64,000 nucleotides of DNA from Deltaproteobacteria bacterium. Its GTDB lineage: Bacteria > Desulfobacterota_B > Binatia > UBA9968. The notes under the pieces were generated by a model. It was given only the letters and a program-made list of their open reading frames with translations, was not told the DNA's origin and did no database searches. The stretch lies in NCBI GenBank assembly GCA_005879255.1, contig VBKY01000035.1, positions 1-64,000 of the forward strand. Direction: 5' to 3'. This document shows positions 1 to 64,000 of the stretch, one piece after another; the first letter of the stretch is position 1; each line of letters opens with the position of its first letter. A program made the position numbers and the translations under genes.

Positions 1-111
1 CTAGGAAATATCGGCGATGAGCAAATCGAACAGATCGGCGAAAATCTACATGCTTACCAAAAGGATTTCCGCGTGATCGATAATTTTGCCTACCTGAAAA
101 AGCTGGTTTGA
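1..111 (+). CDS. C-terminal end of an unidentified protein (cut by window edge)
   Basis: An open frame enters from the left edge and ends at a TGA at 109-111, giving 36 residues that finish with FAYLKKLV. The stretch is mixed acidic and basic and looks coding, but it is too short to place in a family. It converges with the minus-strand gene at 247-1641, with a hairpin between the two. No function is proposed. Confidence 0.5.
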   Translation, partial: LGNIGDEQIEQIGENLHAYQKDFRVIDNFAYLKKLV

Positions 112-187
112 TGAACCTCCACGGGCTTACATCACCGACGGGTCGGTGTGCTCAATGGATTGAGCGTTATCGCGTTGGAAAGAGAAC

Positions 188-226
188 CAAAAAAAAGAGC
201 CGAGCGCACAGAGCGACCGGCTCTTT
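188..226 (-). terminator. Rho-independent terminator for the SBP-LysM gene
   Basis: A 9-bp perfect stem (194-202 with 218-226, AAAGAGCCG paired to CGGCTCTTT) lies 20 bases past the stop of the gene at 247-1641. On the minus strand it is followed by a run of Ts, seen as an A-run at 189-196 on the plus strand. The plus-strand gene ending at 111 may use the same hairpin less efficiently because its T tract is short. Confidence 0.8.
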
Positions 227-246
227 CGACTAACTAATTCTGTTTT

Positions 247-1641
247 CTAACTCGATTTGCCGTCCGCAGGGATCATCAGCTTCATGCCGACATAGATATA
301 GTTCGGATTCTTGAGTAGGTCTCTGTTGGCTTCGTATATTTTTTCCCACTTGTTGGGAGCGTTGTAGAATTGGTCTGCGAGCCTGCTGAGGGTATCGCCG
401 GCTTTCACCGTATATTCCTGAGAACCGGGTTTAGCGACCGATACAGACGCCTGGGCTTTATCACCCGCCGCCGGCACCTGCTTGGCGACGGGCTTGGCTT
501 TTTCCTCGCCGCCAACCGGCTTGGTCTTGGCTTCGCTGAGCGGCACCTTGGCTACCGCGGGCGTAGCCGCGGGCTCGCTTTTGGGCTGCGCCTTGGCCAC
601 CATCGGGGCGGATTTATAAACTCGATCGATAAATCCCGAGCTGTCGAGTTCTTTGATCACGCTGGCGTCGACAAACTGTTCAGGCTTGGCCGAACGAGCC
701 ACCGGATCTTTCGCGCCCAATTCGCGCAAAATAGTCTGCACGCCTTTCAGCGTCGGATACGGTTTTTCGGGCATGAGCATTAAAACGATCGACTCATAAG
801 TGTCGTCTAACACCTCCTTCTCATCCGTTCGCAGATACTTGACTAAGACATCGATTGTTTCCTTTCGGTGGGTCTTGGCGTATTGAATCCCTTCAATGTA
901 AGCGCGCATGAAGTCCCGCGCTAAATCAGGCTTCGATTTGAGCAAGGCTCGGGTCGTTGCGATGCTGGTATGTTGGTATTCCAATCCGAGCATCTGAAGA
1001 TCGGCGAGCATGGGAAATCCCATCTTTTTGGCTCTGATCGAAGTCGGCGCAGATAGCATGGCCCCTTGGACTTTGCCGGCTTCCAATGCCGCAAGCTGAG
1101 CAGGCTGGTTGCCCATCTGAAGGATTGTCACCTCTTTGTTGACATCCACGCCGTACTTATCCAGCGCGTAGCGCATCGCGAAATCCGTCGCCGATCCGTA
1201 GCGAGTGACCGCCACGGCTTTGCCCTTAAATTGATCCGGTCGGGTGATGCCCTTTTCTGTGTAAAGCTGGAACGTGAGCGTGTTGATCACTCCCGCGATA
1301 ATGACCGTGTCCGCGCCGCGCAGATTACTTTGAATAACAGCGGGCCCGGCGACGTTAGCGAAGCTGATGTCGCTGGCAACCAAAGCTTGAGCGGTTGTAG
1401 TGCCCGACTCGATTAGCACTGCTTGTACTTCCAGACCATATTTTCGGAAAAAGCCCTTGTCCTGACTCACCCACAGAGCCGCCTGGTTTCCAGATATAGA
1501 GCTGTAGGCAACATTGATTTTTTGTAACGGCCGATCGGCTGCCAACGATGCCGACGGCAGCATCATGACGACTGCACTGAACATAGTGACTGTCATTAGA
1601 AGAGCAAATCGCCCTGGCATGGACTTGAAATGTTTTCCCAT
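247..1641 (-). CDS. ABC transporter substrate-binding protein (NMT1/NitT-TauT type) fused to a C-terminal LysM domain
   Basis: The protein has 464 aa. Residues 1-35 form a signal peptide ending SASLAA. Residues about 38-340 have the fold pattern of NMT1/THI5/SsuA-like periplasmic binding proteins (KINVAYSSISG, then DKGFFRKYGLEV). A Pro/Ala/Lys-rich linker covers about 345-409, and residues 410-458 are a LysM domain (YTVKAGDTL through YVGMKLMIP). Family knowledge: the first domain binds small anionic organic ligands for ABC import, and LysM binds glycan such as peptidoglycan. I infer a binding protein tethered to the wall or used as a sensor rather than for transport, because no permease or ATPase gene is adjacent. 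It is the last gene of the row starting at 5014. The AAGGAGA site at 1648-1654 supports the ATG. Confidence 0.88.
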   Translation of the reverse strand: MGKHFKSMPGRFALLMTVTMFSAVVMMLPSASLAADRPLQKINVAYSSISGNQAALWVSQDKGFFRKYGLEVQAVLIESGTTTAQALVASDISFANVAGPAVIQSNLRGADTVIIAGVINTLTFQLYTEKGITRPDQFKGKAVAVTRYGSATDFAMRYALDKYGVDVNKEVTILQMGNQPAQLAALEAGKVQGAMLSAPTSIRAKKMGFPMLADLQMLGLEYQHTSIATTRALLKSKPDLARDFMRAYIEGIQYAKTHRKETIDVLVKYLRTDEKEVLDDTYESIVLMLMPEKPYPTLKGVQTILRELGAKDPVARSAKPEQFVDASVIKELDSSGFIDRVYKSAPMVAKAQPKSEPAATPAVAKVPLSEAKTKPVGGEEKAKPVAKQVPAAGDKAQASVSVAKPGSQEYTVKAGDTLSRLADQFYNAPNKWEKIYEANRDLLKNPNYIYVGMKLMIPADGKSS

Positions 1642-1674
1642 CGATTTTCTCCTTGTTAAGCCCTTAATGGCTGC

Positions 1675-2448
1675 TTATTCGCGATTTAGACGAGTCATCG
1701 CCGCTTTCAAGCTCGCTCTCATTCTCTCCAGAGACCGACCCAATTCACCGACCTCGTCATTGCTCTGGATGGAAACCGTTGTGTCGAGACGGCCGCGGCT
1801 GATCTCATCAGCGATGGCCTTCAAGTCCAAAATCGGCCGGATCGTTTTGCTAGCGAGCATGATCGATAAGCCAACCCCGAGGGCAAGGCAGGCGATGATC
1901 AGCCCGATAATTGGTAACAACGTGGCACGCATATCGTTTTGCACGGTTTCTTGCCACAGTCCGACGCGCACGGTTCCGAGCTGCCCGTCGAGCAGCGGCG
2001 AACGGGTTTCGTAAACGCTCTTGCCACGTACTCTGGTCACTCGCGATGCGGTGGAGGATCCACTCGCGTCTTTTAATTCGATGGGGAAGGGCTGCATGCT
2101 GCTCGCCAGCATCTCGCCTTTGGGATCCTGGATCAAAGCGTAGGCGACGCCGTCCAGGCGGCCATACTTGCCTACGAGCGCATCAAGTTCCAGCATGCCC
2201 TTGCGTGTCACCAAAGGAGCGGCGGCGTCCGCCAGGTTGGAGGCTAGAGCGGTGGAGCGGAGATCGACCTGCCTTTGCAATGCATTGTCGGTAAAATAGT
2301 AGACAATACCGATGACGAGCAGTCCCAAAACTAGTATGAGTCCGCTAAACGTCGTGCTGATTTTCCATTTGAGACCGCCGCGCTGCCAGCCGATGTTGAG
2401 CTGCTTGAAAAATTTTGAACTTTCCATAGACGCGATTTCCTGAGGCAT
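1675..2448 (-). CDS. Two-helix membrane sensor with periplasmic domain and HAMP, no output domain
   Basis: About 257 aa. A membrane helix lies near residues 30-52 (ILVLGLLVIGIVYYF). A periplasmic segment of about 125 residues, of the single-Cache size class, follows. The second helix (LLPIIGLIIACLALGVGL) leads into a HAMP domain (KTIRPILDLKAIADEI through NDEVGELGRSLERM). The chain ends right after HAMP, so no kinase, cyclase or methyl-accepting domain is attached and any signal must pass to a separate partner. An upstream ATG at 2454 is possible, but the GGAGGA at 2455-2460 would sit directly on it and is better spaced for 2448. The gene lies between the DUF4388 gene and the SBP-LysM gene with gaps of about 30 bases. 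Confidence 0.8.
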   Translation of the reverse strand: MPQEIASMESSKFFKQLNIGWQRGGLKWKISTTFSGLILVLGLLVIGIVYYFTDNALQRQVDLRSTALASNLADAAAPLVTRKGMLELDALVGKYGRLDGVAYALIQDPKGEMLASSMQPFPIELKDASGSSTASRVTRVRGKSVYETRSPLLDGQLGTVRVGLWQETVQNDMRATLLPIIGLIIACLALGVGLSIMLASKTIRPILDLKAIADEISRGRLDTTVSIQSNDEVGELGRSLERMRASLKAAMTRLNRE

Positions 2449-2482
2449 CGTCATTCCTCCAGAGAGTTGGCGATTGGTGGCG

Positions 2483-3277
2483 TTAGAAACGTTTGAAGTT
2501 CGAGATTTCCTGGAACATCGATTCCTCGAACTTGCTCTTTAGCTTACCGTCGGAGATCTCGCGACCCACGAGGCTGATCAGCTCGTCAAGCTTCGCCTCC
2601 GGCAGATTGTCCGGCGACTCGCCCAACGCTTCAATCTGATCGCGCAATACTAGTGGGGCCATCGGGCCGATCACTTCGGTCAAAATGCTCGCTACACGAT
2701 TCAGTAACGCAGGCGGCACGATATCGGCAGCTGGTTTTGTGATTGATCCAGCCGGTTCGGCGAGACCGGCTTGGTACAAGCTAAAAACCACCTTGGCGAT
2801 GTAGGCGAAGGGAATGCGCAGGATCTCGGCGATTTCCTGCACAGTACGCAGGCCGTCGAGTTTGCTCAGTACACGCCAGCCCACGTTCGGTATGGTGATC
2901 GGGCCTGTGTTATCTTCGGGTAAATTGGCGATTCGAAAGACCGCTTTGCCGGAGGGGATTACATCGAGAATGGTTTCCCACTCGCGCGTCATCGCTTTGA
3001 CTTCATCGAGAATCTCGTCAGATGTTTTGTTGATCGTCGCCGCAGGCGCTTTGCCGTTGGGATGTAGATTAAATGTTCCCTCGCCCCAAGTCACGGGATA
3101 TAGCAATGCTTTATCGCCTTCCCCAATGGGGCAGGTAGCGTGAACGATTTTTCCCTCGGTCAAATAAACTTCAACCGTTTCTTTGCCGCGGGCAAGCTTC
3201 AGCACTCCTGATTTCTTGCCACTGGTGGCAAGCAGTAGGAGGTCGGTTAAGCTGATATGTGAAAGATTTCCTTGCAT
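2483..3277 (-). CDS. DUF4388 (PATAN-like) domain protein
   Basis: The protein has 264 aa. The first ~100 residues match the DUF4388 pattern: MQGNLSHISLTDLLLLA, then GVLKLARGKETVEVYLTEGK and IVHATCPIGEGDKAL. This domain is common in deltaproteobacterial signalling proteins and is thought to act as a protein-interaction or regulatory module. The middle (about 110-175) looks like a winged-helix segment (LSKLDGLRTVQEIAEIL). The rest is helical, with no catalytic motif visible. It is probably a cytoplasmic adaptor for the HAMP sensor encoded immediately downstream; this comes from gene order only. Confidence 0.75.
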   Translation of the reverse strand: MQGNLSHISLTDLLLLATSGKKSGVLKLARGKETVEVYLTEGKIVHATCPIGEGDKALLYPVTWGEGTFNLHPNGKAPAATINKTSDEILDEVKAMTREWETILDVIPSGKAVFRIANLPEDNTGPITIPNVGWRVLSKLDGLRTVQEIAEILRIPFAYIAKVVFSLYQAGLAEPAGSITKPAADIVPPALLNRVASILTEVIGPMAPLVLRDQIEALGESPDNLPEAKLDELISLVGREISDGKLKSKFEESMFQEISNFKRF

Positions 3278-3306
3278 GACGTCCGTCCGTTAGTGAATCG
3301 GATTCG

Positions 3307-3633
3307 TTAACGGTCCTCCATGGAGCGTTTCCCATCCTTCACGCCCGAGACTTTCTTGGCCAAGTCAGCCAGCTCGTCGTGGCCGTTCAGGGTAACCTTC
3401 AAAGTCTTGATGACCGCGAGGCTCTTGCTGATTCCCACCATTTGCTCGAGAGTCGATTTTATTTGACTCTGGAGCAGATCCACTTCCTCGGTGGAGATTC
3501 CTTGTAGTTGCGACTGCAGTTCGTCGTACAGACGCGTGATGCTGTCGATCTGTCCGAGCGACTCGGTCTTTTGCGTGATGTCCTCATAGAGCCGGGAAAT
3601 ATCTTCGGTGAGATTTTGCAAATCGTTCTTCAT
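3307..3633 (-). CDS. Small coiled-coil protein of unknown function
   Basis: The protein has 108 aa and starts MKNDLQNLTEDISRLYED. It is almost entirely heptad-like helix, with no signal peptide and no cysteine. The ATG at 3631-3633 has a clear AGGAGAAA site at 3641-3648 that lies inside the end of the upstream gene. A longer frame to 3705 would only overlap the 3' end of that gene. It sits 13 bases after the membrane coiled-coil gene and 29 bases before the DUF4388 gene, so co-transcription is likely. Confidence 0.7.
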   Translation of the reverse strand: MKNDLQNLTEDISRLYEDITQKTESLGQIDSITRLYDELQSQLQGISTEEVDLLQSQIKSTLEQMVGISKSLAVIKTLKVTLNGHDELADLAKKVSGVKDGKRSMEDR

Positions 3634-3646
3634 ATCCAACTTTCTC

Positions 3647-5014
3647 CTATTTCTTTTGCTTCGTATTTGTAACTGCGCTCGACGGCCGCTCGCCTGTGCC
3701 GGCATTGCCGGTTACTTCGTGGCCGCTCGCGCGTCCGGGAGCCGAATTCGCGCTAGAGTTACTTCCCGACAGAACGGAAGACGATTTCACCTCCGATTGC
3801 ACGGCTGAATTGGCTGGAACCGATGTTTCCGGGGCTGGAGATTTGAGAAAATAAAAACCACCCAAAACCAAAGCTAAGAGGGCAAACGCTACGATACCTG
3901 CTACTTTTAGGTTTAGCGGGTTGTGGCGCTGGTATAGGTCGTATTCGCCATAATCTTTGATAATACTTTTTAGCTGGCGATCGATCTCGCCTTGTTTTGT
4001 CAAGTTTGTGACGTTTTCCTCAGCCGGCTTAGGCTGTTGCGCTTCGAGGGAGGAAATGATTTCGGTTTGCCTAACTTTGGCCGATACTTCCTCAGGCATC
4101 GCGAAGTCGCTCCGCGCCACTTCACGCAACGTGGGTGTCAGCGCCGGAGAAACTGTTGCAATTTTATGTTCGGAGGCTTTCTGCGTCGCAGGCTTTGGTG
4201 CTTTTCGCGGCGCGGACAAATTCGGCGAGCCGGCAAAATCGCCGTAGTTATGAATCAGATCGTCGAGTAGACGCTGATTGAAATTTGAGTTTGCCGCAGG
4301 GGTGGTTTTCTTTCCACGGGTCTCATCTTGGGGACGCTCAGCCAAGGTTGCATTTGTGGCGCCTTGATCACTTGTTTTTGTTACGACGTTTCGCGTTGAT
4401 GGCGGTAGTAGATCTGCTTTCTCAACGATTTGAGGTACTTCAGCCGTGGCAGCAGGGACGAGTTCCTCGTCCGTCTCGGTCAGTGCCGTGGATCGGAGCA
4501 CGGCGGCGTTTGCTTCGGCGGCCGGACTTGCTTCCAGTTGTAATAATGGGCTCGGGAGTGCTTTCATACTCTCCTGATCGGAACTGACTGTAATCGCTGC
4601 TGCGCTTTCACGCGCGGCATTCAATTGGTCGATATAAATGGCGAAGCGATGTGCACGGACTCTGATAAGCTGGACCAGCTTGTCCGCTGCGGCCAACGCA
4701 TGGAGCGTTGGGTACTTTTCCAAGCTGTCGGCATCAGCCAGGTCGAAGTTTTCATCCGGAATTGCCTCGATCGTCCGAATCACATCAGTTAGCGCCTGGC
4801 CCATGACCGCCAGGCCAGTCAACTTCAACTGCAAGAGGGAAAGCTCTCGAATCAAGTTCTCTGCCTTGGCTTGCGCACGACTCACGTCTTCGACAGAAAA
4901 ATCGTCGAGCCGCTGTTGTAGTCCTTGGATAGAGTTAAGCACCTTGCCAAACCCACCAAGTTGTGGCGCGGCAAGATTCGCGGGCACGGTTTCTTCTTTC
5001 TGAGCTGGGAGCAT
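3647..5014 (-). CDS. Single-pass membrane protein with cytoplasmic coiled-coil and long disordered linker
   Basis: About 455 aa from the ATG at 5014. An in-frame TTG at 5071 would add 19 residues, but it lies just inside the sigma-54 type promoter and lacks a ribosome site. The N-terminal ~150 residues are helical (FGKVLNSIQGLQQRLDDF). A long Pro/Ala/Ser/Thr linker is interrupted by two related short motifs (LDDLIHNYGDF and LKSIIKDYGEYDLY). One membrane helix near residue 380 (VAGIVAFALLALVLGGFYFL) is followed by a Ser-rich tail. It is the first gene after the promoter at 5076-5090. I recognise no family; a scaffold role in the envelope is a guess. Confidence 0.65.
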   Translation of the reverse strand: MLPAQKEETVPANLAAPQLGGFGKVLNSIQGLQQRLDDFSVEDVSRAQAKAENLIRELSLLQLKLTGLAVMGQALTDVIRTIEAIPDENFDLADADSLEKYPTLHALAAADKLVQLIRVRAHRFAIYIDQLNAARESAAAITVSSDQESMKALPSPLLQLEASPAAEANAAVLRSTALTETDEELVPAATAEVPQIVEKADLLPPSTRNVVTKTSDQGATNATLAERPQDETRGKKTTPAANSNFNQRLLDDLIHNYGDFAGSPNLSAPRKAPKPATQKASEHKIATVSPALTPTLREVARSDFAMPEEVSAKVRQTEIISSLEAQQPKPAEENVTNLTKQGEIDRQLKSIIKDYGEYDLYQRHNPLNLKVAGIVAFALLALVLGGFYFLKSPAPETSVPANSAVQSEVKSSSVLSGSNSSANSAPGRASGHEVTGNAGTGERPSSAVTNTKQKK

Positions 5015-5075
5015 GGGGCTAATTGTCCCTACTACGAACGTTACCGTAGGGGCTGGAACACCTGTTATCAACTAA

Positions 5076-5090
5076 GCAAAACAGTTGCCA
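5076..5090 (-). promoter_or_regulatory. Sigma-54 type promoter (-24/-12) for the 5014-247 gene row
   Basis: Read on the minus strand the site is TGGCAA-N5-TTGC, with TGGCAA at 5090-5085 and TTGC at 5079-5076. The GG and GC doublets are 12 bases apart, as in the TGGCAC-N5-TTGC consensus. The start codon at 5014 lies about 50 bases beyond the expected transcription start. A sigma-54 activator is encoded 1 kb upstream (6025-7308), which makes the match more credible. The -24 element deviates at its last base only. Confidence 0.65.
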
Positions 5091-5248
5091 CGAATGCCCT
5101 GTCGAAAACATCTGTGTTTTCAGTGCTCTATAGACATCTTTGTCCAGAAAATGCTAGATAATTCCACCAATTCTGTTCAGCGCGAACAAAATTGTACGAG
5201 CAAAAATTGCTCTATGTTTTTGGTTTTCCTGCGGAATTCGATGGCTGG

Positions 5249-6028
5249 CTAACGCGGCGCGAGTACTAAAATCTGTCTTTGTGAATCTAGTCCAACCTGG
5301 TAGCGGCTAAGAAAATCCATCCCCAATAAGCCTTCCAATCTTGGGTTGGGAGAAAAGTCATGAACCGCCACGATCAAATTGTTAACTTCGGCGTCACCGA
5401 CCTTGAGTGATTGAAGGGGGGCTAGCATCACTGAGATCAAGCCGCCCGCGGTATGGAAAACTTGCTTACCGGTCGCACGGAGGGATAAGAGATTCGCCAG
5501 GCGCCGGGAAATCACTGTGTTCGATGCCCCGGTATCAAGCATCAAGTTGCCGCGGATCGTTTGGTTAAATGTCACTGACACGATCGCCGAACCCCCTGCC
5601 ATAAGTATTGGAACCATGATCGCGCCACGTGGGGCTGCAGCAGAAGACACGCTGGGAAGGGAAACCGCGGTTGCGGAGGTTTCTCGCGGCAATGACTTGA
5701 AAAAGCTGTCGACTTTCTTAGACTGCTCGCTGTCGCCCTGTTTAATCCAACCGACCACGCCGCTTTTGGTTTTGATTAAATACCACTTGATACCGCCAGT
5801 TCCTTGAGATTCCCCGAGCGGCGTCGTGCTCTCGCCGGCCAAGAGTGCTGCGATTGGCGGCGTGCTATCGTCGGGTGTGGCATAGATGTGAATGCCGGCC
5901 GATTTTTCGGCGGTTTCTCGTGCAGGATCAGATTGCGGATGTACGTAAGAGATCGGCGACAGAGAAACCAAGAGCAGGGCAGTGGCAAATGTTGCGCGAG
6001 CCAAGTTTGCCTCGGCGAGAATTTTCAA
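5249..6028 (-). CDS. Periplasmic retropepsin-like aspartyl protease with SH3-like domain
   Basis: The protein has 259 aa. A signal peptide (about 1-32) is followed by a bacterial SH3-like segment around residues 45-97 (IHIYATPDDS, WYLIKTKSGVVGWI) and a linker rich in Ser/Ala. Residues about 140-255 form a single-lobe aspartyl protease with the active-site motif LDTGAS (D165) and the second signature LLGMDFL. One catalytic Asp per chain means the enzyme should act as a dimer, as in retroviral proteases and TIGR02281-type bacterial proteins. The start is a TTG whose last bases overlap the TGA of the activator gene, which suggests translational coupling. SH3 domains of this sort often bind cell-wall peptides. 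Confidence 0.78.
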   Translation of the reverse strand: MKILAEANLARATFATALLLVSLSPISYVHPQSDPARETAEKSAGIHIYATPDDSTPPIAALLAGESTTPLGESQGTGGIKWYLIKTKSGVVGWIKQGDSEQSKKVDSFFKSLPRETSATAVSLPSVSSAAAPRGAIMVPILMAGGSAIVSVTFNQTIRGNLMLDTGASNTVISRRLANLLSLRATGKQVFHTAGGLISVMLAPLQSLKVGDAEVNNLIVAVHDFSPNPRLEGLLGMDFLSRYQVGLDSQRQILVLAPR

Positions 6029-7308
6029 AAACTTGCCAAAGCAAATTTCTCAAGCTTGCGATACAGCGTGCGGGTCGAAATGCCCAGCGCCTCCGCTGCC
6101 TTGGCCTTGTTTCCATTGGTCTGGCGCAGCGCCTCCTCGATAACGTTTCGTTCGCCCTCTTCTATGTTGCGGATCGCCTTCGTGCCGATCTCTTCGCGCC
6201 GTCCAGTTGCATAATGCTGCAAGTTCATCGGCAGGTCGCTGATCGTGATGTAGTCACCATCGGAAACCATGACGGCGCTTTCGATCACACTCTTGAGCTC
6301 CCTGATGTTGCCCGGCCAGGGGTAGTCGAGAAACAGCGCTTTGGTGGAGCTGGTCAATTTTTTCAACGGCTTTTGAAATTGGTTGCAGGCTTGGTAAACG
6401 AAGTTGGCGATAAGCAGAATCATATCCTCTCTGCGTTCGCGCAGCGGTGGCAGAATAATACGTGCGCTGTTAAGTCGAAAGTAGAGGTCCTTGCGAAAAC
6501 CGTTACCCTGAATGGCTTCTTCGAGCTCCTTGTTGGTTGCGGCAATGATCCTAACGTCGCTCGCTTTGGGCATCGATTCGCCGACCCGATAATATTGTCG
6601 GGTTTCGAGAAAGCGCAACAGTTTGAGTTGGATTGCCGGCGCCAGATCACCGATCTCGTCTAAAAACAAGGTGCCGCCTTCGGCGGCCTCGATGAAGCCT
6701 TTTTTATTGCGATCGGCCCCCGTAAATGCGCCCCTGACGTAACCGAAGAGCTCGCTTTCGACCAATGTTTCAGGAATTGCCGTCATGTTGCAGCCCACGA
6801 AAGGCCTGTCGGCACGTGGTCCACGGCAATGGATATATTGGGCCATAACTTCTTTGCCCGTGCCGGTCTCCCCGGTAATCAAGACGGTAATATCGTGCAT
6901 GCCGTATCGGTTGGCCAAATTTAAAACTTCATGGAACTGAGGCGTATCACCGATCATCGTCGGCGCTTTAATGGTGTGGAGGTTGTTGCTGTCACTGGGT
7001 GGTAGGCTGACGTGACCGAATAAACCGTAGAGTGCCTGAGGATGATGCGGATCGTAGCAAATCAGCGCGAGACTGCTGGAGCTGCCACCCAATCGTTGCG
7101 CGAAACTGTGCCAACTCGTGTCTTGGCAAACGGCCAGATCGGCGAAGATGAATTTTTGCTGTTCGATGGGAAAAGCCATGAGCACGCGTTCGGCTTCTTC
7201 AATCGAGCGGCTGATGTGCACCGAGCAATCGCGCGCTTCGACGAATTTGGAGATGCCCGTGAGCGGCGAATCGGTCGAGTTAATGATGAGCGCGAGAGGC
7301 TTGGCCAT
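6025..7308 (-). CDS. Sigma-54 dependent transcriptional activator with degenerate receiver domain
   Basis: The protein has 427 aa. The N-terminus (1-110) has the size and strand pattern of a receiver domain, with D57 (FIFADLAV) where the phosphoacceptor should be but without the usual acidic pair. The central AAA+ domain has Walker A GETGTGKE at 146-153, GAFTGA at 193-198 (the sigma-54 contact loop) and Walker [12 protein letters not shown] at 211-221. The C-terminus is a Fis-type helix-turn-helix ([20 protein letters not shown]). It probably activates the promoter at 5076-5090 and perhaps others. It is 6 bases downstream of the AAA+ ATPase gene and overlaps the protease gene by 4 bases. Confidence 0.93.
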
Positions 7309-7314
7309 GAGCGA

Positions 7315-8769
7315 TTAATCTGGCGTCGGTGCGGTCGGCAGAATAACCATGTTCTCGAGCGAATCCGCGAGAAGCTGTCGGCTAATCCGCGGCGGTGTAC
7401 CAAGATAGTTGCAGGCCGCGATGACGTGTTCGGCAATGAACTTTGGGTGAAAACCCGCAAACGGGATTTTGTACTTGATGTAAAACGAGTTGAGCAGGTA
7501 GGCCATGGTCTCTTCGGAAAATTCCAAGCCGTAGGAATCGCAAATACGCTGGAAAATTTCCTTGAATTCCTCTACCGTTGGCGGATTGATCTTCATCTTG
7601 TAATGCACGCGGCGCAACTGCGCCGGATCCATCAGCTCCTCCGGCGGAAAGTTCGTTGCAAATATTACCAGTTGATCGAATAACAACGCAAACTTCTTGC
7701 CGGTATGAAGCGTCAAATAATCGACTTTCCGCTCCAACGGAAAAATCCAGCGGTTCAGCAGTTCGTGCGGCCGTACCCTCTGACGCCCAAAGTCGTCGAT
7801 AACAAAGATGCCGCCGATCGCTTTCATCTGCAGTGGCGCCTCATAGTATTTCGAATGCGGATCAAAATCCAGATCGAGCATCTCGAGAGTCAATTCGCCG
7901 CCCGATATGAGATAGGGCCGCTTGCAGCGCACCCAGCGCGGATCGTGTTCGAGGTGTGGCAGAAACATCGGGTGAGAATCGCCGTTGGTGTTGTTGTCGC
8001 TCGTCGGAAACAACACATGGACCGAAGGATCGTAGATCTTGATAATCTGACCGTCTGCTTCAATGGCGTACGGGATATACACCGGCTGTTCAAAGGCGCT
8101 GACCAGGGCTTCGGCGATGGAGGTTTTACCGTTACCCGCCGATCCGTAAACTAATATCGCGCGACCGGAATTGGACGCCGGCCCCAAGCGGCGAACGACG
8201 TCCTCTGAAAGCACCAGGTGGGAGAGCGCTTTTTTGAGCTTATCGATGCTGATGACTTCGTTGGTGATCGTCTGCTTTTGAACTTGCGTCTGGTAGGTTT
8301 CTAAAGGCACCGGGACCGGGCCGATATACTCGCAACGGCGCAGTGCCTCGCTGGCTCTTTCTTTGCCGGCGTTGGTGAGCGCGTAGCGCATAATATTATA
8401 GTTTTTTTCGGAGGGCCCACGAATTTCGACGAGCGCCTCTTTCTTGGCAAAGGTCAAAAGTTCTTCGACGACCCAGCGGGTGAGTTTGATCTGTTCGGAG
8501 AGCTCCGGAATCGTTTGCAGTGCGGAAATATACATCGTCCGGAGGAGACAGTTGAGCAAAAAGTTCCCCTCCAGTCCGGTTTGGTCGACGCTTTTTGCTA
8601 CAGCGGGAGGTTCTTGAAGTATCGCTTCTAAGTCAGCGCGACTAATGTATCCGAGGGCAACCAAGTTGTCGCCCAAACGGCCTCCAGCAATTTTTTGCTG
8701 CTGGAGCACCTTGTTGAGTTGCTCGGCGTTTATGACACCTTTTGTTAATAACAGCTCGCCTATCGCCAT
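7315..8769 (-). CDS. AAA+ ATPase with N-terminal MshEN/GspE-N-like domain
   Basis: The protein has 484 aa. The first ~55 residues resemble the MshEN/GspE-N module of type II secretion and type IV pilus ATPases (GELLLTKGVINAEQLNKVL, LGDNLVALGYIS). This module often binds cyclic di-GMP or partner proteins. The ATPase core has Walker A GSAGNGKTS near residue 210 and a Walker B-like GGIFVIDDFG, followed by an arginine-rich stretch and a C-terminal lid. It is not a PilB/GspE enzyme, because the Asp and His boxes are absent. I infer an AAA+ protein that remodels or switches a partner in a regulated envelope process. It is transcribed with the sigma-54 activator. Confidence 0.75.
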   Translation of the reverse strand: MAIGELLLTKGVINAEQLNKVLQQQKIAGGRLGDNLVALGYISRADLEAILQEPPAVAKSVDQTGLEGNFLLNCLLRTMYISALQTIPELSEQIKLTRWVVEELLTFAKKEALVEIRGPSEKNYNIMRYALTNAGKERASEALRRCEYIGPVPVPLETYQTQVQKQTITNEVISIDKLKKALSHLVLSEDVVRRLGPASNSGRAILVYGSAGNGKTSIAEALVSAFEQPVYIPYAIEADGQIIKIYDPSVHVLFPTSDNNTNGDSHPMFLPHLEHDPRWVRCKRPYLISGGELTLEMLDLDFDPHSKYYEAPLQMKAIGGIFVIDDFGRQRVRPHELLNRWIFPLERKVDYLTLHTGKKFALLFDQLVIFATNFPPEELMDPAQLRRVHYKMKINPPTVEEFKEIFQRICDSYGLEFSEETMAYLLNSFYIKYKIPFAGFHPKFIAEHVIAACNYLGTPPRISRQLLADSLENMVILPTAPTPD

Positions 8770-8853
8770 ATAATTCGTTCTCTTTTTTAAAAAAATGTTG
8801 TCTTTAGATCCGGCAACAATTATATTGCGGTATAACCTGCAAAAAGACGTTTC

Positions 8854-8881
8854 ATTATAAGTGATTGCGGTACTGTGTCAA
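8854..8881 (-). promoter_or_regulatory. Sigma-70 type promoter for the ATPase-activator-protease operon
   Basis: On the minus strand TTGACA (8881-8876) and TATAAT (8859-8854) are separated by 16 bases, and both hexamers match the consensus perfectly. The ATPase start codon is at 8769, leaving a leader of about 78 bases. The divergent lipoprotein gene starts at 8926, so its own promoter must overlap this site. Confidence 0.75.
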
Positions 8882-8925
8882 GAAAAGTTTGGCTCCCGGG
8901 CGTCAGAGGATCTAGAGGTGTTATT

Positions 8926-11301
8926 TTGATCGGACGAAAAATTAAAGTATTACTGCTGGTTTTCCCCTTGCTGGCCATCGGCTGTGTGCTGTTGGACGAT
9001 AGTGCGCCAAAGAAACCTGCCACTACAGGATTAATCGCCACTCCGCCGTCTTATTACAGTACCGCAAAGGCTAGGTATCTCGGTGGCAAATATAAGGAAA
9101 ACTTGGACCGGATGGTCGAGCGGATCGTGCGCAATCCGAAGACGTCCACGCTCCAGTTTGCCAACAATATTTCATCGGTCGGTGGTATAGGCTTCTTTAC
9201 TCATTCCGCCGCCAAGACCGCTGATGAGCGCTACCTTGAAGTCGTTCTGGCAACTCCGGAGACCTTCGAATCCAAGGGAGAGCTGAGTGACAAGGTACAG
9301 CGTCTCTTTGCTCAATATGGGGTGGAGGTATTAGGGATTCTGAGCGGCGATAGCGATATCTATCAAGATAAGGAGCTCAGCGGATACGGCTTGAATCTCG
9401 CGTGGCGCAATATCCTCGCAGAACCGGCAGGCAATCGCGTCACGATTGCGCGGGCGATTATCTACTTGCCAAAGGATCGGGTTCGCAATTTTATTCGGCA
9501 TGAGCTTAACCAAAACGATTTGCTCGGAAATGCCGTAATTTTTTCCGTTGAAGAAGATGGGCCACTGACACTGGTTTCCTATCAGCCGCAGGAAGCCCGG
9601 CCGGATGTCCGCCCGGCGATCCGTGAAGATAATTTAACCTCTGTGCCGGCCCCCTCCGCCTCAAACGCAACTCCGGCCCCATCGTCGCCGGCAGAAGCGA
9701 AAGAGTCGAGTCAAAAACGTGAACCAACAGCTGAACCCGGCAAGAAGGAAGCGACCGGCATTAGCCAACCAACAAACTCAACGATTGTAGAGGTGAAACG
9801 CCCAGAAGCTAAAGTAGAATCTACGAAGCCGGTCGCGCCGGCGAAGAACACTATTCCATCCGCGGCCAAGTCAGATGTTAAGGCGGTTGACGCGCAGGAA
9901 GAGTTGGCGCCCGTGGCGGCGGCACGCGCCGAGCCGGCTGTAGTAAGCAAACGCACGGAAAACACAGTTCCAGGAGCGCCGGTAAATGAATCAAAGCCTG
10001 AACCAATTGCGCTCGCGCCAATACCGCCAGTACCATCCTCGCCACGAGTAGAAGAGGTAATACCACCCCCAGCTGAGGCCACGTCTGCAGCCCCCCTGGC
10101 CGAGAAAAAAGCTCCTGCGGTTTCGCCAACACCAGCGGCAAGAGTAGATAGCGATGCGCCGAGCAAGAAAAGTGAAGAGACGCGAGAAGTAACAGCCGCA
10201 GCACCAACGCGAACGCCGGTTGTTGCCGTGAAAAAGAATGAAGCGGACGGGCAACGAGTTATCGAAGCGTCCAAGCCGGCATCTGCCGCGACACCGGGAA
10301 AAACCGCGACCGAGGCAAAAAAACCCGAGAGTGTGTCAAATGAGAAGCAGCGGGAAGCCGCCGTGGCGAAAATACCGGCCGAAACATCTTCGGTCGCTCA
10401 GCAGAAGGAAGTGAAAAAGAACTCTGAACCGCCAACAATTGTGGCAAAGGCTGAATCGCCGGTGCCATTGACTGCGCCCCGCCGAGAGATCACGTCGCCG
10501 ACGTTGACAGAGAAATTTCTCGAAGCAAAGACACGCGAGGCGACCAAGACCGAGGTGCCAGTGGTGGTGAAATCCACCGAACCGCTGCGTCCGGTCGAAG
10601 CAAAGGCAGCGACTCCCGCGGCGCCAATCGCAAAGTCGGAAGCGCAGCCGCAAGAGGTAAAATCATCGACACCGGCAACGAAAGGACCCAAGGAAAATAT
10701 TCCTGGTGTGAAAGCTCGAGAGTCGGAACCGGCCCAGACAGCAAAAGTACTAATCGACAATAAAACCTCAGCTGGCGAAACTCCCAAAAAAATTACACCT
10801 CCGGCCCCGGTTGCAGTCAAAACCGCGGTGGCGGAAAAAGTGAAGCCGATCCCTGCGACTGGCGCCGCGAAAGTTGACACGCCGGTACTTGAAGCCAAGT
10901 CAGCACCCGCGGCCGTCTCAGAGCCACAGCAGCGGGACACCACGGCTGAAAAATCAGCGGGCGAACAGATCGCGTTGCTGAGAAAGCCGGCTGAAATAAT
11001 TCCCGATAAAAAGCCGCCGGCCCGGCCTGCGCCGAAAACGTTGGAGGGTTTTATCATTCAGCTTGGCTTCAACGACAAAGAGAAAGCCCGCCGCTGGGCA
11101 GAAACGATGGAGCAACGCGGCTATGCAGTTTCAGTCACGGAAGCTGGCGCAGAGGGAGCTCTTCGAGTGAGACTCGGAAACTTTGCTGTACGGGACGACG
11201 CGGAACGGCAACTGCGGACATTCAAACAAGAAGGACTGAGCGGTATCATTATCAATCTGCCGCAGGGTTTTCGGCCGGAAGCCCGGTCATCGATTCCGTG
11301 A
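8926..11301 (+). CDS. Lipoprotein with very long Pro/Ala/Lys linker and C-terminal SPOR domain
   Basis: About 791 aa from the TTG at 8926, chosen because AGAGGTG at 8914-8920 is well spaced. The upstream GTG at 8875 would spoil the signal peptide. The lipoprotein signal MIGRKIKVLLLVFPLLAIGC ends in the acylated Cys. A globular region of about 190 residues follows. Then comes a low-complexity linker of about 450 residues made of Ala, Pro, Lys, Glu, Val and Thr, and a final SPOR domain (about 705-780; GFIIQLGFNDKEKARRW, LRVRLGNFAVRDDAERQL). SPOR binds denuded septal peptidoglycan, so the protein probably spans from membrane to wall at the division site. It diverges from the ATPase operon. Confidence 0.85.
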   Translation: MIGRKIKVLLLVFPLLAIGCVLLDDSAPKKPATTGLIATPPSYYSTAKARYLGGKYKENLDRMVERIVRNPKTSTLQFANNISSVGGIGFFTHSAAKTADERYLEVVLATPETFESKGELSDKVQRLFAQYGVEVLGILSGDSDIYQDKELSGYGLNLAWRNILAEPAGNRVTIARAIIYLPKDRVRNFIRHELNQNDLLGNAVIFSVEEDGPLTLVSYQPQEARPDVRPAIREDNLTSVPAPSASNATPAPSSPAEAKESSQKREPTAEPGKKEATGISQPTNSTIVEVKRPEAKVESTKPVAPAKNTIPSAAKSDVKAVDAQEELAPVAAARAEPAVVSKRTENTVPGAPVNESKPEPIALAPIPPVPSSPRVEEVIPPPAEATSAAPLAEKKAPAVSPTPAARVDSDAPSKKSEETREVTAAAPTRTPVVAVKKNEADGQRVIEASKPASAATPGKTATEAKKPESVSNEKQREAAVAKIPAETSSVAQQKEVKKNSEPPTIVAKAESPVPLTAPRREITSPTLTEKFLEAKTREATKTEVPVVVKSTEPLRPVEAKAATPAAPIAKSEAQPQEVKSSTPATKGPKENIPGVKARESEPAQTAKVLIDNKTSAGETPKKITPPAPVAVKTAVAEKVKPIPATGAAKVDTPVLEAKSAPAAVSEPQQRDTTAEKSAGEQIALLRKPAEIIPDKKPPARPAPKTLEGFIIQLGFNDKEKARRWAETMEQRGYAVSVTEAGAEGALRVRLGNFAVRDDAERQLRTFKQEGLSGIIINLPQGFRPEARSSIP

Positions 11302-11384
11302 TACAGGAATTACTTCTTCGTAACGATTCAGTTCTGAAGTGAAGGGGTAGGGCAATAGATAGATTCTCACGCCACCTGCGACGA

Positions 11385-12833
11385 TCACGCGCCACCTTTT
11401 AATTTTTCACGTAGAATTTCGTTCACTTTCTGTGGATTGGCCTTGCCATGAGTCGCCTTCATAATCTGGCCGACAAAAAAGCCAAAGACTTTTTCATTGC
11501 CTGACTTGTATTGCTCAACTTGTTTGGCGTTTGCCGCTAGGACCTTATCGATGGCGGACTCGATACTGCCGCTATCCGAGACTTGATCAAGCTCCTTTTC
11601 ACTGACAATTTGCTGTGGCGAGTGGCCTGAATCCAACAGCGCTTCAAAGACTGTCTTGGCAATTTTGCCGCTGATTTTACCCTGATCGATCAGTTGCACC
11701 ATCTCGGCCAATTGCTGCGCCGCTATCGGCCAGCTAGGGATATACAGTTGCTCGTCGAGTTTGCGTTCCTTTACGACCCGAAACAGGTCGCCAACGATCC
11801 AATTGCTGAGTGCCTTCGGATTCGTATGGGTTTTCACTGCTGATTCAAAATAATCAGCGATGTCCCTCCGGTTCGTGAGCAATTCGGCGTCGTACGCGGG
11901 AAGACTGTAATCGGACATGAATCGGGCTTTGCGCACGGCGGGAAGTTCGGGCAGCGTAGCGCTTATCTCAGTAATCAAGCGGTCGTCGATCAATAGTGGC
12001 AGCAGGTCTGGATCGGGAAAATAACGGTAATCATGCGCCGATTCTTTCGACCGCATGGAGCGGGTTTCTTGGCGGTTGTCATCCCACAGCCGGGTTTCCT
12101 GGATCAGCTTGCCGCCGTCCGATAGCACGTCGGTCTGTCGTTCGATTTCGTAGTCGAGCGCTTTCTCGACGGCTTTAAATGAGTTGAGATTCTTGATTTC
12201 GATCTTGGTTCCGAGGGTCTCGCTCGCGGCCCGACGGACCGAAACATTGGCGTCGCAGCGAAAGCTACCTTCCTCCATATTGCCATCGCAGATGCCGAGA
12301 TACCGGACAATTTGTCTCAGCGTCCGAAGATAAGCGCCGGCTTCTTCGCGCGTGCGGATATCGGGTTCACTAACGATTTCCAGAAGTGGCACCCCGGCGC
12401 GATTGAGATCGACGAGACTCGAGTCGCCGTGGGCGTCGTGAATATTCTTTCCCGCGTCTTCTTCCATGTGAATACGAGTCAGGCGAACGCGCTTTGGCGC
12501 CCCATTTACGTCCACTTCTATGTAACCGTTCGTGCAAATCGGGCGCTCATACTGGCTAATCTGATAGCCTTTGGGCAGATCCGGATAAAAATAGTTCTTG
12601 CGTGCAAGTATGCTCACGCGGGCGATGTCGCAGTAAGTGGCCAGTCCCGCCTTGATGGCAAACTCGACGACTTTCTTGTTCAAGACCGGCAACACGCCGG
12701 GGAACCCGGCGCATACCGGACAGGTGTTTTGGTTCGGCGCTTGGCCGAACTTTGTCGAGCAGCCGCAGAAGATTTTTGATGCGGTGAGCAGCTGTGCGTG
12801 GACCTCTAGACCTATGACCGGCTCGTACTTCAT
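11385..12833 (-). CDS. gatB: Aspartyl/glutamyl-tRNA(Asn/Gln) amidotransferase subunit B
   Basis: About 482 aa. GatB is the kinase and tRNA-binding subunit of GatCAB, which converts Glu-tRNA(Gln) and/or Asp-tRNA(Asn) to the amidated forms. The start is placed at [15 protein letters not shown], the conserved beginning of the family; the frame remains open upstream but those residues are not GatB-like. Characteristic segments are [30 protein letters not shown] and, near the end, [16 protein letters not shown] of the YqeY-like tail. It lies 52 bases after gatA in a gatC-gatA-gatB order. Confidence 0.97.
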
Positions 12834-12885
12834 CACGTGACAAATTGAAAATCGATGATTGAGGAGAGCAAGTCTCGATCGTCCG

Positions 12886-14352
12886 TCATCGATTCCCAAT
12901 CCTCGGTCTTTTTTTGTGCCATTCCGTGGCCTGCTCATAGTTGTAAGCGACGCGGAATATCGTCGATTCGTCGAAAGGCTTGCCAATAATTTGCAGGCCG
13001 ATCGGCATGCCGTCCTGATCGAAACCGCAGGGTAACGAAAGCGCCGGCAGTCCCGCGAGATTAATCGAAATCGTGTAGATGTCAGATAGATACATCTGCA
13101 GCGGATCCTGGGTTTTCTCGCCGAGCTTGAACGCGGTGGTCGGCGCTGTTGGCGTCACGATTACATCGCAGCGTTTGAAAGCCTCGTCGAAGTCTCGCTT
13201 GATAAGCGTACGGACCTTTTGAGCTTTGAGATAGTAGGCATCGTAATAGCCCGCCGACAAGGCGTAGGTGCCGAGCATGATCCGGCGTTTGACCTCGGCG
13301 CCGAAACCTTCGTCGCGGCTAATCATATAGGTCTCCGTGAGATCCTTGGCCTGGGCGCGACGGCCGTAGCGCATGCCGTCGTAGCGCGCCAAGTTTGAGC
13401 TCGCCTCGGCGGTGGCGACGATGTAATAGACCGCAACGGCATATTCCGTGTGCGGCAGGGAAATCTCTTCGACCGCGGCCGCGCTTTTTTCCAGCTCGCG
13501 GATTGCCGTGCGTACGGCTCTTTCGACTTCCGCCTGCATCCCCGCGACGAAGTATTCTTTAGGAATGCCCAATCGAAGCCCTTTGACCGGTTCCGTAAGC
13601 GAACTGGCATATCGAGGCACCGCTCGATTCACCGAAGTGGAATCGCCCGGATCGTATCCCGCGATGGCTTCCAGCAAGAGCGCCGCGTCGCGGACGTCTT
13701 TGGTCATCGGGCCGACCTGATCCATGGACGACGCAAAGGCGACGATGCCGTAGCGGCTCACGCGTCCGTAGGTCGGCTTCAGTCCGACGATGCCGCAGCA
13801 TGCCGCAGGCTGGCGAATCGAACCGCCGGTGTCAGTACCCAACGCGGCGATGCACTGATCTGAGGCCACGGCCGCGGCGGAGCCGCCGGAAGAGCCACCG
13901 GGTATGCGCTCGAGATTCCACGGGTTACGCGTCGGAAAGAACGCCGAATTCTCCACCGACGAGCCCATGGCGAATTCATCGAGATTGGTCTTTCCCGTAA
14001 TGACCGCGCCTGCGGCGCGAAGTTTCTGCACGGTTGCCGCGTCGTAGGGTGGAATGAACTCGCCAAGAATTTTCGATGCGCAAGTGGTGCGCAGGCCGCA
14101 GGTAAGAAAATTGTCCTTTACCGCGATGGGGATTCCCAGAAGCGGCGATATGCCGCTATCCTGCTTGAGACGTTCGTCTGCCTGTCGGGCCTGCTCCAAC
14201 GCGGCGTCGCGCACGATGGTCAAGTAGGCGTGGATTTTATCGTCTGAAGCGGCGATGCGTTGAAACACGGCTTCGGTGAGCTCTAGGGAGGAAAACTCAC
14301 GTTTGCGTAATCTTTTGCCGGCATCGTCGAGCGTGAGTGCAGCGAGGCTCAT
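12886..14352 (-). CDS. gatA: Aspartyl/glutamyl-tRNA amidotransferase subunit A
   Basis: The protein has 488 aa. It is the amidase-signature subunit that releases ammonia from glutamine for GatB. The catalytic triad is visible as K79 (GIPIAVKDN), S154 ([13 protein letters not shown]) and S178 ([12 protein letters not shown]). The length is normal for the family. The ATG overlaps the gatC stop by 4 bases, so translation is coupled. Confidence 0.98.
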
Positions 14353-14636
14353 TCGATGATCTTGGGAACTTTGAAGAAAGTGTTGTCCCGGTCGGGCGCG
14401 TTGGCTAGAAGAGCGTCCGCATCGGGACGATTTGTAACTCTGTCTTCGCGGAAAGCGTTGACAGTATCGGCTTCATGGCTGAACGGCTCAATGTTTGACG
14501 TATCTAATTCAGCGAGCTTCTCCATGTATGCCAAAATATGATTGAGCTGTTCGGTGAGCTGAGTTTCTTCCTTTGGGGTTAGCCGGAGTCGCGCTAAAAC
14601 CGCGACGCGCTGCACCTCATCACGAGTCAATTTCAT
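14349..14636 (-). CDS. gatC: Aspartyl/glutamyl-tRNA amidotransferase subunit C
   Basis: The protein has 95 aa and is the small clamp subunit of GatCAB. The family start [19 protein letters not shown] and the central [16 protein letters not shown] are present, as is the C-terminal [14 protein letters not shown]. It is the first gene of the gatCAB operon. The 112-base gap to the divergent rnhB must hold both promoters. Confidence 0.97.
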
Positions 14637-14748
14637 GGAAATTTTTTAACATAAGCTCGCCTCCATTGCCAATATGTTGGGCCTCCGCGCTGTCGCGGCA
14701 GCGATTTTTATTGCAGTTAGAGAACCTTTTCGTTAAAAATGAGGGCCA

Positions 14749-15474
14749 ATGAAGAGCGGGCAGATGTTGTTGGGGATCGGATCGAAGCCCATCCGGTTTC
14801 GTCCTTTCGAGGAGCAAGGCTATGCCCGCGGCTTCAAATGCGTCGCGGGAGCGGATGAAGTCGGCAGGGGACCACTCGCCGGTCCAGTAGTTGCCGCGGT
14901 GGTGATCTTGCCGCGGGGCTTTTCCCATCCTGAGATTAAAGACTCAAAACTGCTTACACCCAAACAACGGGAAAAATTGTCGCCGCTCATTTGTGAAATT
15001 GCGGAGGGCTGGGGGGTTGGCGTAGTCGAGGTGGAAGAAATTGATCGCATCAATATTCTCCAAGCCAGCCTTTTGGCCATGGTCAAGGCCCTCGATTGCT
15101 TGAAGGCTCCACCCGATTGTTTGTTGATCGATGGGAATCAGATCATCCCGCGAGAGCTGATTCTTAATTCCAAATCCTATGCGGGAGGATGGCTGTACCA
15201 AAAAACCATCATCAAGGGAGACCTGATATGTCTTTCGATCGCGGCGGCCTCGATCATTGCCAAAGTCGCGCGCGATGAGATGATGGTCGAGCTCGATAAG
15301 CACTATCCGAAGTACGGCTTCGCCGCTCATAAAGGTTATGCCTGCGCGGCTCATCTGGAGGCGCTGCGCCGTCACGGACCGTCACCGATTCACCGGCAGA
15401 GCTTCCAGCCGGTGCGCGATTGGGCGGTGACGGCGGATATAAGCGCTGCGGTGGTGGATGATGAGTGTGAATGA
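14749..15474 (+). CDS. rnhB: Ribonuclease HII
   Basis: The protein has 241 aa. It cleaves the RNA strand of RNA-DNA hybrids and single ribonucleotides in DNA. The active-site motif GADEVGRGPLAGPV (Asp-Glu) is present, along with KDSKLLT, the VEVEEIDRINILQASLLAM block and the catalytic Asp in CLLIDGN. An N-terminal extension of about 30 residues precedes the core. The 3' end overlaps yraN by 17 bases in another frame, and the rnhB-yraN pairing is common in bacteria. Confidence 0.96.
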   Translation: MKSGQMLLGIGSKPIRFRPFEEQGYARGFKCVAGADEVGRGPLAGPVVAAVVILPRGFSHPEIKDSKLLTPKQREKLSPLICEIAEGWGVGVVEVEEIDRINILQASLLAMVKALDCLKAPPDCLLIDGNQIIPRELILNSKSYAGGWLYQKTIIKGDLICLSIAAASIIAKVARDEMMVELDKHYPKYGFAAHKGYACAAHLEALRRHGPSPIHRQSFQPVRDWAVTADISAAVVDDECE

Positions 15475-15832
15475 CTCCAAGCAGTTGCTGGGAAAAGAAG
15501 GCGAGCGTCTCGCGGAACAATATCTCAAAAAGAAGGGCTACAAGATTGTCGAGCGTAACTATCGCTGCAGAGGCGCTGAGTTGGACCTTATTGTTTTGGA
15601 TCGGCGTGTTATTGTATTCGTCGAAGTGAAGACTCGAACCGGGCACGGTTTCGGTTCACCGTTCGAGGCAGTGGAGTTTCGCAAGCAACAGAAAATGATT
15701 CAGGCGGCCCAGTACTTCCTGAATGAAAAGAAGCTCCATCAGCGCGATGCGAGATTCGACGTCGTGGGGATTTCCTGGCCGGGGGGCGAGCCGTTGGTCG
15801 AACATATCGAGAACGCTTTCGAGCTGTCATAA
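15458..15832 (+). CDS. yraN: YraN family (UPF0102) nuclease-fold protein
   Basis: The protein has 124 aa. The endonuclease-like core motif is visible as GAELDLIVLDRRVIVFVEVK with the following KTRTG. The N-terminal GKEGERLAEQYLKKKGYKIV is typical. The family has a Holliday-junction-resolvase-like fold, and its cellular role is not settled. The start is one of two adjacent ATGs inside the end of rnhB, and serS begins 9 bases after its stop. Confidence 0.95.
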   Translation: MMSVNDSKQLLGKEGERLAEQYLKKKGYKIVERNYRCRGAELDLIVLDRRVIVFVEVKTRTGHGFGSPFEAVEFRKQQKMIQAAQYFLNEKKLHQRDARFDVVGISWPGGEPLVEHIENAFELS

Positions 15833-17113
<1,281 letters not shown>

Positions 17114-17184
17114 ACACGGCCGAGGGCGCGGAGCTTGAACCGCGACCCACGATGCGGCGGTATAGCTCGGATTGACGAGAATAG

Positions 17185-17610
17185 CTAAATCGTCCCGCTA
17201 TGTTGGGGATGAAGAATGCAGCGGATGTTATCGTTGCTGACGACCTCGTTCGGAGTCACGTAGCAAACCCAGGTGCGAGTCGAAGGCACGGGCGAAAACT
17301 TAGATTTGTCCACGGAAGCTTGCGATCCCGCAATATCCACAGTCAGTGTCTTCTCCTCCTTTCGAAGAATGCTCACCGGTTGCGGGATGCAATCGTGTTG
17401 ATTGCAACAGCGGCTCCAGATCGGCAGCTGCTCCAGAAGCGGTTCGCCAACCTCGTGGGCCCAGATTCGCGAATGCATGAAAGCGAGCAATGATGTAGTA
17501 GCAAAAATGGCAACCAGGAAACGAAAGGCACGTTCGCGTTCGCGTCTGATACGCTTCCATGAATCGGTCCCGACAGGCGATTGACGGGTAATTTTCGAAG
17601 CTTGCTTCAT
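17185..17610 (-). CDS. Membrane-anchored or secreted small Cys-rich protein, unknown function
   Basis: The protein has 141 aa. A basic N-terminus (residues 1-28) is followed by one hydrophobic helix (AFRFLVAIFATTSLLAFM) ending near WAHEVGE. The mature part holds a CCNQHDC cluster and two more cysteines (WVCYV, IRCILHP), which suggests disulfide bonds or metal binding in the periplasm. GAGG lies 5-6 bases before the ATG. Short proteins with a comparable CC-x3-DC motif occur in other proteobacteria, but I know of no assigned function. Confidence 0.6.
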   Translation of the reverse strand: MKQASKITRQSPVGTDSWKRIRRERERAFRFLVAIFATTSLLAFMHSRIWAHEVGEPLLEQLPIWSRCCNQHDCIPQPVSILRKEEKTLTVDIAGSQASVDKSKFSPVPSTRTWVCYVTPNEVVSNDNIRCILHPQHSGTI

Positions 17611-18025
17611 TGTGCCTCGCTCACTTTTTCGCCTGTGCGATTTTACGATTGCCCAAAACGAAAAGGCGCATGCCGAAAAAAACGGCCAAGCGCCTTTGCC
17701 CGGTTCGAAGGCAACGCTGCCTTCAGAATATTTTTATTGTCGTTTTGAGCAATCATTATGCCACCTCGTTGGGTCGTGATTGCAACAATAATTTTCTCTC
17801 GATGGCTATTTCAGCGGCTATCTGCCCGCATTGTATTCAACTCTCTGCCCAAAGGATGGTCATTCGTGAAGATCGCAAAGCGCCCGGCGTTCTGCGTCAC
17901 GTACCGTGGCTCGGGGCAAGGCTCACCCTTTATCTTGTAACCCGATCTGTGAGCCGTTATTGTAAGGTTCATTAATTCGCCGTACATGTTCAGCGTCACA
18001 TTCTGAGTAATCCTGCCAAATTTTC
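17611..18025. other. Intergenic region upstream of tRNA-Ser(TGA)
   Basis: The region has no convincing gene. At 17662-17697 there is a strong nested hairpin (AAAGGCGC paired to GCGCCTTT, with an inner GCCG/CGGC) that could terminate transcription. A minus-strand frame from about 17985 to 17811 would give a 58-residue peptide (ITAHRSGYKIKGEPC...). I could not confirm a ribosome site for it. Confidence 0.4.
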
Positions 18026-18114
18026 GGAGGGGTGGGTGAGCGGTTGAAACCACCGGTCTTGAAAACCGGCGTCCACTTCGTGGACCGCGAGTTCGAATCT
18101 CGCCCCCTCCGCCA
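18026..18114 (+). tRNA. tRNA-Ser (anticodon TGA)
   Basis: The acceptor stem GGAGGGG pairs with CCCCTCC before G-CCA. The anticodon stem CCGGT-CTTGAAA-ACCGG places TGA in the loop. A long variable arm (GTCCACTTCGTGGAC) and the T-loop GTTCGAATC are present. CCA is encoded. This isoacceptor reads UCA and most UCN codons. Confidence 0.96.
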
Positions 18115-18269
18115 TCAAGACACGCGACCTTCGACGTCTTCTGAAATGTCTGGGAAGTATTGGAGTGCTGGAGTATGGAAGTCGTGCGAGATGAGCGAAC
18201 TGGATCCATGGCAGATCTCGCTCGGGTTTGATTACTTCGGTTAGCAACTTCGGCGGAAGGATATTCTAC

Positions 18270-19673
18270 ATGGCGAACGGCTCGATGGCTTCATTGCAAT
18301 TCCTCGGTGCGGCCGGCGGTGTGACCGGTTCGAAGTTTCTGTTCTCTTACGGCGACGATCAACTGCTGATCGACTGCGGATTGTTTCATGGACTGAAGGA
18401 ACTTCGACAAAGGAATTGGGCCCAGGTGCCGATCGATCTCCAGCGTCTGCGCGCGGTGATCCTTACCCATGCGCATATTGACCATTCCGGGTATCTGCCG
18501 CGCATCGTTTCGAAGGGCTACAGGGGTCCGGTGTTCGCAACGCCGGCGACCTGCGATCTCTTGCGTGTGATGCTGCCGGATGCGGCGCACTTGCAGGAGG
18601 AAGAGGCGCGTTACGCAAACCAGAAGGGCTATTCAAAGCACGCCCCTGCCTTGCCGCTCTACACCGTCGAAGACGCCGAACAATCGCTCAAGCTCTTACG
18701 GCCAACCAAGGTCGGCGAATCGGTCGAGGTGATAAAGGGGGTGCTTTTGGAATTTGGCCGAGTCGGTCATATTCTCGGAGCCGGCTCGGCGCGATTGTCG
18801 TTTGAAGTAAACGGGCAGAAAAGAACCTTGGTGGATTCTGGTGATCTCGGCCGCTACGACAGGCCGATTCTGAAAGATCCTGAGCCCGCGGGAACGGCCG
18901 ATTGGCTGCTGATCGAGTCGACTTACGGCAATCGCTTGCATGCCAGGGATTCGGAAATAGAGTTGCGTGACTTGATTAAAGAAACCGCTCAACGGCGCGG
19001 CTGTTTAGTCATTCCCGCATTCGCCATCGGTCGAACCCAAGATCTGCTGTACACCATTCGCAAGATGGAAGACCAGGGCGAGATTCCGTTAATCCCCGTG
19101 CATGTCGATAGTCCGATGGGATTAGAAGCGACGGAGATTTACGGCCGTCATACCGATGAGCACAATTTTGAAATGGCGAAATTGCGCGATCAAGAGCGCT
19201 GCCCGATCAGCTCGCGGCATATGGTCATAGATAAAACACCGGAGCAGTCGAAGTCGATCAATAGTCTCAAAGGGCCGCTGATCATTATCTCAGCAAGCGG
19301 CATGGCGACCGGCGGGCGAGTGTTGCACCATTTGAAGCGCCGGTTGCCCAACCTGGACACGACGGTACTTCTGGCTGGATACCAGGCCGAGGGAACCCGA
19401 GGTCGGCTGCTGCAAGACGGCGCCAAGGAAGTCAAACTCCTCGGCGAAGTCGTGCCGGTGCGCGCCCAGATCAAAGTCCTCGATGGGTTTTCCGCCCACG
19501 CGGATCAAGGAGAGATTTTGCGTTGGCTCGGCACATTCAAAAAAGCGCCGCGCATGACGTACATCGTGCACGGCGAGCCGCCGGCGGCCACTGCGCTGGC
19601 GGACGTGATCCGCGAGCGCCTGAAATGGAAGGTTGAAGTTGCCAAGTATCAGCAGAAGGTGGCGTTGGCATAG
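18270..19673 (+). CDS. Metallo-beta-lactamase/beta-CASP family ribonuclease (YSH1/CPSF-like)
   Basis: About 467 aa. The metallo-beta-lactamase motif HAHIDHSG appears after LLIDCGLFHG. The beta-CASP insertion (about 190-370) and the late metal ligands (LDGFSAHADQGEILRW, YIVHGEP) are present, which fits mRNA 3'-end-processing-type exo/endoribonucleases of bacteria and archaea. The start at 18270 is supported by GGAAGGA upstream; the frame is open back to 18228 without a better signal. It stands alone between tRNA-Ser and the ABC transporter. Confidence 0.93.
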   Translation: MANGSMASLQFLGAAGGVTGSKFLFSYGDDQLLIDCGLFHGLKELRQRNWAQVPIDLQRLRAVILTHAHIDHSGYLPRIVSKGYRGPVFATPATCDLLRVMLPDAAHLQEEEARYANQKGYSKHAPALPLYTVEDAEQSLKLLRPTKVGESVEVIKGVLLEFGRVGHILGAGSARLSFEVNGQKRTLVDSGDLGRYDRPILKDPEPAGTADWLLIESTYGNRLHARDSEIELRDLIKETAQRRGCLVIPAFAIGRTQDLLYTIRKMEDQGEIPLIPVHVDSPMGLEATEIYGRHTDEHNFEMAKLRDQERCPISSRHMVIDKTPEQSKSINSLKGPLIIISASGMATGGRVLHHLKRRLPNLDTTVLLAGYQAEGTRGRLLQDGAKEVKLLGEVVPVRAQIKVLDGFSAHADQGEILRWLGTFKKAPRMTYIVHGEPPAATALADVIRERLKWKVEVAKYQQKVALA

Positions 19674-20064
19674 TGGGGTGATTTTCACCGCGAATTCATT
19701 GTCTCGCGCAAATGGGCGAAGAGTGCAAAGTTTAGAAATTGGGAAAACGACCGGCGCATGATGATATTACGAAAAGACGAGACCCTTCGCTCTGCTCAGG
19801 GTGACATCGTTGCGGCGTACGTCTTCAACCAGGGTAGGCCCAGGCGCGGCCAATTTTAGGGCAGCAACTGCTTAAGAAATGGATTTGTCGTCTCAGTTGG
19901 CAAACTGGCCACCTCCCGATGCGCTATCCTTGACACGCGTCATTTAACCGCTTGCTAGTTAAATGTTTCCATTTTTCCAGTGATTAGAGTAAGTACACTG
20001 CCAGGCAGTGATACGGAAAGGTCGTGGCGTGTTTTTTGTGCGAGTGACTTTTCGGACATAAATC
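19674..20064. other. Intergenic region with dyad and repeat half-copy before the ABC transporter
   Basis: No gene is seen. At 19777-19807 lies a sequence ending CTCAGGGTGACA that resembles one arm of the palindromic repeat at 62553-62627. At 19941-19965 there is a perfect 8-bp dyad (CATTTAAC-N9-GTTAAATG) just after a TTGACA at 19930-19935. The position fits an operator and -35 box for the transporter genes, though the -10 element is unclear. Confidence 0.45.
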
Positions 20065-21168
20065 ATGGCGATACTAAAAGTAGAAGGCCTGTCCAAATTT
20101 TACAAAGACGTCAAGGCGCTAGATAACGTCAGCTTCGAATTCGACCATGGTATTCTCTCCTTTTTAGGTCCATCGGGTTGCGGCAAGACCACGTTGCTGC
20201 GGTCAATCGCCGGTCTCGAAGTCCCAGATACCGGGTCGATTTCGATCGCCGATAAAATTCAGACTTCCATCGAGCGAGGCATTCTCGTACCGCCATATTC
20301 TCGCGCCATTGGTTTTGTTTTCCAGAGCTACGCGCTCTGGCCCCACATGACGGTTTTCAGCAACGTTGCCTTCGGGCTCAAGTTGCGCAAGAAGTCCGAA
20401 GAGGAGATCAAGCGCAAGGTGATGTCGACCCTGGATCTCGTCGGGTTGCAAGGTCGTGAACAGCGCTACCCGTCGCAATTGAGCGGCGGGCAGCAGCAGC
20501 GCGTTGCCCTCGCACGGAGCTTGGCGCTTGAGCCGCGGCTCATTCTTCTCGACGAACCGCTCAGCAACCTCGATGCTAAGTTGCGCGAAGAAATGCGCGT
20601 CGAGCTGAAAAAATTAATTAAAAAAGTCGGCATCAGCGCGCTCTACGTGACTCATGATCAGGACGAGGCTTTTACGATCTCCGATGCGGTCGTGGTGATG
20701 GACGGCGGCAAAATTCTCCAATACGGCACGCCGGACGAAATCTACAACCGTCCGCTGCATCCGTTTGTCGCAGCGTTTGTCGGGCACGCGGCGCTGGTGG
20801 ATGGCAAAGTCGTTCGAATTGAAGGCGACAACTGTTTGGTTAATGTGCCGGATTTTAACGGCGCCGATCTGATATCGCTCGCGCCAAAGACCGTGGCGGC
20901 GGGTGATACCTGCAAGGTCGTCATCCGTACCACGGAGGTCAAGCTCAGCCATGACGGTTTTCCCAAGGGCACGGATAACGTGCTCGAAGGACTCATGACC
21001 AGCCGGGAATATCGCGGCGGTTTGACCGATCACCGGGTCCAAATCGGATCGAAGGAGTTGGTCGTGACTTCACATAAGCTCTGCCCGATGATTCGCGTCA
21101 ACGGCGATGGCGGTAAGACCTTCGTGTCCATCGACCGCTCTTCGATCAGTGTGATCGTCACCGATTAA
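20065..21168 (+). CDS. ABC transporter ATP-binding protein (ferric iron/spermidine type, FbpC/PotA-like)
   Basis: The protein has 367 aa. Walker A is GPSGCGKTT (35-43). The Q-loop (FVFQSYALWPHMT), signature [13 protein letters not shown], Walker B LILLDEPLSNLD and H-loop THDQDEA are all present. The C-terminal ~120 residues form a TOBE-type regulatory domain. It powers import of a ligand delivered by the binding protein at 22915-24087 through the permease at 21376-22872. The three genes run in the same direction. Confidence 0.94.
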   Translation: MAILKVEGLSKFYKDVKALDNVSFEFDHGILSFLGPSGCGKTTLLRSIAGLEVPDTGSISIADKIQTSIERGILVPPYSRAIGFVFQSYALWPHMTVFSNVAFGLKLRKKSEEEIKRKVMSTLDLVGLQGREQRYPSQLSGGQQQRVALARSLALEPRLILLDEPLSNLDAKLREEMRVELKKLIKKVGISALYVTHDQDEAFTISDAVVVMDGGKILQYGTPDEIYNRPLHPFVAAFVGHAALVDGKVVRIEGDNCLVNVPDFNGADLISLAPKTVAAGDTCKVVIRTTEVKLSHDGFPKGTDNVLEGLMTSREYRGGLTDHRVQIGSKELVVTSHKLCPMIRVNGDGGKTFVSIDRSSISVIVTD

Positions 21169-21262
21169 GCTCGCGCCTGTGTAGCCATCGCTAATCGTTA
21201 GAGGAGTAGGAAATACGCTTACAGGTAATTCAATAAAAATTGCCTTTCGACAGGGGACTCTC

Positions 21263-21375
21263 GTGCCGCTCATCGCCAGCGCCCTTGCGGGCGCGGCGAT
21301 CATGACGCCGGTCCTGGTCGTGATGTGGCGCAGCTTCACCAGCGGTAAATTGGGTTTCACCGTGATATTTTTTCG
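21263..21375 (+). pseudogene. N-terminal segment of the ABC permease, out of frame with the main ORF
   Basis: In the frame of GTG 21263 the sequence encodes a first transmembrane helix (IASALAGAAIMTPVLVVMW, then RSFTSGKLGF), exactly what an FbpB-type permease should have before the ORF at 21376. The frame continues upstream to about 21215 without a normal start codon. It leaves the reading frame at a run of six Ts (21368-21373), and adding one T would join it to the downstream ORF. This is either a sequencing indel, a real inactivating deletion or a recoding site. Confidence 0.7.
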
Positions 21376-22872
21376 ATGCTGTCAAACTCGGTAATCTACG
21401 CGGCCGGTTCGGCCCTGTTGGGAACGGTTTTAGGTGCGTTCCTTGCGTGGATCGTCGCGCGCACCAACACGCCGGGTAAGGCTTTGGTGGAATTGTTGCC
21501 GCTCTATCCGATCCTGATGCCGCCGATCATGAAAAATATCGCCTGGATTTTACTCCTGGCTCCCAGGTCGGGCATTCTCAACGGCATGCTGCAACATTTC
21601 TTTGGCATCGAGACGCTGGTCTTTAACGCTTTCACCATGGCCGGCATGGTGTGGGTGTTCGGTCTTGCCTGCGTGCCGTTAGGTTATCTTTTCTTGTTAC
21701 CGGTGTTTCTGTCGTTCGATCCATCGCTCGAAGAAAGCGCTTACATCGCCGGCAGCAAGCCGGTCAATACGATGTTCAAAATTACTTTTCCGCTCGCCAT
21801 CCCGGCATTTACTTCGGCGCTGGTGCTTAACTTCCTCAGGGGACTGCGGTCGTTTGAGACGCCGGTGTTGCAAGGAACACCGGGCAACATCAAAGTGTTC
21901 GTCAGCCGCGTTTACGATTCTATGGCTCTGGAGTTCAATACCGGTCTAGCGACGGCGTACAGCGTCGTCTTGGTAGTGCTGTCGGTCATCACACTTTACT
22001 TCTACATCCGCGCGACGCGCTTCTCCGAGCGCTATGCGACGATCACGGGGAAAGGGTATCGCGTGAAAGTGATCGATATCGGCCCGTGGAAGTACCTAAC
22101 TTTCTTGGCCGTATTCCTCTACTTCTTGGCTGGGATCGTCCTCCCGTTCATTGTTTTAATCGTCGTTTCGATGATCCCTTATTTCGACTACGACACCTTT
22201 ATGCAGTTCCCGTCGAATGCCGTGTTGACCAATTATTATACGGTCATGAGGCATCCAAGCTTCGTGACCGGACTCTATAATTCTCTCATTCTGTCGGTAA
22301 CGATCGCCATTGTGACCGTGCTCGCGGGGATCGTGATGGCGTTTACGATTTACCGAACGAGAGCGGCAGGAGCGAAAGTGTTTGAGTTTATCGGCACTCT
22401 GCCCTTGGCATTTCCACCATTGGTTCTCTCCGTCGGCCTATTGATCATTTTTATCGGCACGCCTCTGTACAATAGCCTGTGGGCTTTAGGGATCGGTCTA
22501 TTTGTCGCCTATTTTCCTTACGCGTTCAGGAACGCGTCGGGCTCTATTGTGAACATCCACAAAGAGCTGGACGAGGCGGCCTGGGTCCACGGGGCGAGAT
22601 GGCGACATGTTTTTTTCAAGATCACGCTGCCGATCCTTAAACCATCGGTCGGCGGAGCCCTGTTCTATATATTTATCGAGGCGATTCGTAATGTTGACGT
22701 GGCGGTGCTGCTGACGGCTCCGGGTAAGGAGTATGGTCCGGTAACCCTATTCGAATACTTCCGAGTTGGCCAGTGGGCGGAAGCCGCGGCGGGCGGTGTG
22801 ATTTATTTAATTATCTTGATTGTCGCCGTGTCAGTCGCTAAATTCGCGTTCAAGATGAAGTTCAGTCTGTAA
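21376..22872 (+). CDS. ABC transporter permease (Fe3+ type, FbpB-like, two BPD_transp_1 domains)
   Basis: 498 aa in the visible frame. Twelve or so hydrophobic helices are arranged as two tandem permease domains. Each has the coupling-helix pattern (EESAYIAGSKPVNTMFKITF and DEAAWVHGARWRHVFFKITL) that docks on the ATPase. The visible ORF begins in the middle of domain 1 and lacks the first helix, which is present just upstream in another frame (21263-21375). The true protein is therefore probably about 40-60 residues longer. Its stop is followed closely by the binding-protein gene. Confidence 0.88.
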   Translation: MLSNSVIYAAGSALLGTVLGAFLAWIVARTNTPGKALVELLPLYPILMPPIMKNIAWILLLAPRSGILNGMLQHFFGIETLVFNAFTMAGMVWVFGLACVPLGYLFLLPVFLSFDPSLEESAYIAGSKPVNTMFKITFPLAIPAFTSALVLNFLRGLRSFETPVLQGTPGNIKVFVSRVYDSMALEFNTGLATAYSVVLVVLSVITLYFYIRATRFSERYATITGKGYRVKVIDIGPWKYLTFLAVFLYFLAGIVLPFIVLIVVSMIPYFDYDTFMQFPSNAVLTNYYTVMRHPSFVTGLYNSLILSVTIAIVTVLAGIVMAFTIYRTRAAGAKVFEFIGTLPLAFPPLVLSVGLLIIFIGTPLYNSLWALGIGLFVAYFPYAFRNASGSIVNIHKELDEAAWVHGARWRHVFFKITLPILKPSVGGALFYIFIEAIRNVDVAVLLTAPGKEYGPVTLFEYFRVGQWAEAAAGGVIYLIILIVAVSVAKFAFKMKFSL

Positions 22873-22914
22873 TTGAGGATCAAATTAAGCACTCAACAAG
22901 GAAGGAAGGCAAGA

Positions 22915-24087
22915 ATGCTAAGCAAATCGACGAAGGTGATCGCGGTTGGGTTATCAATGAGTTTCTTTCTCGCCACGATAGCGACGGCGGCGGAGAAAGC
23001 CGCTGTGAAGGAAGCGATCAAAGAGGCAGTGAAAGATCCAAAAGCGGCGGCGCAGAAAGTGATTCCCAAGCAGGTCAAGAGGGAAGGGGGTAGTGCCGGT
23101 GCGACAGCCGCTGCAGCGAAGGCCTTTGAGAAAGCGAGCGCTGAGCTTTATCCGAAGGCCAAGCAAGAAGGGAATTTAATCGTCTATTCTGTCTGGGACG
23201 TGGAACATCTCAAGGTGATCACTGAGGCATTCATGAAACGCTATCCCGGCATCAAAGCGACCTACTGGCAGGGTAGGAACCCGGAAATCGTCACGCGCGC
23301 TTTGACGGAATTTCAGGGTGGGCAGGCGAGTTTCGATGTCGTGCTTTCGGACAACGCCCCGCCCGTGATTCGCGCCGCTGGGGCGATTATGAATTACGAT
23401 ACTGTGCAGCGCGATGTCTTGGTTTTGCACGATCCGACCATGCCGACCGTGAGCCTGCAAATTCAAGCGCTTTCCTACAACACGAAAAAGATTAAGCCGG
23501 CGGATTTGCCGAAAAGCTGGGAGGAAGTCGCTAACCCGAAATACAAGGGAATGGTCGCGCTAGATGATCCCATGCGGGCCGGTCCTTTAAGCTCGATGCT
23601 TTCTGGTTTGAAAACTCAATGGAAGGACGACGCGCGTTTCAACAACTTTGTGAAGGGGCTAAAAGCGTTGAACGTGCCGGTTCACAAAAGCACCAGCGCG
23701 ATGTTTCGTCTGGTCATTTCCGGTGAATACCCGATCTGTATGCCGGCTCTGCTTCATGACGTCATGGAAGAGATCCATAAGGGCACGCCGGTGGGTTACG
23801 TCAAGACGATACCGCCGGTCTTGTTCCCGCGCCAAGCAGGTATTTACGCTAAGGCGCCGAATCCAAACGCCGGCAAGCTTTTCGCCGAATGGCTGATTTC
23901 GGAAGAGGGTCAGAAAACGATTGATTCTGTCGGGCGAGAGTCCTCTCGTAATGACTTCAAATCGAAGACCTCGATCGATGCGGCCTTCGGAAAAGGTGCG
24001 AAGCCGCTCCCAGTAACTGACCAACTGTTCCTCGAAGACCCGAAGAAATGGCTCGATACCTACGTGAAACCGATCTGGGAAGGGTAA
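22915..24087 (+). CDS. ABC transporter substrate-binding protein (Fe3+-type, AfuA/FbpA-like)
   Basis: About 390 aa. The start ATG at 22915 follows AAGGAAGGAAGG; a TTG at 22873 is less likely. A signal peptide (SMSFFLATIATAA) is followed by a charged helical spacer (about 25-80) unusual for the family. A type 2 periplasmic binding fold follows (EGNLIVYSVWDVEHLKVI, FDVVLSDNAPP, YKGMVALDDPM). Ligand specificity cannot be read from sequence: the family covers ferric ion, thiamine, phosphonates and polyols. A strong terminator follows at 24125-24145. Confidence 0.9.
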   Translation: MLSKSTKVIAVGLSMSFFLATIATAAEKAAVKEAIKEAVKDPKAAAQKVIPKQVKREGGSAGATAAAAKAFEKASAELYPKAKQEGNLIVYSVWDVEHLKVITEAFMKRYPGIKATYWQGRNPEIVTRALTEFQGGQASFDVVLSDNAPPVIRAAGAIMNYDTVQRDVLVLHDPTMPTVSLQIQALSYNTKKIKPADLPKSWEEVANPKYKGMVALDDPMRAGPLSSMLSGLKTQWKDDARFNNFVKGLKALNVPVHKSTSAMFRLVISGEYPICMPALLHDVMEEIHKGTPVGYVKTIPPVLFPRQAGIYAKAPNPNAGKLFAEWLISEEGQKTIDSVGRESSRNDFKSKTSIDAAFGKGAKPLPVTDQLFLEDPKKWLDTYVKPIWEG

Positions 24088-24124
24088 GAGCACTAGTCTC
24101 TTCAATATATCTGCGTTGATTAGC

Positions 24125-24145
24125 GGGGGCCTGCCCCCTTTTTTT
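24125..24145 (+). terminator. Rho-independent terminator of the ABC transporter operon
   Basis: GGGGG-CCTG-CCCCC is followed by seven Ts, 37 bases after the binding-protein stop codon. Confidence 0.9.
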
Positions 24146-24334
24146 CGTCAGGGTTGCTCATGTATCGATTTCAACCTTCGGAGTTTTTCGCAACCGACAA
24201 TTGTAGAAAATGGTAGATTCCTGTGCTAATTTTGTCGAACCCGTCAGAGCAATTTGGCCTACACATTGAGAGCGCGAAGCTCTGATGCGTAGATCTCTGG
24301 CATTAAGCCGGAATTGGACAAATCAGACCGTTAC

Positions 24335-24425
24335 GGAGAGATGGCCGAGTGGTCTAAGGCGCACGCCTGCTAAGCGTGTGTACCCCAAAAGGGTACCGAG
24401 GGTTCAAATCCCTCTCTCTCCGCCA
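24335..24425 (+). tRNA. tRNA-Ser (anticodon GCT)
   Basis: The acceptor GGAGAGA pairs with TCTCTCC before G-CCA. The anticodon stem CACGC-CTGCTAA-GCGTG carries GCT. The variable arm is long (TACCCC-AAAA-GGGTA). The T-loop is GTTCAAATC. It reads the AGU/AGC serine codons. Confidence 0.96.
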
Positions 24426-24493
24426 TTGATTTTCGGAAAACGCAAACTGCCGGTGGCAAATTTCCAATGAATTGAGGCGTTGTATTTTTCAGC

Positions 24494-24570
24494 GCGCCCG
24501 TAGCTCAATTGGACAGAGCACCAGACTACGGATCTGGGGGTTGGGGGTTCAAATCCCTCCGGGCGCGCCA
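24494..24570 (+). tRNA. tRNA-Arg (anticodon ACG)
   Basis: The acceptor GCGCCCG pairs with CGGGCGC before G-CCA. The anticodon stem CCAGA-CTACGGA-TCTGG carries ACG. The first anticodon base is the known TadA substrate (A34 to inosine), and tadA lies 2.3 kb downstream. Confidence 0.96.
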
Positions 24571-24624
24571 ATTCTTGGCTTTATCTCTCCCCAAGGCCGT
24601 GCCACCGCGAATCGGCCGAAAAAA

Positions 24625-24903
24625 ATGCATTGGGTTAAAGCACTATCTGTGCTGTCAGCACTCAGTCTAGCCGTCCTATGGATCCCAGCTTGTACGACCA
24701 GCACAACTACCGGTCCGACCATCGGTGCCAGGGGCGCAACAGAAGCCCAGCGGGGCTTCTTCGAAAGGTTGGCCGATGAGTTCACCGAGCGAGAATGCGA
24801 GGTCTTTAGGTTTACCTGCCCCTATGGATTTGGACCGGCGGGCGAACCTTGTGAATGTACGGAACCGAACGGGGTTGTACGAAAAGGTCGAACGATTAAA
24901 TAG
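24625..24903 (+). CDS. Small putative lipoprotein with Cys-rich C-terminus
   Basis: About 92 aa. A basic start (MHWVKAL) leads into a hydrophobic stretch and the lipobox IPAC, so Cys 25 or so would be lipidated. The C-terminal part has four cysteines (CEVFRFTCPYG, EPCECTEPNG), which suggests disulfides. No strong ribosome site is seen. The longer frame back to 24472 runs through the tRNA-Arg and is not real. The function is unknown. Confidence 0.5.
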   Translation: MHWVKALSVLSALSLAVLWIPACTTSTTTGPTIGARGATEAQRGFFERLADEFTERECEVFRFTCPYGFGPAGEPCECTEPNGVVRKGRTIK

Positions 24904-25123
24904 CACGAAATTTGAACCATTCTCGAGCAAGAATTGTCCCGCTACGCGCATGAGAGGCTGGCTCTATTCTCTGCGCCGCCCGCGCCAGACGCGAGTTTAA
25001 AGAACTTTTTCACCTCGACACGGTAACTCTTTCGTGCACTCTCCAGTGCTTTGAGTCGCCCCCACAACCTTTCTGTGAGGCATGGTTGTTGCTCCACTCG
25101 ATCGTTTGGGGTCTTTTAAGAAA

Positions 25124-25537
25124 ATGGTCAGTGAGCGCCGCAAGACCGTACTTATCGTCGAAAAGCAGCCTAACTATACCCAATTGTTGGTCAAGCAAAT
25201 TATGTTTGCCGGTCTTAGGCCGGTGATCGCGGTTACTGGCGAAGGGGGCCTCAGGAAGGCGACAGAGCATCATCCGGATTTGATCTTGCTCGAGTTGGAT
25301 CTCACCGACATGGATGGTCTGGAGTTCGTGTCGCTGCTCAAGGAAAAGTCTCATCTCGAGAAGATTCCGATTGTCGCCATGAGTATCTTTTCCTACATGG
25401 AAACAGCGGCCTTATACGGCGGGTGCGATGACTTCCTCAAAAAGCCGGTGAGGATGATTGACTTGATGGCTCATATAAGGCACTTCTTGCACCGAGAGCC
25501 GCGAATGCCAATGGATCGGCGCCTGCTGGCGGGTTAG
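25124..25537 (+). CDS. Stand-alone receiver domain with Glu at the phosphoacceptor position
   Basis: About 137 aa (an ATG at 25082 would add 14). The CheY-like fold pattern is clear (KTVLIVEKQPNYTQLL, PDLILLELDLTDMDG, KIPIVAMS, DDFLKKPV). The usual DD pair after strand 1 is EK. The phosphoacceptor Asp after strand 3 is Glu, while the conserved Lys in FLKKPV is kept. Such changes usually give a phosphorylation-independent, permanently active-like or structural receiver. No output domain and no kinase are adjacent. Confidence 0.8.
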   Translation: MVSERRKTVLIVEKQPNYTQLLVKQIMFAGLRPVIAVTGEGGLRKATEHHPDLILLELDLTDMDGLEFVSLLKEKSHLEKIPIVAMSIFSYMETAALYGGCDDFLKKPVRMIDLMAHIRHFLHREPRMPMDRRLLAG

Positions 25538-25850
25538 ACTGTCGATCGCTTTCCTTTTCTTGGGTTTTCATAATTACTTGTCTGGTTCGAGTGCGCAGAG
25601 CGGATTGTTTCGGCTCGCCGAATGCGTACGTTTGGCCGAGTATTCGTATCCCAATTGGATACTGTCCGTTCTCCGTAGGGATGGTAAAGTCACCTGCAAT
25701 CTGCGCGTATGTCCTGTATAAAAAAGAACTTGTCGTAGGGATCGAAAATAAGGTAGTAGATCTCCTAGCCTCGGTCGCGTCACGCGGGGGTTCGGGCGAT
25801 ATCCGTCAAGAGTTCAAGTCGGCGGAGAAAGGGAAAGGAGGTCTGCCGTC
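25538..25850 (+). other. Region without recognisable gene
   Basis: An open frame of 103 codons (25591-25902) runs through, but it has no family resemblance, overlaps the next gene and has atypical composition. Only the strong AAAGGAGG ribosome site at its end, belonging to the gene at 25851, is notable. Confidence 0.4.
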
Positions 25851-26669
25851 ATGTCGGTCGTCACGATTGCTCACGCAGCCTACAGCGGTGGAAGTGCAAT
25901 AGCGGAAAAGCTCGCGTCGGTGGTCAATTATCGGTCTGTCGATCGGGAGGTGCTGATCGAAGCGAGCAAGCGCTATGGCATTCCAGAAGCAAAATATACA
26001 GAAGTGCTCGAAACTCAGGGACATTGGTGGGAACGCTGGCGCGAAAGCCTGCGGCTCTACCGAATCACCCTGCAGGCGGCGATGTGTGAGGTGGCCCAAG
26101 ATGGGGACCTCGTATACCATGGCCGCGCCGGTCAGCAGCTTTTGCCCGGCATTCGGCACGTGTTGAAAGTCCTCATCGTTGCGCCTATGGATTTCCGTAT
26201 CGAGCTCGTTCGAGCGCAGCAAGGGATGGATGTCGAAAGCGCTCGACAGTATCTTCGTGAGTTGGACCGCGTGCGCGGGCGACGCTTTCGCGCGGTATTT
26301 AACGATGATTGGCAAGACCCGGTTGGATACGATCTGGTGCTGAATGGTGCGAGATTCACGCCCGAAGCTGGCGCTGCTCTTATCGCGGACATGGTACGAC
26401 GGCCGGAATTTCAGCCGACTTCCGAGTCACTCAAAGCCTTTGCGGATTTGACCACCACCGCGCGCGTGCAGGCGGCGTTGATCACGTCATCCAAAACTCG
26501 CAACGTCGTGCTGAACGTCAAGAGCGATGGCGGCCGAGTGAGTATTTCGGGAATCCTGGCAGATCCCGACTTGGAAAAAGAAATCGTGAAAATCGCCCAG
26601 GGGGTGCCGGGCGTTGCGGAAGTGGAAACCGATATTGAGCCGCCACCGATCGAATACATGCACCCATGA
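25851..26669 (+). CDS. Cytidylate-kinase-like protein with C-terminal BON domain
   Basis: The protein has 272 aa. The N-terminal ~185 residues match the cytidylate kinase-like family (Cytidylate_kin2): SVVTIAHAAYSGGSAIAEKL in place of a P-loop, VDREVLIEASKRYGI, YHGRAGQQLLPG and the RVRGRRFRAVF lid. The first loop lacks a classical GxxGxGKS, which is usual for this subfamily. Residues about 200-262 look like a BON domain (VQAALITSSKTRNVVLNVKS, VSISGILADPDLEKEIVKI, GVAEVET), a module that normally binds lipids or envelope partners. AAAGGAGG precedes the ATG. I infer a nucleotide-binding regulator rather than a housekeeping kinase. Confidence 0.78.
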   Translation: MSVVTIAHAAYSGGSAIAEKLASVVNYRSVDREVLIEASKRYGIPEAKYTEVLETQGHWWERWRESLRLYRITLQAAMCEVAQDGDLVYHGRAGQQLLPGIRHVLKVLIVAPMDFRIELVRAQQGMDVESARQYLRELDRVRGRRFRAVFNDDWQDPVGYDLVLNGARFTPEAGAALIADMVRRPEFQPTSESLKAFADLTTTARVQAALITSSKTRNVVLNVKSDGGRVSISGILADPDLEKEIVKIAQGVPGVAEVETDIEPPPIEYMHP

Positions 26670-26829
26670 TCCGTCAACCCCATACGCCGGCTAGCGAGAG
26701 AGATCGCGCAAACCGGCCAATGCGCCAGATCGACCAGAGTCCATCCAGGGTGACGCAATTCCCGTCGGCGTGAATTTTATTTGCCGGGAAGCTTGTGCTA
26801 CTTTTTTTCAATGCGGTTGAGAAACGCGA

Positions 26830-27330
26830 ATGGAATCCTATGATCTCGGTTTCATGAAACTAGCGTTGGCTGCGGCACGTGAAGCTTCGATGAGGGAGGA
26901 AGTGCCGGTCGGAGCGGTCATCGTTTCTGCCGGAGCCGTGGTTGGTACTGGCTACAATTGCCGCGAAGAACGGCAGAATCCGCTTTGCCACGCGGAAATC
27001 ATGGCTATCCAGGAGGCGTCGAAGGCTTTGCGCAGCTGGCGACTTGATCAATGTGATATTTACGTCACGCTTGAGCCCTGCGTCATGTGTATCGGCGCTG
27101 TATTGCAAGCGCGGATGCGCCGATTGGTCTTCGGTTGTCGCGATCCTAAAGCCGGCGCGGTTGAATCCTTATACCGCCTGTGTGAAGATCAGCGACTCAA
27201 TCACCAATTGCCGGTTACCGAAGGTGTGCTTGCCGATGAGTCTTCCTCGATGCTTTCGGCGTTTTTTGCACGCCTGAGAGCGCAAAAGCGCGATGGCCAA
27301 GAAAACGGAGAGGTGGCCGAGCCCGGTTGA
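26830..27330 (+). CDS. tadA: tRNA-specific adenosine deaminase
   Basis: The protein has 166 aa. It deaminates A34 to inosine in tRNA-Arg(ACG). The zinc and catalytic motif is H54-A-E56 (CHAEIMAI), with the second zinc motif P-C84-V-M-C87. The rest of the fold (EVPVGAVIV, LVFGCRDPKAG) is typical. The last 24 bases, coding for a non-conserved tail ending EVAEPG, overlap the start of tRNA-Ser(CGA). Confidence 0.96.
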   Translation: MESYDLGFMKLALAAAREASMREEVPVGAVIVSAGAVVGTGYNCREERQNPLCHAEIMAIQEASKALRSWRLDQCDIYVTLEPCVMCIGAVLQARMRRLVFGCRDPKAGAVESLYRLCEDQRLNHQLPVTEGVLADESSSMLSAFFARLRAQKRDGQENGEVAEPG

Positions 27331-27398
27331 AGGCGCTTGACTCGAAATCAAGTGTACGGGGAACCGTACCGGGGGTTCAAATCCCTCCCTCTCCGCCA
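27307..27398 (+). tRNA. tRNA-Ser (anticodon CGA)
   Basis: The acceptor GGAGAGG pairs with CCTCTCC before G-CCA. The anticodon stem CTTGA-CTCGAAA-TCAAG carries CGA. The variable arm is long (TACGGGGAACCGTA). Its 3' half is the integration target of the element that follows, and an identical 61-bp copy is at 43551-43611. Confidence 0.96.
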
Positions 27399-27399
27399 A
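27339..27399 (+). repeat. attL: 61-bp direct repeat inside tRNA-Ser(CGA)
   Basis: These 61 bases, from the anticodon loop to one base past CCA, are identical to 43551-43611. The identity ends sharply on both sides (T versus A before, C versus T after), which marks the crossover region of tRNA-directed integration. The intact tRNA is on this side, next to the integrase gene. Confidence 0.93.
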
Positions 27400-27524
27400 C
27401 ATTTTTTCTTTTGTCAGCAAAGAGTTACCCCGCTTCCGTGGTTTCCAGTCAAAAGCCTGTCCGAAAATAATCAAGTTTCCTTTGCTCCAAAAAAGTGCCT
27501 TTTGGCCGAAAAGTGGGCGAAGAC

Positions 27525-28671
27525 TTAAACCGCCTTCCGGATCGGCACTACCTTGCGCTGCTCGATCTCGCGCTGCTGCTGTTCGTGCACGCGCTGTAGC
27601 GATTGGCGCTGAAGCTCCTCATCGATCACGTTGTAGCGCTTGTACACGCTGTTGGTTTTGTGGCCCGATATCGCCATTCCTTCACTCTCGCCCAAGCCGG
27701 CCTTGGTGAAGTTACGAATTCCTGAGCGTCGCATATCATGAGGGATAATTCCTTCGAGCCCAGCGTTTTTGAATGCTGTTTTGAACGCCCGGCGGAAGGA
27801 TTTGATCGGCTTCCCGCTACGATGAAAAACATACGGGCATTCTGGCGTCCGCTTCGCCAGTCGCCGTTCGATGATTTCCCGGAGTTCACCGACTAGCGCC
27901 AGCGTCCGCGGCCGTTTAGTCTTCTCAGTTTTGCGGCTGAGACGAATCACCCAATCATGGACGTCGACCTTGGACCATTCTAGTTTTTTGGCCTCGCCGC
28001 TACGCCACGCCGAGTTATAAAGAAACCGGACGATATCCCGCGCGCCTTCATTCTCGATCTGCTCGGCGCCGGCCCTCAAACTCCGGCCGGTTGATAAAGC
28101 CCTCTCGGACGTTTTCACCTTCGAGCAACTTGACGCGCGGGAAATAGGAAATCTCTCCGGCATCGAACAGGAGCTTAAATCCATGGAGCAAATATCTTAC
28201 TTCGCGATTCACTGTGGCGCGTGCCTTCTTCTGTTTCAATCGCCAATCCTGATAAGCTTCGATTCTCAACGGTGTGATTTCGAGTAGCCGATCAAATTTA
28301 AAATGCTCTTTAACCGGTTTCAGGCAGTGTTTCACGGTCGCCCAGGATCGCCGGCCGTGGCGCGTGTAATCCGCTTGCAGCTTCCGTTCGAGGTCATCAA
28401 GGTCGAGCCGCTTTTCTTTTGGTCCTACAAACTCCGGTTTCTTCGCTTCTTCGATCCGCTGCCGGAGCAACTTGCGCGCCTTGTTCTCGTCTGTGGTTTC
28501 GGCGCTCTCGCGGATCTCGTGTCCGTTGCGGCAGTAGGCAATGTAACAAATCGATCCGCGTCGAAAGATTCTTCCTTCGCCCCGCGGACCGCGGCGATTT
28601 TTACTTTCTTCCGCTACGCTCGGCGCCGGCTCTGTCACATGGCCCTGAGCCGAGAATGTGAGTTCATTCAT
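27525..28671 (-). pseudogene. int: Tyrosine recombinase (integrase), frameshifted
   Basis: Two overlapping frames together give a complete integrase of about 380 aa. The upstream frame (28048-28671) encodes the N-terminal part and core-binding domain (SWATVKHCLKPVKEHFKF, ending RPEFE). The downstream frame (27525 to about 28095) encodes the catalytic domain with Arg in WRSGEAKKLEW, Lys in KTEKTKRPRTL, HxxR as PHDMRRSGIRN, His in ISGHKT and the nucleophile Tyr in VYKRYNV. Removing one G from the GGG near 28088 restores one frame. All catalytic residues are intact, so the break is either recent or a sequence error. The start overlaps the XRE gene by 4 bases. Confidence 0.88.
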
Positions 28672-28862
28672 TTCTTCACTCTCCTCTTTTTAGATTCCAT
28701 GAGACGTAGGTATCGAACGGCAAGCTCGGTTGTCTTGAGAATCGGTATCTCATCCCGCTCCGCCCGCGCCACAGTGTTTTTGTGCAGCTCGAGTGCCTCC
28801 GCCAACTCGTGTTGCGTCTTGTGCAAAAACTTCCGGGCTCGCCGTAATCCCTGTCCAGTCAT
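28668..28862 (-). CDS. XRE-family helix-turn-helix regulator
   Basis: About 64 aa. The helix-turn-helix (GLRRARKFLHKTQHELAEAL, LHKNTVARAERDE) fills most of the protein, followed by a Lys/Arg tail (ESKKRRVKK). I prefer the ATG at 28862 over 28871, because the promoter just upstream would place the transcript start close to it. It is coupled to the integrase and probably controls excision or its own promoter. Confidence 0.83.
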   Translation of the reverse strand: MTGQGLRRARKFLHKTQHELAEALELHKNTVARAERDEIPILKTTELAVRYLRLMESKKRRVKK

Positions 28863-28873
28863 GGTATCCATTA

Positions 28874-28900
28874 AATATAGCTCTAAAGCTTTTGTGTCAA
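28874..28900 (-). promoter_or_regulatory. Promoter of the XRE-integrase operon
   Basis: On the minus strand TTGACA (28900-28895) is followed after 15 bases by TATATT (28879-28874), or after 17 by TATTTA. Only about 10 bases separate it from the start codon, implying a very short or absent leader. Confidence 0.5.
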
Positions 28901-29172
28901 CGGGTCGGCAAGTTTATTCTTGTGGCGAGATATTTTTGAATACCGAGGTGGGAGAATCTCAGCGTCTTGCGGCCGAGCTTGCGGGTAAAGGGGAGTTTGG
29001 GAGCGTTGCGGTACAGCCACTTCACTGACATGCCGAGGAGTTTCGCGGTCTCCTCTGGCGTTAACAACTTGTCGGCATGGCTGTTACCGTTGACTGCTTT
29101 GCTGATTTCTTCGCGCACGACGGCGCGGATTTGATCGAGGAGTAGGTCGAACGGATTTTTGGCGTCGGTCAT
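28897..29172 (-). CDS. Excisionase-like MerR-type DNA-binding protein (HTH_17)
   Basis: About 91 aa from the ATG at 29172, which has AAAGGTGG in front. The C-terminal half is a winged helix of the AlpA/Xis class (LLTPEETAKLLGMSVKWLYR, LGRKTLRFSHLGIQKYL). The N-terminus is an acidic helix. Position next to the integrase suggests a recombination directionality factor. Confidence 0.8.
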   Translation of the reverse strand: MTDAKNPFDLLLDQIRAVVREEISKAVNGNSHADKLLTPEETAKLLGMSVKWLYRNAPKLPFTRKLGRKTLRFSHLGIQKYLATRINLPTR

Positions 29173-29248
29173 CGGATCCCACCTTTCGCATTCTCTACTC
29201 CTTCCCCCCGCGGCCAAGCGGGTGATTGGTTATTCCGTCGTTAAAGAC

Positions 29249-29476
29249 CTATGGGTCTACGAGCCTCCCGCCGCTATATTCCAGCGGCTCCCTGGGCCGT
29301 ATGACGTAGCAGTCCATCTTGCATCGATCGGAACAAGAGCGCCGCCGAATCCTTCGCCAGTGCCCATCCTCCAACGGCTCAATCACGGCTTTACAGAATG
29401 GGTTGGCGCAACGAGAATGGCTCTCTCTAGTCGTTAACGGCTCGGTAGCAAACGATCGCAGCTTTTGAGTATCCAT
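29249..29476 (-). CDS. Small zinc-binding protein, four or five Cys
   Basis: The protein has 75 aa with CANPFCKAV and, later, RSCSDRCKMDCY, a CxxxxC plus CxxxC arrangement consistent with a zinc finger. Similar short proteins are common in integrated elements and phages. There is no clear ribosome site. Function unknown. Confidence 0.55.
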   Translation of the reverse strand: MDTQKLRSFATEPLTTRESHSRCANPFCKAVIEPLEDGHWRRIRRRSCSDRCKMDCYVIRPREPLEYSGGRLVDP

Positions 29477-29662
29477 GGCTACGTCATCTCGAAAAAGCGG
29501 ATATTATCGCGGTAAGCGTCCGGGCGCGATCGTTCGTTTTATTGAGAGATTTTTTCATCGGCTCCTCTGGATCCCGAAGCAGACAAGGAGAAGTGGATCG
29601 GAGGGGACTCGTCCAGACAATCTTCGCGTTCCGATCTCGCGGGCCGTGGCTGATGATCTGCC

Positions 29663-32482
29663 TCATTGTGCTGACGCTCCGTATTTCATGATTGCTCCGC
29701 TGCCAAATTTTGTAGTACCTGAACCCGATACCTTGATGTTTAGAGGGGGCGAGGTCGGCGCGCTGGGCTCGGCGATCAACTGCGTCGAGATGATTAGCTC
29801 GTCGTACCAAGTGTAGGCTTCGGCCGTGACTTGGCTGGGATCTTTGCCGGTGTGATAGGGCAAGAGCCAAACCTTTCCGTATGGCTCGCCAGGGCTTGCC
29901 CCAGCGCTGAGATTCCAATACTGAGAAATGACAGGCTCGGACGGTTGCCCGGCACGTCCTACCCAGAGTTCGATGAGGCTGTTTACATACTCATCACCGA
30001 CATACGGCCCGGTGTGGATGTGGACCTGAAAAGTCATCCATTCATTGGCGACCAGAGGAAAGCAATTGCCCTGCGGTGGAAAATAAGTTTGGGGTTGGTG
30101 TTCCCTTGCGAGTACAGACAGAAAGGCGAAGGCCGCGCGTTCTGTATTTTATAATCAAAGCCATTACCGAAATCACCGCCCTCCTGTATTGGCTCGTAGG
30201 CAACATGAGAGGTACTGCCAGTGCAGGAGTTATACATCTGAGCAAAGCCGCGCAGGAAGGTGTTCTGCACAACAACATCATTGGCTATGCAAGATGTAGG
30301 ACACAATCCAAATACTTGATTCGAAGTCGCTGGCGTGCAGCCTGGAAAATCGCCCGTGGCAATGTCGATAAGTTTCCAGCCTGCGCCAGGTTGATAAAAC
30401 GTGTTCAAATACACCGTCGAGAATCGTTGACGCCACTGGATATAAAAATCCGAGTTCTGGCCAAGTTGAACTGACAGATCAGAAGTGAAGTTCGCGAACC
30501 ATTGACCGGAAGCACCGGCATTCGAGTTTGTGGGAATGACGAATTTCAGCGAACTATTGCCCGACGCTGCGATCGTGTTATCGAGTGTCGGGCATTGGGT
30601 GTCAGCCGTGCCGTTGCATCCGGTATGAGTATAATTGCCGCCGCCGTCATGCAGACTGTTGTTAAAGTAACCGAAATTATCTCCAAAGAGGCCGCCGAGA
30701 TCGGCGGTCGAATCAAATCCGAAACATCTCAGCACGCCCGGTGCCGCGCAGCGCTGGGCAAAGTTGCTCGTAGATCCCGCCGTGGTGGTTGCCGTGGCCG
30801 TAGCAGACAACGCCGAGCGATTACCCGCGGCATCGAATGCTTTTATGCCCCAAGTGTAAGTCAGCCCAGCGGAAAGGCCCGTTGTGACGTTGTAGCTGTT
30901 GGTTCCCGGCGAGGCGATGAGGCTTGCCGGTACACACATGGAGCCACCGCACTGAAAAACTTCATAACCCGTCACCGCTACGTTGTCAGTCGAAGCCGTC
31001 CAGGTGAGATTGACTTGCGTGGATGAGATCACCGCCGCATTGAGTGACGTCGGCACGCTTGGCGCAATCGCATCTCCGCTCGCGCTGGTCACGGTCACGA
31101 CGTTGGAGAATCCACTTACATTGTTCGCCGCATCGCGCGCCTTGACGCTGTAACTAAAAGTCTGTGCAGCGCTGAGTCCAGTATTAGAAAAGCTTGGTAT
31201 GCCGGAAGTGCCGATCTGGACCGAGGGCGTGCAAGTGCCAGAGCAACGATAAACGTCGTAGCCCGTGACGCCGACGTTATCGCCCGAAGCGGTCCAAGTG
31301 AGATTGGTGGTTGTCGGGTTTGGACTCGTGCCTGCCAGATTAGTTGGGTTGCTCGGCGGTACAGTGTCCGGAGCCGCCGCTTGGAACTTGAAAAGATAAA
31401 GTTTGCTCGCGTTGGTGTTGTTGGCAAGAAACGCCATGACGCCGTATTCAGGTATCGTCGCCGCCGCTACGCCGAACACCGGTCCATCGGTGCGGCCGGT
31501 GAACCACGGTGGATTTCCGCCCGAGGGTTGTTGTACCCAGGGATTCGCAGGATTGGACGCATCTAAAGTAAATACCGCCGGGACTCCGGTAACGTTATTC
31601 ACCATGAAAGCGATATACTGACCACTCGGATCGACGCTTAACACGCCGCTGCTCGTCACTCCGCTGTTGGCGAGAAAATAATTGGCCGGCATGTTTGACA
31701 GCGTGGTGACGGTGTTGCCCTGAGTAAGTTCGTAAGCGCGGCCGGCTATGCCCGGTCCAGAGACCACACCACCGCCGAAAAAAATCGCACGGCGGACTGA
31801 GTTGTAGCGCCCGACGTTTTCGTAATCCCCCATCGGATGCACGTTCCCCACGGTGGTTTGATGCGTATTCGTCCAGGTATTGTTGCTAAAAGTGTATTCC
31901 CAGATGCCCCAATCGCCGTCGACCCAGACCAAAGAATCGCGCTCGGGAAAATAGTCCAATTGTCCGCAGCAGTTCATGTTGCCCGCTGGAATTGCTGGCA
32001 CGTCGGTTGTGTTCCAAATACCGGTTGCCGTGTTGTAGGCGTAGATTGTCGGGGAACTATAAAATTTGTAGTAGAGTTTGCCGTTTCGAGGTCCGGCAAG
32101 GTGATTATAAGAATGTGACGGCCCGCCGATCGCCGCCCAGAAACTTTGAGACGTGCTTGAGATCGTCCATCCATTTGTCACTTCGTCGTAGATCGCCAAT
32201 TGCTGATAGCTGCTGCTGCAATGGGACTGGCCAAGAAAATAGAGTTTCTTCCCTACCGAATCCCAGATCATTTTGTCGGTGTAGCTGATGGTGTAATCGC
32301 AGGACGAGCTGGGATCTTGAATGAAACCGATGCCATTGTTCCACGGACTCATGCCCTGTTACTTCGGCCCATTGGCCGGGAGTCATGGACGCGGCAAGAA
32401 CGGAGAGCGATGAAGCGCGAGAGAGCGCCGGAAACAAAAGCAGAAAAAGCAGAAAAGCCAGTAGTGAAATAAATCGCTTCAT
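29663..32482 (-). pseudogene. Large secreted protein: beta-propeller-like region, two FN3 domains, lyase-like C-terminus (two frameshifts)
   Basis: Three consecutive frames build one protein of about 940 aa. The signal peptide frame (32482-about 32365) starts MKRFISLLAFLLFLLLFPAL. The main frame (about 32352-30040) has a kelch-like repeat region (YDEVTNGWTISS, YNTATGIWNTT) and two fibronectin type III repeats (PSNPTNLAGTS..., PSVPTSLNAAV...). The last frame (to 29663) continues a jelly-roll-like domain (MTFQVHIHTGPYVGDEY). The first break is at a GGG near 32351, where one G fewer restores the frame. The second is at a TTTT near 30083, where one T more restores it. The end resembles polysaccharide-lyase-type folds, but I cannot assign a substrate. 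Confidence 0.75.
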
Positions 32483-32486
32483 CGAA

Positions 32487-32652
32487 TCACCCTACGACGA
32501 ACCATTGTCCCGCCCCCGCCCACTGGCCGCTTTGATCTCGATAGCCGAGTGAGAGCTGTAACCGCCCGCCGGCCGATGCCGAATAAGCCGTTCCGTCCAA
32601 AAGTTTTTTCTGCTCACGGCGCGCACTTCACAACTTCCGCTTCGGCGGTCAT
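32487..32652 (-). pseudogene. Small protein, frame broken by one base
   Basis: The ATG at 32652 has AGGAAAG upstream and gives MTAEAEVVKCA before a premature TGA. Shifting one base near 32616 opens a frame that reads REQKKLLDGTAYSASAGG and ends GQWAGAGQWFVVG at 32487. The total length is 166 bases, one more than a multiple of three, which fits a single inserted base. The reconstructed protein of about 54 aa is unknown. Confidence 0.5.
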
Positions 32653-32670
32653 GTTTCTTTCCTGCCCTAC

Positions 32671-33003
32671 CTAAGCTTGATGCTCGATCGCGAGTAATTC
32701 GCGCGCCTGCGCCTTGATCCAGGCAGCGCAAATGTTCACCAACTGCATTCGCTCGTTCGAACCACCATGGTCCGGGTGATATTTTCGAGCCAGCGACCGA
32801 AGCCCGGCGGACACGAGCTCGTCGACAAGTTTCGCATTCACGCAGCCGCGGTTTTCCTGAAAGAAGAGTCTCCGCTGCTGCTCCTCTTCCAAGGCGAGCC
32901 GAAGCTTGTCGCGCAAGTTATCGAGCGACAATAACCAGTTAAAATAGTCGGATGGTAGATCTTCCAACGGGACCCCTTTGTATCGGCCGAACGGCAGCTT
33001 CAT
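32671..33003 (-). CDS. DUF3820-like domain fused to a J-domain-like segment
   Basis: The protein has 110 aa. Residues 1-40 match the DUF3820 pattern (MKLPFGRYKGVPLEDLPSDY, FNWLLS). Residues about 62-100 look like part of a DnaJ J-domain, with the HPD motif in LARKYHPDHGGSNERM. Phage and mobile-element genomes carry similar short DUF3820 proteins. The HPD suggests it could recruit an Hsp70 (DnaK), for example in replication initiation as lambda P/DnaJ do; that role is inferred. Confidence 0.7.
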   Translation of the reverse strand: MKLPFGRYKGVPLEDLPSDYFNWLLSLDNLRDKLRLALEEEQQRRLFFQENRGCVNAKLVDELVSAGLRSLARKYHPDHGGSNERMQLVNICAAWIKAQARELLAIEHQA

Positions 33004-33160
33004 GGATTTTTTCTCACCGGTTTTTCATCACCGGTTCGCCCGAAGGGGAAGAGCGTTTCCGCCCTGCCCCCCTCGAGCCGCGGTGTCTCTCGGTGCCAGC
33101 CTGTGCGAAGGCTCGTTTGTAAGACCCGCGAGACGGGACCCATATATATGCATAGTAACC

Positions 33161-33209
33161 CCACTACATTGCAGTGCAGTGCAATTGCAGTGCAGTAGCA
33201 CTGTAGTGG
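33161..33209. repeat. 49-bp dyad built of GCAGT units (operator or origin-like)
   Basis: CCACTACA at 33161-33168 and TGTAGTGG at 33202-33209 form the outer arms. Between them are repeated GCAGTGCA units around a central GCAATTGC palindrome. An AT-rich CATATATATG lies just upstream. It sits in a gene-free gap between two minus-strand genes, where a promoter or replication control site is expected. Confidence 0.55.
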
Positions 33210-33235
33210 CACCTCAAGACAAACAGGCGTCAATT

Positions 33236-33634
33236 TCATACGTCGACCCGCTGGAGCAGCTCGTGAACTCTGAGAAAGTCGGCCTCGTCCTTGCGCCTAT
33301 TGATGTTCGCGTCCGACGCCATTCCCCCTCGTTGCCGTTCCGTCTTCCGGTACCCCACGGAAGCGAGAAAATTTTGACCAGCAAAAATTTGTGCGGGATC
33401 GCTCAGGTCATCGCCGCCATCAAGGGGTCTGTTTAGGGCGAGTTGGCAATAGCGCGCATAGCGGCCGGTAGGCGAAACAAACCCTCCCCCGTCTGATGCT
33501 GTCACCCATAAACGAAGCCCTACCTGATCGTACTTTCCGTCCACAACGCAGAATTGAAGAACGGCCCGGCTATTTTTGCCAATGGGTTCAATCTATGCGT
33601 TTTCGCACTTAACGAGATAAGTGCCCGGGTCCAT
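33236..33634 (-). pseudogene. DUF669-like phage replication-associated protein with in-frame amber codon
   Basis: From the ATG at 33634 the frame reads MDPGTYLVKCENA, then TAG (33593-33595), then IEPIGKNSRAVLQFCVVDGK and on to RVHELLQRVDV, 132 codons in all. The pattern of a beta-rich start followed by GRYARYCQLAL and AGQNFLASVGY resembles DUF669-type proteins near phage recombination genes. Only a GTG at 33544 could start translation after the amber, and it would lose the conserved start. The TAG may be a mutation, a sequencing error (GAG expected) or a suppressed codon. Confidence 0.5.
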
Positions 33635-33770
33635 TTCGTCAGACGGCGCGCGTCCAGCGAGGCGAAGCTTTGTATTTCCGTCGGCGCCCGCAACAACGAG
33701 TTTTAGATTTGCCTTGGATGGTCGTTTGCGATAAGAATTACTTTGCACGCTTTTCCGTTTCGCCTTTCTG

Positions 33771-33805
33771 GCCCCGCAGGGTTGCCGCCCATGCGGGGCT
33801 TTTTA
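33771..33805 (+). terminator. Rho-independent terminator
   Basis: The stem GCCCCGCA / TGCGGGGC (33771-33778 with 33792-33799) is followed by TTTTTATTTT. No plus-strand protein gene ends just before it, so it may close a small untranslated transcript starting somewhere after 33640. Confidence 0.75.
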
Positions 33806-33870
33806 TTTTCTGCGTAAATGTTCATGAACGGATGATGCAGCGGAGAGGCGGCCGATCGCAATTGTTTTTT

Positions 33871-33955
33871 GGGACAGCGCCTGGGGGATACGACGGAAGA
33901 AGTGGTAAGTCAGCGGAACTAGAAACTAAATCGATGGGACAGCGCCTGGGGGATA
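33871..33955. repeat. Pair of perfect 20-bp direct repeats
   Basis: The 20-mer GGGACAGCGCCTGGGGGATA occurs at 33871-33890 and again at 33936-33955, 65 bases apart. The gap has no gene. The pair lies just after the stop of the XRE-zinc protein gene. It could be a recombination scar or a protein-binding pair. Confidence 0.8.
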
Positions 33956-33961
33956 AGGAAT

Positions 33962-35194
33962 TTAATCTTTCAGTGTGGCGGCATCGAGGAGCAATCTTAC
34001 TATTCGCCCGAAGCGAGGCACCAATAATTCAGGGGCGGGAAGCTTAGAGATCAGGAATGCGACCCTGTCACGGGCGGAAGTCCAATCTACACCATTTTCT
34101 CGCCCCATCTTTGGATAAGACTTTTCTTTGAAATAATGCTGGATCGCCCAAGAAAAGGAAATTTTGAGACTGTCTTCAGTCCCGGACATGCCGTCTATCG
34201 GCATCTTCACGCGAAGCTGTAATGCATGGGGTTGGGGCATGCTTGCCTCCAAGCCCCGCTTTTTGCGAGATTGAAACTGTTTACCCTCCGGCGTCCGTTT
34301 CCACGTGATCCAGCACTGCCGATGCCACCTTGGAGGTTCCTTCGCTCCTGAGAGTCTAATCGCGATCCTCTCGCAGAATATGCAGAAGCCGAATCTCACA
34401 AACCTCGGTAGATCGTTCGCTGGCCGTGACCACCAGTAGATTGTTTTGGCCTTAGTCATGCCTGGAGCAGGACGTCGGCGCCGATTTCTGATCTTTTCAA
34501 TATCCGGACCGAACTTTGGATTCATCTGAGCTTCATATTTGTGGAGCAGGTTGGACCGCTGTTTACGGCTGCGGATTTTGGTACCTGGTCGCAAAAACTT
34601 CCGGAGCCTCTTCTCTATGCCAAGCACGAGGCGGCCGGCGGACGCGCAACCGGGAGATTGGTAGATTCTCGCGAATGCATCAAAGACCAGGTGCGGCTTA
34701 CGTTTCTTCCGTAGCGCTCGATTCTTTATCTGATAAGGCGCCAGTCGTGTTGTTCGCGGGCAATTTTTGGCATGCCGGAGCGCGCCGTGATCCAGATATC
34801 CGGCGCAAATGAATTCTGTCCGTTCAACCCGTTCATTAGAACGCGAGCATGTTTTGCAGAGCTTGTAATGTCTGGCGGTTTGATAGCGATATCGCCTGAT
34901 GGCACCGCATTGAGTGCAGGCAAGTTCTACAGCCAGGACTCGAGCCTTTGGATCATCAGTTAAAATCGTCTTTCCCCCACAGCCACATGGGCAGAGGTCA
35001 CCTACATTCGCTTTCCGAAAGACTCTTATTACCTCCGGCAGCGGCTTCTTGAGGATCCGTGCGATTGTGGGCATCAGCCGCAGCGATGGACAATAATCGC
35101 CATGCTGCCATTGGTAGACGGTGCTCTTCGCGACACCGAGCTCCGCGCGGCGCTTTCTTAGTGGGGTAAGATCAAGAGCGATTCGTTCAGCCAT
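33962..35194 (-). CDS. XRE-type HTH protein with several zinc-binding Cys clusters, unknown function
   Basis: About 410 aa from the ATG at 35194. An in-frame TTG at 35251 would overlap higA. The N-terminus has a Cro/XRE helix-turn-helix (AELGVAKSTVYQWQHGDY, MPTIARILKKPLPEVI). A first zinc ribbon follows (CPCGCGGK, then CTQCG), then CKTCSRSNE and a later CIFC. The middle is very Arg/Lys rich. I recognise no family. A DNA-binding initiator or regulator of the element is plausible. Confidence 0.6.
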   Translation of the reverse strand: MAERIALDLTPLRKRRAELGVAKSTVYQWQHGDYCPSLRLMPTIARILKKPLPEVIRVFRKANVGDLCPCGCGGKTILTDDPKARVLAVELACTQCGAIRRYRYQTARHYKLCKTCSRSNERVERTEFICAGYLDHGALRHAKNCPRTTRLAPYQIKNRALRKKRKPHLVFDAFARIYQSPGCASAGRLVLGIEKRLRKFLRPGTKIRSRKQRSNLLHKYEAQMNPKFGPDIEKIRNRRRRPAPGMTKAKTIYWWSRPANDLPRFVRFGFCIFCERIAIRLSGAKEPPRWHRQCWITWKRTPEGKQFQSRKKRGLEASMPQPHALQLRVKMPIDGMSGTEDSLKISFSWAIQHYFKEKSYPKMGRENGVDWTSARDRVAFLISKLPAPELLVPRFGRIVRLLLDAATLKD

Positions 35195-35237
35195 CGCTTG
35201 CAAATCCCTGCGATCGGGATTTTGAGTTTTGCTCGTC

Positions 35238-35525
35238 CTACGCTGCAACAACGCGCTTCACTTTGATTTTGTCGGCGTACTTTGCCGCCTGCGCTAAATC
35301 GTACGCCGCCTGCAGACGGAGCCAAGTCTCGGCGCCGCCACCAAAAGCTTTGTCGAGCCGGATCGCCATTTCCGGTGAGATCGCGGCCTGGCCATGGATG
35401 AGGTTGTTCAAAGCCTGACGAGAGACACCCAGCGCTTTGGCTGCCGCGGTGACGCTCAGACCAAGGGGTTCAAGGCAATCAGCGCGAACAGACGAACCGG
35501 GATGCGGCGGGTTTTTCATGGGCAT
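35238..35525 (-). CDS. higA: HigA family antitoxin
   Basis: The protein has 95 aa. It begins with the family pattern [17 protein letters not shown] and carries the helix-turn-helix [20 protein letters not shown]. It neutralises the toxin encoded upstream and represses the operon. AAGGAAA lies before the ATG. It is separated from higB by 12 bases in toxin-antitoxin order, typical of higBA. Confidence 0.93.
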
Positions 35526-35537
35526 GATGTTTCCTTC

Positions 35538-35816
35538 CTAATGGTAATCGACCAGATCGATGTCGTAAGCATTGCCGTTCTCGAAGCGGAAGACGATGCG
35601 CCAGTTACCCGACACCGACACGGCCCACAAGCCTTTGAGCTTGCCCTTGAGCGGATGGAGCCCAAAGCCGGGAAGCGCCATGTTTCGAACGTCGGCCGCT
35701 TCGTCAAGGCGGGCCAGTATGCGCTTGATCTTGTCCACGTGCGCCGCTGAAAGCCCTCGATGGTCGTCGTTTTCGTAGAGTCTTTTTAATCCACGGTGCT
35801 TAAATGACGCGATCAC
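35538..35816 (-). CDS. higB: HigB/RelE-superfamily mRNA interferase toxin
   Basis: The protein has 92 aa and starts IASFKHRGLKRLYENDDH. The RelE-fold signature LPGFGLHPLKGKLKGLWAVS and the C-terminal GNWRIVFRFENGNAYDIDLV are clear. It should cleave mRNA on the ribosome. The start is a GTG that lies at the predicted transcript start, so the mRNA may be leaderless. Confidence 0.93.
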   Translation of the reverse strand: MIASFKHRGLKRLYENDDHRGLSAAHVDKIKRILARLDEAADVRNMALPGFGLHPLKGKLKGLWAVSVSGNWRIVFRFENGNAYDIDLVDYH

Positions 35817-35821
35817 TGGTC

Positions 35822-35850
35822 AAATTAACCTGACAAGTAACGCTTGTCAA
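35822..35850 (-). promoter_or_regulatory. higBA promoter with overlapping operator palindrome
   Basis: On the minus strand TTGACA (35850-35845), 17 bases, then TAATTT (35827-35822). The -35 overlaps a perfect dyad TGACAAG-N5-CTTGTCA (35831-35849), the expected type of site for HigA autorepression. The -10 ends only 5 bases before the GTG of higB. Confidence 0.75.
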
Positions 35851-36246
35851 TACATTGAACCGAACCCGATGACATGTTGGAGGCGGAACTAAAGCGTAGC
35901 GACACTTAGAGCTCTCGTTTCCCGAATCAAAGCGGGCGCTGAGAGATTTAACGTAAGGAATAGGTGTCAGAAAGCGGAACAGCCGTGGCTTACGATGCAA
36001 CGCTCAATAATTCCCGTCCAGCGATCGTGCCGTACAATCACCAATCCAGTGTCGTCGACCGTTCGAACGTCGTAGCGAAAAAACGTCGCAAGCAATAGCA
36101 ACAAACCCGCTCCCCGACACACCGGCGCGCACGGTTCCCGATTCTTAAGCTCAAGCCAAAGGAGCGCAGAGAGACGGACCATTGGCGCTGGAGATGCCAG
36201 CGATCGACGCGAGGCAAAGCAAATTATTTTGAGAGGAGTAACCAAA

Positions 36247-36558
36247 ATGTTTCGAGTATGGGAACGAAAGAGTACAGATTGGAGTTGAGCGCTCGAAGAG
36301 CGATTCAAGATCGTCGACAGCAAATTGAAGCTTGAGACGCGGCGCCTGGATACGGGTGAGCCGTTACCGTCAAAACGGGTTCGGTTTAATTCGAAGCGCT
36401 GGGGAGAATTGGTCGATGAATCGCACGAGGAATTGCACAGGGAAAAAGAAGTCGTAATCCGTTTGAGCTGCCGATCCCCGGTGTACCCGAGATGGCCGTC
36501 CGGTGTTATTATGCCAGCGAGTTCCTTCTCGTCGCCAGGCGCAATGCATCGACTCTGA
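36247..36558 (+). pseudogene. Small basic protein gene interrupted by TGA
   Basis: A strong AGGAG at 36234-36238 is well spaced before ATG 36247, which reads MFRVWERKSTDWS and then TGA (36286-36288). The same frame continues with ALEERFKIVDSKLKLETRRL and a further 70 residues to 36558. The good ribosome site and the coding-like sequence after the stop suggest a real gene broken by a point change or a base error. No family is recognised. Confidence 0.4.
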
Positions 36559-36562
36559 AAAC

Positions 36563-36583
36563 GAAAAGGCCGACACATCGGCC
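36563..36583 (-). terminator. Terminator of a minus-strand transcript
   Basis: On the minus strand GGCCGA-TGTG-TCGGCC is followed by TTTTCGTTTTC. It lies 49 bases after the end of the decayed HTH frame at 36632. Confidence 0.6.
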
Positions 36584-36631
36584 ACATGACTTCCCTTAGG
36601 GCGTCCCCCAAAAGGGGAGCGGCAGGTCTAG

Positions 36632-36820
36632 TCAACCGCAACCGGGGTCCGTAAAGCCCCGGCAAACCAAAATTGATTGTTGATCGGAAAGCCCAGCCAA
36701 CTTTCCCGGCGGCTGAATGGAAGGATCGGAGCATGACTTTCCCGTGACGCCGGCCGATACGACGGACGGGGGTTGGCCGCTGTCTCGCTCCCACTGGTAA
36801 ACAGTCCCTTGGAGCACCAA
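36632..36820 (-). pseudogene. Possible remnant of an HTH regulator
   Basis: The frame contains LSELVLQGTVYQWERDSGQ, reminiscent of the recognition helix of XRE-type regulators, preceded in frame by a stop and followed by 40 residues without family features. The terminator at 36563 supports a transcript here. Low confidence. The much longer overlapping minus frame (to 36881) looks non-coding. Confidence 0.3.
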
Positions 36821-37103
36821 CTCGCTGAGCTAATGACGCAGCATTTCGAAACCCGCGCGCACTCGAGCCTGGTAAAACCACGAATCAGGATTTTGAACTT
36901 TTCCCGGCATGCTCTCCCACCGTTCTCTCACATTTTTTGAAAAGGAAGGGGCAGCCGCGGCGTGTGAGAATCTCTGCGGCTTTTCGCTGATCAGGCTAGA
37001 CCCCTAAAGCACGCCGTTCATCGTACGGATTCGAAGGAGAAAAGCAAGAAAATTTCGTGTCACCGACCTCGTTTCATGTTGCACCTCCTTCGAAAGTTTA
37101 TGT

Positions 37104-37109
37104 TATAAT
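37104..37109 (+). promoter_or_regulatory. -10 element directly before the 22-aa peptide gene
   Basis: A perfect TATAAT with a TTGCAC about 19 bases upstream (37079-37084). The ATG at 37117 lies 7 bases after the -10, so the transcript would be leaderless or nearly so. Confidence 0.5.
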
Positions 37110-37116
37110 TTGCACC

Positions 37117-37185
37117 ATGTTTTGGTTCTTTCTCGTGATCGTCGCTATTGCCGTGTTGTGGTTTATTCTTCGGTCGACGGGTTGA
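37117..37185 (+). CDS. 22-residue single-helix membrane peptide
   Basis: ATG 37117 to TGA 37185 encodes MFWFFLVIVAIAVLWFIL followed by RSTG, an almost pure transmembrane helix with a basic C-terminal end. It is preceded by a consensus TATAAT. Size and composition resemble type I toxin or small regulatory membrane peptides, but similar peptides also arise by chance. No ribosome site is needed if the mRNA is leaderless. Confidence 0.4.
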   Translation: MFWFFLVIVAIAVLWFILRSTG

Positions 37186-37324
37186 TCATCACTCATCCTC
37201 TTCGGTCCACGAAAAACCGTAAATCTCCGTGCAGCCTTGTTTTCTGCTAACGAGTTTGGAAGCGGCGGTGATTGAACCTCATGTAAATTCGATAAACAAT
37301 GGTCAGACTCAGTGGAGCAGAGTT

Positions 37325-37747
37325 TTGAAACTTAAAAGAATCTCGATCCTACTGGTGTTAGTTGTTTCGGTTGGTGCTATATCCCCTCAGCTCTATGCCT
37401 CTCTGATAATCCCCCCACGAGTTCGTTTAACTGGAGTGCTTCTCCCGAATAAAGACCCAAGCCGGAAGGGTTTGCTGGACGATCTTGAAGTCTTTATTGG
37501 AAATGAAAAGTCGACCTTCGTGTTAGACAAAATGAAGATTGTCGGAAGCGTTGGTCTTAACAGGGCTACCCTTCAACGCCTCTTTCCTCCTGTAATACGT
37601 TTTGTTGGTCCCGATGACCTTATGCGTCGTTTAAAGAGCCCAAAGATCATGGGTAAGGTTATCACAATTGAGGGTTTGCTCTACACGGGATCGCGGATGC
37701 TTTTTCTCACAGAAGTGGATGACGGCGAAGAAGCTGGCACAAATTAA
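37325..37747 (+). CDS. Secreted or periplasmic protein of unknown function
   Basis: About 140 aa from the TTG at 37325, which has GGAG seven bases upstream. An open frame back to 37229 lacks signals. The signal peptide (LKRISILLVLVVSVGAIS) is followed by a beta-rich domain (RVRLTGVLLPNKDPSRKG, MGKVITIEGLLYTGSRMLFL) that resembles small OB-like folds. No cysteines in the mature part. Confidence 0.6.
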   Translation: MKLKRISILLVLVVSVGAISPQLYASLIIPPRVRLTGVLLPNKDPSRKGLLDDLEVFIGNEKSTFVLDKMKIVGSVGLNRATLQRLFPPVIRFVGPDDLMRRLKSPKIMGKVITIEGLLYTGSRMLFLTEVDDGEEAGTN

Positions 37748-37914
37748 ACTCAAGCCCACGTTCGGGCGAGAGTGAGTCGCTGGCGCGTTCAATCCTCACT
37801 TTCGTTCTTCATCTTCTCAAGCTGGCGGATGTAAAGAATCTGGCTCCCTCTCTTCACACCGGTTGACAAACAATGCCGTGAGAGCATAAAACCGCCCGTC
37901 CCAGGAGGTGCTCT

Positions 37915-38357
37915 ATGAAACGACTCGGATTGGCGTTCTTTCTTGTCTTGCTCTTCCCGCTGCAGGCTTTCGCTTTCGGCGAGATCTTCAAAATCGAAAC
38001 CAGTGGCACGGCGTATTGTGGCGATTTCAATGCTGCGGGTTTAACGGGAGTAACAACGTCGATCTTTGGGTTCTGGTGCTAAGCGACACAGAGTTGACCG
38101 TTTCTTTTACGGCCGACTTCGCACCGGGCACGACCTTCCCGATGTTCGGTCACACGTATCTGACGGGAGCTACGGGCGCCGCTTTTGTCGGCGGAATTTT
38201 ATTTCAAAATGGTGCGTTCGCGACGATTCAGGGCACGGCAAAATTCGACCGGCGCACCGGCGCCATTGCGAGTCTCAAAGGAACTTTCGTCCAGAGCGGC
38301 GTGCTGGATATTGGTTGCTTTTCTTCTGGAAACTTCACGAGCCAAAAGGTTGCGTGA
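37915..38357 (+). pseudogene. Secreted beta-rich protein, one frameshift
   Basis: CAGGAGG at 37901-37907 precedes ATG 37915, which reads a signal peptide (MKRLGLAFFLVLLFPLQAFA) and ETSGTAYCGDFNAAG. The frame then leaves at a GGG (38037-38039). One more G joins it to FNGSNNVDLWVLVLSDTEL and the rest to 38357 (DIGCFSSGNFTSQKVA). The product would be about 148 aa with two cysteines. It may be a surface or adhesin-like protein. No family recognised. Confidence 0.65.
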
Positions 38358-38406
38358 ACCCAGCCTTGGTCAAACAAAAGCTTTTACGGGGATAGTATCG
38401 GCTGAC

Positions 38407-38693
38407 ATGGCTCGCCAAGACCACCAAAGCCGCGAAGAACTGGAACGTAGCCGAATCGACCGAGCCCTTGCCGGCCTCGAGGATGCTGTTCGTCGCTGTC
38501 GGAATGAAGACGTGCGATATGGGACGGGAGTTTCGGCGGCGCTTTCTTTCCTGGAGCTCCGCGCTGATGAGAAATGGCCATTTGAGCAGTTCCGAAAAGC
38601 GCTTGAGGATCCCGGGATGGAGGGGACAAAGCCGGAAGCCCGCTGGCAGAGCTCAACGCCTCGCTGAACGCAATTAAGCGAGCGTTGCGGTAG
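38407..38693 (+). pseudogene. Small helical protein, C-terminus out of frame
   Basis: ATG 38407 begins MARQDHQSREELERSRIDRA and continues to PFEQFRKALEDPGMEG. At the GGGG near 38622 one extra G would open the natural-looking end DKAGSPLAELNASLNAIKRA to a stop at 38691-38693. In the given frame it ends 26 bases earlier with an unlikely basic tail. The function is unknown. Confidence 0.5.
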
Positions 38694-38712
38694 TGGGGGT
38701 ATTAGTGTGTTG

Positions 38713-39012
38713 CTAAGGCGCCACGGAGCCCTTGGCTAAACATTCATTGCAAATCGTAGCTTCACCGGAGATGTAACTAACTGAGAAAAAATTCGTGACT
38801 GGCCATTGCGAGCAGTCCTTTGAGAGATGCCAAGTTTCACCGTTACGGGTTTGTCGGAATCTAATCTCAGTTCCAGCGGCGGTCTCATACAATCTATGTC
38901 CCAATGGACATCGAAAGATATGCAGGGCGATCAAGTCACCACTGGATTCTTCTATCATTTCGCGACGGCACTCCCTGCCGTCTATGATAAAGGCCCAAAG
39001 TTTCGCGGCCAT
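38713..39012 (-). CDS. Small Cys-containing protein, possibly zinc-binding
   Basis: The protein has 99 aa. Cysteines and histidines (FRCPLGHRLYE, HLSKDCSQWPV, ICNECLAKG) suggest a metal site. The start ATG at 39012 lacks a clear ribosome site, and the opposite strand is also open, so the strand choice rests on sequence quality. Confidence 0.45.
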   Translation of the reverse strand: MAAKLWAFIIDGRECRREMIEESSGDLIALHIFRCPLGHRLYETAAGTEIRFRQTRNGETWHLSKDCSQWPVTNFFSVSYISGEATICNECLAKGSVAP

Positions 39013-39063
39013 AATTCAAGGGGTTTGGATTGGAAATCCTACCTCAACGCGGAAGATCACGCT

Positions 39064-39394
39064 TTGATTTTATCGAGCCGCAAATACGAAACAAGGGGGT
39101 TGAAAAGGATGAAGAAAAGCGGGCCGCGTCGCTTTAGCTGAGATGGTCAGCCACGGCAAGGAAAAGCTGGTACTGATCCGGCCATCCAGATTTCGAACCG
39201 GAGAGTTATGAGGATGAATATCAAAATCGCGTACTCGCGACGATCGACAGCAAGGTCAAGGGGCGCGAAATCACGATCCCGCCGGCCGCGCCGGTGAGAG
39301 GCCGCGTCATCGACTTAATGACAGCGCTAAAAGAGTGAAAACCGTTCAGCGCGGAATGAAGAGAGCCGACCAGAAGAAACGCCGCAAGGCGTGA
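39064..39394 (+). pseudogene. Remnant of a Ku (non-homologous end joining) gene
   Basis: Pieces of the C-terminal half of bacterial Ku are recognisable in shifted frames. They are NKGVEKDEEKRAASL (from about 39098), then AEMVSHGKEKLVLIRP (39137-39184), then after a large internal deletion FEPESYEDEYQNRVLATIDS, KVKGREITIPP and GRVIDLMTALK. After an AAAA run that needs one more A, a basic tail ends KRADQKKRRKA at 39394. The DNA-binding core is lost, so it cannot function. The basic tail is usual for bacterial Ku. Confidence 0.7.
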
Positions 39395-39423
39395 GCAAGT
39401 ACCGCGGCCTTCGGCATGGTGGC

Positions 39424-40038
39424 TCACGCGGTCCTGCGCCCAACTCGCACCATCGCCATCAGCCCCAACCCCATCAGCCACCACGACGCAGGCTCGGGGA
39501 TTTTCTCTGTCACCGAAGCGAGAAACACGCCGGTCATTTGGCCTGCCGCAAAAGGAATACCAGGGCCGTGGATGACGACTTCATCACCGGCGGAACAGCT
39601 CGGGCGGAAGAGATCGACATTGGGGACGCTCAGCAAGTTCTCGTCACTCAACGCCGTACCGTAGCAGTCGTGGAGAAAAAATTGCCCGAAGGGGTCGCTG
39701 CTAGTGCCGGTGCTGCCTCTGACGAAATAGAGGTCGGCGATTGGCGTGGGCGCGCGCGAGTCTCCGGTGATGAGATCGTTCTGTATCGAAATCTGCAGTA
39801 CCGGAAACGAAAGGTGAAGGGCGCCGACGTCGATCGTCATGCCGTAGGGCACACCCATGAAGAAATAAGTTGTGTAGGCGTAGTTGGCGTCGGGCGTGGC
39901 TACCGAGTCGAACGTATAAGTCCCGCTGAACGGCCCAAACCCAAATGATGCCACGCCGGTAAACCCAAACGTGATCGGGGAGGCGTGAGTCAGCGCGGGC
40001 GCGAGTAAAAAAGCTAGAGCGGCGAGTAGTTGTTTCAT
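39424..40038 (-). CDS. PEP-CTERM sorted exported protein
   Basis: About 204 aa from the ATG at 40038 (AAAGG upstream). The signal peptide (MKQLLAALAFLLAPALTHAS) is followed by a beta-rich mature domain of the kind often found in this class (FSGTYTFDS, LHLSFPVLQ). The end is a textbook exosortase signal: IPEPASW, a hydrophobic helix, and the basic RVGRR. Such proteins are anchored transiently and processed by an exosortase, which is not encoded here. Confidence 0.88.
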   Translation of the reverse strand: MKQLLAALAFLLAPALTHASPITFGFTGVASFGFGPFSGTYTFDSVATPDANYAYTTYFFMGVPYGMTIDVGALHLSFPVLQISIQNDLITGDSRAPTPIADLYFVRGSTGTSSDPFGQFFLHDCYGTALSDENLLSVPNVDLFRPSCSAGDEVVIHGPGIPFAAGQMTGVFLASVTEKIPEPASWWLMGLGLMAMVRVGRRTA

Positions 40039-40165
40039 GGGCGGGCCTTTCGTTTGTGGGTTGCGTAGCGTTAGTAAAGGGGGGAAGGCTGGTTCTAGTA
40101 CTCGTGGTGACAGGGTGTCAAGCACGAATCAGCGCGCTTATCGAGTGTGCTATTACTCCCCCGCC

Positions 40166-40357
40166 ATGATCGACGCTCAGCGCCTTTGGCTCGCCGTCTT
40201 AGAGCAGGCCGTTATCGACTTGACGCTCGCCGACAACGGCGCGGTTAGCCAGCGCCCGCGGCTTCGATATTTTACTCATCTATGGTTCACTTCGGACAAT
40301 CACGAACCCGGCTCATTTCGCTGGATCTGCGATCATTTGGACCTTGATCCGTCGTGA
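40166..40357 (+). CDS. Small phage/island-type conserved protein
   Basis: 63 aa from ATG 40166 (MIDAQRLWLAVLEQAVIDL ... SFRWICDHLDLDPS). The pattern of an AxLWxAVLEQA helix followed by SFxWxCDxLxLDP is common in short proteins of prophages and islands. Relatives usually continue with WxRRRL. Here a TGA (40355-40357) stands in the place of that Trp and the frame does continue LRRRLFAIV, so the C-terminus may be artificially short. Confidence 0.6.
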   Translation: MIDAQRLWLAVLEQAVIDLTLADNGAVSQRPRLRYFTHLWFTSDNHEPGSFRWICDHLDLDPS

Positions 40358-40544
40358 CTCCGGCGCCGTCTGTTTGCAATCGTCGACGCTGACCCGGTTT
40401 CTAGTCGGCCGCGGTTCTGGCAAGGCCAAAGCGGATCACCGGCACAAACGGCTTCCACAATTGCCCCAGGATTGACGATCTCGACGTGAGCCTTATCAAA
40501 CCATTCACCCTTTCGCCGCCGTGGGGGTTTTCTCAGGTGATCCT

Positions 40545-40694
40545 TTACAGCACCAAGTATTTCCGCATCATGTGTAACCGTTCGTGTGAAGCGCCAGCGA
40601 GTTTGGCGCCCATGAATATGCCGATGATGTAAGCGTACTTTTCCAAGTCCATCGTCAGTTCGACGAGTGACAGCTTCGTTCTTTTTTCAGACAT
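40545..40694 (-). CDS. 49-aa helical protein of the small-gene cluster
   Basis: ATG 40694 with an excellent AAAGGAGG upstream encodes MSEKRTKLSLVELTMDLEKY, AYIIGIFMGAKLAG and a short basic end. The Y-x2-G-x3-G-x3-AG helix is shared with other proteins of this cluster. It overlaps the upstream small gene by 8 bases. No known family. Confidence 0.6.
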   Translation of the reverse strand: MSEKRTKLSLVELTMDLEKYAYIIGIFMGAKLAGASHERLHMMRKYLVL

Positions 40695-40839
40695 GGCGCC
40701 CTCCTTTCATTAATCTGAGATCCAGTCTTTTTACGATTGCCTTTAATTCGCGTACGAGGGTCTGTGCCTTGACGTTCTTATGAGCCGAAACGAGCCTGAG
40801 TTTCGTTGGTCGATCGGTATACAGCAGCCGCGTGTTCAT
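40687..40839 (-). CDS. 50-aa basic protein of the small-gene cluster
   Basis: ATG 40839 has AAAGGAGA in front and encodes MNTRLLYTDRPTKLRLVSAH and a Lys/Arg-rich helix, ending MKGGRHV. The ribosome site of the next gene is inside its 3' end. It overlaps the preceding gene by 4 bases. Function unknown. Confidence 0.55.
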   Translation of the reverse strand: MNTRLLYTDRPTKLRLVSAHKNVKAQTLVRELKAIVKRLDLRLMKGGRHV

Positions 40840-41018
40840 GGGCGTTCTCCTTTGATAAGCTTGAGTTCTGGGTGGTCATACCGGTGCGGCTTTTTGCCTT
40901 TCCTTGCGCACCTGAGCATCGCGAGCACTTCGCGCTGCGTTTTTGTCAGCTCCTCGGCTGTCATGTTCCTTAACAGCTTTTGCAGTTCGTTCATGTCCAA
41001 AAGTTTTACTAGCGCCAT
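40836..41018 (-). CDS. 60-aa protein of the small-gene cluster
   Basis: The start at 41018 (MALVKLLDMNELQKLLRNM) is preceded by GGAGGAAGG. The longer frame to 41156 has no signals. Helix-rich, ending in a Lys/His-rich tail (GKKPHRYDHPELKLIKG). The stop overlaps the next start. Confidence 0.6.
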   Translation of the reverse strand: MALVKLLDMNELQKLLRNMTAEELTKTQREVLAMLRCARKGKKPHRYDHPELKLIKGERP

Positions 41019-41207
41019 TTGGGTACCTTCCTCCCTGGCTCTGAGTTGATTTTCAGACCTTAGCCAACAGAGAAGGGCAGGCGGCGCCCGCGGAGCTTGA
41101 TTTGAGGGAAGGGGAGACTTACAAAGAAGACTCAGGGGATGGCCGATCACACTCATCGGTTTTTCTCCAGGGGTTGAGAGAGTGACTGCTCTTTCAGCCC
41201 CGTTCTT

Positions 41208-41582
41208 TTAGGAAATCATTTCGCCGTCTCGGGCGAATCGAATGTCCTCGCTAGTGGATGTTGTCTCTGCGTAGATCGCCGAAAACTTTAGGACCAGGTC
41301 TGCTCTGCCAGCGATGTGAAGGCCGGCCAAGATTCCCACCGCGTAAGCGGCGTCAGCCTGATCAACCGTTAAGCTGTTCAGCAGAGATTCGCTTAAATTG
41401 CGGTTCCTGAGAATTTCCCTGTGCTGGTCATCAAGGCGCTTGATGTCCGGGTTTAAGGTTTCCATCGCATCCCACAAGCCATTGGTTTGCGGAGTGCAGT
41501 GGCGAAAGTCGAGCATCGCCTCAACCACGTTGTCGGCGATCATCTCAGAAACGCGGAGAATTCTTTTTTCGGGGGTTTTCAT
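41208..41582 (-). CDS. 124-aa helical protein of the small-gene cluster
   Basis: It begins MKTPEKRILRVSEMIADNVV. The central part is helical (DDQHREILRNRNLSESLL), and a C-terminal helix AAYAVGILAGLHIAGR carries the G-x3-G pattern shared in the cluster. GGGAGG precedes the ATG, which overlaps the stop of the upstream gene by 4 bases. Confidence 0.65.
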   Translation of the reverse strand: MKTPEKRILRVSEMIADNVVEAMLDFRHCTPQTNGLWDAMETLNPDIKRLDDQHREILRNRNLSESLLNSLTVDQADAAYAVGILAGLHIAGRADLVLKFSAIYAETTSTSEDIRFARDGEMIS

Positions 41583-41965
41583 GACCTGCCTCCCTTCGAG
41601 CGCAACGCTTTCCTTTCGGCAAATCCGCGGCCATCGATTCCGAGCAGCTCGAGTGCCGCCGCGAAACCCAAGTGAAAACCCGCCTGGCCGGCCGCGGTGT
41701 TGAGCTCAAGTTGGATCTCTGAGTACCGGCCCAACGCTTCCTTGTGTGTTTTTCGTTTCAGTTGTTTATGAAGCTCGGTGTAGAGTTTTGACGAGTCCTT
41801 TTCCATCGCGTCGTACTCCGGCTCGATCTGGGACAAGAGCTTGCGACGCTCTTCTTCTGGGATTTGTTCGGTCATGAGATTTTCCAAATCTCCGACATCC
41901 CAGCCGGTCATTAATTTCCGTGCTACGGCTTGCGCTTTTCCTTGATCTCGTGTGGTTACGCTCAT
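41579..41965 (-). CDS. 128-aa helical protein of the small-gene cluster
   Basis: ATG 41965 follows AAGGAGA. Charged helices (PEEERRKLLSQIEPEYDAM) are followed by AAGQAGFHLGFAAALELLG, the cluster-type glycine helix, and a basic tail. The layout resembles small proteins of Firmicute mobile elements (DUF6809-like, from memory), but I cannot confirm homology. Confidence 0.65.
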   Translation of the reverse strand: MSVTTRDQGKAQAVARKLMTGWDVGDLENLMTEQIPEEERRKLLSQIEPEYDAMEKDSSKLYTELHKQLKRKTHKEALGRYSEIQLELNTAAGQAGFHLGFAAALELLGIDGRGFAERKALRSKGGRS

Positions 41966-42015
41966 GGTCTTTCTCCTTTTTGGTTGGTTGGTACCGTGTT
42001 AGTATGTCCCGGGTT

Positions 42016-42294
42016 TCATCTCACGCGGCGGCCGACAGCTACGCCGATGTGGAACTTCACCATCTCCTCGATGATCGTCAGTTCCGCGGCAACGTCGCCT
42101 CTCTCACCCCTCTCAAAGCGCTCCCGAAATTCCGGGTAGCGTGAATCGATCGCAATACGGAGCGCCAGCAGATCGGCCGCTTCGGCTTCATCGTCCAGGT
42201 AGTCCAAGATGTAATTGGCGAGCGCGCGCGGTTGGAGCGCTTTATCGACGATCCGACGCGAAAAGTTAGGAATTTGCACATCGTCAAAGTTCAT
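42016..42294 (-). CDS. 92-aa helical protein of the small-gene cluster
   Basis: It starts MNFDDVQIPNFSRRIVDKAL with GGGAGG upstream, overlapping the preceding stop by 4 bases. Acidic helices lead to a C-terminal EEMVKFHIGVAVGRRVR, again G-x3-G. Function unknown. Confidence 0.62.
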   Translation of the reverse strand: MNFDDVQIPNFSRRIVDKALQPRALANYILDYLDDEAEAADLLALRIAIDSRYPEFRERFERGERGDVAAELTIIEEMVKFHIGVAVGRRVR

Positions 42295-42662
42295 GGAGTT
42301 TTCCTCCCGCGGTTTGCGAGCAATTGCTCTGCTTCTCGCTGTCGTTCCAGCACCCGACCGAGTCTCACGGCAAGTCTAAAATAGCCCCGGCCGACCGTGC
42401 TCCAGTATTCCTCTACGACTTCGGTGTACCCTGAAAGCACATCTCGTCCCTTGTCATCCAGGCAGTTTTTGAGCGCGCTCTCGAGTTCATCCCGGCGCGA
42501 AAGCTTTTGCTTTTCAAAATCATCGCCGCATATGCTTTCGGAAAAGCAGCCATGGGGTCGGTTGATAAAAGCTTCAAACAACTCATCTTCGTCGCTGTCG
42601 GACATACCGACGACAACAGCATCAACGAGTTCTTCCATCCGTCGCTTTTGTGATGCGTTCAT
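42291..42662 (-). CDS. 123-aa helical protein of the small-gene cluster (first gene)
   Basis: It begins MNASQKRRMEELVDAVVVGM, is rich in Asp/Glu, and ends with VGRGYFRLAVRLGRVL plus a basic tail. It is the most upstream gene of the coupled row 42662-40545. GGGGAG lies upstream of the ATG. Confidence 0.62.
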   Translation of the reverse strand: MNASQKRRMEELVDAVVVGMSDSDEDELFEAFINRPHGCFSESICGDDFEKQKLSRRDELESALKNCLDDKGRDVLSGYTEVVEEYWSTVGRGYFRLAVRLGRVLERQREAEQLLANRGRKTP

Positions 42663-43080
42663 AAAGAAATTTCTCCCCTCTTGGTTTGAGTGGTTGGGAT
42701 CGATTGCTTGAGGCGAACGAAGAAGGAGGCGGGCCCCGGATACGGTACGTTTTACGTTTTAAGTAAAGGTCAAATGCAGTGGCGGGATGCAGGGTGCTAG
42801 GAGAGAACGCGAGAAGTGCGTCTCTTTTCACTTCCCCCTTTCGGGGGATTGGCTGCTAGTGCAGCCATAAAGTGGTTTTCGGATCATCCTCTTTGCGAGT
42901 CGTGCAGCGCTTTTGTAACAAATGTTAGCCAACGAAGCAAAGTTTTTTCACCCGTTTGGTCATGGTCTTGGGCCGGGTGCGCCTTTCCTCATCGTTTTTA
43001 TGATGGCGCGACGGTTCTAGGCGCCACCTCCAACACCGACGCTTAAGCGGTAAGCAGCAGCCATAAGACTGCTTCTGCAA
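42663..43080. other. Gene-free gap upstream of the small-gene cluster
   Basis: No credible gene. A CCCCC-TTTC-GGGGG hairpin lies at 42834-42847, and an imperfect GCAG-rich inverted repeat is near 43050-43078. The promoter of the small-gene row should lie in its left part. Confidence 0.4.
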
Positions 43081-43353
43081 TCAGATACCCCCCGCCGTGG
43101 GCATTTGGTCGTCAATTTTCGCTAATCTCGCAGCGGTGGCCTTTTTCAGCGCCGCCTTCTTTGACTCGCTCGATTGGCGATTGCCCTTGTAGAGTCGATG
43201 CCCCGGCCGGTCCTGTGGCGGTACATACGCCTTAACCCCTGCGTCGATTCGCCGATTGCGCTCGTCTCGCTCGTCGCAACAGTGTAGGCAGATACCGCAA
43301 CGCCGATCGGTCTTGCGGCCGCACTTCCATCGGAAAAGTTTTACTCTAGCCAT
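43081..43353 (-). CDS. Small Cys-rich (zinc-finger-like) basic protein
   Basis: About 90 aa from the ATG at 43353, which has GGAGGT five bases upstream. MARVKLFRWKCGRKTDRRC is followed by GICLHCCDERDERNRR, giving a C-x7-C-x2-C-x2-CC cluster suited to zinc. Then comes a DRPGHRLYKG segment. It is the last gene before attR. Unknown function. Confidence 0.6.
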   Translation of the reverse strand: MARVKLFRWKCGRKTDRRCGICLHCCDERDERNRRIDAGVKAYVPPQDRPGHRLYKGNRQSSESKKAALKKATAARLAKIDDQMPTAGGI

Positions 43354-43550
43354 CGCTACCTCCAAACGCCACTTCAACCATCACGTCTCATGAGCCCATG
43401 GTTGCGGTTCGCGATACGGTCGCTGTACAGAAAAGTGGGCGAAAACTGCGGGACAGGTGAGGGTAAGACTGAGATGGAAGCGGGGTAGGGGAGTCTGAGT
43501 ATTTCGCCCTATTGTGCCCCGTGGGGCATCATTGCGGGTTTGTACAGTGA

Positions 43551-43611
43551 GACTCGAAATCAAGTGTACGGGGAACCGTACCGGGGGTTCAAATCCCTCC
43601 CTCTCCGCCAA
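43551..43611 (+). repeat. attR: 61-bp copy of the 3' half of tRNA-Ser(CGA)
   Basis: Identical to 27339-27399. It contains the second half of the anticodon arm, the variable arm, the T arm and CCA, but no 5' half, so it is not a functional tRNA. It marks the right end of the element. Confidence 0.93.
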
Positions 43612-43801
43612 TTCTTTCTGAGATTTTGATCTGCTTACAGGCCGAATCGATGACGAGTCGGTTTCTCATCGAGACTCGGCATCCGGTACGCTGCAGTGCA
43701 GCCGGCTGTCCGGCTTTCTTGGCTGCAGCGACGACTGGTCGTGGAGCGCGGGGAGAGTCTGGGGTGGAAAGCTCTGTACCGAGAAAAACAAAAGACGAGC
43801 A

Positions 43802-44077
43802 TCAAGTCCTGTGCTTGATGTCTAACGCCCAGGCGCCGTTATCGTCGAAGATGGCTTCTTTGAAAAGCGTGTCGTAGAAAACTTCGATCATCTCGCCATT
43901 GCCGCGTATCTTTGCGACCCTGAGAGATGCCCAGATATCCTCCCAGGGTATCAGCTTCATTCGAATGTGGGTGCCTACTAAGTTGGGAGTCTCGTTGGGC
44001 GCGTTCGATCGCTCGCCAGCGCCTGTACTCATTGAATCCTGATCGGTCCTACCGCGACCATTGTTGCTGTATCGCAT
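43802..44077 (-). CDS. Small conserved-looking protein, unknown function
   Basis: About 91 aa from ATG 44077 (AGAGG eight bases upstream). The first 35 residues are polar and disordered. The rest (MKLIPWEDIWASLRVAKIRG, EMIEVFYDTLFKEAIF) looks like a compact beta-rich domain. It lies just outside attR, thus in the chromosome. Confidence 0.5.
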   Translation of the reverse strand: MRYSNNGRGRTDQDSMSTGAGERSNAPNETPNLVGTHIRMKLIPWEDIWASLRVAKIRGNGEMIEVFYDTLFKEAIFDDNGAWALDIKHRT

Positions 44078-44523
44078 CAATTCTGCCTCTCAGCGAAGCG
44101 TAAGTGTTCTGAACAAATCGCGGATGATACGATCTGAACCACACGTTGTTTCGACGAGCAACAGCAATCGAGATGCCACGAGTCACAAGTTGTGCAGAAT
44201 CGATCACTTAAATTGTTTTCACGTTCGCCGAAGCGAAAGAATTTTGTAAACCGATCTAACAGATATTTCTCGAGGGGAAAGCGCTGATCAATTGGTCTTT
44301 TAAAATTTCATTGCGCCTGATTACTTAGAACGGCTTTACGAAGTAAAATCTAGTCATTTGGAAAACGTTAAATGATTTAACACTGTGTACAAAAAGATCA
44401 GCGCGCGTGGTCGTTCATCAAAGATAAGATATTTCGATCGAAGGTCGCCATTTTGTAGAAAACCGGTCGGCTCTATGGTAGCTTTCAAACATTCGCCGGG
44501 ATCCGTTATAAAATTCGGTCGAT
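44078..44523. other. Intergenic region before tRNA-Ser(GGA)
   Basis: No gene, hairpin or repeat that I can support. It is locally AT-rich around 44280-44400, which may include the tRNA promoter. Confidence 0.4.
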
Positions 44524-44616
<93 letters not shown>

Positions 44617-44727
44617 GCAAGAGGGCTAAATAACGAGTGCTGAGGGCTAATGGAGCTAGAATCGGTTAATCAATCCTTAGCCGTGGTGACCCAGTATTCA
44701 GCACTCAAGTGGGGTAGGATGTCGATT

Positions 44728-44834
44728 GCTGATAGTTAGGTCCTGTGCAAGGCGGCACCGTGAACTCCGTCAGATCCGGAAGGAAGCAGCGGTAACGGAT
44801 CACCCCTGTGCCACAGGGTAACCTGGCTGTCAGC
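44728..44834 (+). ncRNA. ffs: Signal recognition particle RNA (small bacterial SRP RNA)
   Basis: The conserved apical domain is present (GTCAGATCCGGAAGGAAGCA, then GCGGTAACGGATC), containing the GGAA tetraloop and the symmetric loop that binds Ffh. The 5' and 3' ends (GCTGATAG and CTGTCAGC) pair to close a long hairpin of about 107 bases. Location upstream of dnaX is common. Confidence 0.93.
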
Positions 44835-44908
44835 AATGGGCATCCCGCAAAGAGTGGTGAAGCGCAGAGAAGGGATGAGGAGCTAAACATTCATTCCTCT
44901 AGGGCGTT

Positions 44909-46594
44909 ATGTCTTATCTGGTAATCGCACGGAAATGGCGGCCGCAACGGTTCGAGGATATTGCCGGGCAGGAGCATATTTCACGAACGCTGCAAAACGC
45001 CCTCAGGACCAAACGTATCGCGCACGCCTATCTTTTTACCGGCGTGCGCGGAGTCGGCAAAACAACGGCTGCGCGTATTCTGGCCAAGGCGTTGAACTGT
45101 GACGACGGGCCCACCGCTACTCCGTGCAACAAATGCAGCCATTGCAAAGAAATTGCTCAGGGCAACTCGATCGACGTTCTTGAAATTGACGGCGCGTCGA
45201 ATCGCGGCATCGATGAAGTTCGCCAGATCATTGAGAATGTCCGCTATCAACCGGCAAATTGCCGATTTAAAATCTATATCATCGACGAAGTTCATCAGGT
45301 TACCAAGGATGCCTTCAATGCGCTCTTGAAAACATTGGAGGAGCCGCCGCCGTCGGTAAAGTTTATCCTCGCGACCACGGAACCGCATCGCTTGCCGGAT
45401 ACCATTCTTTCACGCTGCCAACGTTACGACTTCCGCCGAATTAGTCTGCGCGAAATCGTCCACCGCCTGGTCACCATCGCCAAAAGCGAAGGACTCGATA
45501 TAACCGAAGGGGCGCTGGTTTTGCTTGCGCGGGAAGCCGACGGCAGCATGCGCGACGCGCAGTCTTTGCTGGAGCAAGTGCTTGCGTTTGCCCAACCGAC
45601 GGACGGCACGGACAAGTCGGCGTGTGTCGATGAATCTCTGCTGCAGGAGATTCTCGGCCTGGCGGAGCGACGTATTCTCTATCAACTTTCGGCGGCCGTG
45701 CTCGGAGGTGACGCCCAGCGATGCGTGGAGCTGGTGGCTATGGTCGTAAATCAGGGACGTGATCCCAATCGTTTTTCGCGCGATCTCGTCGAGCATTTTA
45801 GAAACCTCCTAGTCGCGCGTTTGGCAGAAGATGGCGTAACGTCGGCGGCGGGCAAAGATCTCTCGATGATTGGCAATGCGCCTGTGCTGGATCTTCCCGA
45901 TCAGGAGATCGCCGACTTGCGCGAGCAAGCGCAGCACGTCTCGGTCGAGATGCTGCTCGACTATTTCGATTTCATGGCTGACGGTGACGAAGAAGTCGGT
46001 CGCTCGGCCATGCCGCGCTTTGTCCTGGAATCGGTATTGGTTCGACTAGCGACTTTGCCAAAAGCGTTGCCGGTGGCGGAACTGATCGAACGGTTGGAGC
46101 GCCTGGAAGGTAAGTCTATGGCGCGTGTTGCCGACGAATCGACGACGCGCGTGAAAGAACGGCTGGCGCAGTCAGCTGAGCCTCCATCCTTGTCATCGCC
46201 GAACGAAGTCTCGACGCACCGCGGCGAATCCCAGGTTTGGCAGGAATTCGTGGCGTTTGTCAGCAAGGAACAAAAATTTTTGGCATCGCACCTGGCTTCA
46301 GGATCGGCGCTAACTTTACCACCGGGTCAGCTACGAATCGGCGTGTCAGAGCGTCACCATCTGGCGTTTTTACAAGATCGCGATAACCTCGCAACACTCA
46401 ATGAACTAGCCAAGCGGTTCTTCGCCCAGGATGTCGCGCTGCAGATCGCGAGCGTGGGTTCAGATAGCGCACCAAAGTCACCCGAGATGATTATGCCTGG
46501 GCCGATGAACGCAGCCGAAGAACGAAGCCCAATGGTCAAAGAGGCGTTACGCATCTTCGGCGGTTCGATTCGTAACATGCGCAGGGATGGCTAG
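44909..46594 (+). CDS. dnaX: DNA polymerase III subunit gamma/tau
   Basis: The protein has 561 aa. It is the clamp-loader ATPase. Walker A is GVRGVGKTT (45-53). The zinc module is C64, C73, C76, C79. Walker B IYIIDEVHQ and the SRCQRYDF arginine-finger sensor motif are present. The C-terminal ~170 residues are tau-like and variable. It is followed by ybaB and recR, the standard order. Confidence 0.97.
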   Translation: MSYLVIARKWRPQRFEDIAGQEHISRTLQNALRTKRIAHAYLFTGVRGVGKTTAARILAKALNCDDGPTATPCNKCSHCKEIAQGNSIDVLEIDGASNRGIDEVRQIIENVRYQPANCRFKIYIIDEVHQVTKDAFNALLKTLEEPPPSVKFILATTEPHRLPDTILSRCQRYDFRRISLREIVHRLVTIAKSEGLDITEGALVLLAREADGSMRDAQSLLEQVLAFAQPTDGTDKSACVDESLLQEILGLAERRILYQLSAAVLGGDAQRCVELVAMVVNQGRDPNRFSRDLVEHFRNLLVARLAEDGVTSAAGKDLSMIGNAPVLDLPDQEIADLREQAQHVSVEMLLDYFDFMADGDEEVGRSAMPRFVLESVLVRLATLPKALPVAELIERLERLEGKSMARVADESTTRVKERLAQSAEPPSLSSPNEVSTHRGESQVWQEFVAFVSKEQKFLASHLASGSALTLPPGQLRIGVSERHHLAFLQDRDNLATLNELAKRFFAQDVALQIASVGSDSAPKSPEMIMPGPMNAAEERSPMVKEALRIFGGSIRNMRRDG

Positions 46595-46652
46595 TGTCTC
46601 ATGCTTCGGCCAAGCCTAGCCCAGTAGGGGTGAATCAGTAGGAGGTAAGGAA

Positions 46653-46976
46653 ATGGCAAGCATAGGCGGAATGGGCAATTTACTAAAGCAAGCCCAAGAA
46701 ATGCAGGCACGGATGGCGAAAATCCAGGAAGAGCTGGGCCAAAAAACCGTGGAGGGTTCTGCGGGGGGCGGGATGGTGCAGGTGACAGTGAATGGCCAGT
46801 TCAATCTCGTGGCCGTCAAGATCGAGCCGTCAGTGATCAACGGCAGCGAAAAGGAGATGTTGGAAGATCTTATCCTAGCTGCGGTGAACGACGGTACACG
46901 CAAGGCGCGCGAGTTGGTGTCCACGGAAATGAGCAAACTCACCGGCGGCTTCAAAATTCCCGGTTTGATGCCGTGA
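46653..46976 (+). CDS. ybaB: Nucleoid-associated protein, YbaB/EbfC family
   Basis: The protein has 107 aa. Helical start (GNLLKQAQEMQARMAKIQEE), then the conserved GGGMVQVTVNGQ strand and the KEMLEDLILAAVNDGTRKA helix. It binds DNA as a dimer. TAGGAGGT lies before the ATG. Confidence 0.95.
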   Translation: MASIGGMGNLLKQAQEMQARMAKIQEELGQKTVEGSAGGGMVQVTVNGQFNLVAVKIEPSVINGSEKEMLEDLILAAVNDGTRKARELVSTEMSKLTGGFKIPGLMP

Positions 46977-47073
46977 TGGAGTCTGTGGAATTGAATAGTA
47001 AAACATCGACCGCTGACCCGGAGTCGGCAATGACTTTTGCGGTCCGCAACCGCCAATTTGGCAGGATGGTGTC

Positions 47074-47694
47074 ATGAGCACGTATCCGGCGCCTCTCGCT
47101 CGATTGGTGCAAGAGTTATCCAAACTTCCGGGTATCGGCGAAAAAACCGCGGCGCGCTTGGCTTTTCACATGTTGAAGAGCAGCAAGGATGACATCTCAA
47201 GTCTCGCCGATAGTATCGCCAAACTGGGACAACAAATCGGACTGTGCCGCCGCTGTTTTGGTTTTAGCGAAGTCAATCCGCATGACGAAGATGGCGCGCT
47301 CTGCGAGATTTGCCGCAACCCCAAGCGCGCAGAAGAGACAATCTGTGTCGTCGAGGAACCCTCCGACCTGATCGCAGTGGAGAAATCACAGGAGTATCGG
47401 GGTCTGTACCATGTATTGCATGGAACCATTTCACCACTCGACGGAGTCGGTCCGGACGCGCTCCGAATCAAAGAACTGCTCGAACGTTTGCGCAACGGTG
47501 TGGTGCGTGAAGTCATCGTTGCGACCAATCCGACAATGGACGGCGAAGCTACAGCCCTCTATCTTTCCAAGGTCATCAAACCTTTAGGCGTCTCGGTCAC
47601 ACGTATCGCACGAGGTCTGCCGATGGGCGGAGACCTCGAGTACATCGACGCGGTGACTTTGGGAAAAGCGCTGGAAGGGCGTCGGGAAATCTAA
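47074..47694 (+). CDS. recR: Recombination mediator protein RecR
   Basis: The protein has 206 aa. An N-terminal helix-hairpin-helix (LSKLPGIGEKTAARLAFHML) is followed by the four-Cys zinc finger (CRRCFGF, CEICRNP) and a TOPRIM domain (ICVVEEPSDLIAVE, MDGEATALYL). It works with RecO in loading RecA at gaps. It ends the dnaX-ybaB-recR operon. Confidence 0.97.
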   Translation: MSTYPAPLARLVQELSKLPGIGEKTAARLAFHMLKSSKDDISSLADSIAKLGQQIGLCRRCFGFSEVNPHDEDGALCEICRNPKRAEETICVVEEPSDLIAVEKSQEYRGLYHVLHGTISPLDGVGPDALRIKELLERLRNGVVREVIVATNPTMDGEATALYLSKVIKPLGVSVTRIARGLPMGGDLEYIDAVTLGKALEGRREI

Positions 47695-47757
47695 CTCCAT
47701 ACCCGTCCTTTCCCGATATCGCGTTCTCCCCGCCGCTCTACAGCTTTTCTGATGTCA

Positions 47758-48785
47758 TCAGATTTTTCTGAGTGTATTGATCAAGAGCCAGCAGAACATA
47801 GCAATCGCGGCCGATGCCGGGATCGTTAGAATCCACGCCCAGACGATCCGGCCGGCCACGTTCCAGCGCACGGAACGAATCCGTCTAGCGAGCCGACCCC
47901 GACGATGGCACCGGTAATCGTGTGTGTTGTCGACACGGGAATACCCCAGTGCGCTGCGCTGAAGAGCGTGATGGCTCCCGCCGCTTCCGCGGCGAAACCG
48001 CTCATGGGCCGCAATCGCGTGATTCTCGATCCCATGGTGTGAACGATGCGCCACCCGCCTGATAGAGTGCCCAGGCCAATCGCCGCGTGGGCGAGCAGGA
48101 CAATCCAGAAGGGAATTAACAGTTTTCCTGCAGCGTCGCTGACAAGATGACGATATTCGGGAACCGTGAACAGCGCTCCGGCGATGATCCCCATGGTTTT
48201 TTGCGCGTCGTTGGTGCCGTGGCCCAGGCTATAGGCCGCCGCCGAGATCAGTTGGCCGCGCCTGAAAAGATGATCCACGCTGGACGGCGTGGAATGCTTG
48301 AAGATATGGAGTATCGCCACCAGATTCAACATTCCCAAGACCATCCCGAGGAGGGGCGCCAGGACGATGAATATCAGTGTATTTACCCATCCGGCGGGAA
48401 TGATGATGCCCAAGCCGGCCTTAGCGATACCTGCGCCGGCATAGGCGCCGATGAGCGCGTGAGAAGAACTCGTCGGCAGACCGGCGTGCCAGGTGATCAG
48501 ATCCCAGGCGATCGCGCCGAGGAGTGCGGCAAGAATTACATAGGAATCGACCTGTTGTACGTCGAGAAGGCCGGTGCCGACGGTCTTGGCAACGGCGGTG
48601 CCAAAAGTAAAGGCCGCGATGAAATTCCAAAATGCCGCCCAAGTCACGCCTTGAAGCGGAGTCAAAACCCGCGTCGAAACCACAGTCGCGATCGAATTCG
48701 CGGCATCGTGAAAACCATTTACGTAATCGAAAACCAGCGCAATCGCGACAATTAGAACGGTCAAAACCAGAACCGGGTCAGCCAT
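47758..48785 (-). pseudogene. pit: Low-affinity inorganic phosphate transporter (Pit family), frameshifted near the C-terminus
   Basis: The main frame (48785 to about 47895) encodes ten or so membrane helices with the family signatures DYVNGFHDAANSIATVVS and SLGHGTNDAQKTMGI, ending VSTTHTITGAIVGVGS. The expected continuation ARRIRSVRWNVAGRIVWAW, and the last helix, is in another frame that ends at 47758. One missing G near 47893 (TCGCTA for TCGGCTA) accounts for the shift. It imports phosphate with cations. The adjacent DUF47 protein is its usual partner. Confidence 0.9.
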
Positions 48786-49404
48786 TTTTGATGACCACCC
48801 GCTGCAGCACGTCGGCGACGTCTTCCATGCGATCGGTGGTTTCCTCGAGCATCTCGTAGATCTCTTTCCAGCGAATCAAGTTGAACAAGTCGTCCTTGTG
48901 GTTGACGATATCCACGAGCGCTTCACGCAACAGAAGATCGCCGTTGTTCTCGATCGTATTGATTTCCTTTATGTGCTCGGTCACCAGACGAAAATTCTTC
49001 TTTTCCCGCAGGTTGGGCATAGCCATTTGGAGCTCGCTGGCGCCGCTGCGGATCAGATGAGCCATCTGCCGTGCCGTCTCCGTCGGCGCTTCGATGCGAA
49101 AAATGAGCATCCGTACAGCGGTCGCTTCGATCTTGTCCACGGTGTCATCCAGGGCGGATATGAGCCGCTCGACATCCTCGCTGTCCAGCGGGATAATCAG
49201 CGTGTGCATCAAAAGGTTCATCACTTCATGAACGATAAAATCGCCGCGATGCTCCAATTCCGTAATGCGAGCGACTTTGCTTTCCACCCGTTCGTAATGA
49301 TCGAACAGATCTTGTAGCGCTTCGGCGGCTTCGAGTACGTTGGCGCTGGCTTTCTCGAACCATTCGTAGAATTTCGTTTCCGCTGGCAAGAACTGAAATT
49401 TCAC
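48778..49404 (-). CDS. DUF47 family PhoU-like protein (Pit accessory)
   Basis: The protein has 208 aa from GTG 49404. All-helical with the family patterns FYEWFEKASANVLEAAEAL, TRITELEHRGDFI-like (ARITELEHRGDFIVHEV) and LDDTVDKIEATAVRM. The stop overlaps the pit start by 8 bases. DUF47 proteins regulate or stabilise Pit transporters and bind metals like PhoU. Confidence 0.92.
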   Translation of the reverse strand: MKFQFLPAETKFYEWFEKASANVLEAAEALQDLFDHYERVESKVARITELEHRGDFIVHEVMNLLMHTLIIPLDSEDVERLISALDDTVDKIEATAVRMLIFRIEAPTETARQMAHLIRSGASELQMAMPNLREKKNFRLVTEHIKEINTIENNGDLLLREALVDIVNHKDDLFNLIRWKEIYEMLEETTDRMEDVADVLQRVVIKNG

Positions 49405-49510
49405 CGTGATCGCTCCGACTGTAAATATTGGTGGAAATTAAGAATTAGAAAAGGAGACGCGACGGAATTTAGCACGCGTCAGGGCCGGCTTCAACCGCGC
49501 CGAGGTGGAA

Positions 49511-51721
49511 TCAGGAAAGGAGTGCTTTAACCCGGCCGGCAATATCGTCGCGCACTTGGCGAAAAATGGCCAGGATCTGCTGTTCGTCTCCGACCGCCAG
49601 GGCGGGGTCGGCGAGCGACCAGTGAATGCGTTCGACCCGGTTTTCCAGCACCGGGCATTGTTCGTCGACTTCGCCGCACAGCGTGACAATCTGATCGAGG
49701 CTATGGAGGGGAACACTTTCCAATCCTTTTGAGCGTTGCGTCGTGATATCGTATGCCGTCTCTTGCTTGAAAAAAACGGCGAACGGATGAATCTCCTTCG
49801 GCGCGGTGCCGGCGCTGAAAATTCGATAATGGTTGGCAGCCAACTGACGCGCGAACCCCTCGGCCATCTGGCTGCGGCAGGAGTTTCCGGTGCACAGAAA
49901 CAAGATTGTCTTTTGGCTTGCTTCGGCCGGAACCCTGGGGAGCCGAACGCGCACCGTCGTCCCTTTATTCAACTGGCTTTCGAATTCTAATTCGGCCTTG
50001 TGTACCTGAGCGATATGCTTGACGATGGCCAGCCCTAGGCCCGTGCCGCCGAGATCGCGCGAGCGCGCCTTGTCGACGCGGTAAAAGCGCTCGGTTAGGC
50101 GGGGCAAGTCTTTTTCCGGAATGCCCGGTCCGGTATCGCTCACGGCGATCTCAATATCAGACGGGCCACCGTTCTGCAGTGGAGCGTGGACGGCAGTCAG
50201 CGTCACTTGGCCGCCGGCAGGCGCGTATTTGATGGCATTGTCGACAAGATTGATAAACAGCTGTTGCAGGCGGTCGAGATCGCCGATGAGTTTAGGGAGG
50301 TCCGGGGGGACACTGGAAGTAAGCTTGATTTTCTTTCTATTGGCTTGATCCCAAAACACTTCCAGGACCCGCTGAATCAAGTGGCCCGCGTCAATGGGTT
50401 GAAATGAGAGTTGTATCTTGCCGGACTCCAGATCCGATAAGGTTAACAAATCTTCAGTCAAGCGGCTGAGCCGCTCAGCGTGGCGATCGATGATCGTGAG
50501 AAACTGCCGGCTGTCGCCGGGATTGGCCGGCGGGGTATGCAGCAAGGTTTCTACATAGCCGCGTATCGCGGTTAACGGAGTGCGAAGCTCGTGAGAGACA
50601 TTGGCCACGAAATCGGACCGCATGGTTTCAAAACGTTTGATATCGGTGATGTCATGAAAAACTAAAATGGAGCCCGAAGAACTACCCCGGTTGTCTTTCA
50701 GACTTACGGCGTTCACTCGAAACCAACGCTCGTTGTCGAGTTCCACTTCTTTTGAGTATTTTTGACTGACAAAATCGAATCTGAGCACTTCCTCAAGTAT
50801 TTTGTGAATTTCCGGATGGCGGGAAATTTCAAGCACCGAGGCGCCATGAATGTCTTGTTGCTCCGGCACGTAAAACATCGCCTTCGCTCTGTCGTTGATT
50901 ACGAGCACCTGGCCCTTTGGATCCAACACCAGGACACCCTCGATCATGCAGCGCAGAATCGAATCGGCCTTTTCCTTTTCATCGATGATTTGTCGCAGGT
51001 TATGGCGGATCCTGGTGCTCATGTCGTTGAGATGCTGTTCGAGCAGGGCAATTTCATCGCCTCCCCGGTTCGGGAAAAAATTCTGCGGATAGGAGCCCCG
51101 AGCCACTTGCGTCGAGAACTGCACCAGGCGGCGAAAACGCCGGCTCAGATATTGAGAGAACAACCACGCGAATATCAACCCGGCGGCTGAGGCGAGCGCC
51201 AGTCCGGCAGCCAGCGTACGCCGCCACGCGAATATCACGCTCTCGACATCCTTGAGCGGCGTGGCCACCCGCACGATGCGTTCTTTGCCGGCGCCGGATT
51301 GATAGAAAGCGCGATAGAGCATTTCGTAGTGAACCGTGGTGCTATAGCGCAGCGCCGTGCCGGAGCCGTGGCGCAGCGCTTCGACCACTTCGGGTCGGCC
51401 GGCGTGGTTCTCCATTTTTGCTGAAGCCTCGGAGGAGTCACCGAGAACGCTGCCGTCGCGCGCGATGACGGTGATTCGTGAGCCGAGCCCGCCCGCGAGC
51501 TGGCGACAGACATTGTCCAAGGCCTCGCCGACCACATCGAATGGAACAACCCGCCCAAGGAGGTGGGCCTCTTGCTCCATGCGCGCGCTCAGAGATTGGA
51601 TATAAAACTCGCGTAGCGTCGCGCTGGAGGTGTAGTACAGGCTCGCGAAGAGGATGGCGATGACGGCGAGGTAGGAGAGAAAAACCTTTGCGACGAGGCT
51701 ATTGCTCCAGAGCCTTCTCAT
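49511..51721 (-). CDS. phoR: PhoR-type sensor histidine kinase fused to a thioredoxin-type arsenate reductase domain
   Basis: The protein has 736 aa. Membrane helices at about 13-32 and 170-190 enclose a periplasmic domain. HAMP (about 190-240), PAS (about 250-345), HisKA with H377 (VSHELRTPL) and HATPase ([24 protein letters not shown]) follow, as in PhoR. Immediately after, residues 603-736 form a low-molecular-weight phosphatase-fold ArsC. The CX5R loop is C610-TGNSC-R616, and the redox cysteines are C682 and C689 ([10 protein letters not shown]), matching C10, C82 and C89 of S. aureus ArsC. No start codon or stop lies at the junction. The 5' end overlaps phoB by 23 bases. I infer that it couples phosphate signalling to arsenate or phosphatase chemistry. 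Confidence 0.93.
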
Positions 51722-52418
51722 CGAACTTATAGCCGACTCCTCGAAGGGTCAGGATCCATCTGGGATGACTATCGTCCTTTTCGATGGCTTTTCGCAAGCG
51801 GCGAATGTGAACGTCGACGGTGCGGGGCGTCACAAAAGTCTCGCCGCCCCAGACGCGATCGAGGAGTTGGTCGCGGCTGAGCACCCGGTTGGGATTTTGA
51901 ACCAAAAAGCGCAGAAGCTCGAATTCTTTGAGCGTCAGTTTGATATTTTTGCCGCGCGCGAAAACTTCGTAGGTAGTGAAATCAATCTTTAGCCCGCCTC
52001 TGTCATAGGCTGGCAGTGGTTCTGTCTCGGCGGCGCTGGCGGCGCGCCTGAGGATGGCTCGAACTCGGGCGACTAACTCTCTGGGGCTGAACGGCTTTGT
52101 CAAATAATCGTCAGCGCCCATCTCAAGACCGAGGACTCGATCGGTCTCGCCCGCTTTGGCGGTGAGCATGAGAATCGGTAGCTTTGCGGTGTCACTGCGG
52201 TCCCTTAGAATCCGGCAAAGCTCGATACCCGACAGACCCGGCAACATCAGATCCAATATGAGCAGGTTGGGTTTATCGCGCTGCACGATCTTCAGCGCCT
52301 GTTCACCGTCTTCAGCTTCGAGGACTTTGAAATGCTCTTGGGCCAGATTGTACTGGACGAGCTTCCGAATGTCGGGCTCGTCTTCAACCACCAGAATCTT
52401 TTGTCCACTGTTGATCAT
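51699..52418 (-). CDS. phoB: Phosphate regulon response regulator PhoB
   Basis: The protein has 239 aa. The receiver has an acidic pair (VVEDEPD), phosphoacceptor in [11 protein letters not shown], and [12 protein letters not shown]. The C-terminal winged helix is OmpR-type ([27 protein letters not shown]). It is phosphorylated by the PhoR fusion protein and should bind the TTAAC repeats near pstS. Confidence 0.95.
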
Positions 52419-52421
52419 ATA

Positions 52422-53108
52422 CTAAACCGAAGGCGGCAGATCTTTCATATGGCGAATGCTTTTGCCCTTGACCATAAAAATCACCATTTCGGCGATGTTG
52501 GTAGCGTGGTCGGCGATCCGTTCCAAGTACTTCGACACGGAAGCGATTTTCGTGGCCCGGCTAATGGTTTGGGTGTTTTCTAGCATAAAAGTCAGGGTTT
52601 CCCGAAAAATCTGCGCGTTTAGCTGGTCGACTTCGTCGTCGTCCTTGCAAACCTTCAAAGCCAGTTCGGTATCCTCCCGCACAAACGCATCCAGGCTTTC
52701 GCGAATCATGCGCTGAGAGATACGCGCCATTCTCGGGATATCGATGTAGGGTTTGAGTTGGGGTTCCTGATTGAGTTCCAGCGCCCGTTCGCAGATGTTG
52801 ACCGCCATGTCGCCGATCCGTTCCAGGTCGGTGGTAATCTTAAGTCCTGTGGTGATAAAGCGCAGATCCCGACCGGCGGGTTGATGGAGTGCCAATAACT
52901 TAATACAGAGATCGTCGATGTCGACATCGAGCCGGTTGACTTCGTGGTCGCGCTCAATGATGATTTGCGCCAGTTCGGAATCGCGGTCGACTAAAGTTTT
53001 TACCGCTTTCTGGATCTGGTCTTCAACGAGGCCGCCCATGTAAAGAATCTCCTCGCGGAGTTTTTTCAACTGTTCTTCGTATCGCTTATCGGTATGTTGA
53101 CTCTCCAT
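52422..53108 (-). CDS. phoU: Phosphate signalling protein PhoU
   Basis: About 228 aa. The start ATG at 53108 has GGAGGAG just upstream, while the TTG at 53129 lacks a site. Two repeats of a three-helix unit carry the metal-binding motifs (DLERIGDMAVNI and YLERIADHATNIAEM). PhoU links the Pst transporter to PhoR inhibition. Confidence 0.95.
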   Translation of the reverse strand: MESQHTDKRYEEQLKKLREEILYMGGLVEDQIQKAVKTLVDRDSELAQIIIERDHEVNRLDVDIDDLCIKLLALHQPAGRDLRFITTGLKITTDLERIGDMAVNICERALELNQEPQLKPYIDIPRMARISQRMIRESLDAFVREDTELALKVCKDDDEVDQLNAQIFRETLTFMLENTQTISRATKIASVSKYLERIADHATNIAEMVIFMVKGKSIRHMKDLPPSV

Positions 53109-53121
53109 GGGCTCCTCCAAC

Positions 53122-54021
53122 TTATCCAAAGCGGCCGGTGATGTAATCTTCCGTCTGCCGCTTTTCCGGCGCGGTAAACAGTTTTCCGGTCTCGCCGACT
53201 TCGATCAATTCGCCCAGGTAGAAGAACGCCGTTCGATCGGCACAGCGGGCTGCTTGTTGCATGTTGTGAGTCACGATGACGATTGTGAACGTGTCCTTCA
53301 ACTCATGAATCAGCTCCTCGATTTTCGCCGTGGAAATCGGATCTAAAGCCGAACAGGGCTCATCCATAAGGAGCACTTCAGGTTCCACTGCCAGAGCCCG
53401 CGCAATGCACAGACGTTGTTGTTGTCCGCCGGACAGATCAGTGGCGCTCTTGTTGAGATTGTCTTTGACCTCGTCCCACAAGGCGGCGCGACGCAAGCTT
53501 TTCTCGGCCACCTCGTCCAGAAGATTTCGGTTGTTTATCCCGACGATGCGCAAACCGTAAACGACGTTCTCATAAATGCTCTTGGGAAAGGGATTCCATT
53601 TTTGGAAGATCATTCCCACTCGACGGCGCAGATTGATTACATCCGTCGATGGATCATAGATATCCTTACTGTCGAGCTTGATGCTGCCGGTTAGGCGGGT
53701 ATTCAACACCAGATCGTTCATCCGATTAAGGCAGCGTAAGAGCGTTGTCTTGCCGCAGCCGGAGGGGCCGATAAAAGCCGTCGCCTTTTTTTCCGGGATT
53801 TCAACGTTGATCGATTTAAGCGCGTGATTCGATCCGTAGTAAAAGTCGACATTTTCGACTTCGATGATCGATCTTTCTTCTTGCAATTGCGCCGCAGTAG
53901 CTTGACCGGATGGATTCACTGATAAGGGGCTCGACGTTTCGGGCACGTCAATCTTATGTTGCAAGTCCATCATACCTCCGAGGGGTTCGGTATTCCAGCC
54001 GTTCGTTCCGAGCGCTACCAT
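53122..54021 (-). CDS. pstB: Phosphate ABC transporter ATP-binding protein PstB
   Basis: The protein has 299 aa. The first ~45 residues are a non-conserved extension. The core has Walker [12 protein letters not shown]-loop [11 protein letters not shown], signature [15 protein letters not shown], Walker [13 protein letters not shown] and [12 protein letters not shown] before 54021 supports the longest form. The start overlaps the end of pstA by 7 bases. Confidence 0.96.
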
Positions 54022-54932
54022 TTGATCCTCTTTCTAAAGCGATAACGAAAATAGATCGCGATACCGTTCATGAGCAAAGTCATGACCATCAGGATCAGAC
54101 CCGTGGCCGCCGCGTTCAAATGAAATTCTTGTTGCGGTCGCGAAACCCAATTGAACATCTGAATCGGCATCACTGAAAACGGCGACCATAGCCAGTCAAA
54201 GGACACAAAGGGAAACTCGCCCTTGATCGGCGGGTCAGGCAGGAAGGCGATGAAGGTCAATGCGCCGATAGTGATGAGCGGCGCGGTTTCGCCGATGGCA
54301 CGGGACAACGAAATGATCACGCCGGTCAAGATGCCTCCCATGGAGTAGGGCAAGACATGGTCCCGCGTCGTTTGCCATTTAGTGGCGCCCAGGGCGTACG
54401 CCGCTTCGCGCATGCTCGAAGGGACCGCCCGGATGGATTCTCGGGTTGCTACAATAACGATCGGCAGGATTAGCAGCGCCAAAGTCAGACCGGCCGAAAG
54501 TATGCTTTGACCGAACTTGAATTGATAGACGAACAAGCCTAAGGCCATCAGACCGTAGACGATGGAAGGAACGCCGGCGAGATTGGCGATGTTAATTTCA
54601 ATCAGGCCGGTGAACCAATTCTTGGGCGCGTACTCCTCAAGATAAACACCGGCGCCGACGCCCATGGGAATTGCCGTCAATGCCGTTACGATCATAACGA
54701 GCGTAGTGCCTACCCAAGCAGATAAAATCCCCGCTTGCGCCGCAAAGCGCGACGGAAACGATACAAAAAACTGAAAGGAGATTCGCCCCAAGCCGTCGGT
54801 TGAAAGATCAAAGAGCAATGCGGCCAGCGTGATCATCCCAACAAAAGTGGAGATGAGACCGATAACGGCAAAAATCGTGTCAAACCTTCTGTTGTTCGAC
54901 AGTCTCTTTTCTATATTTTCGGGTTCGACCAT
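54015..54932 (-). CDS. pstA: Phosphate ABC transporter permease PstA
   Basis: The protein has 305 aa. Six membrane helices carry the family motifs [17 protein letters not shown], the [20 protein letters not shown] coupling helix and [11 protein letters not shown]. It pairs with PstC, whose stop is one base upstream of this start. Confidence 0.96.
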
Positions 54933-54933
54933 T

Positions 54934-55884
54934 CTAGTATATCTCCCTGTAGCGCTTTCTCAGTAGATATCCGGCGATGTTGAAGACCAGTGTCATACAC
55001 ATGAGCGTCAAACCGGCGGCGAAAATGCTTTGGTAGGCGACACTGCCGTGCGGGAGGTCTCCCAGGCTGACTTGAACTATATAGGCGGTAATCGTTGCCG
55101 CGCCTTCCATCGGGTTCAGAGTCAAATTCGGCTGGGTGCCGGCGGCGACGGCAACGACCATCGTTTCTCCCACGGCCCGCGAGAAACCAAGAACGTACGC
55201 CGACGCGATTCCGGAAAAGGCTGAAGGAATGAGAACGCGAATAGCGGTCTGAAATCGTGTCGCCCCCATCGCATACGAACCCTCCCGAATATGTACTGGA
55301 ACGGCTTTCATGGCATCTTCACTGAGAGAGCTAACGTAGGGAATGATCATAATGCCGATCACGATCCCGGCGCTGAGCATGTTGAAACCGGGCAAATCCG
55401 GAAGAATTTGCTGCAACAACGGAGTAATGAACAGCAGTGCAAAGTAACCGAATACAACAGTTGGGACCGCGCTCAGGAGCTCCAGTACGGGTTTTAGTAT
55501 CTCCCTCACCCGAGCGTTAGCGTATTCGCTCAGATAAATCGCAATCGTTGTCCCTAATGGTAAGGCAACCAACAACGCAATACCTGAGGTGACCAACGTT
55601 CCGGTCACCAGAGGCATGATACCGTAACGGGGGTTCTCGAACAGAACAGTCCACTGAGTGTCGGTTAGAAAGTCGACGAGGGAAATATTTCGAAAAAAAT
55701 GCCACGATTCCGCCAATAAAACCCAGACGATGCCGCACGTGATGGCAATGGACGAGGCAGCACATAGAAACATCAAAAATTCGATGAAGCGCTCGCGAAC
55801 TTTTTGCACAGTCAGTCCGACGGGAATCGTTCTTATGCGCGCTTGCGCGGTGAGATAACCGGCGTCTGCGTGATCGGTTTCCAA
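54934..55884 (-). CDS. pstC: Phosphate ABC transporter permease PstC
   Basis: The protein has 316 aa from TTG 55884 (AAAGGAAA upstream). Six helices with LLSAVPTVVFGYFALLF, the coupling helix EGSYAMGATRFQTAIRVLIP and SRAVGETMVVAVAAG. It lies 77 bases after pstS, with a stem-loop between. Confidence 0.96.
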   Translation of the reverse strand: METDHADAGYLTAQARIRTIPVGLTVQKVRERFIEFLMFLCAASSIAITCGIVWVLLAESWHFFRNISLVDFLTDTQWTVLFENPRYGIMPLVTGTLVTSGIALLVALPLGTTIAIYLSEYANARVREILKPVLELLSAVPTVVFGYFALLFITPLLQQILPDLPGFNMLSAGIVIGIMIIPYVSSLSEDAMKAVPVHIREGSYAMGATRFQTAIRVLIPSAFSGIASAYVLGFSRAVGETMVVAVAAGTQPNLTLNPMEGAATITAYIVQVSLGDLPHGSVAYQSIFAAGLTLMCMTLVFNIAGYLLRKRYREIY

Positions 55885-55918
55885 CTTGGTTTCCTTTGCT
55901 GTGGTGCCGTTAAATTGG

Positions 55919-55948
55919 CTTCAGGGGACGCACGGGCATCCCCTGAAG
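55919..55948 (-). terminator. Stem-loop between pstS and pstC (attenuator or mRNA stabiliser)
   Basis: A perfect 10-bp stem (CTTCAGGGGA with TCCCCTGAAG) and a 10-base loop, without a T run. In this position it probably protects or terminates part of the transcript, giving more PstS than permease. Confidence 0.65.
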
Positions 55949-55961
55949 GTTAGTAGGCAAG

Positions 55962-56951
55962 TTAGTACTTGGCTTCGCGTTTGAGCAGGTCGTCGATTTT
56001 TATACCGACTTCAGGTTCGCCGCCGAACACCGTTCCAACTTTGCCTTTTTTCACATGCTCCAAGGCGACCGTGTAAGCACTTTGCGGCAGCGCTACGTAC
56101 TTTACCTGCTTGACCAAGCTGGGCGCGTTTTTGAGATAAAATTCCACGTACTCTCTGACTTCGGGCCGGCTGTCGAGGCTCTTCTTGCTCACATAGATGA
56201 AGATCGGACGAGAGAGCGGTTGATAGCTGCCGTCTTCGACGGTTTTGGCCGAGGGCAATACCGGGCCTTTGCCGGCGTCGATGGGAGCCGCTTTCAGTTT
56301 CTTCTGGTTCTCGATGTAATAGGCGAAACCGAAGTAGCCCAAGGCATTGCGGTCGTTGGCGATACCCTGAACGAGCACGTTATCGTCTTCGCTGGCGGTA
56401 AAGTCGCCGCGGCTGGATTTGGCCTTGCCGACGATTGCTTCGGTGAAGTAATCAAAAGTTCCGGAATCAGCGCCGGGACCAAAAAGCTTCAAAGGACTGT
56501 TCGGCCATTCGGATCGGACCTGGTTCCAGGTCGTTACTTTTCCTTGAGCCGCCGGTTCCCACATTTTCTTCAGGTCTGGTACGGTTAAAGCCTTCACCCA
56601 ATCATTTTTTGGATTTACCATGACCGTAAGCGCGTCATACGCGATCGGCAGCTCGATGTATTGAACGCTGGATTGCTTACAGGTTTCCATTTCCTGCTTG
56701 AGAATCGGTCGAGACGCGTCGCTAATATCCGTCTCACCGCGGCAGAATTTTTTGAATCCACCACCCGTACCTGCAATACCGACGGTCACTTTAACCGCGC
56801 CTTTCTTGGCCTTTTGAAATTCTTCGGAGACCGCTTCCGTAATGGGAAAGACAGTGCTCGAACCATCAATCTGAATGATCTGTGCCTTTGCTGTCTTCGG
56901 CACTACTCCCAGCAGGACAATGGCGGCCAGTGCTACGAGTGTCTTTTTCAT
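55962..56951 (-). CDS. pstS: Phosphate-binding periplasmic protein PstS
   Basis: The protein has 329 aa. Signal peptide ([20 protein letters not shown]), then the phosphate-binding motifs [30 protein letters not shown] and [21 protein letters not shown] precedes the ATG. First gene of the pstSCAB-phoU-phoB-phoR row. Confidence 0.96.
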
Positions 56952-57131
56952 GATTTTTCTCCTTTTGTTTTCGTTTAACGATCTATTGTTACAAACATAT
57001 TAAGCGGAGATTAAGGTTCCGTGAATGACGGCACGGACTTCGACAACGGGACTTAGTCTTCCGAAAAATGACCGGCGTCGGCTCCATTTGATAGTTCGGC
57101 GTGACAATGGAGACCAGGCATGACTGTGATG

Positions 57132-57212
57132 TTAACGTGAAGTTAAGATATGATTAACTAAAGCGAATTGCGCAGTTTACGAGAGCGCCAAAACGCTTAA
57201 CACAAATTTAAC
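57132..57212. promoter_or_regulatory. Pho-box-like TTAAC direct repeats at 11-bp period
   Basis: TTAAC, TTAAG and TTAAC start at 57132, 57143 and 57154, exactly 11 bases apart. A second pair TTAAC/TTAAC starts at 57197 and 57208, again 11 apart. Direct repeats with this period are the form of PhoB/PhoP binding sites. They lie between divergent pstS and the thymidylate-kinase-like pair, so they could control both. Confidence 0.65.
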
Positions 57213-57306
57213 AAAACACTTCTGATCAGTCGCTAGCCTTCGACCGGACTTCTCTGCTAGATATACCCGACTGAAACGGAAATAATTGCAAACGGAGTGA
57301 CTGTCC

Positions 57307-58041
57307 ATGGCTGGCGGAATGAAAATGTACGGTAAGCACCGCTTTCCAGGACGCTTGTTTATTGTCGAAGGGATCGACGGCTCCGGCAAAAGCACGCAAC
57401 TTTCACTGCTGCACAAATGGCTGGACTCGGAAGGGTACGTAGTTTACTCGAGCGAGTGGAATTCCTCGCCTTTGGTCCACGATGTCACGAAGCGGGGAAA
57501 AAAGAAAAAAATGCTCACCCCGATGACGTTCAGTTTGATCCATGCGACGGATTTCGCCGATCGCACTGAGCATCACATCATTCCGCCGTTGAAAGCAGGC
57601 GCCGTGGTCTTGGCCGATCGCTATATTTACACCGCCTTCGCCCGGGACGTTGTCAGAGGCGTCAGTCCCAAATGGGTACGGGACCTTTACGCATTCGCGG
57701 TCAAGCCGACCATCGGCTTTTATTTCCGCACGCCGCTCGACGTCGCCATGAAACGAATTTTGGGCGGGCGCGATGCGATCAAGTATTACGAGGCGGGGAT
57801 GGATCTGGATCTGAGCGACGACCTGGAAGAAAGTTTTCGACTCTTTCAAGGTCGAATAATCGATCAGTATGAAGCCATGATCGATGAGTTCGGTTTGGTC
57901 ACGATCGACGCCACCCGCTCCATCGAGGATCAACAAGCCGAGGTGCGCCGCATCGTTTCTGAGGCACTTGGCGGTACCAAAAAAACAAAGGTTAGGAAAT
58001 GGCTCGATTTAACTTCTTTGGCGAAGGGCTCCCGGATATAG
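57307..58041 (+). CDS. Thymidylate-kinase-like P-loop kinase (first of a tandem pair)
   Basis: The protein has 244 aa. Walker A is G22-IDGSGK-S29. The DR motif appears as LADRYIYTAF, as in thymidylate kinases. The lid and the nucleotide-base region differ from housekeeping Tmk, and a KKKK patch is inserted after residue 56. It overlaps the second kinase by 43 bases. One more A in the A7 run at 57979-57985 would give a stop at 57993 just before it, so the last ~18 residues are doubtful. The genomic position suggests a role in phosphate or polyphosphate metabolism rather than dTTP supply. Confidence 0.85.
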   Translation: MAGGMKMYGKHRFPGRLFIVEGIDGSGKSTQLSLLHKWLDSEGYVVYSSEWNSSPLVHDVTKRGKKKKMLTPMTFSLIHATDFADRTEHHIIPPLKAGAVVLADRYIYTAFARDVVRGVSPKWVRDLYAFAVKPTIGFYFRTPLDVAMKRILGGRDAIKYYEAGMDLDLSDDLEESFRLFQGRIIDQYEAMIDEFGLVTIDATRSIEDQQAEVRRIVSEALGGTKKTKVRKWLDLTSLAKGSRI

Positions 58042-58694
58042 ATCTCGATGAGCTGAAGGGAAGGCTGATCGTCCTCGAAGGGACCGACGGCGTCGGCCGT
58101 TCAACGCATATCGGTTTGCTCAAGCAATGGCTCGAGAATCACGGCCATGCGGTCCTCGACACCGGTATGACTCGTTCGGCATTGGCGGGCAAGAGGCTCA
58201 AGCAAGCGAAAGAAGGCCATACGCTGGGCGGCATTACGATGAGCTTATTCTACGCGACGGATTTTGCCGATCGGCTAGAGCAAGAGATTATTCCCGCACT
58301 GCGCGCCGGGTTCATTGTCTTGACCGACCGCTATATCTACTCACTCATGGCGCGGGCGATCGTGCGAGGCTCCGATCCCGACTGGCTCAGCGAAGTTTAC
58401 GGCTTCGCGCTGCGGCCCGATGCGGTCTTTTATCTACGCCTCGGCATCGACGATCTCGTCACGCGGGTCTTACAGAGCACGGGCTTCGACTACTGGGAGT
58501 CGGGCCGAGATCTGCACATGGGCGAGGACATGTATGATAGCTTCGTGCGTTATCAGAAATGGCTACTGGCTGAATTTGACAAGATGGTCGAAACATATGG
58601 ATTCGAAATCGTGGACGCTTCGGGGACAGTCGAAGAGGTCTTTGAAAATTTGCGCGAACGTGTCGACCGAGTGGTCGCCCGCAACGGCTACTAG
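57999..58694 (+). CDS. Thymidylate-kinase-like protein with Walker A Lys changed to Arg
   Basis: The protein has 231 aa. Same fold as the preceding protein (LIVLEGTDGVGRSTHIGLL, LTDRYIYSLMARAIVRG), but the P-loop lysine is R34 (GTDGVGRS). Loss of this lysine usually cripples phosphoryl transfer, so it may be a regulatory or scaffolding partner of the first kinase. AAAGG lies upstream of the ATG. It converges with the CHAD gene, overlapping by 4 bases. Confidence 0.85.
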   Translation: MARFNFFGEGLPDIDLDELKGRLIVLEGTDGVGRSTHIGLLKQWLENHGHAVLDTGMTRSALAGKRLKQAKEGHTLGGITMSLFYATDFADRLEQEIIPALRAGFIVLTDRYIYSLMARAIVRGSDPDWLSEVYGFALRPDAVFYLRLGIDDLVTRVLQSTGFDYWESGRDLHMGEDMYDSFVRYQKWLLAEFDKMVETYGFEIVDASGTVEEVFENLRERVDRVVARNGY

Positions 58695-59620
58695 CCTTTG
58701 ATTGATTCTTCCACGGACTCTTCCTTCAAGGTGAGCTCGGTCCAGTCTTCGGCGAGTTTTTCGGCTCTTGCGATAACATCGTTTACGGTCGCGTGATCGC
58801 GCTGCTTCTCCCGCTCCATTTCTAAAAGAAGCGCGCGACACATACCAGGCTCTTCGGCTAGGACGCCGGGGCGTCCGATGAATTCAGCGATGTACTGGCG
58901 CAGGACGGAGCGGTCATGCCAATCGCCGAGATCATTCTGCAGCGCCTTAAGACCTTCGACCAACGGCTTCACGGAAGATTGGCCCAGCTCCGCGAGCGAC
59001 TCGGCCCGATAGCGGAGCCGTTTGCCGGCGATTCGAAAGGCGTGAATCCGTTGGACCTGAGGATCTTCTTTGGCCGAAACGAGAGCATCTCGCCATTCGG
59101 TGAGCGCGTCCTGCGAGCGCTCCCACAGATGGCCGACGCCGTCGGGCGGTTGATCGATATTTTCAATACGCGCTTGGACGCGAGCGATAAAATCGATGAC
59201 GTCATACCGTCTTAGCTCGGCGCGCCCGTCTTCAATTTCGGTCGCGCGCTTTTGCTCCAGCCAAAGCCTTACCGTGTCCCACGACTGTCGCAACGAGGCG
59301 GTCGTGGCGGCTTCGAGCTTTTTTTGAACCAAGTCGATGCTCGCGTCCAGGTTACGGCAGGTGCCGAACGCGCGCCGGACTTTGCGCAACATGCGCACAA
59401 GTTTTCGACTTGCGCCGGATTTGGATCTTGGCAGCGCTAGACGCAGAGCCTGCTGCAGTCGCCGACTCGCGACGCGTAGGTCATGGATGGTCTCCGGAGT
59501 CTCGCTGACGAGAGCTTTGGCGAATAATGTAACGAATCGCTCCAGCCGTTTTCGGGCTAATTTCGACAGTTTGGTTTTCACTGAGACTCCGTTAATCGAT
59601 TCAGCGGGAAGCGCGTGCAT
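58691..59620 (-). CDS. CHAD domain protein (polyphosphate-binding)
   Basis: The protein has 309 aa, nearly all CHAD. The conserved His/Lys/Arg-rich helices are visible (ETIHDLRVASRRLQQALRL, RRAFGTCRNLDASID, HAFRIAGKRLRYRAESL). CHAD proteins bind polyphosphate granules with this basic groove. The genes sixA, an LMW-phosphatase-like gene and ppx lie upstream on the same strand. Confidence 0.93.
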   Translation of the reverse strand: MHALPAESINGVSVKTKLSKLARKRLERFVTLFAKALVSETPETIHDLRVASRRLQQALRLALPRSKSGASRKLVRMLRKVRRAFGTCRNLDASIDLVQKKLEAATTASLRQSWDTVRLWLEQKRATEIEDGRAELRRYDVIDFIARVQARIENIDQPPDGVGHLWERSQDALTEWRDALVSAKEDPQVQRIHAFRIAGKRLRYRAESLAELGQSSVKPLVEGLKALQNDLGDWHDRSVLRQYIAEFIGRPGVLAEEPGMCRALLLEMEREKQRDHATVNDVIARAEKLAEDWTELTLKEESVEESIKG

Positions 59621-59646
59621 AGAGCAACTCCGTCCCCAGTGGGGTG

Positions 59647-60153
59647 CTAAGCGAGCAAGCGCAGCTGTTTAGGTGTTAGCAGCCAGTGGAGTTTGCCGGG
59701 ACTGCTGGCAGGAAGCGATTCGATCTCGATGCGGCAGAGCGATCCTTTTTTAAGGTCGAGGGCTAGGTTTGCCGGCTGACGCCCGCTGAGCAAATAAGCG
59801 CCGGTATTGCTTAGCAACGGCTCGTGACCGACGAGCAGAACATGCTCGCGATCTTGGTAGCGGGTCAGACCAAACATCAGATGTTCCAATGTGCTCTCGG
59901 GAGCGAGCCCTGAAATCTCTTCGAGCCGCGCTTCGATACCGAGTGTGCTCGCGACGATTTCCGCGGTCTGGCGCGCACGCAACAAAGGGCTGGTTAGGAC
60001 GGAGTCGAAGGGAATGTTCAGGCGGCGAAGGCCTTTTGCCGCTTTGCGCATGCGCCTGACGCCTTTGTTGCTGAGCGGGCGCTCGCCGTCGCGCGCTACT
60101 GACGGATCGTCCGTGGGCAAAGCAATCCCGTGCCGCATGATGTAGAGGTTCAT
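59647..60153 (-). CDS. sixA: Phosphohistidine phosphatase SixA-like protein
   Basis: The protein has 168 aa. Histidine-phosphatase motif LYIMRHGIALP at the start, SPLLRARQTAEIV, and the second catalytic His in LLVGHEPLLS. SixA dephosphorylates phosphohistidine in signalling proteins. Often found next to CHAD and ppx. Confidence 0.92.
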   Translation of the reverse strand: MNLYIMRHGIALPTDDPSVARDGERPLSNKGVRRMRKAAKGLRRLNIPFDSVLTSPLLRARQTAEIVASTLGIEARLEEISGLAPESTLEHLMFGLTRYQDREHVLLVGHEPLLSNTGAYLLSGRQPANLALDLKKGSLCRIEIESLPASSPGKLHWLLTPKQLRLLA

Positions 60154-60186
60154 CCCCCACGCGTTTTATCAAAGCCGCCAAGATAA

Positions 60187-60627
60187 TCAAACGGGATTAC
60201 GCCAGTGGTCTAGAAATAGGGCAAACACTCTCTTGTCGATCGCGTCCCTTTCGTCGCGCAGGGTCGACAGCGCTGGTGAATCGGCGCTCGTCGTTTGACA
60301 AGTGCTCGGAAACGGCCACGACTCGATCTTTACTCGGCCCGGTAAATCGCCGCATTTCTTATGCGCGTCACCAAAACTGACCACCAAATCGATGTCTTGC
60401 ATGGGAACGTCGGAAAGGCCTTTGCTCTTTTGTCCGGTCATGCTGATTCCTAACTCTTTCATGGCCTCGATTACGTGAGGCGGAATAACGCTGGGTTTAA
60501 CTCCGGCACTGAAAATCTTCGTCTTGGGCGGCGCCAGGTGCTTGGCGGTGGCTTCGGCTATCTGGCTAAAGCAAGCGTTGTCCTCACATAGGAATAGAAT
60601 GTTACGTTCGAGATTTTCCCGGCGCAT
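60187..60627 (-). CDS. Low-molecular-weight phosphatase/ArsC-fold protein with altered active site
   Basis: The protein has 146 aa. The fold pattern is that of LMW phosphatases (NILFLCEDNACFSQIAEA, KIFSAGVKPS), but the CX5R loop reads C14-EDNAC-F20, so the catalytic Arg is Phe. The first redox Cys of ArsC is also replaced (VVSFGDAHKKC). It probably binds rather than hydrolyses phospho-ligands. AAGGAGGT precedes the ATG. Confidence 0.85.
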   Translation of the reverse strand: MRRENLERNILFLCEDNACFSQIAEATAKHLAPPKTKIFSAGVKPSVIPPHVIEAMKELGISMTGQKSKGLSDVPMQDIDLVVSFGDAHKKCGDLPGRVKIESWPFPSTCQTTSADSPALSTLRDERDAIDKRVFALFLDHWRNPV

Positions 60628-60646
60628 TACGACCTCCTTGGTGTTG

Positions 60647-62191
60647 TCAGGACCGAGCCAATTTTGCTTTCTTGATTGAAAGACCGACGTTGAAAACTTC
60701 TTCGATGAGTTTACCCTTTCTAGCCGCCCATTCGATTTCTTCGTCGAGGTTGAAGCTCGAAGACGCGGCGATGGTCAAGGTCTTGCTCTTATCGAGAGCG
60801 CAACTTACCGACTCGACCCGCTGTTCACGTTTGAAATCCAAAGCGTCGGCCACCCGAAGGAGCGCGCTCAATTTGCGCACCACGTCTTGGTTAGCGGGGG
60901 AAAGTTGACTGAAACCGAGATGCTTTTGGCTCGGGTGGGCTTTGCGATGATACCTCGCAATATTCGCTACGAGATCCAAATCGAGCTTGTTGAACGATTT
61001 CATGCCGGCGCTCTTAATCAAATAATATGAATGTTTGTGGTGTTTCGGATGAGAGATAAAAAGGCCGATGTCATGCAACATCGCGGCGGCATGGAGAATG
61101 CTCGCATATCTTTCGGGCAATTTATGCGCTGCTTGCAGCTGATAAAACATGTTGAGAGCCAACTGGCTCACATGTTGGGAATGGGCGGCGTCGTTGGAGT
61201 ATTTCTGGCAAACCTGCTCGAGAGATTCCGCGCGATCGGCATCCGCGTGCCACGGGCCGGATTCCGCATACTGCCGTCGGAGCAGATCGACCATGAGCCC
61301 GTCGCGCAGACCTCGTTTAGAGACGAATAAATAATTCAGACCGATCTCCGACATCGCCTGATAGAGCACGAGCCCGCCGGCGATGATAATATCGGCGCGC
61401 TTGGGATCGCCGCTGATCATTTCCACGCGCTCGGCAATGGGACGGCTTATGAGCAAATCTAGGAGCGCTTTCAAACGTTGGCGCCGCAGCACAATCAGTG
61501 ACCCGGGTTTGCCCTCGCCGGCGGTTCGCGTGTCAGTCTCGGCCAACGCGGTAATAGTTCCGCCGCTGCCAAAGGCCATAGTAAATTTCTCTTTTTGAAT
61601 GCGCCGGGCAATTGGCTCGAGACTTTCTCTAACATAGCGCCGCAAATTTTTTATTTGTTTTCGTTGCGGCGGATCCGCCCTCAAATATTCCTCGGTGAGC
61701 CGGACCGCGCCCAAGGGCAAACTAAACAGGCAATATGTGTTAGCACTATCGGCGACGCTCAATTCAACGCTTCCGCCGCCGATGTCGAGAAACAGGCCGA
61801 GCGGCAGGTGGAAACGCAACCCGCTCATGATGCCGAGGCTGATCAATCGCGCCTCGTCTTTCTCAGACAAAACCTCCAGCGGAACGCCGATGGCTTTCGC
61901 GCGTCTGACCAGCCTGCGGCTATCAGAAGCCTCGCGCATCGCGGCGGTACCGACCGCACGCATCGCCTTCACACGGTGGCGATCTGCGGCGGCCTTGAAG
62001 TCGGTGAAAACCTCTAACGCGGCGTCGACGGTGCGGGGATTGAGTTTACCTGTGCGAAAGACGTCCAGACCCAAGCGAACGGGCTCACGCACTTGATCGA
62101 GAATGCGATAGTGTTTTGGGTGATCGACCGCAGCGACTTGCCACCGGATCGCATTGCTGCCGACATCCATGACCGCAAAATGATCCGCCAT
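60647..62191 (-). CDS. ppx: Exopolyphosphatase/guanosine pentaphosphatase (Ppx/GppA) with C-terminal HD domain
   Basis: About 514 aa from ATG 62191; a GTG at 62224 would add 11 residues. The ASKHA ATPase-like core shows FAVMDVGSNAIRWQV, LFLDIGGGSVELSV and AFGSGGTITALAE. The C-terminal half has an HD-type helical domain (AAMLHDIGLFISHPKHHKHS). It degrades polyphosphate and/or pppGpp. Confidence 0.94.
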   Translation of the reverse strand: MADHFAVMDVGSNAIRWQVAAVDHPKHYRILDQVREPVRLGLDVFRTGKLNPRTVDAALEVFTDFKAAADRHRVKAMRAVGTAAMREASDSRRLVRRAKAIGVPLEVLSEKDEARLISLGIMSGLRFHLPLGLFLDIGGGSVELSVADSANTYCLFSLPLGAVRLTEEYLRADPPQRKQIKNLRRYVRESLEPIARRIQKEKFTMAFGSGGTITALAETDTRTAGEGKPGSLIVLRRQRLKALLDLLISRPIAERVEMISGDPKRADIIIAGGLVLYQAMSEIGLNYLFVSKRGLRDGLMVDLLRRQYAESGPWHADADRAESLEQVCQKYSNDAAHSQHVSQLALNMFYQLQAAHKLPERYASILHAAAMLHDIGLFISHPKHHKHSYYLIKSAGMKSFNKLDLDLVANIARYHRKAHPSQKHLGFSQLSPANQDVVRKLSALLRVADALDFKREQRVESVSCALDKSKTLTIAASSSFNLDEEIEWAARKGKLIEEVFNVGLSIKKAKLARS

Positions 62192-62654
62192 TATAATCGT
62201 TTCATAGCATACGAAGCCGAGCACTTGGCCAGAGCTTCGTTACAATTCAATTAAATTTGGATGAAATCTATGTTAATGAGTATCGCGTCAGAAGCCAAGC
62301 TCAAAATTGCGCCGAAGCGATTTTTCGCTGGACCCAAGTTCACCCGCACGTAGAGCGCGGCAATTCACCTGCTTTGGTTTGCCTCGACGGGAAAATTCCA
62401 TGAAGGGAAAAAGTCGATTGGCGAATTATTATAACATTCGCTGATGATTTACTGCATGCGTTCCGGGAAAAATTGGCGCCGCTCTTGACGGCGGCAATCA
62501 GCGGCCGGGTAGTGGTTCATTTTCAATCCACCACCATGACTCTTAGAATCGAGAAAGATTCCTCGCTTTGCTCGGAATGACAACTACATAGCCCATGTGT
62601 CATCTCGAACAAAGTGAGAGATCTTTCCCAAACTTAACCACTACCAGCGGCCGA
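62192..62654. other. Intergenic region with palindromic repeat
   Basis: Apart from the inverted repeat at 62553-62627 I see no gene. The promoter of ppx should lie near 62200-62280. Confidence 0.45.
62553..62627. repeat. Imperfect palindromic intergenic repeat (REP/MITE-like)
   Basis: Two 30-base arms (62553-62582 and 62598-62627) match as inverted repeats at 24 of 30 positions with a 15-base loop. The core CTCGCTTTGCTCGGAATGAC is of the type dispersed in many bacterial genomes. A related half-copy is at 19777-19807. Confidence 0.75.
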
Positions 62655-63020
62655 CTAGCGTTGGCGTCGGCTCGCTGCAAATAGCGGCAAGACGTTGTTG
62701 TTTTGAGGCGGTGCTTTGACCAGGCGCGGTGCCTTTGGTTCGGATATCGACTCCAACGCCCCGATTGCTTGTGACAATCGTTCGGCCAGTAGCGTCGCAT
62801 CGTCGACCGCCCGTTCGAGCGTTTGCAAGTCGTTTGTAATAGCTGGCCCGACGTGACCTGGCACCGCGCCACGGAGTTTGAAACTGCATAGATTGATGAC
62901 GCTCAGTTGATTGAAGAGATTATGGACGATCTGATGAATTTCTGCCGGCACTTGCTTGATCGCACGTTTCTTGCGAAATCCGGCAGTGCTCTGCGAACTC
63001 GCGCCCGAGAACTTTTTCAT
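62655..63020 (-). CDS. Short helical protein resembling a histidine kinase DHp segment
   Basis: The protein has 121 aa. The central EIHQIVHNLFNQLSVINLCS resembles the dimerisation and phosphoacceptor helix of some kinases (H-x2-NN-L-x2-I), followed by a second helix (LERAVDDATLLAERLSQ). No ATP-binding domain is present. AGGAGT lies before the ATG. It could be a His-phosphotransfer-like or kinase-binding protein; tentative. Confidence 0.55.
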   Translation of the reverse strand: MKKFSGASSQSTAGFRKKRAIKQVPAEIHQIVHNLFNQLSVINLCSFKLRGAVPGHVGPAITNDLQTLERAVDDATLLAERLSQAIGALESISEPKAPRLVKAPPQNNNVLPLFAASRRQR

Positions 63021-63043
63021 ACAAATATACTCCTGGAATTCAT

Positions 63044-63586
63044 TTAAACACTAGCTACTCTTTGACGTGCCCCCCCGAATAGTAGAGGCAGTAACTTGCC
63101 GCGCCACGGATTTGACGGCTGCGGCGCCGTAATCGACAGCACGGGACATGGGCTTAACCGGGTGACCCGGTCGGTAATGCCACCGTTCAAAAAATGTCTG
63201 AGCCCGCGATGCCGGCGCGGCGCCATGATGATCAAGTCCGTGTTTTCCTCTTCCGCTACAGCGACGATTTGTTTTGCCACCGATCCCAGTACGACGCGCC
63301 TGGTTACCATGGGTACCCTTCTTAACTGCTGAAGCTGCCGCTCCAAGAACCGCGTCAGATCCAGACTCGCTTGGGCCAATACGCGATCGATGGGCCAAGG
63401 CTTGCTGTTTAGTTCGATGAATGCGAGATCTTCGGAATAAAGCTCCCATGCGTTGAGATCGTTGGCCACGTGCAAAATCACCATAGCAGCCTGATCTTCC
63501 GCTGCGAGCCCACAACCATAGTGTAACGCGCGAAGCGATTTTTCGGATAGATCGGTGGGCACTAAGATTTTATTTAACCGTTTCAT
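63044..63586 (-). CDS. Universal stress protein (UspA family)
   Basis: The protein has 180 aa. Starts KILVPTDLSEKSLRALHYG; the ATP-binding pattern is partly kept (VLGSVAKQIVAVAEEENTDL, APRRHRG, GGITDRVTRLSPCPVL). GGAGG is upstream of the ATG. A C-terminal tail of about 25 residues follows the usual end. Confidence 0.92.
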   Translation of the reverse strand: MKRLNKILVPTDLSEKSLRALHYGCGLAAEDQAAMVILHVANDLNAWELYSEDLAFIELNSKPWPIDRVLAQASLDLTRFLERQLQQLRRVPMVTRRVVLGSVAKQIVAVAEEENTDLIIMAPRRHRGLRHFLNGGITDRVTRLSPCPVLSITAPQPSNPWRGKLLPLLFGGARQRVASV

Positions 63587-63665
63587 AAGGCCTCCTCGTC
63601 ATTGTTTTTGGAGGCATTATAAAATCTCGTTATTAGCGCAGCGTGACGGCAACGTGATTTATTCG

Positions 63666-64000
63666 TTACGGCCGTGCTGGGTCGATTTGCGGTGTATTTT
63701 CCAGCAGACACGGGACCGGGGAATCATCGACGATCGGGAGTAATAGATCGCATCTGAGTCGATGTCTCGTCGATTCCAGGCAAAAGACCATTTTGAGTTT
63801 CGGCGCATCGATGGCGCCGAAGATTCCCAAGCGCGCGTCGGCTCCACCCATGCCGACCCATTCTTCGCAGCGATAACCGACTTCCGAAAAGAGATCTTCG
63901 ATGAGCGGCTCGGCAATGCGAAGACCCCTCCCGGAGACTCTAATTTGAACCCAGTAGGACGGTTGAACACCGACGAAGGCGGTCAGATCTTTCAACAGCA
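63666..64000 (-). CDS. C-terminal part of an unidentified protein (cut by window edge)
   Basis: The frame is open from the right edge to 63666, about 111 residues (KDLTAFVGVQPSYWVQIRVS, EEWVGMGGADARLGIFGAID). Coding-like composition favours this frame over the overlapping one ending at 63659. No family recognised. Confidence 0.5.
   Translation of the reverse strand, partial: LLKDLTAFVGVQPSYWVQIRVSGRGLRIAEPLIEDLFSEVGYRCEEWVGMGGADARLGIFGAIDAPKLKMVFCLESTRHRLRCDLLLPIVDDSPVPCLLENTPQIDPARP

Follow-up and report, generated by a model that had tools for sequence, protein, structure and literature searches.

The window, that is, the whole 64,000-nucleotide stretch of DNA analysed here, contains the gene row pstSCAB-phoU-phoB-phoR::arsC (Table 1). 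The last gene of the row encodes, in one frame, a PhoR-type sensor kinase followed by an ArsC-type domain, and beyond it lie genes for a Pit phosphate transporter and its partner. The Pit frame (47758-48785, minus strand) ends abnormally and its C-terminal part appears to be continued in another frame, probably as a result of a sequence error. Two adjacent thymidylate-kinase-like genes (57307-58694, plus strand) are also present; in some relatives such genes likewise adjoin the locus.

Table 1 Features of the phoR::arsC region in the window.
Feature	Position	Strand	Remarks
phoR::arsC fusion gene, 736 aa	49511..51721	-	ATG start; 23-nt overlap with phoB
Kinase part, residues 1-596: sCache_like, HAMP, PAS, HisKA (H377), HATPase_c	49934..51721	-	
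Linker, residues 597-603	49913..49933	-	Sequence variable, length nearly fixed
ArsC domain, residues 604-736	49514..49912	-	C610-X5-R616, C682, C689, D705
Local mismatch patch, residues 650-657, relative to P0001	49751..49774	-	Probable sequence error
phoB-like response regulator	51699..52418	-	Named by reading the sequence; homologues in relatives
phoU	52422..53129	-	Named by reading the sequence
pstB	53122..54021	-	Named by reading the sequence
pstA	54015..54932	-	Named by reading the sequence
pstC	54934..55884	-	Named by reading the sequence
pstS	55962..56951	-	Named by reading the sequence
TAACA-type direct repeats of 11 bp resembling a Pho box, upstream of pstS	57130..57156	-	Motif chosen post hoc
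DUF47/PhoU-like partner of Pit transporter	48778..49404	-	PF01865
Pit phosphate transporter	47826..48785	-	PF01384
ArsC-like paralogue, stand-alone, lacking R16 and C82	60187..60627	-	LMWPc protein; 8.5 kb from the fusion

Gene order and putative Pho control

The order phoU-phoB-phoR is common to the window and its relatives. Comparison of 25 regions showed recR-ebfC-dnaX 3' of phoR in 15, whether phoR is fused or not, and most of the remaining 10 regions end or were cut near phoR. In some regions the DUF47-Pit pair is located between phoR and recR-ebfC-dnaX.

Repeats of the form TAACA-N6-TAACA were identified upstream of pstS, on the gene strand, in nine regions (the window and eight genomes); in each region no more than 14 of 500 letter shuffles matched, the motif having been picked post hoc from matches to the E. 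coli-type Pho box. The E. coli-type consensus gave no standout upstream of pstS, as judged without shuffle comparison. The repeats suggest PhoB-type control of the gene row, in which case the reductase would be made under phosphate scarcity.

Domain structure of the fusion protein

Pfam searches identified sCache_like (residues 39-136), HAMP (188-239), PAS (261-360), HisKA (367-434) and HATPase_c (480-596) domains in the kinase half, in agreement with an earlier note on this DNA, which had credited the kinase with all PhoR modules. A HisKA and HATPase_c core combined with HAMP, PAS and a sCache-like domain is the architecture of PhoR, and the phospho-acceptor histidine is H377, in the motif HELRTP. 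The protein resembles the PhoR/PnpS kinases in its sCache-HAMP-PAS-HisKA-HATPase order and in its position beside phoB, phoU and pstSCAB, but differs from them in its extra C-terminal ArsC domain and in scoring below the curated NCBIfam cut-offs (306.7 of 334.2 bits for TIGR02966 and 379.1 of 400 bits for PnpS). The designation PhoR-type is therefore based on context and domain order and not on a model.

The Pfam LMWPc/ArsC domain covers residues 606-735 of the 736, and the NCBIfam model arsC_pI258 matches residues 606-734 with an E-value of 8.6e-39. The closest solved structure to the C-terminal tail is that of Bacillus subtilis ArsC (PDB 1jl3; E 3.9e-33, residues 604-733), to which it aligns without gaps at a constant offset of +600, with C610, R616, C682 and C689 in register. 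The intact CX5R loop, both redox cysteines and the 600-residue offset are thus all where the earlier note had placed them. The P-loop and acid Asp found in low-molecular-weight protein tyrosine phosphatases are both present in the fused domain, D705 being presumably the general acid. Like the thioredoxin-coupled reductases of the pI258 and B. subtilis type, the domain has the CX5R loop, both redox cysteines and the acid Asp; unlike them it is not free-standing, and it scores below the TIGR02691 equivalog cut-off (132.7 of 174.3 bits), so that ArsC-type is likewise a label given by residues and alignment. This cut-off was passed in one of the 24 genomes searched, and the fused domain of genome G415 scores 179, above 174.3.

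The window's TIGR02691 score is perhaps lowered by a local patch at residues 650-657, where all six differences from the nearest relative (P0001) in 503 shared residues are located. The patch is probably a local sequencing or assembly error in the window contig, a strain difference being a possible alternative; the catalytic residues of ArsC are untouched by it.

The earlier note had seen no start codon for ArsC at the junction. There is no in-frame ATG between residues 581 and 618 of the fusion; TTG584, GTG590, TTG607 and CTG609 are in frame, but a start at TTG607 would remove the first ArsC strand. In the AlphaFold model of the fusion (pLDDT 77, pTM 0.36) the packing of the domains is not reliably given, and in a structure search with this model the 50 matches listed included kinases and proteins related to them.

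Conservation of the fusion

A database search with residues 560-736 at E ≤ 1e-3 yielded 635 proteins, and the analysis covers the 120 with the best matches. All 120 contain both the kinase and LMWPc domains, so that the architecture is present in at least 120 database proteins, many of them labelled plain PhoR by a source. The relatives are therefore not always two separate proteins, the outcome that the earlier note had named as fatal to a real fusion; the architecture for which it proposed a database search is present throughout this set. An assembly artefact joining two genes, as might be suspected from the error-like patches in the window (residues 650-657 and the Pit gene), is ruled out by the occurrence of both parts on one chain in these best 120 of 635 relatives and in the 13 genomes described below. 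Sequence comparison thus confirms a genuine PhoR-ArsC fusion, conserved among a set of related uncultured bacteria.

In the same best 120 of 635 sequences, the ATP-lid motif GTGLGLAI and the ArsC loop are both present in every case, and H377, C610, S614, C615, R616 and S617 are invariant, while C682 and C689 are each found in 118 and D705 in 119. The catalytic cysteine lies 51 residues from the GTGLGLAI motif in 91 sequences, 52 in 28 and 46 in one. By contrast, variability is greatest in residues 594-606, which include the linker (2.37 bits versus 0.49-1.47 in the other segments compared). One relative (P0002), with 92% identity in the searched region, is labelled 'Candidatus Binatia bacterium', and the source labels of other fused proteins are Deltaproteobacteria, Verrucomicrobiae, Methylomirabilota and Alphaproteobacteria.

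The ArsC part is under purifying selection, with pairwise dN/dS values of 0.06-0.24 in eight pairs, although those from the four pairs with an ArsC dS above 1.6 are rough; for the kinase part dN/dS is 0.10-0.18 in the five pairs with a finite value.

Distribution of fused, relic, unfused and free-standing forms

A contig scan of named genomes gave, as the best match listed, a locus labelled Deltaproteobacterium (L001) in which PhoR is unfused. In this locus an arsC gene and an ACR3-type transporter gene (9874-11435, minus strand) are convergent to phoR. The 148 genomes of the class to which L001 belongs were searched, and PhoR was found at E ≤ 1e-150 in 24 of them. Reading of each locus revealed the fusion in 13 of the 24 (G405-G410, G412, G413, G415, G417, G418, G423 and G425). 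Genome G413 has two phoR::arsC copies; in G407 the contig ends inside the ArsC loop; and in G418 the fusion is on two contigs, the second of which opens with the ArsC half preceded by the same kinase tail. In a further genome (G416) the junction falls in an N gap, immediately beyond which ArsC begins to be readable, so that its state is hidden. In G406 (locus L191) the linker between kinase and ArsC contains an insert of about 36 residues (about 11150-11285, plus strand).

In two of the 24 (G426 and G427) the kinase frame is open and a clear relic of ArsC comes after it. A third (G411) has a doubtful relic after the kinase, recognised by its position, a short NSCR motif and a match through stops to residue 620; as a clear relic it was rejected, since its tblastn E-value of 0.12 does not improve on chance-like values of 0.02 in G199, 0.035 in G353 and 0.10 in G364. 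Neither fusion nor relic was found at the seven remaining loci read (G001, G199, G353, G364, G414, G419 and G421).

Outside the 24, genome G420 encodes a free-standing ArsC with its own ATG and an intact site (locus L234, about 4550-4950, plus strand), at the syntenic place before recR, which groups with the fused domains (support 95/92). No PhoR-type kinase of the fusion kind was found in this 2.9-Mb genome, including the 12 kb read at the locus. The gene looks like a fused domain that has been set free; alternatively, PhoR may be missing through genome incompleteness, or an older unfused state may have persisted. In another lineage (locus L050, 344-2470, plus strand) arsC, phoB and phoR lie next to one another as three genes, so that the PhoR/ArsC association is paralleled there without a fusion.

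At the loci from the named-genome scan, numbering at least 80, tblastn with ArsC gave a match in four, none of them in the kinase frame as judged by position, with open reading frames read at three loci. In a phylum search of 297 genomes, with at most 10 candidates scored per genome, none of the matches listed (39 genomes) starts before query position 49, so that the kinase side is left uncovered by them.

Phylogeny of the kinase and ArsC parts

Of 45 stand-alone loci, 33 were included in the ArsC trees; the other 12, among them arsC genes beside ACR3, were removed by a motif filter. The fused ArsC domains lie on one side of a branch from these 33 (support 95/57, and 97/89 in a second tree). 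The kinase and ArsC distance matrices are correlated (r 0.58 over 40 fused rows; no value as high arose in 2000 permutations).

On the kinase tree the fusion state requires six changes, or four if three relic rows are scored as having had the fusion. A simple one-clade history, in which 42 fused and three relic rows (including G411) were held together, was rejected on this tree (p-AU 1.3e-10), the relic rows having been named after the sequences were seen. The fused state must therefore have been lost or transferred in places. Our reading is one old fusion followed by repeated loss, with transfer as a possible alternative history. The kinase and ArsC parts have sometimes been inherited separately: the kinases of G405 and G406 are sisters (100/99) but their ArsC parts are not, and the ArsC of G405 (L181) pairs with that of G423 (97/72). 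The silent-site divergence between G405 and G406 is far greater for ArsC (dS 1.06) than for the kinase (dS 0.37), a hint that the ArsC part may have been recombined or transferred.

So changeable a state, together with the clear relics in G426 and G427, is what would be expected of a neutral read-through fusion in which ArsC hitchhikes and its place on PhoR is without consequence. This appears decidedly improbable given the invariant or nearly invariant catalytic residues in the best 120 of 635 relatives, the low dN/dS of ArsC and the constrained kinase-to-cysteine spacing.

The window also contains a stand-alone ArsC-like paralogue, with a Ppx/GppA gene on one side and a gene of the histidine phosphatase family, then a CHAD gene, on the other. 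Copies from the window and nine related genomes were aligned by eye, that of G409 being the least sure; R16 and C82 are both absent from all 10 and the nucleophile is absent from some, so that the paralogue reads as catalytically dead. These copies form one clade (100/99), which joins the fused domains against the stand-alone ArsC (98/93, with long branches), and once they enter the tree the fused domains no longer form a group by themselves. The paralogue and the fused domain may share an ancestor.

Other arsenic genes

Five of the 13 fused genomes, and six of the 10 that lack an intact fusion, have a separate arsC sharing a contig with ACR3 (Fisher p 0.41); these assignments were made by hand with G416 left out, and the first count becomes six of 13 if the pair of G413 that is cut by a contig end is included. 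As this pattern is not significant, the fused ArsC does not clearly take the place of a normal ars operon, and the proposal that it does so was rejected.

Searches for other ArsC proteins (TIGR02691 at E ≤ 1e-8, second copies read; none of the Grx type over its cut-off) found no other ArsC with an intact site in seven of the 13 fused genomes (G405, G407, G409, G410, G412, G415 and G423). In five of these seven (G405, G409, G410, G412 and G415), whose completeness is not given, neither ACR3 nor ArsB was found; ArsP_1 matches are present but mostly partial. The missing ACR3 and ArsB, which leave no obvious outlet for the arsenite, and the lack of a significant arsC-ACR3 pattern argue against a simple detoxification reading.

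Proposed function of the fusion

The best explanation, held with moderate confidence, is a bifunctional protein in which a PhoR-type kinase and a working thioredoxin-coupled ArsC are made together and located together without being obligatorily coupled. In its favour are the conserved catalytic residues and low dN/dS of ArsC, the correlated kinase and ArsC distances, the grouping of the fused domains, the gene row with its Pho-box-like repeats, the separate forms in G426, G427 and G420, and the seven fused genomes in which no other intact ArsC was found; the discordant kinase and ArsC relationships of G405 and G406 count against it. The N-terminal part would sense phosphate starvation as a membrane kinase, and the C-terminal part, joined to it by a short linker, would be a thioredoxin-coupled arsenate reductase. 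Because phoR::arsC follows pst-phoUB in one row, putatively read as one transcript, each rise of high-affinity phosphate uptake, when arsenate enters most easily, would lead to the reductase being made as well. The enzyme would be held at the membrane close to the transporter, a tethering that may be of benefit.

Redox cysteines of the C82/C89 type are required by thioredoxin-coupled reductases, and phosphatases of the LMWPc fold do not need resolving cysteines. The retention of C682 and C689 therefore favours reduction over phosphatase activity, the two functions that the earlier note had offered side by side. Since tyrosine phosphatases belong to the LMWPc fold, the domain could be imagined to strip phosphate from PhoB or from the kinase histidine and so reset the Pho response. 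We regard this as highly improbable in view of the resolving cysteines and of the genomes in which phoB and the kinase remain after the domain has decayed (G426 and G427); PhoR kinases, moreover, have a phosphatase activity of their own.

The kinase and ArsC appear able to work apart, as kinase frames persist beside relics in G426 and G427 (and doubtfully G411) and ArsC stands alone in G420. That either partner can be lost points to a pair of separable activities with joint synthesis and not to an obligate switch. A role of the domain in resetting PhoB, or in distinguishing arsenate from phosphate for the sensor, as the earlier note had proposed, is for the same reason unsupported so far.

The near-fixed spacing of 51-52 residues exceeds what a tether needs and counts against the bifunctional explanation, leaving a signalling coupling to the kinase possible. 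ArsC turnover involves an arseno-adduct, a C82-C89 disulfide and movement of a loop, and this cycle might alter the adjoining ATPase domain, with PhoR thereby telling arsenate from phosphate or reading thiol state. The placement of ArsC directly after the ATPase domain, and a spacing kept in 119 of the best 120 sequences despite the most variable linker, are in keeping with such an input domain, but the outlasting of ArsC by the kinase frames, the linker insert in G406 and the ArsC without a kinase in G420 are not, and we consider it unlikely, although to be taken seriously. A built-in arsenate test, in which the ArsC cycle would report through the length-constrained linker and the nearby dead paralogue may be a partner or competitor, is speculative and rather unlikely; if true, the cell could separate real phosphate hunger from arsenate poisoning.

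Relation to known systems and significance

In arsenic islands that combine pst, pho and ars genes, those for phosphate uptake and for arsenic stand side by side (PMC3834237), but as separate genes, and neither 'phoR' nor any 'fus' word occurs in the main text of that source. In Agrobacterium 5A, PhoR controls arsenite responses (PMC7565993); PhoR is tied to arsenic physiology there too, although through a regulatory link only, with no enzyme domain on PhoR mentioned in the parts of that source available to us. Nor is a PhoR-ArsC fusion described in the available parts of PMC2887360 and PMC8436480. The earlier note knew of no described case, and none was found in the open-access literature searched; as an architecture, however, the fusion was already present among the database proteins.

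How cells keep arsenate and phosphate apart is an old question, arsenate being a poisonous mimic of phosphate that enters cells as such. Here, a domain resembling arsenate reductase rides on the protein that sets the strength of phosphate uptake. The fused, relic-bearing, unfused and free-standing forms are natural controls within one clade, so that co-expression, tethering and signalling can be separated by direct experiment. The finding suggests that control of uptake and clean-up of the poison are made from one gene.
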